Program-made: the position numbers and the translations under genes
Origin: Candidatus Zixiibacteriota bacterium
Lineage (GTDB): Bacteria; Zixibacteria; MSB-5A5; GN15; FEB-12
NCBI GenBank assembly: GCA_024278935.1
Contig: JAJRSF010000047.1
Coordinates: forward strand, 1 to 33,050
DNA: 33,050 nucleotides
Reading direction: 5' to 3'
Notes under the pieces: generated by a model
Databases searched by the model: none
The model's input: the letters and a program-made list of their open reading frames with translations, nothing else
What the model was told of the DNA's origin: nothing
Part shown: positions 1-33,050 of the stretch, piece after piece
How positions within the stretch are numbered: the stretch's first letter is position 1
How the letters are laid out: every line of letters starts with the position of its first letter

Positions 1-13
1 AAAGGATTTTAAT

Positions 14-1720
14 ATGTCCAAAAGTAATTGGCGTATCATTGTTACTGCTATCTTGCTGGTAGCAGCCTGCTACGCATTTTGGGGAACGTTCGCACTCTGG
101 ACTATGAGTGATGCCGACAAAGCTGCCCTTCAGGAAAAAGATCCGGGTGCTTTGCTCCACATGCAGCAAAAAGCTATTCGCCTTGGGCTTGATTTACAAG
201 GTGGTATTCATGTTGTTTTAAAAGTACATAACGAAGGCAAAGATGCTGCCGGTAAAAATGAAGATGTCGAACGGGCTATTCAGGTCATCAGAAACCGTAT
301 CGATGGTCTCGGTGTTGCTGAACCTGTTATTGTAAAGCAGGGTGATGATCGTATTCTTATTGATCTCCCTGGCTATACTGATGCGGAAAGAGCCGAAGAA
401 CTTATCGGTCAAACAGCACAGTTGACATTTAAACTTTTTGAATCTGCTGAAAATGCAAATCTCTTAATTTCAAAAATTGATTCAGTCGTGCATGAAAGCG
501 AAAAAGCAAATCAACCTGAACCTGAAGTAGCTGATACAGAAACAGCAGCAACTACAGGTGAAGCCGATACATCCGATGATGATATCCTTGCTGATTTACT
601 CGGCGACTCAGCAGCAGCTGATGAGTTTGCTTTTGACGAAACTTCTGATCTTTCACTAAACAATAATCCACTTTCTTCAAGATTAGAAGCAGCTTTGTAT
701 AACAATACAACCGGAAAAAGCTGGCCTGGATTTGCGGTTAATAAAAGAGACAAAGGAATTATCGACAAATGGCTGAATATGCCGGAAGTCAAAAGACTTA
801 TTCCTGTCGATGTAGTTTTTGCATGGTCTACCCGTGATGAACTACGTAACAACCGCGAAGTTTACTATCTCTATTTGATGAAAAGAAAAGTACAGTTTAT
901 TGGGAAGTATCTCGAAAACATTAATATGAGTCGTGATTCTTTTGGTAAATCTGTTGTAAACTTTAAATTGTCAGGTGAAGGTTCTGCACGGTTTGCTCAA
1001 CTTACTGGAGCAAACATTAACAAACCTCTGGCTATTGTCTTAGATGACAGAGTTGAATCTGCTCCAATGATTTCATCGACAATCAGAGGATCCGGTCAAA
1101 TTACAATGGGATCATCAGCATCAATGAAAGATGCTCGTAATATGGAAATCGTGTTAAAAGCAGGTGCATTACCTGTGCCGGTTGAAATTATTGAAAAAAA
1201 TATCGTTGGTGCTTCTTTAGGTGCTGACTCGATTAAAAAAGGATTCTACGCCTCGATGGTCGGACTGATGATAGTTCTTTTATATATTGCTGTCTACTAC
1301 CGTGTCTCTGGTGTTATTGCTGATATCGGTTTGATATTTAATATCTTCTTCCTGATGGCTGTCTTAGCCGGGCTTGGTGCAACATTGACTATGCCGGGTA
1401 TCGCTGGTATCATCCTGACGATAGGTATTTCTATCGATGCTAATATTCTGATTTTTGAACGGATTCGTGAAGAACTCCGTACCGGGAAAACTGTCCGTGC
1501 TTCAATTGACGCTGGCTATGAACGCGCCTGTGTCGCAATTTTAGACTCTCATGTTACCACATTGATTACTGCCGGTGCATTATTCTTATTAGGTTCCGGT
1601 CCTATCAAAGGGTTTGCAGTTACTTTATTCTGGGGTGTCTTAATCTCGCTCTACACTGCATACGTAATTACAAAACAGATTTTTGATATCCGCAAAGGCT
1701 ATCAAAAACTTAGCATATAA
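14..1720 (+). CDS. secD: Protein translocase subunit SecD
   Basis: SecD works with SecF in the inner membrane and uses the proton motive force to help complete SecYEG-dependent protein export. The 568-residue product has an N-terminal membrane segment (about residues 8-30), the SecD motif LGLDLQGG at 57-64, and the conserved RNRIDGLGVAEP at about 93-104. The C-terminal membrane half carries the RND-type core GIAGIILTIGISIDANILIFERIRE. An acidic, low-complexity stretch at about 168-211 (rich in D, E, A and T) lies in the first periplasmic domain and looks like a lineage-specific insert. An AAGGA ribosome binding site sits just before the ATG. secF follows after 18 bases, so the two are co-transcribed; any yajC would lie outside the window. 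The family assignment is secure. Confidence 0.97.
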   Translation: MSKSNWRIIVTAILLVAACYAFWGTFALWTMSDADKAALQEKDPGALLHMQQKAIRLGLDLQGGIHVVLKVHNEGKDAAGKNEDVERAIQVIRNRIDGLGVAEPVIVKQGDDRILIDLPGYTDAERAEELIGQTAQLTFKLFESAENANLLISKIDSVVHESEKANQPEPEVADTETAATTGEADTSDDDILADLLGDSAAADEFAFDETSDLSLNNNPLSSRLEAALYNNTTGKSWPGFAVNKRDKGIIDKWLNMPEVKRLIPVDVVFAWSTRDELRNNREVYYLYLMKRKVQFIGKYLENINMSRDSFGKSVVNFKLSGEGSARFAQLTGANINKPLAIVLDDRVESAPMISSTIRGSGQITMGSSASMKDARNMEIVLKAGALPVPVEIIEKNIVGASLGADSIKKGFYASMVGLMIVLLYIAVYYRVSGVIADIGLIFNIFFLMAVLAGLGATLTMPGIAGIILTIGISIDANILIFERIREELRTGKTVRASIDAGYERACVAILDSHVTTLITAGALFLLGSGPIKGFAVTLFWGVLISLYTAYVITKQIFDIRKGYQKLSI

Positions 1721-1738
1721 CAGAAAGGGTTTAATATA

Positions 1739-2665
1739 ATGTTTAGAATAATACCGGATACCAATATAAACTTTATTGGCGCAAGAAAAATCGCCTTTAT
1801 AGTTTCATTGGTTTTTATTGTCCTTGGTGTCGTAGGATTTACTATGATTGCTGCAGGAAAAGCAAATTTAGGAATCGACTTTGCTGGCGGAGTATTGATT
1901 AAAGGATACTTCGAACAGCCTGTCGAAATTGAAGATCTTCGTTCCTCAATCTCTACAGATCTTGAAAATGTAGTAATTACAAACTTGTCTGGCTTTGAAC
2001 ATGACAACGCATTTATTATCAAAGTAAAAAGTCCCGGCACTGAAGAAGAAAGTCGTCTGCAACTTGCAACACTTGAGAAAGTTCTCAAAAGTTCTTTTGC
2101 TACAAATACTTTTACAAAAGTTGAGACACATCAGATTGGTCCTGCAGTTGGTGAAACGCTAAGAAAAGATGCCCAGTTTGCCGTTTTGTTATCACTTATT
2201 GGTATCATTATTTATATCTGGATTCGCTTTGACTTCCGTTCAGGGATTGCTGCGACTATCGCAACCTTCCATGATGTCCTCGCAGTCATGGGTATCTTCT
2301 GGGTTTTAGGCTTAGAGTTCGACATGTTAACTGTTACTGCGTTGCTGACTCTGGCGGGGTACTCGCTGACTGATACGGTGGTTGTTTTTGATCGTATTCG
2401 TGAAAACTTGAAAAAGTATCGTACTCGTGGTGAATTTTCAAACTGTGTCAACAGCTCTATCAATGAAGTGTTAGCTCGTACATGTAATACATCTATTACC
2501 GTATTATTTGTAGTAGGTTCTATCTTTGTCTTTGGTGGTGATGTTCTGCGTAACTTCTCATTGGCACTTATCCTTGGTGTTTTAGTTGGTACATACAGTT
2601 CTATCTTTGTTGCGTCACCGATTGTTGTTGAATGGGAATCCCGTTCACCAAAACGTTTTAAATAG
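1739..2665 (+). CDS. secF: Protein translocase subunit SecF
   Basis: SecF is the partner of SecD in the auxiliary export complex of the inner membrane. The 308-residue protein is normal length for a separate SecF. It has a first membrane segment at about 17-38, the hallmark LGIDFAGG at 44-51, a periplasmic domain to about 140, and the C-terminal five-helix core including LAGYSLTDTVVVFDRIREN. The start is supported by AGAAAGGG upstream. It ends the operon: three hairpins, the last a strong intrinsic terminator, follow immediately. SecD and SecF are separate polypeptides here, not the fused SecDF found in some Bacteroidota. Confidence 0.97.
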   Translation: MFRIIPDTNINFIGARKIAFIVSLVFIVLGVVGFTMIAAGKANLGIDFAGGVLIKGYFEQPVEIEDLRSSISTDLENVVITNLSGFEHDNAFIIKVKSPGTEEESRLQLATLEKVLKSSFATNTFTKVETHQIGPAVGETLRKDAQFAVLLSLIGIIIYIWIRFDFRSGIAATIATFHDVLAVMGIFWVLGLEFDMLTVTALLTLAGYSLTDTVVVFDRIRENLKKYRTRGEFSNCVNSSINEVLARTCNTSITVLFVVGSIFVFGGDVLRNFSLALILGVLVGTYSSIFVASPIVVEWESRSPKRFK

Positions 2666-2670
2666 ATTGT

Positions 2671-2719
2671 AACAGTCATCGACTGTTTTATAAATAGATC
2701 GAAACTCATGTAGTTTCGA
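2671..2719 (+). other. Two tandem perfect hairpins after secF
   Basis: Two small perfect inverted repeats lie directly after the secF stop: AACAGTC/GACTGTT (2671-2677 and 2681-2687, 3-base loop) followed by TTTATAAAT, and TCGAAAC/GTTTCGA (2699-2705 and 2713-2719, 7-base loop). Together with the terminator at 2725-2755 they make a row of three stem-loops. They may protect the 3' end of the secDF mRNA or add termination strength; the structures are visible, the role is inferred. Confidence 0.6.
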
Positions 2720-2724
2720 CAATC

Positions 2725-2755
2725 AAGCGGAACCATAATAGGTTCCGCTTTTTTT
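2725..2755 (+). terminator. Intrinsic terminator of secD-secF
   Basis: A perfect 10-bp stem (AAGCGGAACC at 2725-2734, GGTTCCGCTT at 2741-2750) with a 6-base loop runs straight into a T tract ending at 2755. This is a textbook rho-independent terminator for the secDF transcript. Confidence 0.92.
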
Positions 2756-2765
2756 ATATACATAA

Positions 2766-2793
2766 TGTCATTCCCAACTTGATTGGGAATCCA
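2766..2793. repeat. REP-like palindromic repeat, copy 1
   Basis: The 28-base element reads TGTC, an 8-base arm ATTCCCAA, the loop CTTGA, the perfect complementary arm TTGGGAAT, then CCA. It shares its flanks (TGTC...CCA), arm length and loop with the element at 4411-4438, although the two arms differ at four positions. Short intergenic palindromes of the TGTCATTCCC...GGGAATCCA type are known in many bacteria as REP-type sequences. Confidence 0.8.
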
Positions 2794-2794
2794 G

Positions 2795-2824
2795 AGGCAG
2801 GTCTTTTTTTAAGACCTGCCTTTT
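2795..2824 (+). terminator. Second terminator-like hairpin
   Basis: An 11-bp perfect stem (AGGCAGGTCTT at 2795-2805, AAGACCTGCCT at 2811-2821) with a loop of five T, followed by only a short T run (2821-2824). It sits directly beside the REP-like palindrome and could be part of the same mobile palindromic unit or a backup terminator. Confidence 0.55.
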
Positions 2825-2882
2825 CAATAACCTCCAGATACAACCATTGACTTTTATCAGAGATTTTGATAACATAAACTAA

Positions 2883-4382
2883 ATGGAAAATCAATACCAA
2901 TCTCACAGCAGTCGTTTTCAATATATCATCTTGGCAGTTGCAATTATTTTATTTGCGGTTATGTCTGCGTTCTTTTGGGACTACTCAATTGATGATTCAT
3001 TTATCACTTTTAAATATGCTGAAAATTTCGCAGATGGTAACGGCTTTGTTTTTAATGTCGGGGACAACCCGGTCGAAGGGTTCTCTAATCTCCTCTGGCT
3101 CTTTATACTCGCAGGTTTCTATCTGATAGGTTTTTCAATTCCGCTTACCGCAAAAATTCTTGGACTGCTCACAATGCTTGCGAGCGGACTATCATGGTTC
3201 TTTTACTTTCGAAAAGATTCACGTGCCTATCTCTGGCTTGCGGGTCCTCTTCTGCTTATCTGCCCGCTGACTATTTTTTGGGGAGTGAGTGGGCTTGAAC
3301 TTGGCTTACATTGTTTGCTTTTGTCGTTGCTGGTGCAGCTTACCTTGAAAAAATCATACTATGGTTTTATCCCGGCTGTTCTGTTGATACTCAATCGTCC
3401 AGAAGGTATCGCTATTGTTGGTTCTCTGTTTTTTGTTTTGGCTCTCTCTGATTATTTTAATCGTCAATTAAAACTAAAATACTATATGATTGGTTTTGCC
3501 GTGGCAGTTGTTACGATAGGCTTGTTAACACTTTTTCGGTATGACACTTTTGGCTACCCGCTTCCGAATACCTTTTACGCAAAAACTGTCTATAAAAATA
3601 ACGGCTTTTATGAGTTTGCTATTATGATGCTTCGTCTGCTTCCGTTCGGACTTGCTTTTTTGTGGGCAATCTTTGAATCACTCAAAAACAAATTCAGACC
3701 AAAAGAACTATCAGTGGTGACAGGACTCTTTTTGGTGCAGGTAATTATAAGTTCTTCGGTTGACCCGGTTATGAATTATATGTTTCGCTATCTTATTCCG
3801 TTTCTACCATTGTTGATAATTCTTACCCTGTTTTTTATTCTCAAGTTCAGCAACTATAAAATCAAATATATTGTTATCGCTTCTATTCTGATTTCGTTTT
3901 TTATGATTTCATTTAACCTCTATGCTATGAATAATTCCAATAAAAAAATCGTACATGCCCAACAAGATATTATCAAATACCTAAACAGTAAAAAACCAAA
4001 CCAAACAGTTTCGCTTATCGACATGGGACGGATCCCATATTATACTTCACAAAATTACAAAGATATTTGGGGATTGGTTGATGAAAAAGTTGGCCATCGT
4101 GGGTTCAATCCTGTCTCGGCATTTTTGCAACTATCTGATTATTTTATTTTTGTAGGTTCTTTGAGTGAGACCGGAATTGAATTTGCATTCTGGCGTGACA
4201 AACAGATTGCATCGATTGCCCAATTCCCATCTTGTTATAAACTTGTCAAAATTGGCGCTCCCGAGGGAGCCGACTATCACCAACCGGGATATTATTATCT
4301 GACCTTTGAAAAAAATGAACAGGCAGAAAATATTGTAAACTCATTCGGCATCGAATACTGGCAGAAAAAAGCACGAGAGTAG
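2883..4382 (+). CDS. Polytopic membrane glycosyltransferase (GT-C fold)
   Basis: This 499-residue protein is predicted to be an integral membrane glycosyltransferase that uses a lipid-linked sugar donor on the outer face of the inner membrane. About ten hydrophobic segments are visible. The first extracytoplasmic loop carries an Asp-Asp pair (D37-D38) within SIDDSFITFKYAENFADGNG, followed by NPVEGFSNLLW; this D-D-[SA]-[YF]-I-x-[FY]-[RK]-Y-A-x-N pattern is typical of GT-C enzymes such as the arabinofuranosyltransferase-like and PMT-like groups. The last 130 residues form a soluble periplasmic domain. No clear Shine-Dalgarno sequence precedes the ATG. It stands alone between two REP-like palindromes. 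Acceptor and sugar cannot be told from sequence. Confidence 0.8.
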   Translation: MENQYQSHSSRFQYIILAVAIILFAVMSAFFWDYSIDDSFITFKYAENFADGNGFVFNVGDNPVEGFSNLLWLFILAGFYLIGFSIPLTAKILGLLTMLASGLSWFFYFRKDSRAYLWLAGPLLLICPLTIFWGVSGLELGLHCLLLSLLVQLTLKKSYYGFIPAVLLILNRPEGIAIVGSLFFVLALSDYFNRQLKLKYYMIGFAVAVVTIGLLTLFRYDTFGYPLPNTFYAKTVYKNNGFYEFAIMMLRLLPFGLAFLWAIFESLKNKFRPKELSVVTGLFLVQVIISSSVDPVMNYMFRYLIPFLPLLIILTLFFILKFSNYKIKYIVIASILISFFMISFNLYAMNNSNKKIVHAQQDIIKYLNSKKPNQTVSLIDMGRIPYYTSQNYKDIWGLVDEKVGHRGFNPVSAFLQLSDYFIFVGSLSETGIEFAFWRDKQIASIAQFPSCYKLVKIGAPEGADYHQPGYYYLTFEKNEQAENIVNSFGIEYWQKKARE

Positions 4383-4410
4383 GTGGATAAGATTTCCTAC
4401 TTCCAATCAC

Positions 4411-4438
4411 TGTCATCCTGGACTTGATCCAGGATCCA
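4411..4438. repeat. REP-like palindromic repeat, copy 2
   Basis: The same architecture as the copy at 2766: TGTC, arm ATCCTGGA, loop CTTGA, complementary arm TCCAGGAT, then CCA, 28 bases in all. Four arm positions differ from copy 1 and every change is matched on the opposite arm, so the hairpin rather than the primary sequence has been kept. The two copies bracket the glycosyltransferase gene. Confidence 0.8.
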
Positions 4439-4512
4439 ACATCGTTGTCTTTTGTAGTCAATTTCTGCTACTGATAACTTCTGATTTCTACACTTAAAAA
4501 CTTAAACATTTT

Positions 4513-4543
4513 TTCACTCAAAAACGGACTTTATGTGTATATT
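4513..4543 (+). promoter_or_regulatory. Possible sigma-70-like promoter for the DUF4159 operon
   Basis: TTCACT at 4513-4518 and TATATT at 4538-4543 resemble -35 and -10 boxes with a 19-base spacer. The expected transcription start would fall at or very near the ATG at 4550, and there is no Shine-Dalgarno sequence, so the message could be leaderless. The AT-rich context makes chance matches likely. Confidence 0.3.
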
Positions 4544-4549
4544 ATATAT

Positions 4550-5293
4550 ATGAAAAAGTTCAACTCTAAAGCTATACCTATTTTTGTAGCCCTAATTGTT
4601 ATGATGTTTGCTAGCAATGTCTTAGCTCAAAGAAACCAACTCAACGACCTCCTGCGTCAGTCTTCGCAACTGAATATTCAAGCCGAAAAGAAAAACCCAT
4701 CATCGCTCAAAATCGCCCGACTGCATTATTCCGGCGGGGGAGACTGGTATTGGGGACGTTCGGCGATTCCAAATATGCTCAAATGTGCCTATGACAATTC
4801 CGATTTACGGATAGATACTATCGAACATGAAATAACAATTAACGACCCTGAACTTTTTAAATACCCATTTTTGTTTGCGACCGGTCATGGTCTGATTTCG
4901 TTTGAAGCGGATGAAATCGAACGGCTTCGGTTGTATCTTTCAAATGGCGGCTTTCTGTTTGTAAATGATTCTTATGGTATGGAAAAAACATTTTTAAAAG
5001 AGATGGCAAAAATTTTTCCCGAACGAGAAATTGTCGAACTTCCGTTTACGCATCCGTTGTATCATTCATTTTATGATTTTCCGTACGGACCTCCGAAGAT
5101 TCATGAGCATGACAACAACCCTCCACGTGGCTATGCGATAATTGTTAATAGCAAGGCAGTTGTTTACTTTTTAGTCGAATCGGATATTGGTGATGGATGG
5201 GAAGATACCGTTGTACATAATGACTCCGATGAAAAACGGCTTGAATCTTTTCAGATGGGTCTGAACTTAATTACATACGCTTTGTTATACTAA
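4550..5293 (+). CDS. DUF4159 family exported protein
   Basis: I chose the ATG at 4550 over the GTG at 4535 because it gives a clean signal peptide (MKKFNSKAIPIFVALIVMMF then ASNVLAQ, cleavage after AQ). The mature protein of about 220 residues matches DUF4159: LHYSGGGDWYWGRSAIPNML near the start, FLFATGHGLISFEADEIERL, then GGFLFVNDSYG, and the C-terminal LPFTHPLYHSFYDFP and GDGWED motifs. The fold is related to class I glutamine amidotransferase-like/ThuA-like domains by family knowledge, but its biochemical role is unknown. DUF4159 genes are often found with DUF4175, MoxR and von Willebrand proteins; here a DUF4175-like gene follows after 33 bases and a TPR gene after that, so this is the first gene of a three-gene operon. 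Confidence 0.85.
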   Translation: MKKFNSKAIPIFVALIVMMFASNVLAQRNQLNDLLRQSSQLNIQAEKKNPSSLKIARLHYSGGGDWYWGRSAIPNMLKCAYDNSDLRIDTIEHEITINDPELFKYPFLFATGHGLISFEADEIERLRLYLSNGGFLFVNDSYGMEKTFLKEMAKIFPEREIVELPFTHPLYHSFYDFPYGPPKIHEHDNNPPRGYAIIVNSKAVVYFLVESDIGDGWEDTVVHNDSDEKRLESFQMGLNLITYALLY

Positions 5294-5326
5294 CCAAACG
5301 ATAATTCTTCAGCGAAAGAGGACACA

Positions 5327-8300
5327 ATGCAGCAAATTAATTCAGCCCGGGCATTGGTCAAACGACTTGAAAAAGCATTACTGAAAAAAAGAATCCTACT
5401 TTTTATCTCGGGACTTTTTACCACTGCAGCAGTTGTTACGGTGAGTTCGATTCTTCTTTCACTGATTGCACTCGTTGTAGTGCTTCCTGTATTTTTAAAA
5501 ATTTCGTTGCTTGTTGTTTCCGGTTGTGCAACAATATACTTTTTTGTCAAACATGCCCTTCGTCAATTTGTCAGTGGCGACATCGATTCACTTGCTGTTG
5601 AACTTGAGAAAAAACATGCCGAGCTAAAAGGAATCCTCATTGCGGCAGTACAATTTTCTCGGTCAAAAATATCTTCGGGTTCATCGGTTGAACTTGTCGA
5701 AGCAACTATCGCTAAAGCATTGGTCAAAGCGGAGTCGTTAAACTTCAACGAAGCACTTTCGTTTTACCCTATACTTAAAACCGGAAAACGGTTTGCCGTT
5801 ACCGCTATGACAGCAGTTGCTCTCTTACTGCTCATGCCGGGACTGTTCACATACTCCTATAAAGTTTATTCGCACATCGACGAAGTCATCACGCCACCGA
5901 TAGGATACAAAATCGACGCATTGCTTAAATCTACCGAATGGGTCAAGTACAAAAATATACAAATCGAAGCATCTGTTTTTGGTGATGAACTTCCCAAAGA
6001 AGCAAAAATCTATCACCGCTTAGCAGGTGGCGACTGGCAACAGACAGAAATTGATTTACGTAAAGAAAAACATTTTTTCATAGAGAATCGTGACTCGGTT
6101 GTTTTCGCTCTTACTCTTCGTCAGATAAATAAATCGTTTGATTACTATATCGAAGCAGGTCGGGTGAAGACCGAAATTTACTCAGTCGATGTTGTCGATC
6201 GTCCGAGGGTCGAAGCAATCAAGCTCTCTATCTTTTATCCTGAATATTCCAAACTTCCTCCTATGACAATCGATGAAAACAACGGAACATTTTCAGCTCT
6301 CTTAGGCAGTCGTGTGAACATAAAGATCGAATCAAACTTACCGGTAAAAACAGCCGAACTCATTTTCTCTGATTCAAGTAGAGTGTCTTTACCTATTGAA
6401 AATAAAACAGGCGAGGTCGCGCTGAAAGTTGACCAATCAATGTCGTATCATATTCGCTTGGTCGATCATCTTGGCGAGAAGAACCCTGACCCTATCGAAT
6501 ATTATATCACCGCTATCCCCGATGAGTTTCCGTCTATCGATGTTGTCCGTCCCGGTTTTGATGTCAACCTTTCTGACCAAATGATTCTTCCTTTGCAACT
6601 AAACATTTTCGATGACTATGGTTTTACATCGCTGGTCATGAAATATTCTGTGGTGCATAAAGGGCAGATGTCAGATGAAAATGTTGCCGTACTACATTAC
6701 TCTGAAAAAATAAAAACTGATGGCGAAGTTTCGTTTAATTGGGATATCGACCAGCTCAATCTTTTCCCGGGTGACTATGTAATCTATGCCTTTGAAATTG
6801 CTGATAACGATATGGTCTCCGGTCCAAAAATCAGTAAGTCCCGTCAGTATATCGCTCGCCTTCCATCGCTACAGGAAATTATTTCACAAACGGAAGAATC
6901 GAGTATTCAACGTATTGATGAAACCCATAAGATTTTAAAAACAGGGAAAGAACTTGCCAAGCGTCTTGAGAATGTCAGTCGTAAAATGAAAGCCGATTCA
7001 AAGTCGCACGACAAAGGTAAATGGCAGAACAATAAAGAGCTGGAATCTATCGCAAAGAAAAATGCCGAGATGGTTAAAGAGATCGAAAAGGTTGCCCAGC
7101 AGATGAACAAGGCGGTCGACGAACTCAATGACAAATCACTCATGAGTCGTGAAGTGCTTGAAAAAATGACACAGATTCAAAAGCTCTACCAAGAGGTTGC
7201 CACTCCTGAAATGAAAAAAGCACAACAGGAAATGATGGATGCCCTCAAAGAGATGGATCAGGAAAAACTTGATAAAGCTTTAAAAGATTTCAAAATGTCA
7301 CAGGAAGAACTTCTCAAACGTCTCGAACGAACAATGGCACTCTTAAAAAAGATGCAGGTCGAACAAAAGATGGAAGCGATGGTTCGCAAAGCAGAAGAGC
7401 TTGCCCGCAAACAGGAAGAGATGAATAAAAAAACTGATGACTCGCAAAAAGCTGAACTTCCGAATCTTGCCAAACAGGAAAACGATATTGAAAAAGAATT
7501 ACAAAAATTAAAAAATGAATTAAAAGAACTTGATAAGCTTTCTGAAGAAGCCAATATGAAAGATTCACCTGAGTTGAAAAAGTTTTCCGAGGCACTCAAA
7601 AATACTGATGCTGAAAAAGATATGCAGAAGATGCAGACATCTATGAGAACTGAAAAGAAAGAGTCTGCTAAAAAAGAGGGTGATGAAGCTCTTTCTAAAC
7701 TGATGAAAATGCTTTCTGAAATGCAGGATCAAATGATGGCGATGCAGGGTGGCGATAAAGAGAAAATAAAAAAAGATTTCTCAGCTGCTATCGACGACGC
7801 CAACTATCTTTCAAAAAAGCAGGAACAACTTTTTGCCGAAGCTGCTGTAACGCAACATCAGACTCTTATGATGCGTGACATCGCTGCCAAGCAACAGGAA
7901 CTGTTATCATCGTGTAATGGTTTAAAAAGTAGGATCTCCGACCTTGCCAAAGAATCACCGTTTGTTGCATCTGAAATAAATAAACTTTTAGAAGATAGTT
8001 TTTCTAAAATGGAATTTGCCATGCAACAGTTTGATAACAAAAGACGAAGTCAGGGAATGCATGACCAGCGTGAAGCAATGACAAATTTAAACAAAGCATC
8101 GCTTCGTTTGATGGAGTCTATGGAAAAACAAAAACAGTGTGACAAAGGTGGAAGCTGTGATAAAAACACCGGCGACATGCAGACTTTAAGCGACAAACAG
8201 AAAAAACTAAATCAGAAGACTCAATCACAGTGCGACAAACCGGGCGGTCAGAATCCAAAACCGGGACAGGGCAAAGGCAGTCGTGGCGAAATGGAACGAC

Positions 8301-8740
8301 TCGCTGGTGAACAGGCAGCAATTCGAAAATCTCTTGAACAACTATCACAAGAGTTTGGTGGTTCCCGTCAGGTTCTTGGAAGGCTCGATGATATTGCCAA
8401 AGAGATGAAAAAAGTTGAGGAGTCTTTGATGAACGGTGATACCGGCGATGAGATAACACAACGTCAGTTGAAAATATTTTCACGAATGCTTGAAGCATCA
8501 CGCTCGTTGTATAAAAAAGATTTCTCGGAACAACGAAAATCAAAAGCTGCTCTCTCGACGCTTATGTATATGCCACCGGAGTTGTCATCAGATATTTTAA
8601 ATGACAACCTTAAGTTGGAAGATCGCCTGCAAAAATATTTAGGCGATGATTATCCAAAACAATATGAAGAACAGATAAAAGCATATTTTAAAGCTCTGTT
8701 AAAAATCGAAGCATCACAAAAAATTGAAGCAGGTAATTAA
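5327..8740 (+). CDS. DUF4175-like membrane protein with long coiled coils
   Basis: A 1137-residue protein with hydrophobic segments at about 22-53, 56-75 and 155-174. A beta-rich extracytoplasmic region follows to about 520 (contains VVDRPRVEAIKLSIFYPEYS and DEFPSIDVVRPG), then several hundred residues of K/E/Q/M-rich coiled coil (about 525-900). Near residue 936-975 lies a Gly/Cys-rich linker with three CDK triplets, before a final helical region ending in a LEDRLQKYLGDDYP segment. This order of membrane helices, beta domain and charged helices matches DUF4175-type proteins of FCB bacteria. AGAGG upstream of the ATG is a good ribosome binding site. It is co-transcribed with the DUF4159 gene before it and the TPR gene after it (2-base gap). 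Function is unknown; an envelope scaffold role is inference. Confidence 0.75.
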   Translation: MQQINSARALVKRLEKALLKKRILLFISGLFTTAAVVTVSSILLSLIALVVVLPVFLKISLLVVSGCATIYFFVKHALRQFVSGDIDSLAVELEKKHAELKGILIAAVQFSRSKISSGSSVELVEATIAKALVKAESLNFNEALSFYPILKTGKRFAVTAMTAVALLLLMPGLFTYSYKVYSHIDEVITPPIGYKIDALLKSTEWVKYKNIQIEASVFGDELPKEAKIYHRLAGGDWQQTEIDLRKEKHFFIENRDSVVFALTLRQINKSFDYYIEAGRVKTEIYSVDVVDRPRVEAIKLSIFYPEYSKLPPMTIDENNGTFSALLGSRVNIKIESNLPVKTAELIFSDSSRVSLPIENKTGEVALKVDQSMSYHIRLVDHLGEKNPDPIEYYITAIPDEFPSIDVVRPGFDVNLSDQMILPLQLNIFDDYGFTSLVMKYSVVHKGQMSDENVAVLHYSEKIKTDGEVSFNWDIDQLNLFPGDYVIYAFEIADNDMVSGPKISKSRQYIARLPSLQEIISQTEESSIQRIDETHKILKTGKELAKRLENVSRKMKADSKSHDKGKWQNNKELESIAKKNAEMVKEIEKVAQQMNKAVDELNDKSLMSREVLEKMTQIQKLYQEVATPEMKKAQQEMMDALKEMDQEKLDKALKDFKMSQEELLKRLERTMALLKKMQVEQKMEAMVRKAEELARKQEEMNKKTDDSQKAELPNLAKQENDIEKELQKLKNELKELDKLSEEANMKDSPELKKFSEALKNTDAEKDMQKMQTSMRTEKKESAKKEGDEALSKLMKMLSEMQDQMMAMQGGDKEKIKKDFSAAIDDANYLSKKQEQLFAEAAVTQHQTLMMRDIAAKQQELLSSCNGLKSRISDLAKESPFVASEINKLLEDSFSKMEFAMQQFDNKRRSQGMHDQREAMTNLNKASLRLMESMEKQKQCDKGGSCDKNTGDMQTLSDKQKKLNQKTQSQCDKPGGQNPKPGQGKGSRGEMERLAGEQAAIRKSLEQLSQEFGGSRQVLGRLDDIAKEMKKVEESLMNGDTGDEITQRQLKIFSRMLEASRSLYKKDFSEQRKSKAALSTLMYMPPELSSDILNDNLKLEDRLQKYLGDDYPKQYEEQIKAYFKALLKIEASQKIEAGN

Positions 8741-8742
8741 CA

Positions 8743-10596
8743 TTGATTAAATTATATATTTTATTATTATCTCTTTTCTTAGTATTGCTTACGCAACCTG
8801 TCTCAGCCATTGAAACAGACAACAGAGAAGTAGCTCAAGAGCGAAATATATTACCAACTGATATTGATCCGGCTTTCCAGCAAAAATTGATGTTTGTCAG
8901 ATCACGCATTGCCGCAAGAGATTTTGCCAATGCCGCGAGCTTCTTAGAAGTAATGTACGAAGACTACAATAGCAACCCGCAAGTGCTGAATCTATTAAAA
9001 CAATGTTATTCACAACTGCAACTATTTTTTAAACTTGAAGAACTTATAAAAAAACAGATTGCATCCAACCCTTCAAATATCGGATTCCATCTTTCACTGG
9101 CTGAAGTATCTGCTCAACAGGGGAAGGTCGACCAAGCACTGAAGCAGTATGCTCTCGCCGAAAGTTTAATCGATGGTGTCAACAGAGTCCGCTATCAACT
9201 TCTTATCCAAAGCATGCTTTCGCATAGCTTGGATTCCGATGCCGAAAAATATATAGTTGGCTGGCGTAAGTTGTCGGGTGATAATTCTCTGATGGCTGAC
9301 CAGATGGGACTTATATATGAACATAAAAAAGAATATGAAAAAGCCTTAACAGAATACTATCCTCTTTTGGCGGACACATCTCGTCTTGGTAACAAAATTG
9401 AAAAAGAGATTGTCGAGCTATTGCTGTTTGCAGATTCTCGGCCTGCCACCGAAAAATTTTTACTGGCACAAAATGAAATTGAGTTCAACGTACGGGCAGT
9501 TAAAATTCTTTCGATGCACTACATTCGCACCAACCAACTTGAAAAATCTTTTGCCTTTACAAAACTTCGCGATTCTCTTTCTGAAAAAAATGGCAACTCA
9601 CTCATTTCGTATATGCAGACTTGCAACCGTGAAGAACTGTACGATGAAACTATCCGTATGGGCGAGTATCTTTTTACCCAGTACGACAAACCGGCTGTTC
9701 GCAATCGTGCTCGGTTTATAATTGCTAATGCCTATACCGGAAGTGAGCAGTTTGAGAAATCACTTGCAACCTACGCTGATATTTTTGACGAGACAAAATC
9801 TACTCGTGAGAAAACCGATGCACTCTATATGTCGGGTAAACTCTATCAGGATTATCTGGGCGAAATAGATTCCGCCCTTATTTTTTATGACTCTGTGATA
9901 ACCAAGTATAAATCTGGCATGAACTATATGAACGCTCTTACTGAGATTCCGTATTGTTATGTGCAGAAGTCTGATTTGAAAACTGCTAAAAAACTTTTCT
10001 TGGAGCTTGAACCAAAACGTCTTTTAAGAGATCAAAAAGAGAAAGTCTTTTTCAGGCTTGCCCAAACTTTGTTTTTGGAAAATAATGTAGATTCATGTAA
10101 GACCCTTCTTACAAAACTTCTGATAAATTTTGACAATGGGTTTTATGTAAACGATGCCTTGTCACTTCTCAAAATCATCAACACCGGTTCTGATGACCCA
10201 AAGATACTGGCTATGTACGCTTCGGCATTATTTTATGAGATACAATCAAAAAATGATTCTGCAATAATTGCCTTAGATAAAATAGTTGTCAACGATTCAA
10301 AAGTACTTTCCGATTTTTCACTATTTACAATTACAAGGTTATATCTTGCCGATAATGATTCTCTACATGCCTTAGAGGCTATCAATAAAATGGAAACAGA
10401 ATTTGCCGAGTCATATTATTTCCCATACTCATTAAAACAAAAAGCAGATATCTTACTGAGGCAAAATAAAAAAGCAGATGAAGGATATACAATATACCGT
10501 CACCTGCTTGAAAATTTGCCGAATTATCCGTTTATTCCAGAAATTCGTAAGATTTTAAGAGCTGTTGCAGAAGCAAAACTAAAGCAAAATTCTTAG
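8743..10596 (+). CDS. Exported TPR-repeat protein (TTG start)
   Basis: The 617-residue product starts at a TTG, two bases after the stop of the preceding gene, with AGG nine bases upstream. The N-terminus MIKLYILLLSLFLVLLTQ is a signal peptide, probably cleaved after SAIE or nearby. The rest is helical and built of degenerate tetratricopeptide repeats, for example ANAASFLEVMYEDYNSNPQV, GFHLSLAEVSAQQGKVDQAL and EKALTEYYPLL. Such proteins are usually periplasmic scaffolds. Being last in the DUF4159-DUF4175-TPR operon suggests it acts with those two envelope proteins. No catalytic motif was seen. Confidence 0.8.
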   Translation: MIKLYILLLSLFLVLLTQPVSAIETDNREVAQERNILPTDIDPAFQQKLMFVRSRIAARDFANAASFLEVMYEDYNSNPQVLNLLKQCYSQLQLFFKLEELIKKQIASNPSNIGFHLSLAEVSAQQGKVDQALKQYALAESLIDGVNRVRYQLLIQSMLSHSLDSDAEKYIVGWRKLSGDNSLMADQMGLIYEHKKEYEKALTEYYPLLADTSRLGNKIEKEIVELLLFADSRPATEKFLLAQNEIEFNVRAVKILSMHYIRTNQLEKSFAFTKLRDSLSEKNGNSLISYMQTCNREELYDETIRMGEYLFTQYDKPAVRNRARFIIANAYTGSEQFEKSLATYADIFDETKSTREKTDALYMSGKLYQDYLGEIDSALIFYDSVITKYKSGMNYMNALTEIPYCYVQKSDLKTAKKLFLELEPKRLLRDQKEKVFFRLAQTLFLENNVDSCKTLLTKLLINFDNGFYVNDALSLLKIINTGSDDPKILAMYASALFYEIQSKNDSAIIALDKIVVNDSKVLSDFSLFTITRLYLADNDSLHALEAINKMETEFAESYYFPYSLKQKADILLRQNKKADEGYTIYRHLLENLPNYPFIPEIRKILRAVAEAKLKQNS

Positions 10597-10841
10597 AACT
10601 GGTCAACCTTCTTTTTTGACCGTTCCAGATTTTTGACCTGTTGTTCTAATTTGAAAATCCGCTGTTCTGAATTTTCCAACTTTTTTTCTTTCATCTTAGT
10701 CGTAGTCCTAATTAGAAGAGCCATCGAAATAAGCATGAATAATACCGAATTAACTTTTCGGAAAATATCACCCATATTAAAAATAGAGTCTAAAAAGGCT
10801 ATTATCCCAAGAGCAAATAAAACGCCGCACCATAGAAACAT
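10593..10841 (-). CDS. Small membrane protein with C-terminal coiled coil
   Basis: An 82-residue protein on the minus strand. Two hydrophobic segments (about residues 3-20 and 30-45) are followed by a basic and coiled-coil tail (KMKEKKLENSEQRIFKLEQQ and onward). It is supported as a real gene by a well-placed GAGGT ribosome binding site at 10847-10851, five bases upstream of the ATG. Its stop codon overlaps the end of the convergent TPR gene by four bases. No family is recognised. It may be a small envelope or inner-membrane accessory protein. Confidence 0.6.
   Translation of the reverse strand: MFLWCGVLFALGIIAFLDSIFNMGDIFRKVNSVLFMLISMALLIRTTTKMKEKKLENSEQRIFKLEQQVKNLERSKKKVDQF
10596..10634 (+). 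terminator. Possible terminator of the DUF4159 operon
   Basis: GAAC-T-GGTCAA at 10596-10606 can pair with TTGACC-GTTC at 10616-10625 (one bulged base), followed by CAGATTTTT. The structure lies inside the 3' coding end of the convergent small gene, so the two genes would share this DNA. Confidence 0.4.
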
Positions 10842-11000
10842 AAGTTACCTCAATGATTTAGGTTCCCAAGAGAGAATAATAAACGTTGTGAATTAATCAG
10901 GATGTGTTATATTTTCTCTTCAATTTCAAATAATTTTTGAGTCTTTATTAACTTAATCGGTATAAAGAGAAGTCGCTTTAGCAAGGAGAAAATATTTATA

Positions 11001-12344
11001 ATGTTGAAAATCGAAAATAATTTTGACAAGACAAATGCGTTTATTGCATTTAGTGTCTATATTGTATCTTTTATTGTATACGCAATTACTGTTCAGCCTA
11101 CTTTTGCCTTCTGGGATTGTGGCGAATTCGTCGCTTCTTCCGTTATTTTAGGAATCCCGCACCCCCCCGGCACCCCTCTCTATATCTTAATAAGTCGTAT
11201 TATGGCGGTTATCCCGTTTGTAGAAGATATCTCCTTGCGTATTAACTACTTATCTGTGATAACATCTGCTTTTACTGCTCTATTCAGCTATTTATTGACA
11301 GTCAGAATCGTCAGATATTTCTTTGATAAAGATGTCAAATCTTCGCTAAATTCTTATATCGCTTATATTGGTGGTATTGCCGGTGCCTTTTTTGTCGCCT
11401 TTTCACAAACTAACTGGGCAAACTCGGTTGAAGCAGAAGTATATGGCATGGCTTTGGCACTATCGGTGATGCTTGTTTGGCTTGCCTTGATTTATTATGA
11501 ACATCGGGGTACTGCTTACGCCGCAAAAATTATGATCTTTGCTTTCTTCGTAGCTTTACTTGGTGTTGGTGTACATATGACTGTATTCTTGGTTGTTCCG
11601 GTCTGTTCGATTTTCTTCCTGATGAAAAAAGATACCACAAAGCGAGACTGGCTTCTTGTCTGTGGTTTTCTCATTACAGAACTTCTTCTGATTGTATTTT
11701 TCTCACAAATGTCAAATGCTGACTCCGCAGGAACAATGTTTAAATATATCAGCGGGATTTTGGCACTTGTGCTAGTCGCTATGGTCTACAAAAAAATCAA
11801 CTGGGCTGTGCTTATTGCCATTGCTTCGGTTTCGACGGTGATGATGTCATTCTCACTGTATTTTAATGCTGTTATCTTTACCATTCCATTCCTTTTAATT
11901 CTTGGTTATTTATCTGAAAAAAACAAATGGTACCTCCAATGGAAAAATGCTCTCATGATTGTCATGATTGCTCTCATCGGGGTATCGGTGCATCTCTATA
12001 TTCCAATCCGATCTGAAATGAATCCACGTATTGATGAAAACAACCCATCCCGTGATTGGACAACATTTGTCAATTTCCTTGATCGAAAACAGTATGGTCA
12101 GGTATCTATGATTGACCGTATGTTTAACCGTCGTGGTACTTGGGAAAACCAACTGGGACGTCACCCGCACATGGGTTTCTGGTCCTACTTTGAAGAACAA
12201 TATTCTAAAGGTGGAAATAATTTTATTCCGTTTCTTGCTTTAGGTCTTCTCGGATTAATCACCGCAATCAGAAAACGACTTGAGATAGGACTGCCATTTT
12301 TACCCTCTTCTTACTCTGTTCACTGGGGCTGGTTCTCTATATGA
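11001..12344 (+). CDS. DUF2723 membrane glycosyltransferase, N-terminal part (frameshifted)
   Basis: DUF2723 (PF11028) proteins are large membrane glycosyltransferases of the GT-C type, the family that includes the vertebrate protein O-mannosyltransferase TMEM260. The N-terminal signature is intact: FAFWDCGEFVASSVILGIPH with WDCGEF at 38-43 and HPPGTP at 54-59, in the first extracytoplasmic loop. About ten membrane segments follow. The last 13 or so codons (after EIGLPF) read out of frame because one T is missing from the run at 12297-12301; restoring it continues as FTLFLLCSLGLVLYMNFADG into the next piece. AAGGAG at 10983-10988 precedes the ATG by 12 bases. The rejoined product is about 911 residues, normal for the family. 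Confidence 0.88.
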   Translation: MLKIENNFDKTNAFIAFSVYIVSFIVYAITVQPTFAFWDCGEFVASSVILGIPHPPGTPLYILISRIMAVIPFVEDISLRINYLSVITSAFTALFSYLLTVRIVRYFFDKDVKSSLNSYIAYIGGIAGAFFVAFSQTNWANSVEAEVYGMALALSVMLVWLALIYYEHRGTAYAAKIMIFAFFVALLGVGVHMTVFLVVPVCSIFFLMKKDTTKRDWLLVCGFLITELLLIVFFSQMSNADSAGTMFKYISGILALVLVAMVYKKINWAVLIAIASVSTVMMSFSLYFNAVIFTIPFLLILGYLSEKNKWYLQWKNALMIVMIALIGVSVHLYIPIRSEMNPRIDENNPSRDWTTFVNFLDRKQYGQVSMIDRMFNRRGTWENQLGRHPHMGFWSYFEEQYSKGGNNFIPFLALGLLGLITAIRKRLEIGLPFLPSSYSVHWGWFSI

Positions 12345-13735
12345 ACTTCGCTGACGGGACACTGTATAACCCGGCGACCGGCGATGCCTATCTGGAAGTG
12401 AGGAATCGAGATTATTTCTTCACACCGGCATTTGTTTTCTTTGGCATAGCAATGGGCTTAGGTATTTCTGCTATTCTACTTGCTGTAAAAGAAAAACTTG
12501 CTTCCAAAGGTGAGTCTACTATGAAACTTGCGGTCTATGCTGTATCGGCTTTGGTGTTGCTACCGGCTGTGTCTTATACGCATAACTATCATACCTGTGA
12601 TCGTTCAGGCAATGATATTCCTTATATGTATGCGAGAAACCTTCTTGATACATGTGAACCGAATGCGATTCTGTTTACATCAGGCGACAATGATACGTTC
12701 CCACTTTGGTGTATTCAGGAAGTGTATGAATATCGCAAAGATGTTGTCGTGGTCAATTTATCTTTATTAAATACTGACTGGTATGTCGAGCAGATGAAAA
12801 ACCGTTACGATGTACCTATCTCTCTGACCGACGAACAGATTTTATGGTATCCGGTTGACAGAGGCGATGGTGTCATGGTAAGTGCTCCGAAAGAACCGTT
12901 TATTGACAGACCTCGTAAAAGAAGAACTTTATTAACTCCGAGCATGTATGGCGGTCGGGTGTTAAAAGTTCAGGATATGATGATGGATGAAATCGTGTTG
13001 GAAAATAAATGGAAACGTCCTATTTATTTCTCATCACCTCCGTATGCTGAATCTCCATTGAAGTTGCGTGATAGGATCTCATCGCATGGACTTTTATATA
13101 AACTAGAAAAAGAACCTACCGAGTTTTCAATTAACTCTGAAGTCGGCTACGATAAATTTATGAATTCATACTTTAAATCATTTGATACTTATAGAACATC
13201 CGATGTTTTCCGTGATGAAAATGCAACCGGTGTATTTTTATCGATGGGTGTAAACGGCATACGTATCTATGATGATTTAATCCGAAAAGGTGACAGTACT
13301 CGTGCTGTCCTGCTTGCCCATAAACTCATTGATGAGTATCCTGAATATTGGCAGACATATACATTGCTTGCTGATGTTTATGTAGCAAAAGGAGACTCGG
13401 CAAAAGCAGAAGCTCTCTTGTGGCAACTGCATGATACGATGGAAATATTCCTGGCTAGTAATCCCGGAAATCAATTTTATATGCAGGACCTTGGACTTGC
13501 GAAAATTCAGCTTGGTGATTGGAACAAAGATCAAGTCTTTATTGAGCAAGGTACTGATCTGTTATGGAGAGGTTTTAGAGCTAATCCAAATAGTAACTAT
13601 TCGTTCCGAAAACTAATTACAGTTCTCTATCGTACCGGTCGATCTGCTGAACTAGTCGAGGCTGCCAAGTTGTTTGGTGAATACAAAGTCAATCAGTCTG
13701 ACCCGGTCTATAGACAGATTCTTGGTTTAAGATAA
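12341..13735 (+). CDS. DUF2723 membrane glycosyltransferase, C-terminal part (frameshifted)
   Basis: This frame overlaps the previous piece by four bases and is its continuation. It starts within the family motif NFADGTLYNPATGDAYLEVR followed by RDYFFTPAFVFFG, has two further membrane segments, then the NDTFPLW motif and a soluble C-terminal region with TPR-like helices (KLIDEYPEYWQTYTLLADVY). The ATG at 12341 is an internal methionine of the family alignment (LYMNFAD), not a native start, and no ribosome binding site serves it. Whether the gene is truly split or the break is a sequencing error cannot be decided here. Confidence 0.85.
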   Translation: MNFADGTLYNPATGDAYLEVRNRDYFFTPAFVFFGIAMGLGISAILLAVKEKLASKGESTMKLAVYAVSALVLLPAVSYTHNYHTCDRSGNDIPYMYARNLLDTCEPNAILFTSGDNDTFPLWCIQEVYEYRKDVVVVNLSLLNTDWYVEQMKNRYDVPISLTDEQILWYPVDRGDGVMVSAPKEPFIDRPRKRRTLLTPSMYGGRVLKVQDMMMDEIVLENKWKRPIYFSSPPYAESPLKLRDRISSHGLLYKLEKEPTEFSINSEVGYDKFMNSYFKSFDTYRTSDVFRDENATGVFLSMGVNGIRIYDDLIRKGDSTRAVLLAHKLIDEYPEYWQTYTLLADVYVAKGDSAKAEALLWQLHDTMEIFLASNPGNQFYMQDLGLAKIQLGDWNKDQVFIEQGTDLLWRGFRANPNSNYSFRKLITVLYRTGRSAELVEAAKLFGEYKVNQSDPVYRQILGLR

Positions 13736-13759
13736 ATATAGAAATTATTATTAGATTTA

Positions 13760-13792
13760 AAACGGAGTTGCGATATGCGACTCCGTTTTTTT
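13760..13792 (+). terminator. Intrinsic terminator after the DUF2723 gene
   Basis: AAACGGAGT (13760-13768) pairs perfectly with ACTCCGTTT (13780-13788), with inner TGC/GCG pairs closing a GATAT loop, and the 3' arm continues into a run of seven T. It sits between the convergent DUF2723 and DUF5916 genes. Confidence 0.9.
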
Positions 13793-13804
13793 AGCTCATG
13801 TAGA

Positions 13805-16279
13805 TTACATTCTAAAAAGATATTGAAATTTCGCAAACAGGGTTCTGTTTGATAATGAATATTCAGGACCTGTGAGATTGTTCAGTCGTTTTGAAATATC
13901 GGAATTTAAGTCGGGAGTTACATACGTATATCCTGATGCCATGCCAATAAAGAATTTTGAGAAAGCATTTATTTTATAAGATACTAATGGTTCAAAAGAA
14001 ACTTCTCTATTTTCATCACCCAATACTTCTTGATCAATATATTGCAAAACCACACGCACAAAAAGATTTCTATTAAACTGATATGTTAATTTTGTTCTTA
14101 AAATATTTGCATCAAATATATTTTTATTTTCACCTGTATGCAGAGGATTATCAAAATAAGAATTTCTTCTATCCATCTTAGATTTTATAAACGTAGGAGC
14201 AATTATAAGTCTTTCTGATGGCTTTAATGTAGCAAACATAACCAGCTCACGAATATACCCTAAGTCGGGATCTGTTTGGTCACGCCAAATAGATGTACCT
14301 TCTTTATATTGAATTCCACCCCCAAAGATTTCTGAGAACCTACTATTTAATTCGAGCGTCAGTCTGGATATACCCGGGAAATTTTTACCAAAAAATCGTT
14401 CTTGAGAATTCACATAATTTATAGACACCGATGACTGCCATCTCAAATCAAAAAACAGATTCGTTGAAACCCATTCATCAAAAGCAGATTCACCGTATGA
14501 AAACAAATCAACTTTCCCGTCATAGTTCCATTTTCTTCCAAAACTAAATGATGGCTCCCAGTTGATAAGCCATTTTTTATTTGGTCTAAAATACATCCCT
14601 GTCCACATATTGAGAGTTCGGTAATCATTACTTCTGCTAAACCCGGCATCAGTTCGAAATGTTGGAGATATCTGCCAAAAATCTATATCCATATTCCATG
14701 TACGCCCATTTCGTTCAAGGCTTAGGTAAGTCGCATCACCCCAGTATTTTTCGCCATCCAAATCAACAGTATACTTACCGTTGTCAAAAAACTCTTGTGA
14801 TGAATATATAATTGATTCTCTATTTATTGTTGTATCAATTGTACTCGTCGTATCAATCGTTGTATCTATTATAAGATGAGCATCAAATATTTCTTCGGTG
14901 TGACTTAACATTGTTTGGGTTTCTATCCGCCAATTTTTTGCGATACGGATATTGGCATCAAAACCAAATGTTGTCCCGGAACCACCGATATGCATATCAT
15001 TTTTGCCAAAGTCATTATATCTTCGGTCGGTAAACATAAAACCAACGTGAGAGTCTTCGCCAACAGTTTGTTTTGCTCTAAAGATATTTACAAAACTTTT
15101 TTCGGCTAATCCATATCTTGCCTGTTGTCTTAACGGAATCAGAATCGGCGAGGTTTCATCTTCAGCAGACAAAATCGCAATCCCGGTTCTTCCGAATTGG
15201 CTTGTATACTTGAGAGCAACTTTTGGATCATTTATCGAACGGGTATAAATTGCATTTATCCAACTGTTAAACATCTCACTCCCTTCCTGGAAAAATGGAC
15301 GGCGTTCAGGAAAAAATAATCCAAAAGATTCATTTACATCTATTTGTGCTTCATCAGACTCAACTTGAGAAAAATCAGGATTCAGGGTCAACTCAAGCGA
15401 TGAGTTGGATGTGAGTCCATACCTTGCGTTAAACGATAGCTCGGCATCCGGATCAGAGTTGTCAAATACTGATGATGGGTCTTGAACCTCGCTTCGTTCT
15501 CCAAACTGTGACGTGACAATATTCGGAATAATCTCAATATTTTTACCCGGTTTTATATTCTCAATACCGGTTAAATATCCCCATTGACATAAAAAACAGG
15601 AGTTATCTCTATCCTGTGCTGCCCAGGCATATTTCCGACGTAAGTCACGCTGATGGTCTCGCCAAAAGTTTGCCCGCCATGTTTGTTTTTCCTTGTCGGG
15701 AAACCTGAGTGAGGCAAAAGGAATTGCTATCTCAACTTGGTAACCGGAATCAGTGATTTTCCCCATCGTTTCCCAAACAATATCAAATGAAGCATCTTCA
15801 CCACTTCCCGAAGTCATCCGTAAATCTCCCTGAATGCCATAAGGATTAACAAATAATTCATACCCCCACGTTTGGTCACCGTATGTATCAAGCATTATGC
15901 CAAAATAATCATCTCGAAAAATAGCATCTCTGTCTGAGTATGAAGTTCTGATTTTGCTTGGGTCATCGTAGGCGATAAGTGCAATGTAAAGATTCTTATC
16001 ATCGTACATTATCAATGCTTTAGACTCTACACCAGGCTTTGTCTGATCATTGGGCTGTGTCTCAGCAAAGTTATCAGCGACAGCTGCAAGCTTCCAGGCA
16101 TCTTCAGAAAACTCCCCATCAATTTTTATCTTCCCCTCAATTTTTGGTACATGTAAAGTAGGTTTATACGATGGAACAAAACTGCCATCATCAGCTAAGA
16201 GAGGTGCGTTGTGTACAAGTAGAATAATTGCAATCAAAACTGGCAATGCCAGAGTTGACAATGTATAGATGTTTTTCAT
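13805..16279 (-). CDS. DUF5916 outer-membrane protein with CBM9-like domain
   Basis: I chose the ATG at 16279 over the one at 16294 because GGAG lies nine bases before it and it opens a signal peptide (MKNIYTLSTLALPVLIAIIL). The 824-residue product then has a family 9 carbohydrate-binding-like domain (about 40-220; IEGKIKIDGEFSEDAWKLAA, MYDDKNLYIALIAYDD) and a long C-terminal region rich in alternating aromatic beta strands, as in DUF5916 proteins predicted to form an outer-membrane barrel (NPDFSQVESDEAQIDVNESF and FFPERRPFFQEGSEMF are the family core). A Thr/Asp/Ile-rich insert near residue 476 probably lies in a surface loop. It ends in FQYLFRM; outer-membrane barrels usually end in Phe. 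Substrate unknown. Confidence 0.85.
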   Translation of the reverse strand: MKNIYTLSTLALPVLIAIILLVHNAPLLADDGSFVPSYKPTLHVPKIEGKIKIDGEFSEDAWKLAAVADNFAETQPNDQTKPGVESKALIMYDDKNLYIALIAYDDPSKIRTSYSDRDAIFRDDYFGIMLDTYGDQTWGYELFVNPYGIQGDLRMTSGSGEDASFDIVWETMGKITDSGYQVEIAIPFASLRFPDKEKQTWRANFWRDHQRDLRRKYAWAAQDRDNSCFLCQWGYLTGIENIKPGKNIEIIPNIVTSQFGERSEVQDPSSVFDNSDPDAELSFNARYGLTSNSSLELTLNPDFSQVESDEAQIDVNESFGLFFPERRPFFQEGSEMFNSWINAIYTRSINDPKVALKYTSQFGRTGIAILSAEDETSPILIPLRQQARYGLAEKSFVNIFRAKQTVGEDSHVGFMFTDRRYNDFGKNDMHIGGSGTTFGFDANIRIAKNWRIETQTMLSHTEEIFDAHLIIDTTIDTTSTIDTTINRESIIYSSQEFFDNGKYTVDLDGEKYWGDATYLSLERNGRTWNMDIDFWQISPTFRTDAGFSRSNDYRTLNMWTGMYFRPNKKWLINWEPSFSFGRKWNYDGKVDLFSYGESAFDEWVSTNLFFDLRWQSSVSINYVNSQERFFGKNFPGISRLTLELNSRFSEIFGGGIQYKEGTSIWRDQTDPDLGYIRELVMFATLKPSERLIIAPTFIKSKMDRRNSYFDNPLHTGENKNIFDANILRTKLTYQFNRNLFVRVVLQYIDQEVLGDENREVSFEPLVSYKINAFSKFFIGMASGYTYVTPDLNSDISKRLNNLTGPEYSLSNRTLFAKFQYLFRM

Positions 16280-16370
16280 CTTTTTAAACTCCATAAAATC
16301 TTAATAATTATGATATTTTATATATTTAGTTATTTACGGAGGATATAATCATTTGTTACAATAATGCACA

Positions 16371-16399
16371 AAAAAACCCCGACAAAAATCGGGGTTTTT
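16371..16399 (-). terminator. Intrinsic terminator of the STAS gene
   Basis: AAAAACCCCGA (16372-16382) and TCGGGGTTTTT (16389-16399) form a perfect 11-bp stem with a 6-base loop, flanked by A and T runs on both sides. It is 19 bases after the stop of the minus-strand STAS gene, and could work in both directions. Confidence 0.88.
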
Positions 16400-16417
16400 A
16401 ATACTCTTATAAGTCAG

Positions 16418-16756
16418 TTATTTAGTGTAAGACTTAATCGCTTCATCGCGAGAATCAAAATGCTCAAATACAGTAATCAAACGAGTGATTGTAAGAATCG
16501 ATTCAATTTTGTCAATGTTGGCAAGTACTAACCGACCGCCGCCATTTTTCACTGTTGTTAAAGCAGAAATAAGCATTCCAAGTCCAACTGAATTCATCCA
16601 ATCAACCGATGCTAAGTCAACACAAATATTTTTCTTATTAAGCTGCATATATTCATGAATTTTACCGTGAAACATAGTTGTTTCATCTCCACCCATAATT
16701 TTTCCGGAGACTTCTAAAACAACAACATCATTTTCTAAAAAGTCTGAAAATTTCAT
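16418..16756 (-). CDS. STAS-domain anti-sigma factor antagonist-like protein
   Basis: A 112-residue single STAS domain protein. It has the usual beta-alpha order: VVVLEVSGKIMGGDETTMFH, then NICVDLASVDWMNSVGLGML, where S56 in NSVG matches the phosphorylatable serine of SpoIIAA/RsbV-type antagonists, then LVLANIDKIESILTITRL. Such proteins switch partners with serine kinases or anti-sigma factors, or act as adaptors in signalling. The ATG at 16756 was chosen over the GTG at 16765 because the GTG is part of the AAGGTG ribosome binding site. No kinase or phosphatase gene is nearby, so its partner is elsewhere. It is followed by its own terminator. Confidence 0.88.
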   Translation of the reverse strand: MKFSDFLENDVVVLEVSGKIMGGDETTMFHGKIHEYMQLNKKNICVDLASVDWMNSVGLGMLISALTTVKNGGGRLVLANIDKIESILTITRLITVFEHFDSRDEAIKSYTK

Positions 16757-16902
16757 CTGAAACACCTTTTATTAAAAAGTTAATTTTGCCTAGCTTGTTC
16801 TTTATTTAACGTAAAAGTATCGTTTGTGTTCCAAAAGCAAGCACTTTCTCTTCTCTTTATTGAATTCTAAAAGATATCAGCCAGAATGCCGATAGATATT
16901 TT

Positions 16903-17391
16903 ATGAGAAAAATTACCGTCCTGCTTATATCTTTGTCGCTCTTATTGAGCTGTAGTTCAAATATGGAAATTATAAAAGCAAAGCTGATTACGCAAAATGT
17001 TCGTTTTGATGCTCAATCCTCTGGTTCATACCTTCAAAAAGCAGCTCACTTTTTTGAAAGGGAAAAATATGATTCGGTCTTAGTTTATCTGCATAAATCA
17101 TATGCCGTAGATTCTGATAACTGGAAGATGCAACTTTTATATGGTAAAACTGCATCCAAAACAAGAAGATACATACTTGCCAATGAGCATTTATATGACG
17201 CTTTGTCGCTATGTAGATCAGAGTCGACCGACAGGGCAGCAATATATTTTGCTCTTGGGGAAAACGAAGATCTCCTCGGCAATGCTGTTAAAGCAAAACA
17301 GCACTATATCATGGTTATGCAATTAAACGCCGGCACAAAGCTCGCCGAACTTGCCTATCAAAAAATGCAGTTACTATCGCAGACAGATTAG
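16903..17391 (+). CDS. TPR-containing lipoprotein
   Basis: The 162-residue product has a lipoprotein signal peptide with the lipobox LLSC at 14-17 (Cys17 lipidated). Three or so TPR-like helix pairs follow (YLQKAAHFFEREKYDSVLVY, WKMQLLYGKTASKTRRYILA, AAIYFALGENEDLLGNAVKA). It probably sits on the periplasmic side of a membrane as a small protein-protein interaction module. No clear Shine-Dalgarno sequence is seen before the ATG. It is transcribed alone: a hairpin with a T tract overlaps its stop codon. No specific family is recognised. Confidence 0.75.
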   Translation: MRKITVLLISLSLLLSCSSNMEIIKAKLITQNVRFDAQSSGSYLQKAAHFFEREKYDSVLVYLHKSYAVDSDNWKMQLLYGKTASKTRRYILANEHLYDALSLCRSESTDRAAIYFALGENEDLLGNAVKAKQHYIMVMQLNAGTKLAELAYQKMQLLSQTD

Positions 17392-17412
17392 TTTTTTTAT
17401 CTGTATTTTTTT
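17383..17412 (+). terminator. Terminator overlapping the lipoprotein stop codon
   Basis: ACAGAT (17383-17388) pairs with ATCTGT (17399-17404), followed by seven T (17406-17412). The TAG stop lies in the loop. The stem is short (6 bp), so strength is uncertain. Confidence 0.55.
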
Positions 17413-17435
17413 AATTCGAAACAACATATTATAAA

Positions 17436-18104
17436 ATGAAAAAATTTCCGACCTACAACCTCAATGACGATTTCAATGCAAAACTGGAAAAGTTTAAATC
17501 TCAATTTATCGAAGATGGCTTCAAGCTCTTTGCTGATGAATTTGAAAAAGTTGATTCTTTTATTACCTATGCCAATGCAGATAAGTCCGACCGAAGCGAT
17601 CATCAGCTACGAAGGTCTGAAAAAGAAAGATACCTGCTTGAACTGCTTTCGTTCAAAATTTATGACCAACTTAACAGAGATACGTTCAACACCCAAAAAA
17701 ACACATTGATAATTATGCCTGACTGTTTGTCAATCCATGAATATGAATGCAATAAAACAGATGGCGACCATGGTTCTGTTTGCGAGTCTTGTCATCCTGA
17801 TTGCCTTGCCGCAGAAATCACAGAGCTAGCTGAAAAATATGAAATACAGGTACTCTTCTCAAAACGAAATCTCTCCGAGCAATTGTTGTATCACGAAAAC
17901 CAACTCGGCGAGACCTCTGTCATTGGCATCGCTTGTATCATGATGCTTTCAGCCGGAATGCGAGTTGCAGAACAACAGAATATTCCTGCCCGTGGTGTCC
18001 TTTTACAAAACACAGGATGTGAACATTGGAACGATGAACCGTTTGCATCACAATTTTCAATCGAACAATTAAAATCAATTTTGAAAGAGAAGTATGGACA
18101 TTAA
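17436..18104 (+). CDS. DUF116-like cysteine-rich protein
   Basis: The 222-residue protein has a helical N-terminal third and a cysteine-rich core: C97 in IIMPDCL, C105, then C116/C119/C123 in VCESCHPDC, C167 in VIGIACIMML and C195 in TGCEHWND. The order of a PxCL motif, a CxxCxxxC cluster, then a short hydrophobic strand with VxGxAC resembles DUF116 proteins, which are thought to bind metal or an iron-sulfur cluster; the match is by eye. No Shine-Dalgarno sequence is present; TATTAT lies just upstream of the ATG. It overlaps the GNAT gene by 11 bases, so the two are translated as a pair. Substrate and role unknown. Confidence 0.6.
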   Translation: MKKFPTYNLNDDFNAKLEKFKSQFIEDGFKLFADEFEKVDSFITYANADKSDRSDHQLRRSEKERYLLELLSFKIYDQLNRDTFNTQKNTLIIMPDCLSIHEYECNKTDGDHGSVCESCHPDCLAAEITELAEKYEIQVLFSKRNLSEQLLYHENQLGETSVIGIACIMMLSAGMRVAEQQNIPARGVLLQNTGCEHWNDEPFASQFSIEQLKSILKEKYGH

Positions 18105-18528
18105 AATTTTAGAACTCACAATTAGTGACTACGATGAAATTCTCCGTATATGGACAATTTCGGGGCTTCCATATAAACCAAAAGGGCGTGACTCGGTCGC
18201 TATGATGACCAAAGAAATGCAAAATAAAAACTGTTGTTACTTCGGAATGTATGAAGGCGATACGATGATAGGTACTGCGATTGCAAACTACGATGGTCGT
18301 CGTGGATGGATTAACAGGGTTGCGATAGACCCTGACTATCGAGCCAAAGGGTACGCCGGAAAATTGATTGAACGATGTTCTGAGTTTTTGGAAAATGTTG
18401 GTGCCGTGGTTCTCTGTGCCTTGATTGAAGATATTAATTATCCGTCGATCTCAACTTTTAATAAAGCAGGCTTTCAGGCTGAAAAAAAATATTTGTACTT
18501 TACTAAACGTCAATCAGATGACGCCTGA
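18094..18528 (+). CDS. GNAT family N-acetyltransferase
   Basis: A 144-residue GNAT domain, full length for the fold. GMYEGDTMIGTAIANYDGRR forms strands 2-3, motif A is INRVAIDPDYRAKGYAGKLI with the acetyl-CoA pyrophosphate-binding RAKGYAGK loop, and YPSISTFNKAGFQAEKKYLY is the C-terminal motif B. The start codon lies inside the end of the DUF116-like gene (11-base overlap), with AGAGAAG as ribosome binding site. The acceptor is unknown; small molecules, peptides and antibiotics are all possible for this superfamily. The last codons lie in a 16-bp tandem repeat shared with the convergent larC gene. Confidence 0.85.
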   Translation: MDIKILELTISDYDEILRIWTISGLPYKPKGRDSVAMMTKEMQNKNCCYFGMYEGDTMIGTAIANYDGRRGWINRVAIDPDYRAKGYAGKLIERCSEFLENVGAVVLCALIEDINYPSISTFNKAGFQAEKKYLYFTKRQSDDA

Positions 18529-18581
18529 TCCAGACGATGTCTGATCCAGGCAATGCCTGACTATGTCAGTGCCTGATTTTT
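18518..18581. repeat. Four-unit 16-bp tandem repeat of small hairpins
   Basis: Four 16-base units (18518, 18534, 18550, 18566) share the core TGCCTGATCCAG with changes. Each junction forms a 5-bp stem with a 3-base loop: CAGAC-GAT-GTCTG (18531-18543), CAGGC-AAT-GCCTG (18547-18559), CTGAC-TAT-GTCAG (18557-18569). The stems vary but stay paired. The array covers the last codons of both the GNAT gene and larC and may act as a transcription barrier between convergent genes. Confidence 0.7.
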
Positions 18582-19733
18582 TGCAGTCTCAATAATTTTT
18601 GCAAGTGGTTGGTTATGTTGCAGAGCTGCTTTTTTGCAGTCATCATATTCCGGTTTTATCTGTACCGCTTTCCCATCTACCATAGAATACTTTACCGAAA
18701 TATCCCCATAGGGAGTTTGTACAACTTTTATCTCACGTGCAAGTTTTAGTCTCTTAATTTTTTGCAGACGAAGACCTATCGTTGTTGTCTCTGCAAATAT
18801 TTTGTCTATAACTTTATCTTGCAAGTCATCTTCTACTAAAACAGTCAGTATAACTGCCGGGCGTTGTTTTTTCATGAGCGTCTGAGTAAGCGTTATATCT
18901 AAGATACCGATTTCAAAAAGCTGGCTGGAAAGATGTTCAAACAGTTGCGGATTCATATCGTCGATATTTGTTTCTATCTGAATAACTTCATCCGTTTCAT
19001 ATTTTTTGTCGTGAGCGTCATCTACATTCCCTACCATAATTCTGAGCATGTTCGGAATATCTAAATCTCTCGTGCCACATCCGTAGCCGATAGATTTAAT
19101 TTGTATCATAGGCATAACTCCAAACGATGTTGCCATCGTTTTCAAAATCGCCGCACCTGTTGGTGTGGTAAGTTCTTTTTCTATGCCCGTGCTAAAAATT
19201 GGAATTCCTGCTAACAATTCCATCGTGGCAGGAGCGGGGAGAGGCATAGTTCCATGAGCGCACTTTATACACCCTGAGCCAACATGAATCTTTGAAACAT
19301 ATATCTGCTCGACTTGTAAATACTCAAAACAAATAATAGCACCGACAATATCAACGATAGCATCCAAAGCACCAACTTCATGAAAATGTATTTTGTCAAT
19401 CGTCGTACCATGAATCTTTGCTTCGGCTTCTGCCAAATTATGAAAAACTTTTTTGGCATGTGTCTTCACATATTCAGAGAGTGATGAGTTGTTTATAATT
19501 TCTGTTATTATCGGAAGAGTCCGATGATGATGTTGTTCTTCGGTAGCTACTATAACATGAGTCCCGGTGATACTATGCTTCGCAACTTTTTTTTCGCTAA
19601 CATCAAACCCGTCGACTTTTAATTTTTGTAATTCTTGCTTGAGAAAACTAATCGGAACACCGGAGTCTATACACGCTCCCAAGATCATATCACCGCTTAC
19701 TCCGGCAAAACAGTCAAAATATATTGTCTTCAC
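18561..19733 (-). CDS. larC: LarC, nickel insertion enzyme for the Ni-pincer cofactor
   Basis: LarC is the CTP-dependent enzyme that inserts nickel into the pyridinium bis-thiocarboxylate mononucleotide cofactor made by LarB and LarE. The 390-residue protein has the conserved start YFDCFAGVSGDMILGA, a histidine cluster at 68-70, HFHEVGALDAIVDIVGA at 116-132, GSGCIKCAHGTMPLPAPAT and TPTGAAILK, and the C-terminal IETNIDDMNPQLFEHL domain. In Lactiplantibacillus plantarum the gene is read through a programmed frameshift (larC1/larC2); here it is a single uninterrupted frame. The start overlaps the larB stop by four bases, so translation is coupled. Its final codons lie in the 16-bp repeat. Confidence 0.95.
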   Translation of the reverse strand: MKTIYFDCFAGVSGDMILGACIDSGVPISFLKQELQKLKVDGFDVSEKKVAKHSITGTHVIVATEEQHHHRTLPIITEIINNSSLSEYVKTHAKKVFHNLAEAEAKIHGTTIDKIHFHEVGALDAIVDIVGAIICFEYLQVEQIYVSKIHVGSGCIKCAHGTMPLPAPATMELLAGIPIFSTGIEKELTTPTGAAILKTMATSFGVMPMIQIKSIGYGCGTRDLDIPNMLRIMVGNVDDAHDKKYETDEVIQIETNIDDMNPQLFEHLSSQLFEIGILDITLTQTLMKKQRPAVILTVLVEDDLQDKVIDKIFAETTTIGLRLQKIKRLKLAREIKVVQTPYGDISVKYSMVDGKAVQIKPEYDDCKKAALQHNQPLAKIIETAKNQALT

Positions 19734-20488
19734 ACTTGCACTCCTTGCAGATTAATTACCGATGCCACATACCCGGCACCAAAACCATTGTCAATATTTA
19801 CAACCGCAATGCCCGGGGCGCAACTGTTTAGCATAGAGAGCAAAGCCGAGAGTCCTTCAAAGCTGGAACCATATCCAACCGATGTTGGCACGCCGATAAC
19901 CGGACAGGCGACCAAGCCACTTACGACAGTTGCCAAGGCACCTTCCATGCCTGCTACAGCAATGATAACATTGGAATCATCAAGCGTCTTTTTATTGTCA
20001 AGCATGCGATGAATCCCTGCGACACCAATGTCGTATAGGCGGATAACTTTGTTGCCCATAGTTTCTGCGGTAATCGCTGCCTCTTCGGCAATTGGAATGT
20101 CAGATGTACCGCCGGTGATGACTGTGATTAGTTTGTCAGTCTTTGGTTTTGGTATTTTACCAATTTGTAAAATACGGGCTTCTTTATGAAAAATTATTTC
20201 ATCGATATTCTTTTTAACAAAATCAAAATTTTCTTCTGTTGCCAAAGTACCAATAACTAAATCATTCGTTTTTGATAAGACTTTAAATATAGATACGATC
20301 TGTTCATTCGTTTTCCCTTTGCAAAAAATAACTTCAGGGAAACCATTTCGAATCGTTCTATGTGTGTCTAGCTTGGCAAAACCGATATCTTCGGTCGGAA
20401 AATTCTTTAACAGACGCATCGCTTCATCAAGTGAAATTTCACCGCTTTGGGTCTGCTCTAATATTTTTTTAAGATTATCTGATTGCAT
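19730..20488 (-). CDS. larB: LarB, carboxylase/hydrolase of Ni-pincer cofactor synthesis
   Basis: LarB carboxylates the pyridinium ring of nicotinic acid adenine dinucleotide at C5 and hydrolyses the phosphoanhydride, giving the substrate for LarE. The 252-residue protein is full length. The C-terminal half is the PurE/AIR-carboxylase-like domain (ITVITGGTSDIPIAEEAAIT at 121-140, LYDIGVAGIHRML, VAGMEGALATVVSGLV, CPVIGVPTSVGYG). Cys223 in NSCAPGIAVVNIDNG matches the position of the active-site cysteine known in LarB (Cys221 in L. plantarum). It lies between larE (10-base gap) and larC (4-base overlap) in one minus-strand operon. Confidence 0.95.
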   Translation of the reverse strand: MQSDNLKKILEQTQSGEISLDEAMRLLKNFPTEDIGFAKLDTHRTIRNGFPEVIFCKGKTNEQIVSIFKVLSKTNDLVIGTLATEENFDFVKKNIDEIIFHKEARILQIGKIPKPKTDKLITVITGGTSDIPIAEEAAITAETMGNKVIRLYDIGVAGIHRMLDNKKTLDDSNVIIAVAGMEGALATVVSGLVACPVIGVPTSVGYGSSFEGLSALLSMLNSCAPGIAVVNIDNGFGAGYVASVINLQGVQV

Positions 20489-20498
20489 CTGATTATTT

Positions 20499-21329
20499 CT
20501 ATTTTTTCAAAACTTCATTTAACGAACCGGAACGGAATCCTTTGGTGTCCAAAGAAACATATTTATAACCTAAAGCTTTTATCTGGTTAGTGATTTCTTC
20601 GGTTTCATCTGCTTTAAAAAATTGTTCAAAATTTTCTTTCGGAATTTCTATACGGGCGATTTGTTCATGGTCTCGAACTCGTACAACTTTTATTCCAAGA
20701 GCTTTAATTATATTTTCAGCTTTATCAATACGAAGAAGTTTTTCAAGCGTGATTTCAGAATTATACGGCACCCGTGATGACAAACATGGCGAGGCAGCCT
20801 TGTCCCATGTATACAGATTAAACTGCTTTGACAAAACTCTAATATCATCTGTGGTCAGTCGGCAATCTTTCAGTGGACTTTCTACGCCAAGTTCCAGTCC
20901 GGCTTGCATACCGGGACGGTAGTCATTAATATCATCAAAGTTGGTTCCATCAACAACTGTTGTGATACCATACTCATCGCCGATTTTTTTGAGACGTGAA
21001 AACAGTCCACTCTTACAATGGTAACATCGGTTGGTTGGGTTAGCGACAAATTCTTTATTCTCAAGTTCGTTAGTGTTGATGATAACATGTTCGACCTTGA
21101 GTTCCCGTGCCAGTTCTTCGCCGAGATCAATTTCACCTTTGGGGGAGACCGATGACTTCGATGACACTGCCAAAACTTTTCCGGGTGCGAACTCAACAGC
21201 CAAGCGTAAGAGCAGGGTAGAGTCAACACCGCCTGAGAATGCTACGACCACAGATTTACGGTTGATAAAATATTGTTTGATAGCTTCAAGCTTTTGGTCG
21301 AGTGTTTCTTTTTGTTTTATCTCTTGCAT
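20499..21329 (-). CDS. larE: LarE, sulfur transferase of Ni-pincer cofactor synthesis
   Basis: LarE is an ATP-dependent sulfur insertase of the PP-loop family that turns the two carboxylates of the LarB product into thiocarboxylates. The 276-residue protein shows the PP-loop SGGVDS at 32-37. Cysteines are C102 and C105 in RCYHCKSG, C156, and C182 in SPCLSSR. The SPCLSSR cysteine matches the residue that sacrifices its sulfur in the L. plantarum enzyme; LarE proteins with three conserved cysteines can instead carry a 4Fe-4S cluster that supplies sulfur, so C102/C105/C182 suggest the cluster type. It is the first gene of larE-larB-larC and is divergent from the phosphate permease gene. Confidence 0.94.
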   Translation of the reverse strand: MQEIKQKETLDQKLEAIKQYFINRKSVVVAFSGGVDSTLLLRLAVEFAPGKVLAVSSKSSVSPKGEIDLGEELARELKVEHVIINTNELENKEFVANPTNRCYHCKSGLFSRLKKIGDEYGITTVVDGTNFDDINDYRPGMQAGLELGVESPLKDCRLTTDDIRVLSKQFNLYTWDKAASPCLSSRVPYNSEITLEKLLRIDKAENIIKALGIKVVRVRDHEQIARIEIPKENFEQFFKADETEEITNQIKALGYKYVSLDTKGFRSGSLNEVLKK

Positions 21330-21501
21330 ATAACTTTCATCTTTATTGTTTTCCTGATTATATAATACGTTATAAAAATTGAATCTGCCACAGAAAAGAA
21401 AGAGAAATTATATAATAACTTTGAGAATAGTGAACTTTTTCTACTCTTATTCTGTTCTACATATACAAACCAAGCAAACAAATTTAAAAAAAAGAGAACC
21501 G

Positions 21502-22629
21502 ATGATAGAGATAATTCTATTTGCAGCAACAATATTTTTAGCCTACTCAAATGGTGCCAATGATAATTTCAAAGGTGTCGCAACATTATTCGGAAGTAAA
21601 ACGACCAACTACAAAACAGCTCTTGCATGGGGGACTGTGACAACTCTTGCCGGTTCATGTTTTTCGATATTGATTGCTCATAAATTGGTTATTGCATTTT
21701 CCGGTAAAGGACTTGTCTCAACTTCTGTTACTCAAATGCCTGAGTACTTACTCGCCGTTGGTTTAGGTGCTGCTCTTACAGTTTTTATCGCAACTCTTCT
21801 CGGTTTCCCAATTTCGACAACCCATGCACTTATAGGTTCCTTGGTTGGGAGCGGGTTCATGGCGTCTGGTGCCGACTTAAATTTTGCCGCCTTATCAAAA
21901 TCATTCATCGCACCTTTATTGATAAGTCCGATTGTTGCATTGAGTGCAGCATCTCTCATTTATATTATTTTCCGTAAAGCAAGACAAGTGATGGGCGTTA
22001 CAAAAGAATACTGTTTATGCGTAGGTAAAACACAAGAGGTTGTAGCGGTCGCATCAAGTAGGGAATCATTAGCACTTATGCAGGCATCGCATACTATAAC
22101 AAACGATCTTACCATAGACAAAGAATCAGTATGTATAGAAAAATATGAAGGTTCTTTTTTAGGAATCAAAGCAGAAAAAATCTTAGATGTTTTCCATTTT
22201 CTAAGTGCCGGTGTTGTATCGTTCGCTCGTGGCTTAAACGACACGCCAAAAATCATGGGGATACTAATTGTAGTTAAGACACTCGACTTACAAATCAGTA
22301 TGGTAACTATTGCGATTGCAATGGCAATAGGTGGTCTTTTAAGTGCGAAAAAAGTTGCCCATGTTATGAGTAACGACATCACTTATCTCAACCACGGACA
22401 AGGCTTCACTGCAAATCTTGTTACTGGTATCATAGTTCTTTTTGCATCCAAATTTGGTATGCCGGGCTCTACGACACACGTATCGGTAAGTGCATTATTT
22501 GGAATTGGCATGATTAACAAAAAAGCTAATTATAGAGTTATTGGAAAAATTCTGTTATCGTGGCTTATCACATTACCACTTGGAGCATTGCTTGCCGGCT
22601 CGGCTTATTATATCATTCAGCAGTTGTAA
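21502..22629 (+). CDS. PiT family inorganic phosphate transporter
   Basis: A 375-residue secondary transporter in the inner membrane that brings in phosphate by ion symport. The internal duplication typical of PiT is clear: YSNGANDNFKGVATLFGSKT at the N-terminus and FARGLNDTPKIMG near residue 235, and TLLGFPISTTHALIGSLVGS mirrored by GMPGSTTHVSVSALFGIG. The start at 21502 was chosen over the upstream 21379 ATG because the extra 41 residues are basic and unrelated to the family and AAAGAGAA precedes the ATG. PhoU-like regulators often accompany PiT genes; none is present. A few PiT proteins move sulfate instead, so the substrate is likely but not certain. Confidence 0.88.
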   Translation: MIEIILFAATIFLAYSNGANDNFKGVATLFGSKTTNYKTALAWGTVTTLAGSCFSILIAHKLVIAFSGKGLVSTSVTQMPEYLLAVGLGAALTVFIATLLGFPISTTHALIGSLVGSGFMASGADLNFAALSKSFIAPLLISPIVALSAASLIYIIFRKARQVMGVTKEYCLCVGKTQEVVAVASSRESLALMQASHTITNDLTIDKESVCIEKYEGSFLGIKAEKILDVFHFLSAGVVSFARGLNDTPKIMGILIVVKTLDLQISMVTIAIAMAIGGLLSAKKVAHVMSNDITYLNHGQGFTANLVTGIIVLFASKFGMPGSTTHVSVSALFGIGMINKKANYRVIGKILLSWLITLPLGALLAGSAYYIIQQL

Positions 22630-22639
22630 CTAGATACTG

Positions 22640-24259
22640 TTAGGATTTCATCCGAAACAAATTAACAGTTACAGTTGCTAAATCAGAATTTGGGAACTTA
22701 CGTATCATCTTATTATCGGGAACTAGTCCCGCTTCTGACATAATTTTATTGAACACATCGACCTCAACAATATACTGATCGGAATAACCGTGGGTCGCAT
22801 CATAGGAGGTCGCAGCAGTCCGTCCTAAATTGTTAGCAACAAGCGATGGGTCGACAGTGTGCAGTTCAATTACGAGCAGACCAAATTTTTTCACATACGG
22901 TTCCCAGTTTTTAAAATGCTCAAGCAAGGAATCTTCAACCAAATTGTTATTGATTCGTTTCCCTTCAAAAGCATAAGCACCGGTTGATTTGCTCGCACGC
23001 GATTTATCAATAGTATCGGGAGCTTTCCAAATTCGATTATGGTCCAAAAATGTTCGCACGTTCAAAACTTCACCAAGATCAACATTGTAACTTTCTTTTA
23101 AGTCCTGTGCCAGTAGATCAGGTCTGCCAATATCACCCCATACAACTTTTGCCCAGATATCTGCCTGGATAAGATTTGCTTTTGAAATTTTCAAAGCTGC
23201 TTTATTGTAGTCGGCACCAATTAGAATCAAAGGATGCTCATCAAGCATTGTCCCTCTGAGTGTTTGTTGTTCAATAACGGTAAAAAGATGTTGCAAAAAT
23301 GCACCGTTACCGCAACCCATATCCAAAATTCCTTTTGGTTGTTCATCTATAGGTTTGTTAAAAAGATAAATTATGATTTCATCGACAATTTTAAAATAAG
23401 CAGCGTGGGCACCACCCGAACCCCAGACATTCATCATCCGATCAACATGCCCCTCTCGGCTACCGTCGCCAGCATCTTTGGCGGCTTTAGGATTACCAAA
23501 AATAAGCTCGTCTAATTTACGAAGAGTAGGGATATATGAAACCGTCACGCCATAGGCAGAAGCACGTCTGGCATAGAAAAGTCCTTTTTCAGAAAACTGA
23601 TATGTATCGTTCTCTTTGCTGAACCAGCCAAGATGAACGAAAAAATCAAGCAGTCTTCCACAACAGTCAGCATCCTTGTGGAACTCTTCCGGTTTAAAAT
23701 TTGCCTGCATAAAATATTTATGAAACATACCTGACATTCCAAGGTAAACCGATCTTGGTCCTACAATAATTCCTTCGATATGCTTTAAGATTTGGTGCTG
23801 AATTTTGCTGACAGATTCAACTGCTGAAATTTCTATATCATAATTCTCTTTGAATTTGTTAAAAACTTTTTCTAAAACTAAAAATGGTTCTTTCTCAAAT
23901 TTTCGCATATGATAACCTTCAGAAAATTTTAACAGATGAACCACGCCTCGGTAGAGGTAAAAATGAAAAAACGCTGTTTTGGAATTTTCGTTTATCGAAT
24001 ATGTTATTGAATCATTTTGAGTGTCTACTTTTTGGTCCACCCAACCTTGTGAACATAAAATCCTCAGGGCAACATTTAAGTAGCCATCGTTGGCATTAAA
24101 CTTATCCGCTATTTCTTTGAGGGTGCATTCTTTTTTCTCAAGTAGATAACTAGTGACACCTTTTTCAAATAAAGCGTATGCAGTCGGAGCAGTGACTATG
24201 CCATCGAGATGGAGAAAAAGATCACCACGTAGTTTTGCTTGTTCTTGTTTTGAGAGCAT
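22640..24259 (-). CDS. SAM-dependent methyltransferase with duplicated N-terminal domain
   Basis: A 539-residue protein. Residues about 310-440 form a class I methyltransferase domain with motif I ILDMGCGNGAFLQHL at 311-325 and ADYNKAALKISKANL following. The N-terminal 230 residues contain two related winged-helix-like units: LFLHLDGIVTAPTAYAL with ALRILCSQGWVDQ (14-76) and ILKHIEGIIVGPRSVYL with LLDFFVHLGWFSKEN (157-216). Such units normally mediate dimerisation in O-methyltransferases. The C-terminal LLVIELHTVDPSLVANNLGR and HGYSDQYIVEVDVF are conserved in methyltransferases near polyketide-type genes, but no such cluster is here. GGAA precedes the ATG. It converges on the permease gene with a 10-base gap. 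Substrate unknown. Confidence 0.8.
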   Translation of the reverse strand: MLSKQEQAKLRGDLFLHLDGIVTAPTAYALFEKGVTSYLLEKKECTLKEIADKFNANDGYLNVALRILCSQGWVDQKVDTQNDSITYSINENSKTAFFHFYLYRGVVHLLKFSEGYHMRKFEKEPFLVLEKVFNKFKENYDIEISAVESVSKIQHQILKHIEGIIVGPRSVYLGMSGMFHKYFMQANFKPEEFHKDADCCGRLLDFFVHLGWFSKENDTYQFSEKGLFYARRASAYGVTVSYIPTLRKLDELIFGNPKAAKDAGDGSREGHVDRMMNVWGSGGAHAAYFKIVDEIIIYLFNKPIDEQPKGILDMGCGNGAFLQHLFTVIEQQTLRGTMLDEHPLILIGADYNKAALKISKANLIQADIWAKVVWGDIGRPDLLAQDLKESYNVDLGEVLNVRTFLDHNRIWKAPDTIDKSRASKSTGAYAFEGKRINNNLVEDSLLEHFKNWEPYVKKFGLLVIELHTVDPSLVANNLGRTAATSYDATHGYSDQYIVEVDVFNKIMSEAGLVPDNKMIRKFPNSDLATVTVNLFRMKS

Positions 24260-24672
24260 CGGTTTGATTCCAATAATGTATAAGATTTTTTTGTCAGTTT
24301 GAAAGTGCTGTTACTATTTAACATATCGTCAAATATACGTAGAAATTCAACTAAAAGAAGATAGTTTTTATTCTAATTAAACATAGTAGTTCAGTGCTTG
24401 AGCTGGTTATCTGATTTTCACACTAAATGGAGTATCACCACCGTTTTCAATCCAGAAAAGCAATAACCCAACAGTGTAATCGTCACTAACATAATAGGGG
24501 ACAAACTTTGTTGAATATTAAAATTTTCTAAGGCAAATTATTTTTCAATTGTAAACATGATTTTTTGTAACTATTAGTAGACTTTACCGTCTACTTAAGG
24601 ATGTCACATAACGAAATAAAAGGAAATTGATAAAAAAACAATAACAAACAAATAAAAAGAGAAGAAAATATT
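24260..24672. other. 413-bp intergenic region, promoters and one hairpin
   Basis: No coding frame is supported here. The region separates two divergent genes and must carry their promoters; it is very AT-rich and I could not pick a convincing one. One perfect hairpin is visible: AGTAGAC (24576-24582) with GTCTACT (24589-24595), 77 bases before the SBBP gene, without a T tract. It marks the change from housekeeping genes to the plus-strand propeller gene cluster. Confidence 0.5.
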
Positions 24673-25452
24673 ATGTTAAGAAAAATTTGTTTTATTTTAA
24701 TCGCAATTTATATGAGTTTGGGAATAACGCAGGCTCAAACCAATGAAGATTCAGATAGCACAGTATATACACTTGGATTCTCAACCTATCTATCTCATAC
24801 AGATAAATACGGAGCTGGTTTTGATGTTTTTTCAGATGATGAGGGCAATACTTATGTCTCAGGTAATACTAGAGATAAAAATTTTCCTGCCACAGAAGGA
24901 GCATATCAAACAGAACTTAAAGGTGAGGCAGATGCTTTTGTAGCAAAATTTACGCCTGATGGAAAGCTTGCATTTGCAACATTAATCGGTGGCACTAAAA
25001 GAGAACATCATACCGCAATAACAGTTGATGAGGCGGGCTATATATATATTGCCGGAGGAACTCATTCATCCGACTTCCCTGTTACACCAGGAACTTATGA
25101 TACAAGTTTTAATGGTGAAGGAGTATGGGCTGGCGATGTTTACTTAGCCAAATTAAACCCAACTGGAACGGAAATTATTTTTTCTACATTTATTGGAGGA
25201 GAAGTAGAGGAAACAGTAGGGTCAGGATGTATTAAGATTGATTCTAAAGGTAATATTATTATTGCAGGAGTTACTCGCTCTATTGATTTTCCTCTTACAA
25301 AAGGTATCATTGAAAATAAAATACATCGCATAGTTTCCTTTCTAAATTTAGTCCCGATGGTAAAAAGCTTTTATTTTCTACCATCTTTGGAAACAGTCCA
25401 ATGGAAAAGATTACCGGGCTTGATCTTGATGATAAAAATAATATTTATATAA
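24673..25452 (+). CDS. SBBP-repeat beta-propeller protein, N-terminal part (frameshifted)
   Basis: The start has AGAGAAG upstream and a signal peptide (MLRKICFILIAIYMSLGITQ, cleaved after AQA). Three SBBP blades follow, each with the YVSGNTRDKNFPATEGAYQT-type pattern: about 58-80, 122-145 and 187-210 (IIIAGVTRSIDFPLT). From about residue 215 the frame is wrong: one base is missing, most simply an A from the run at 25318-25321, and after repair the protein continues NTSHSFLSKFSPDGKKLLFS into the next piece. The last roughly 40 residues of this frame are therefore not native. SBBP proteins are secreted or surface seven-bladed propellers of unknown ligand. Confidence 0.8.
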   Translation: MLRKICFILIAIYMSLGITQAQTNEDSDSTVYTLGFSTYLSHTDKYGAGFDVFSDDEGNTYVSGNTRDKNFPATEGAYQTELKGEADAFVAKFTPDGKLAFATLIGGTKREHHTAITVDEAGYIYIAGGTHSSDFPVTPGTYDTSFNGEGVWAGDVYLAKLNPTGTEIIFSTFIGGEVEETVGSGCIKIDSKGNIIIAGVTRSIDFPLTKGIIENKIHRIVSFLNLVPMVKSFYFLPSLETVQWKRLPGLILMIKIIFI

Positions 25453-26207
25453 CAGGCGGTACTTTTTCAACAGACTTACCAGTAACTGACAATGCTGTTC
25501 GAAAAGAAATAATTACACCTACAATACAAGGCGGAGCTGATCATTTTATTGCCAAAATAAACGGAACAGATGCCAAAATTTCATATTTAAGCTATTACGC
25601 TACCAATGGATATATGAGTTCATATATTAAGTGGACAAAGCCAAACAGGTTGATAGTATGTGGCACCACTATTGAAGAAGGTTTCCCGGTAACTGATAAT
25701 GCTATAAGTAAAAAAGGTAAAGGTAATCGGGATTGCTTTATATCGGTATTTAATTCCGATGATATGACCTTAGAATACTCTACTTTGTTTGGGGGAAGTG
25801 AAGCTGAGAAAGTCATGTCAGCAAATTTTCTTAGTAAAGATACTATTGTTATTGGAGGAGTTACAAGTTCTCCAGATTTTCCGCTTACTGAAAATGCTAT
25901 ATATTCGGACTATCCAATTTGTGAGAAGACTTTTAATTCGACATTTTTCGCACGCAAAAAACCTTTTGTCTCTGTAATCGACATTAAAAATAGTAAACTC
26001 GTTTTCTCAACCTACCTAGGCTCTGGTTTTGTATTTAGACTTCACCCGGATAAAAATGGAAATATCAGTTTTGTTGCAGAAGCAGGTCAGCGTGGTGAAG
26101 CTGGGATTACAGGATTCCCCGTTACGGAAAATGCCATTATGGAACCTCCAACTTATCTCATGGTAGGGCGATTGTTGTTAAATGCGAAACCTGAACCGAA
26201 AAAGTAA
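25401..26207 (+). CDS. SBBP-repeat beta-propeller protein, C-terminal part
   Basis: This frame is open from 25322 and continues the blades of the preceding piece: LDDKNNIYITGGTFSTDLPV, RLIVCGTTIEEGFPVTDNAI, IVIGGVTSSPDFPLTENAI and a final blade ending GITGFPVTENAI. That gives four blades here and three before, seven in all, as expected for this fold. The ATG at 25401 is an internal methionine (NSPMEKITG) with no ribosome binding site. The frame ends at TAA 26205-26207, but the same frame stays open beyond it and encodes a DUF3471 domain, so the stop may be a nonsense change within a longer gene. Confidence 0.8.
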   Translation: MEKITGLDLDDKNNIYITGGTFSTDLPVTDNAVRKEIITPTIQGGADHFIAKINGTDAKISYLSYYATNGYMSSYIKWTKPNRLIVCGTTIEEGFPVTDNAISKKGKGNRDCFISVFNSDDMTLEYSTLFGGSEAEKVMSANFLSKDTIVIGGVTSSPDFPLTENAIYSDYPICEKTFNSTFFARKKPFVSVIDIKNSKLVFSTYLGSGFVFRLHPDKNGNISFVAEAGQRGEAGITGFPVTENAIMEPPTYLMVGRLLLNAKPEPKK

Positions 26208-26489
26208 ATCATAGCGGTTCCTGTTGAAGATGCTATTCTAGAAAGTTATGTAGGTAGATATGAACTCATGGCGGGCTTAATCCTGACTATCAGGAAATAT
26301 GATAGTCAATTGAAAGTGCAACTAACCGGACAAGGGGAAGGATCCATAACCCCAATAGCTCAAAATCTGTTTGTTATAAATGGAGTGGAGGCTCAACTTA
26401 CATTTAATATAAATGAAGCTGGTGAAGTCGAAAGTATGACTTTAAATCAGAACGGGACGGACAATATTTGTAAAAGATTAGCCGAATAA
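26208..26489 (+). pseudogene. DUF3471 domain, in frame after the SBBP stop codon
   Basis: Directly after the SBBP stop and in the same frame come about 93 codons without interruption. They match DUF3471: VPVEDAILESYVGRYEL, then LILTIRKYDSQLKVQLTGQG, and a closing QLTFNINEAGEVESMTLNQN. The first ATG (26268) lies after the conserved YVGRYEL, so it cannot be a native start, and no ribosome binding site is seen. DUF3471 normally forms the C-terminus of serine beta-lactamase-like hydrolases. Either it was the tail of the SBBP protein, or a remnant of a hydrolase fused here. The serine hydrolase just downstream lacks this domain. Confidence 0.7.
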
Positions 26490-26546
26490 TGGATGGTTAT
26501 TAAAAATGGATTTGAATAGTAAAGAACTGCCTAAAGAAAGTTAAAA

Positions 26547-27722
26547 ATGATGTATCGTTTAAAAAAATATAGTTGGGTTGTAGGTTTAATATTATTGGTT
26601 CTGCTCATAAATAAATCTATAAGCCCTACTCAAGCTAAATTCGCCGAAAAAACAGAGGTAACAAACAGATCTGATCAAATTCATAATGATTTAGCGGATC
26701 TGATTTTAGATGGTAAAGCTCCCGGTATGATTGCTGCTATTATTTCCAGTGATAGTGTCATTGCCATTGCATCGGCAGGTGTTCGTAAAGCTGGCTCAGA
26801 TATTGCATTTACCACTCATGATAATATACATCTCGGATCCTGTGCCAAAGTAATGACGAGTGTATTGCTTGCAACTTTGGTAGCAGAAGGAAAGTTAAGC
26901 TGGGAATCAAAATTGACTGATGTCATTCCTGAACTTAAAAAAAACATTCATCCTGATTTTCAAAACGTTACACTTTGGCAACTTCTTACACATCGTACAG
27001 GTCTTCGTAAAAATCCAAGTGATTGGTCAGCACATTCAGATAAAGAAATCATCGAGAGACGCTTGGCAATCTTACAAGATAATCTTGAGTCAGCTGCATC
27101 AAATGACATTGGTGAGTTCCATTATTCAAATTTAGGTTACATGATTGCAGCATGTATGGCGGAAAAAGTTACAGGTATGAGCTGGGAAACTTTGATAAGA
27201 GAACGTTTGTTTGAACCATTGGGTATGTCTTCAGCTGGGTTTGGGGCTCCGCATACACCCGATCAAATAGATCAGCCATGGGGGCATTCATGGGTCTTCT
27301 CATTGTTTGGAAACAATTGGGAACCTGATCAGGATTATAACCCAGAAGCCCTTGGACCAGCAGGTCGAGTTCATTGTAACATTGCAGATTGGGCAAAATT
27401 TCTATCTCTATTTTTAAACGATGATAATTCTTTTATAGATAGTAAATATTTACATAAACTCATTACACCAATTGGCTATTTTGCAGGAGGATGGGTTGTT
27501 TTAAAAGAGAAAGATCAGCCATGGGCTAAAGGAATAGTGCTAGTCCATTCTGGTAGCAACGGAATATGGTTTACATCTGTTATGGTGGCTCCAAGATTAA
27601 ACAGAGCATATATCGTAGCGACGAACTCGCGTGAATTTGGTTCTACCGAAGGTGTATGTCAAGAAATGCTCAGTAAGATAGTAAAAATGGATATGAAAAA
27701 AAGTAAGCAAACAAATGAGTAA
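26547..27722 (+). CDS. Serine hydrolase, class C beta-lactamase-like (PF00144)
   Basis: The 391-residue protein has an N-terminal hydrophobic segment (about 9-22) that acts as a signal peptide or anchor. All three catalytic motifs of the family are present: SxxK as SCAK at 98-101, YxN as YSN at 193-195, and HxG as HSG at 334-336. HRTGLRKNPSDWS and the FEPLGMSSAGFG loop are also typical. These enzymes act on peptidoglycan D-Ala peptides, other peptides or esters in the periplasm; the sequence does not show which. Two ATGs in a row start the gene, with AAAGAAAG upstream. It is intact, unlike most neighbours, and ends at NE without the DUF3471 tail. Confidence 0.88.
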   Translation: MMYRLKKYSWVVGLILLVLLINKSISPTQAKFAEKTEVTNRSDQIHNDLADLILDGKAPGMIAAIISSDSVIAIASAGVRKAGSDIAFTTHDNIHLGSCAKVMTSVLLATLVAEGKLSWESKLTDVIPELKKNIHPDFQNVTLWQLLTHRTGLRKNPSDWSAHSDKEIIERRLAILQDNLESAASNDIGEFHYSNLGYMIAACMAEKVTGMSWETLIRERLFEPLGMSSAGFGAPHTPDQIDQPWGHSWVFSLFGNNWEPDQDYNPEALGPAGRVHCNIADWAKFLSLFLNDDNSFIDSKYLHKLITPIGYFAGGWVVLKEKDQPWAKGIVLVHSGSNGIWFTSVMVAPRLNRAYIVATNSREFGSTEGVCQEMLSKIVKMDMKKSKQTNE

Positions 27723-27784
27723 GTAATTAAAGATATGAGACAGAATCGAAACTTAAAATTCAGTTACGTAACAAGGACATCTCA

Positions 27785-28243
27785 ATGAAAAAGAAATATG
27801 CTTTACTGTTTGTTACATTGCTCATAATGTTGAGCGGTATTACATGTACACAAGAAAATACAAATTATCTGAAACTAGAAAATCAATATTTTGGATTAAA
27901 AACACCTGGGCTAATCCCTGAAGTATTCGCACCTGGCATTGTCTCAGATAGTTCTTGGGCTGAGCATTGTCAAGTTGCTATCTCACCAAATGGAGATGAA
28001 ATCTACTGGTCGGCATGGACAGGAGCTTACAAATCAGAAGATGGATCTAAAAACACTGAACAATTATTTTATTCAAAATTTGAAAATCCTGTTTGGTCAA
28101 AACCAAAACTGGCTGAATTCACTGAGGGAAATCCACATGGACTTAATGGAGGACCCTGTTTCTCACCCGATGGCAAAAAGCTATATTTTTATCAAGTAAA
28201 AAGTCCATGGGTAACATCACCAAAAAGATGTTACTATGTCTAA
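27785..28243 (+). CDS. PD40-type beta-propeller protein, N-terminal part (in-frame stop)
   Basis: The gene starts with AAGGA upstream and a hydrophobic export signal, MKKKYALLFVTLLIMLSGIT followed by Cys21; the context is only a weak lipobox. Blades of the PD40/WD40-like type follow: VAISPNGDEIYWSAWTG and PCFSPDGKKLYFYQV. The frame stops at TAA 28241-28243 (RCYYV, stop) but remains open in the same frame for another 160 codons with matching blades, beginning KKNGEWSNKLTDVGQ. So this is one roughly 312-residue gene with a single nonsense codon, not two genes. Confidence 0.75.
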   Translation: MKKKYALLFVTLLIMLSGITCTQENTNYLKLENQYFGLKTPGLIPEVFAPGIVSDSSWAEHCQVAISPNGDEIYWSAWTGAYKSEDGSKNTEQLFYSKFENPVWSKPKLAEFTEGNPHGLNGGPCFSPDGKKLYFYQVKSPWVTSPKRCYYV

Positions 28244-28369
28244 AAGAAAAATGGAGAATGGAGCAATAAACTCACTGATGTAGGTCAACCCTATAGTTCA
28301 GAAAGTTATAATTACAGTCCTATATTCACAAAAAATGGACATGCATATAAATACGACAGAGGAACGATA

Positions 28370-28723
28370 TTGAAATTTTTATATGAAAATGAAAAGTTCA
28401 CATTGTTAGACACGATTGTCATCCATAAAGATTTTAAACCTGCTTGGAATTTTTATGTATCTCCTATGGAAGAGTATATAATTTTTGCTGCCAATCATGA
28501 GAGTGGATTCGGTGATATCGATTTGTATATTAGTTATAAAACCGAGAACGGGGAATGGGGATACCCGATAAATATGGGAGATAAAATAAACACCGAGCTT
28601 CGAGAACGTTTCCCTATTGTTTCTCCCGATGGGAAGTATCTGTTTTTTATGAGACACACAAAACCAAATCAAGATTTCTTCTGGGTTTCAACGGACATTT
28701 TTGAAGAAATTGAAAAACAATAA
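28370..28723 (+). CDS. PD40-type beta-propeller protein, C-terminal part
   Basis: The same frame as the preceding piece; it is open from 28244. It contains the blades FYVSPMEEYIIFAANHESGF with GDIDLYISYK, and FPIVSPDGKYLFFMRH, and ends in FEEIEKQ. The GD-DLY-S motif is typical of PD40 proteins of FCB bacteria. The TTG at 28370 is only the first possible start in the frame and has no ribosome binding site, so separate translation is doubtful. Confidence 0.7.
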   Translation: MKFLYENEKFTLLDTIVIHKDFKPAWNFYVSPMEEYIIFAANHESGFGDIDLYISYKTENGEWGYPINMGDKINTELRERFPIVSPDGKYLFFMRHTKPNQDFFWVSTDIFEEIEKQ

Positions 28724-28750
28724 GTTGAGATTGTTTCTAAAGGAGTTAAA

Positions 28751-29440
28751 ATGAATAGAAAATCAAAGAAACTTTTTAAAATAATATTGATCAGTACCTT
28801 AATACTCTTCATACAATTTAATTTCCTCAATGCAGAGGAGCTTTTTATCCCAAATGGGCAAAATATAACCACATCTAATAGTTGGGTTATCAATTTGGCA
28901 GATTTTAATGGAGATGGTAAACTTGACGCTTATTTTGAAGGCAACATATGGCTAAACGAGGGCAAGGGCAATTTTGCTAAAACCAACCGTAATTTTGGCT
29001 CGGGGATTTTTGTCAATTTCGCAGATCTGAATGGTGATGGTTTAATTGATGGGGTTAGCGAGGATAAATTATATCTAGATGATGGTAGCCACAATTACAG
29101 TATCAGTTCTCCACTTACTTGTGATATTAAGATGCATTCTGCAGTACTGGTCGATCTTGATGATGATACTGACATCGATATCATCAGTTGTTCAACAACC
29201 GAGGACAGGATCCTCTTGAACAATGGAAAAGGTCACTTCACAAATACTGGTAAAAAACTGGGAGGTTGGGCGCAGGCGAAGTATGTTTTCGGTGATATAA
29301 ACGGTGATGGCTTTATAGATATTTATGTGGCGATTCCCCACACACCACCTCCTGCTATGGTGCATTCTCCAAACAAAATTTGGCTCAGTGATGGAAAAAA
29401 GGCTTTATTGAGAGAGATCATGATATTCCAAAAGCGATGA
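28751..29440 (+). CDS. FG-GAP/VCBS propeller protein, N-terminal part (frameshifted)
   Basis: A strong AAAGGAG lies five bases before the ATG. After a basic, hydrophobic signal peptide (about residues 1-31) four calcium-binding type FG-GAP repeats are seen: LADFNGDGKLDAYF, FADLNGDGLIDGVS, LVDLDDDTDIDIIS, FGDINGDGFIDIYV. The D-x-D-x-D-G loops are as in integrin alpha-type propellers. Past residue 216 the frame is wrong because one A is missing from the run at 29395-29400; with seven A the frame continues DGKKGFIERDHDIPKAM into the next piece. The last eleven residues of this frame are not native. Confidence 0.82.
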   Translation: MNRKSKKLFKIILISTLILFIQFNFLNAEELFIPNGQNITTSNSWVINLADFNGDGKLDAYFEGNIWLNEGKGNFAKTNRNFGSGIFVNFADLNGDGLIDGVSEDKLYLDDGSHNYSISSPLTCDIKMHSAVLVDLDDDTDIDIISCSTTEDRILLNNGKGHFTNTGKKLGGWAQAKYVFGDINGDGFIDIYVAIPHTPPPAMVHSPNKIWLSDGKKALLREIMIFQKR

Positions 29441-29898
29441 GTAGAAGTGCAATTTTATCTGATTTTGACAACGATGGAGACCTTGATTTGTTTGTTGCCA
29501 GCAATGGAGATACTGGAAATTTAATATTTTTTAATGATGGTAAAGGAAATTTTACCAACAGTGGTCAAAAGCTAGGGAATAATTCCAATTCAGCAAAAAC
29601 TGCTGATTTTGATAATGATGGTGATTCTGATTTGTTTATTTGTCATGGCGAAGTTCCTCTTGGCAATGGTGTCTCCAACTTGATTTGGTTAAATGATGGG
29701 AAAGGACATTTTACCGATAGCCACATGCGATTGGGGCACTCAAACAGTGCGGAAGTTGCGTTGGGTGATATCAACCAGGATGGCAAAATCGATGCCGTAG
29801 TGGTAAATACAAAGTTAGACAAAAATAATAATTATAATGCTGTTCCATCTCCACTGGAAATTTGGATAAATAAATCCTCAGATAAAAAAGGAAAATAA
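29437..29898 (+). CDS. FG-GAP/VCBS propeller protein, C-terminal part
   Basis: The continuation of the preceding gene, overlapping it by four bases; the frame is open from 29401. It adds three repeats: LSDFDNDGDLDLFVAS, TADFDNDGDSDLFICH and LGDINQDGKIDAVVVN. With the four upstream this makes seven, the same as the intact paralogue at 30724, and the joined length (about 382 residues) is close to that paralogue's 372. The ATG at 29437 is an internal methionine (PKAMSRS). Confidence 0.8.
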   Translation: MSRSAILSDFDNDGDLDLFVASNGDTGNLIFFNDGKGNFTNSGQKLGNNSNSAKTADFDNDGDSDLFICHGEVPLGNGVSNLIWLNDGKGHFTDSHMRLGHSNSAEVALGDINQDGKIDAVVVNTKLDKNNNYNAVPSPLEIWINKSSDKKGK

Positions 29899-30112
29899 TT
29901 ATAGCTATATCAAAACCTACCTGAGTTGGGGTACGAGGCATTGTGTCCTTTTGTGATAATGGAAAAATAAGTGCGAAATAGCGGTAGAATTGGGTACACA
30001 TTTAAAGATGAGAATCTGGCACTCTACAAACAGGGTCTTAAAAGGACCAAGGCAAGTTTCTATTCTCATTTGAATCAAAGAACTTTATTGTAAAAGTAAA
30101 TTTGGAGAAATT
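29899..30112. other. Intergenic region with an enclosing inverted repeat
   Basis: No gene is supported in these 214 bases. ATGAGAAT (30008-30015) and ATTCTCAT (30062-30069) form an 8-bp inverted repeat around a smaller GGTC/GACC hairpin. GTTGGGGTACGAGGC (29935) and ATTGGGTACACA (29989) are two vaguely similar GGGTAC-containing stretches. No terminator follows the FG-GAP gene. Confidence 0.35.
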
Positions 30113-30630
30113 TTGAAAAGAAAAATAACATTCATTTTATTTGGATTAGTTTTCATGTTAATCTTTTTTTAAGTCAGGTATCATATGGACAAATGAAAAC
30201 TAATGAATTTACTTTTGAGTATGACGGTAAAAAGTATAACGGACTTCTTGACTTACCCAAAAATGAAAAACCATCAGCAATAGTTGTTATCATTCATGGA
30301 CACGGAAAAACAAATATTGATAATAATAAACTAAAAATATTTCATTCCGGAGATTATAATGGTTCTGAAATAGTCGAGTTTGAAAAATTACAATTACAGA
30401 ATGAAAATATTGACTTAGCATTCTTAAATTTCTAAGGTTTTTGGAACAGAAAAGAGGAACAAGAATTTACTGAAAAATATATTAAGCCAAAGAAAATAAC
30501 CTTAATGCATATTCCACCGGCAGAAATTGAAAAAGTTAAAGATTCTGTTAATCTGGTAAATGATTTTATACATATTTCTGTATTTGAGAATAGCATGGAT
30601 AGAAAATCTTTTTCTTACTTATATCAATAG
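30113..30630 (+). pseudogene. Remnant of an exported alpha/beta-hydrolase-like gene
   Basis: GGAG at 30104-30107 serves a TTG at 30113 that begins a signal peptide (KRKITFILFGLVFMLIF). The frame then stops in a T7 run (30164-30170); one more T would join it to SQVSYGQ and on to the ATG-starting frame at 30193. That frame has YDGKKYNGLLDLP and SAIVVIIHGHGKT, the oxyanion-hole strand of alpha/beta hydrolases, and stops at TAA 30433-30435, but stays open in the same frame to TAG 30628-30630 (GFWNRKEEQEFTEKY onward). The nucleophile GxSxG motif is absent and the total length (about 170 codons) is short, so an internal part was probably lost as well. Confidence 0.65.
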
Positions 30631-30723
30631 TTTGACTAAGAGATTCTTTAAAATCCCAAATTATGTATATACTAAAAGTGTGGAAAAATATTAATGTATT
30701 TTATATAAGTTGAAAGAGATAAA

Positions 30724-31842
30724 ATGAACAGTAATTTAAAACATAATTACAGCAAACATACATTGTATATTATCGTTACCTTTCTTTGTTTCCTGTTTCT
30801 GCGATTTGAAACTACCCATGCTCAAAACAAACTGTTTACTGACAAACAGCAGATTGCCAATGGGCGAGTCTGGGATGTTGCTTTTGAAGATTTAAACAAA
30901 GATGGTTTCAATGATTTAGTTGTAGCAAATTGGGTCAAGCCACCAACAATCTACTATAATGATACCAGTAGAACTTTTGAAAACTTCACATCTCTAAACT
31001 CTTATGAACCACAAGATAGTTCTTATAAATGCCATGCTGTTGCTATCGATGATTTCAACAATGATAATATGCCTGACATCTTCTTTGTTTTTAACGGGCA
31101 TAACAATTTTATATACTTAAACAATGATGGTCAGTTTCTTACAACCGATACTATCAATAGCAACAACTTGGATGGATTATATATTTCTTTAGCTGATCTT
31201 GATAACGACAATGACATAGATGCTCTTGTGACCAATTACAAACAACCTAATGTTTTATGGCTTAATGATGGTAAAGGGATTTTTAAAAAAGATTCTGCTG
31301 ACTTTGGATCGAGTGGCTATAACACTGACTTAGGTGATATAAATAATGATGGTTCTACAGACATTGTTTGTAGCATCAACGGATCTGTTGTTGTCTGGTT
31401 TAATAAAGGCGGTGGAAAATTTGAGCAAAGCACACAATCGCTAGGTTATCAAAATGGATTTGGAAAAGTTACGTTAGCAGACATGGATAATGACCAAGAT
31501 TTAGATATCGTTCTTGCCAATAGAAACAACGGTGGTTCTGTATGGTCCAATGATGGTGATGGAAACTTTTCTGAGACAATAAACAATCTCACCAAAAGTT
31601 CTACAATATGTGTCGGCGATATTGATTTAGATGGTCAACAAGATATCATTCTTGGAAAAACTATTTGGCTAAACAATGGAAATAGCAAATTTACCCAACA
31701 GGGTACAATCGAAACTGATGGAAGAATCCTTGGCTTGTGGCTAAACGATATTGACAACGATGGCGACTTGGATTTGTTTTATGCAACGACAAATTTAGAG
31801 GACGGTTTGGAAATGATAAAGAACTCAACTAAAGGCTTATAA
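30724..31842 (+). CDS. Exported seven-repeat FG-GAP/VCBS propeller protein
   Basis: An intact 372-residue paralogue of the broken gene at 28751. The signal peptide ends at HAQ (about residue 34). Seven FG-GAP repeats are visible: FEDLNKDGFNDLVV, IDDFNNDNMPDIFF, LADLDNDNDIDALV, LGDINNDGSTDIVC, LADMDNDQDLDIVL, VGDIDLDGQQDIIL and LNDIDNDGDLDLFY. This predicts a seven-bladed, calcium-binding propeller secreted to the periplasm or surface. No C-terminal sorting domain follows; the protein ends two dozen residues after the last blade. AAAGAG precedes the ATG. The Kelch gene starts two bases after its stop, so they form an operon. Confidence 0.88.
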   Translation: MNSNLKHNYSKHTLYIIVTFLCFLFLRFETTHAQNKLFTDKQQIANGRVWDVAFEDLNKDGFNDLVVANWVKPPTIYYNDTSRTFENFTSLNSYEPQDSSYKCHAVAIDDFNNDNMPDIFFVFNGHNNFIYLNNDGQFLTTDTINSNNLDGLYISLADLDNDNDIDALVTNYKQPNVLWLNDGKGIFKKDSADFGSSGYNTDLGDINNDGSTDIVCSINGSVVVWFNKGGGKFEQSTQSLGYQNGFGKVTLADMDNDQDLDIVLANRNNGGSVWSNDGDGNFSETINNLTKSSTICVGDIDLDGQQDIILGKTIWLNNGNSKFTQQGTIETDGRILGLWLNDIDNDGDLDLFYATTNLEDGLEMIKNSTKGL

Positions 31843-31844
31843 AA

Positions 31845-32798
31845 ATGAAAAAAATATTATTCATTATAATAATACTCACCGCTACATGTTCATCTTTTGC
31901 CCAAACAATTAAATGGAAGCAGTTAGCCTCTCTACCGGAAGGGTCTTATTGCGGTGAAGCTGTTACCTTAAATAGTGAAATATATTTTGTCGCAGGACGA
32001 AATGACTCTTCATTAAGCTCATCTTTTTACAAATTTGATCTCGATAAAAATCAGTGGATAGAATTGGAAGAGATCCCAAACCCAACAATGAATTTAGCAT
32101 TAACGGCTAGTAATGGAAAAATTTATGCTATTGGTGGTGACAAATTTCAAAACACCAACCGTGAGTACAATCCTCAAACCAACACATGGAAAATTTTGGA
32201 ACCAATGCCCACAGCAAGACAGCATATTGATTGTGGAGCATTTGAAAATAATATTTATATAATGGGAGGTCTGACTTCATGGGAAAATATTTCGAAAAAG
32301 AATGAAGTATATAATGTTAATACCAATTCCTGGTCAGAGAAAGCAGCCATTCCTTCTTTAAGAAATAATGCTGCAGTAGTAACTTTGGATTCACTCATCT
32401 ATGTAATTGGCGGCGCTGGTACTAAAGAAAATATTTGGGGCGATATATTAACTGTTGAAACTTATAATATTCACTCAGATAAATGGGTACAAAAAAACGA
32501 TTTACCACTATTGCTTTTTAAACCTGGGGCAATTGTGGTTGATAGTGAAATTATTGTTTTGGGTGGACAAACCAGAATAGATGGTAAAGATGATTGTTCA
32601 AAAAAAGTTTTTATTTATAAACCGAATTCTGATAGATGGATAGAAACAACTCCCTTACCTGCCAAAAATGTGTTTTTTGGTTGCACTTCTATTGATAATA
32701 AAATTTATGTTATTGGTGGAACCTCTAGTGGTCCTAATTGGGATTCATATACGACAGTTTATGAAGGTGAGTTTATAACAAATAATTCTAAAAAGTAA
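31845..32798 (+). CDS. Exported Kelch-repeat beta-propeller protein
   Basis: The 317-residue protein has a signal peptide (MKKILFIIIILTATCSSFAQ) and six Kelch blades, marked by the strands IYFVAG, IYAIGG, IYIMGG, IYVIGG, IIVLGG and IYVIGG, each followed by a conserved Trp in the N-x-W pattern (TNTWKILEPMPTARQH, TNSWSEKAAIPSLRNN). Six blades make one complete propeller. Bacterial periplasmic Kelch proteins include N-acetylneuraminate epimerase (NanM), but no nan gene is nearby, so no enzyme role is claimed. AAAGG within the end of the preceding gene is the ribosome binding site, so translation is coupled to the FG-GAP gene. Confidence 0.88.
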   Translation: MKKILFIIIILTATCSSFAQTIKWKQLASLPEGSYCGEAVTLNSEIYFVAGRNDSSLSSSFYKFDLDKNQWIELEEIPNPTMNLALTASNGKIYAIGGDKFQNTNREYNPQTNTWKILEPMPTARQHIDCGAFENNIYIMGGLTSWENISKKNEVYNVNTNSWSEKAAIPSLRNNAAVVTLDSLIYVIGGAGTKENIWGDILTVETYNIHSDKWVQKNDLPLLLFKPGAIVVDSEIIVLGGQTRIDGKDDCSKKVFIYKPNSDRWIETTPLPAKNVFFGCTSIDNKIYVIGGTSSGPNWDSYTTVYEGEFITNNSKK

Positions 32799-32909
32799 TT
32801 TCGACGGGTGATCCAGCCCTTGGGGTGGTGGGGCACCCAAAAGTTATTATATTATGTACTGATTATTGAAATAAGGGAATTTATAGCATTAGTAAAACAT
32901 ACAAAGTAT

Positions 32910-32959
32910 GCGGGGAACTTGGGATACATATCGAACTTTGTTATATGAGAAATCGTAAT
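32910..32959 (+). repeat. 50-bp direct repeat, copy 1
   Basis: Begins GCGGGGAACTTGGGATACAT and ends AGAAATCGTAAT. It is identical over 50 bases to the copy at 33001-33050 and lies 91 bases before it. A perfect hairpin CATAC-AAA-GTATG immediately precedes it. No coding frame is present. Confidence 0.9.
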
Positions 32960-33000
32960 AATTGGGAAAGTTTTCGTACTAATAAAGCCATTATTTAATG

Positions 33001-33050
33001 GCGGGGAACTTGGGATACATATCGAACTTTGTTATATGAGAAATCGTAAT
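33001..33050 (+). repeat. 50-bp direct repeat, copy 2 (cut by window end)
   Basis: Identical to the copy at 32910-32959 up to the end of the window, so the true repeat may be longer. It is preceded by a different but perfect hairpin, GCCATT-ATTT-AATGGC, whose 3' arm runs into the repeat. The unit between copies is 91 bases, 41 of them unlike. Confidence 0.9.

Follow-up and report, generated by a model that had tools for sequence, protein, structure and literature searches.

Tandem 91-bp repeats behind a tRNA-Ser gene of Candidatus Zixiibacteriota as probable att-site units of tRNA-targeting integrative elements

The window analysed here is a stretch of 33,050 nucleotides comprising the whole of contig C47 from the genome of a Candidatus Zixiibacteriota bacterium (68 contigs, 3.40 Mb). 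It ends in two perfect direct copies of a 50-bp sequence (32910–32959 and 33001–33050), offset by 91 bp, which raises the question of what these repeats are and what lies past the point where the contig breaks. This is the longest exact direct repeat within the last 1.15 kb, where the maximum in 200 shuffles was 15 bp. The first-pass annotation reported two identical 50-base blocks at this spacing, each preceded by a hairpin, and both observations are borne out. The hairpins are CATAC-AAA-GTATG (32898–32910) and GCCATT-ATTT-AATGGC (32987–33002), and both share one or two bases with the block that follows. On the minus strand the second reads GCCATTAAATAATGGC followed by TTTATTAG, and the first CATACTTTGTATG followed by TTTTA. 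In a terminator scan the window hairpins were terminator-like (two found compared with 0.1 expected).

The final 137 bases of the window are bases 1–137 of another contig, C25, and there the array continues. The full 91-bp unit is repeated in C25 (1–91 versus 92–182) with 99% identity, hairpin included, and the array terminates at the 3′ end of a tRNA-Ser(GGA) gene (C25:177–265, minus strand). A tRNA scan of the window found no tRNA gene inside it. On the minus strand the order is tRNA-Ser(GGA), units and then the window, reading away from the tRNA. From the tRNA outward each unit comprises the terminator-like hairpin, a spacer of ∼50 bases and a 27-base core, GTTCGATATGTATCCCAAGTTCCCCGC, which resembles a tRNA 3′ end and matches it well only in the last bases. 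The tRNA-proximal core in the window, an att-like site, is located at 33001–33027 (minus strand), where R2, a 35-base model of the core region, matches at 33001–33034. The second core is identical and lies at 32910–32936 on the same strand, identified by the exact repeat and by R2. One complete compact unit reads from 33000 to 32910, with 99% identity to the next unit in C25, while 33001–33050 is the distal portion of the next unit, which the contig end truncates and which, as the overlap of the two contigs indicates, continues in C25 to the tRNA. The 41 bases between the blocks, originally taken to be unlike, are thus part of the repeated unit. The notion that the block is conserved and the hairpin variable holds for the wider family described below, and fails for the two window units, which have the same hairpin; the CATAC hairpin is the beginning of the next segment out, as judged from its sequence and from the clustering of junctions. 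A single compact unit probably gave rise to the two near-identical copies by local amplification in tandem. Since the overlap between the contigs is compatible with either 137 or 46 bases, the array has at least two units and may have more, the assembly leaving the number ambiguous.

A repeat that touches a contig end, with a second contig starting with the same 137 bp, could be an assembly duplication, and the first-pass annotation named two such copies as the result that would undo its reading. Similar tandem units were nevertheless found inside contigs, both in the same genome (C65, 94 bp) and in others (G028 C51 with six cores, 87 bp; G015 C30, 90 bp; G054 C77, 92 bp). We therefore regard an assembly duplication as very improbable; C47 probably broke at a real repeat that the assembler left unresolved.

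Related units are present at other loci of the same genome, behind tRNA-Ser(GCT) on C1 (88% over 101 bp) and on C65 (six cores) and C38. On the latter two contigs an integrase gene lies behind tRNA-Ser(CGA) and tRNA-Ser(TGA) respectively, and a copy of the 3′ end of the same tRNA is found further on (CGA at ∼16.3 kb of C65, TGA at ∼146.5 kb of C38) with cores beside both. We take these copies to mark where islands of ∼51 and ∼42 kb end on the side away from the tRNA. Taken together with C25 and C1, all four tRNA-Ser genes then have units downstream, either directly or past an island.

Other tRNA genes of this genome have arrays of their own. The units of the tRNA-fMet array are 81 bp long, have another core, AAACCGACTCCCCGCTACCA, and include a strong hairpin of the terminator-like kind; the array (L184, 4164–4291) lies at the end of C37 and continues in C63, where a related unit occurs again 3.8 kb further on. 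Behind tRNA-Tyr (start of C28, 1–130) are tandem units of ∼71 bp ending in CCGACCCCCCACCA. This array too is cut by a contig end. C27 and C61 share their terminal 70 bases, which come from a tRNA gene, and in one of them these adjoin an integrase gene. In addition, the flank directly behind tRNA-Ser(GGA) in the sister genome G002 (C39) is found in the present genome behind the tRNA-Ser(CGA) array and island (C25/C65), and in G003 (C80) the tRNA-Ser(GGA) and tRNA-Ser(CGA) genes face outward ∼40 kb apart. The exchange of flanks between G002 and the present genome would be accounted for by an inversion between these two loci; inversions of this kind are reported to be caused by archaeal integrases (PMC5495485).

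The search was extended to relatives, with the present genome included in every count. R1, a model of the unit, had matches in 11 of 41 genomes, and R2, which was built from 42 of 55 sites, in 26 of the 79 genomes of the order. As a simple pattern the core was found in 16 of 80 genomes with up to two mismatches. Allowing up to one mismatch across the phylum it was found in 16 of 132, all in the order of the window, with none in the 52 genomes of other orders; the reversed control gave 0 in both searches. The named matches were two Candidatus Zixiibacteriota MAGs. An A is located six bases before the core in 53 of the 55 sites. A search of viral contigs, phages and plasmids gave no match to the repeat, and an origin in any of these was set aside on that basis. 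No Rfam family except tRNA scored above its gathering threshold.

The position of the cores was analysed for 63 mapped examples from 18 genomes, comprising those with a score of at least 20 in 33 stretches including the window, with weaker cores left out. Fifteen lie within 200 nt on the 3′ side of a tRNA gene (Ser 12, Gln 2 and Leu 1), all 15 oriented with the tRNA, and none within 200 nt on the 5′ side. The first core starts 61–65 nt past the tRNA in most loci, with exceptions that include 32 and 82. For several other cores the DNA examined contains no tRNA gene close by. Spacings between neighbours on the same strand fall largely into two ranges, with 15 of 31 at 87–109 bp, corresponding to compact units, and 10 of 31 at 626–3155 bp. 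The longer segments mostly contain one main gene, in mixed orientation, and as named from their translations only the cargo includes cyclase-like, YceI-like and NmrA-like proteins, a chemotaxis receptor and membrane proteins. Cores bound such cassettes also far from any tRNA, and segments bounded by cores or att sites stand in tandem, some without an integrase.

With several intergenic copies per genome, the core might also be an interspersed REP- or MITE-like repeat that lies between genes by chance. Its copies cluster on one strand in arrays, with the bias to the 3′ side of tRNA genes noted above. Moreover, conservation is confined to one edge of each segment (55 sites) and no terminal inverted repeats were seen, so that we consider this explanation improbable.

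A perfect stem of at least 5 bp is present at the start of 28 of 33 distinct compact units, compared with 4.4% of shuffles, and 15 different stems are represented; the units were made distinct by sequence, and those with gaps of 21–33 may be chance or partial. When all cores are taken, a stem of this length is found in 15 of 51, compared with 8.6% of 488 background windows. The hairpin is therefore characteristic of the compact units and is ruled out as a necessary part of every core. Other candidates were also set aside. A CRISPR-like array was excluded because the adjacent 64-bp ‘spacers’ are copies of each other. The unit is close to tRNA-Ser in length, and could be thought a pseudo-tRNA, yet units behind the shorter tRNA-Gln are still ∼92–95 bp, and the likeness to tRNA is confined to the far edge of the unit. 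A folded site of the attC kind is unsupported, as the whole-unit fold of three stretches from the window and C25 was no better than that of shuffles.

A hairpin kept through many sequence changes and resembling a terminator, together with the constant gap behind the tRNAs, is what might be expected of an element acting at the RNA level. In the tyrT/rtT repeats of Escherichia coli, units stand in tandem downstream of a tRNA gene and every unit includes a copy of that tRNA's 3′ end; in both respects the units here are alike. The unit would then be a tRNA trailer in which a terminator and a decoy of the tRNA end affect tRNA processing, with slippage producing the tandem copies and gene conversion carrying them from one tRNA-Ser gene to another. 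The rtT unit is, however, about twice as long as that of the window, is found at a single locus and is not known to be linked to cassettes or integrases.

A tyrosine integrase family (PF00589, PF13102) gave 50 matches in 31 of the 79 genomes, with E values up to 1e-50, and the surroundings of 30 of these were examined. In 24 of the 30 loci the integrase match is preceded, at a distance of 90–156 nt, by a tRNA 3′ end (Ser 17, Met 3, Leu 2, His 1 and Gln 1). Another integrase lies behind tmRNA and another behind the same type of 3′ end at a contig start, and upstream of three of the 30 there is neither a tRNA or tmRNA nor a core. G070 has tRNA-Ser(TGA) followed by a compact unit with its core and then by the integrase, and in G023 an integrase starts past a core at a contig end. 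These two loci suggest that cores can replace the tRNA end as a target. No recombinase was found beside the cores in loci L121–L138. An integrase of the family is present in 14 of the 26 genomes with cores versus 17 of the 53 without, a difference that is not significant (p 0.087). The same integrase family may also move the cassettes that have no integrase. A direct repeat, GTGCCA-N5-GTGCCA, was seen by eye shortly before the integrase start in loci L241, L236, L239 and L242, and is possibly an arm-type binding site.

The 50 bases past 99 tRNA 3′ ends and cores were clustered, giving 14 clusters. Eight mix tRNA 3′ ends and cores upstream of a similar left end; one of these reflects similarity of the next core only, leaving seven. 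The join point is …CCGC|. In G014 tRNA-Ser(GCT) is followed by a 1.4-kb segment containing only an integrase, an att site and a 5.08-kb block, while in G053 tRNA-Leu(CAG) is followed by a cyclase cassette, a core and then a 5.08-kb block 94% identical to that of G014. The match starts at the att or core junction, and its right end is not at a core. The orthologous flank of the two genomes has only 88.6% identity, so by this comparison the block looks younger than the split between the species. A similar left end is found after a core in G052 and after the island copy of the tRNA-Ser(TGA) 3′ end in G053. At the tRNA-Ser(GCT) locus, a short unit and a 175-aa cassette are present in G053 and absent from G052; the sequence past them in G053 starts directly at the tRNA in G052, with 80% identity over 85 bp, part of which is the junction itself. 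The ends of the islands repeat the tRNA 3′ end, whereas cores match the target well only in their last bases. Within some arrays, 3′-end remnants of integrase genes are followed by att-like sites (L171, 8990–9224; L123, 10979–11208), as if they were decayed integrase-bearing elements.

The junctions bear directly on the trailer. Left ends that swap between tRNA ends and cores, integrase genes behind cores and cassettes bounded by cores at a distance from any tRNA are not expected of an RNA element, and neither the whole-unit fold nor the Rfam search lends it support. We regard the trailer as unlikely, albeit less so than the interspersed repeat.

The reading that we favour, and think probable, is that the repeats are compact att-site units of tRNA-targeting integrative elements, stacked directly behind tRNA-Ser(GGA). 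Position, architecture, shared junctions and the placement of integrases indicate an accretion of att-bounded elements behind tRNA genes, in which the 27-bp core at the far edge of the compact unit can substitute for the 3′ end of the tRNA. The earlier suggestion of a series of recombination sites or the end of a mobile element was right in direction, in that the att-like units lie behind tRNA-Ser(GGA) and cores bound cassettes and islands elsewhere. Tyrosine integrases would recombine at tmRNA and at genes for tRNA-Ser, Leu, Gln, Met and His, in each case at the 3′ end. Incoming DNA would be inserted at the last tRNA bases (CCGC|), displacing older downstream sequence and leaving an att site at its far end. 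Repeated entry would then build an ordered tandem pile with the newest element adjoining the tRNA, and the cores would be targets as well, probably for the same kind of enzyme. Since entry would part the tRNA from its own terminator, the compact units would carry a hairpin to replace it, presumably functioning as a terminator. The elements of a pile would range from units of ∼90 bp, the smallest, through cassettes of ∼0.6–3 kb to islands of ∼40–56 kb, and some may still be mobile. Against this reading, excising duplex DNA as a circle of only 91 bp is physically difficult. The lack of a recombinase beside the cores in L121–L138, the non-significant association of cores with the integrase family, the limited match between core and tRNA end, the right end of the 5.08-kb block, and the cores and integrases with no tRNA close by likewise count against it.

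A further reading goes beyond accretion to a form of gene capture resembling that of integrons. The tRNA 3′ ends would be the points of entry and the hairpin-and-core units portable sites, and tRNA-targeting tyrosine integrases acting on the cores in trans would allow single genes that carry no recombinase to move among the tRNA-Ser, Leu and Gln loci. We offer this only tentatively. Integrons are arrays of small cassettes with one recombination site at the end of each, a fixed entry point and a tyrosine recombinase, and the cassette arrays here likewise have one conserved site each. In contrast to integrons, the integrases here are of the PF00589/PF13102 type and often missing from the array, the site is a short core with a flanking hairpin, and gene orientation is mixed. 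No IntI–attI platform was found at the array heads. We do not class the system as an integron because the heads are tRNA genes and there is no attC-like fold.

Closer parallels are provided by elements stacked behind RNA genes. In the ssrA islands of Dehalococcoides, according to the part of the account consulted, many elements follow one another behind a single RNA gene, with direct repeats of the 3′ end of that gene at their boundaries; an integration module is missing from 15 of 31, and a consistent difference in sequence exists between genes and repeats (PMC3146451). The present system resembles them in its many tandem elements at an RNA gene, in being bounded by repeats, in that some elements lack an integrase and in the gene–repeat difference. 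It differs in that those islands use a serine recombinase, a tmRNA target and 20-bp repeats nearly equal to that target, and the sections consulted do not mention compact 90-bp units or hairpins (PMC3146451). CIMEs are described, again in the portion consulted, as decayed ICEs or IMEs without an integrase that keep their att sites and pile up at a tRNA 3′ end through site-specific recombination (PMC5704250). Such accretion of CIMEs, ICEs and IMEs is like that observed here as far as integrase-less, att-bearing elements stacked at a tRNA 3′ end are concerned. Unlike the CIMEs as described there, the units here extend down to ∼90 bp, many are cassettes with one main gene, and the conserved core is mostly unlike the tRNA. 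A literature search, mainly of openly accessible papers, found those on accretion and on ssrA islands and none on compact units. Accretion without an integrase behind tRNA genes is therefore known in principle; the compact units, a conserved core largely unlike its target and the one-gene cassettes appear to be new, and set the system apart.

On the other side of the array, positions 1 to 24.26 kb of the window match G002 C5 and G003 C79 in large part. The gene of a PHO4 phosphate transporter (21379–22629) lies in this part; it is in place in G002, and adjoins a core on G003 C34. From 24.3 kb to the array there is no match in G002 C5 or G003 C79, and no further core within. This accessory segment (24260–32897) encodes FG-GAP, Kelch, beta-lactamase-fold and other proteins, as assigned by Pfam. 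With synteny broken at 24.3 kb, the array marks a border between the tRNA and the accessory segment, in agreement with the first-pass annotation, which had proposed that it bounds the propeller-rich region.

If this reading is correct, a few conserved sites behind tRNA genes would let uncultured bacteria collect small gene cassettes, and the 27-bp motif would make those cassettes findable across the order. It would account for some of the places where the assembly of this genome breaks at a tRNA gene. It would also link the accretion of genomic islands with integron-like arrays, and provide defined sites at which both could be tested.
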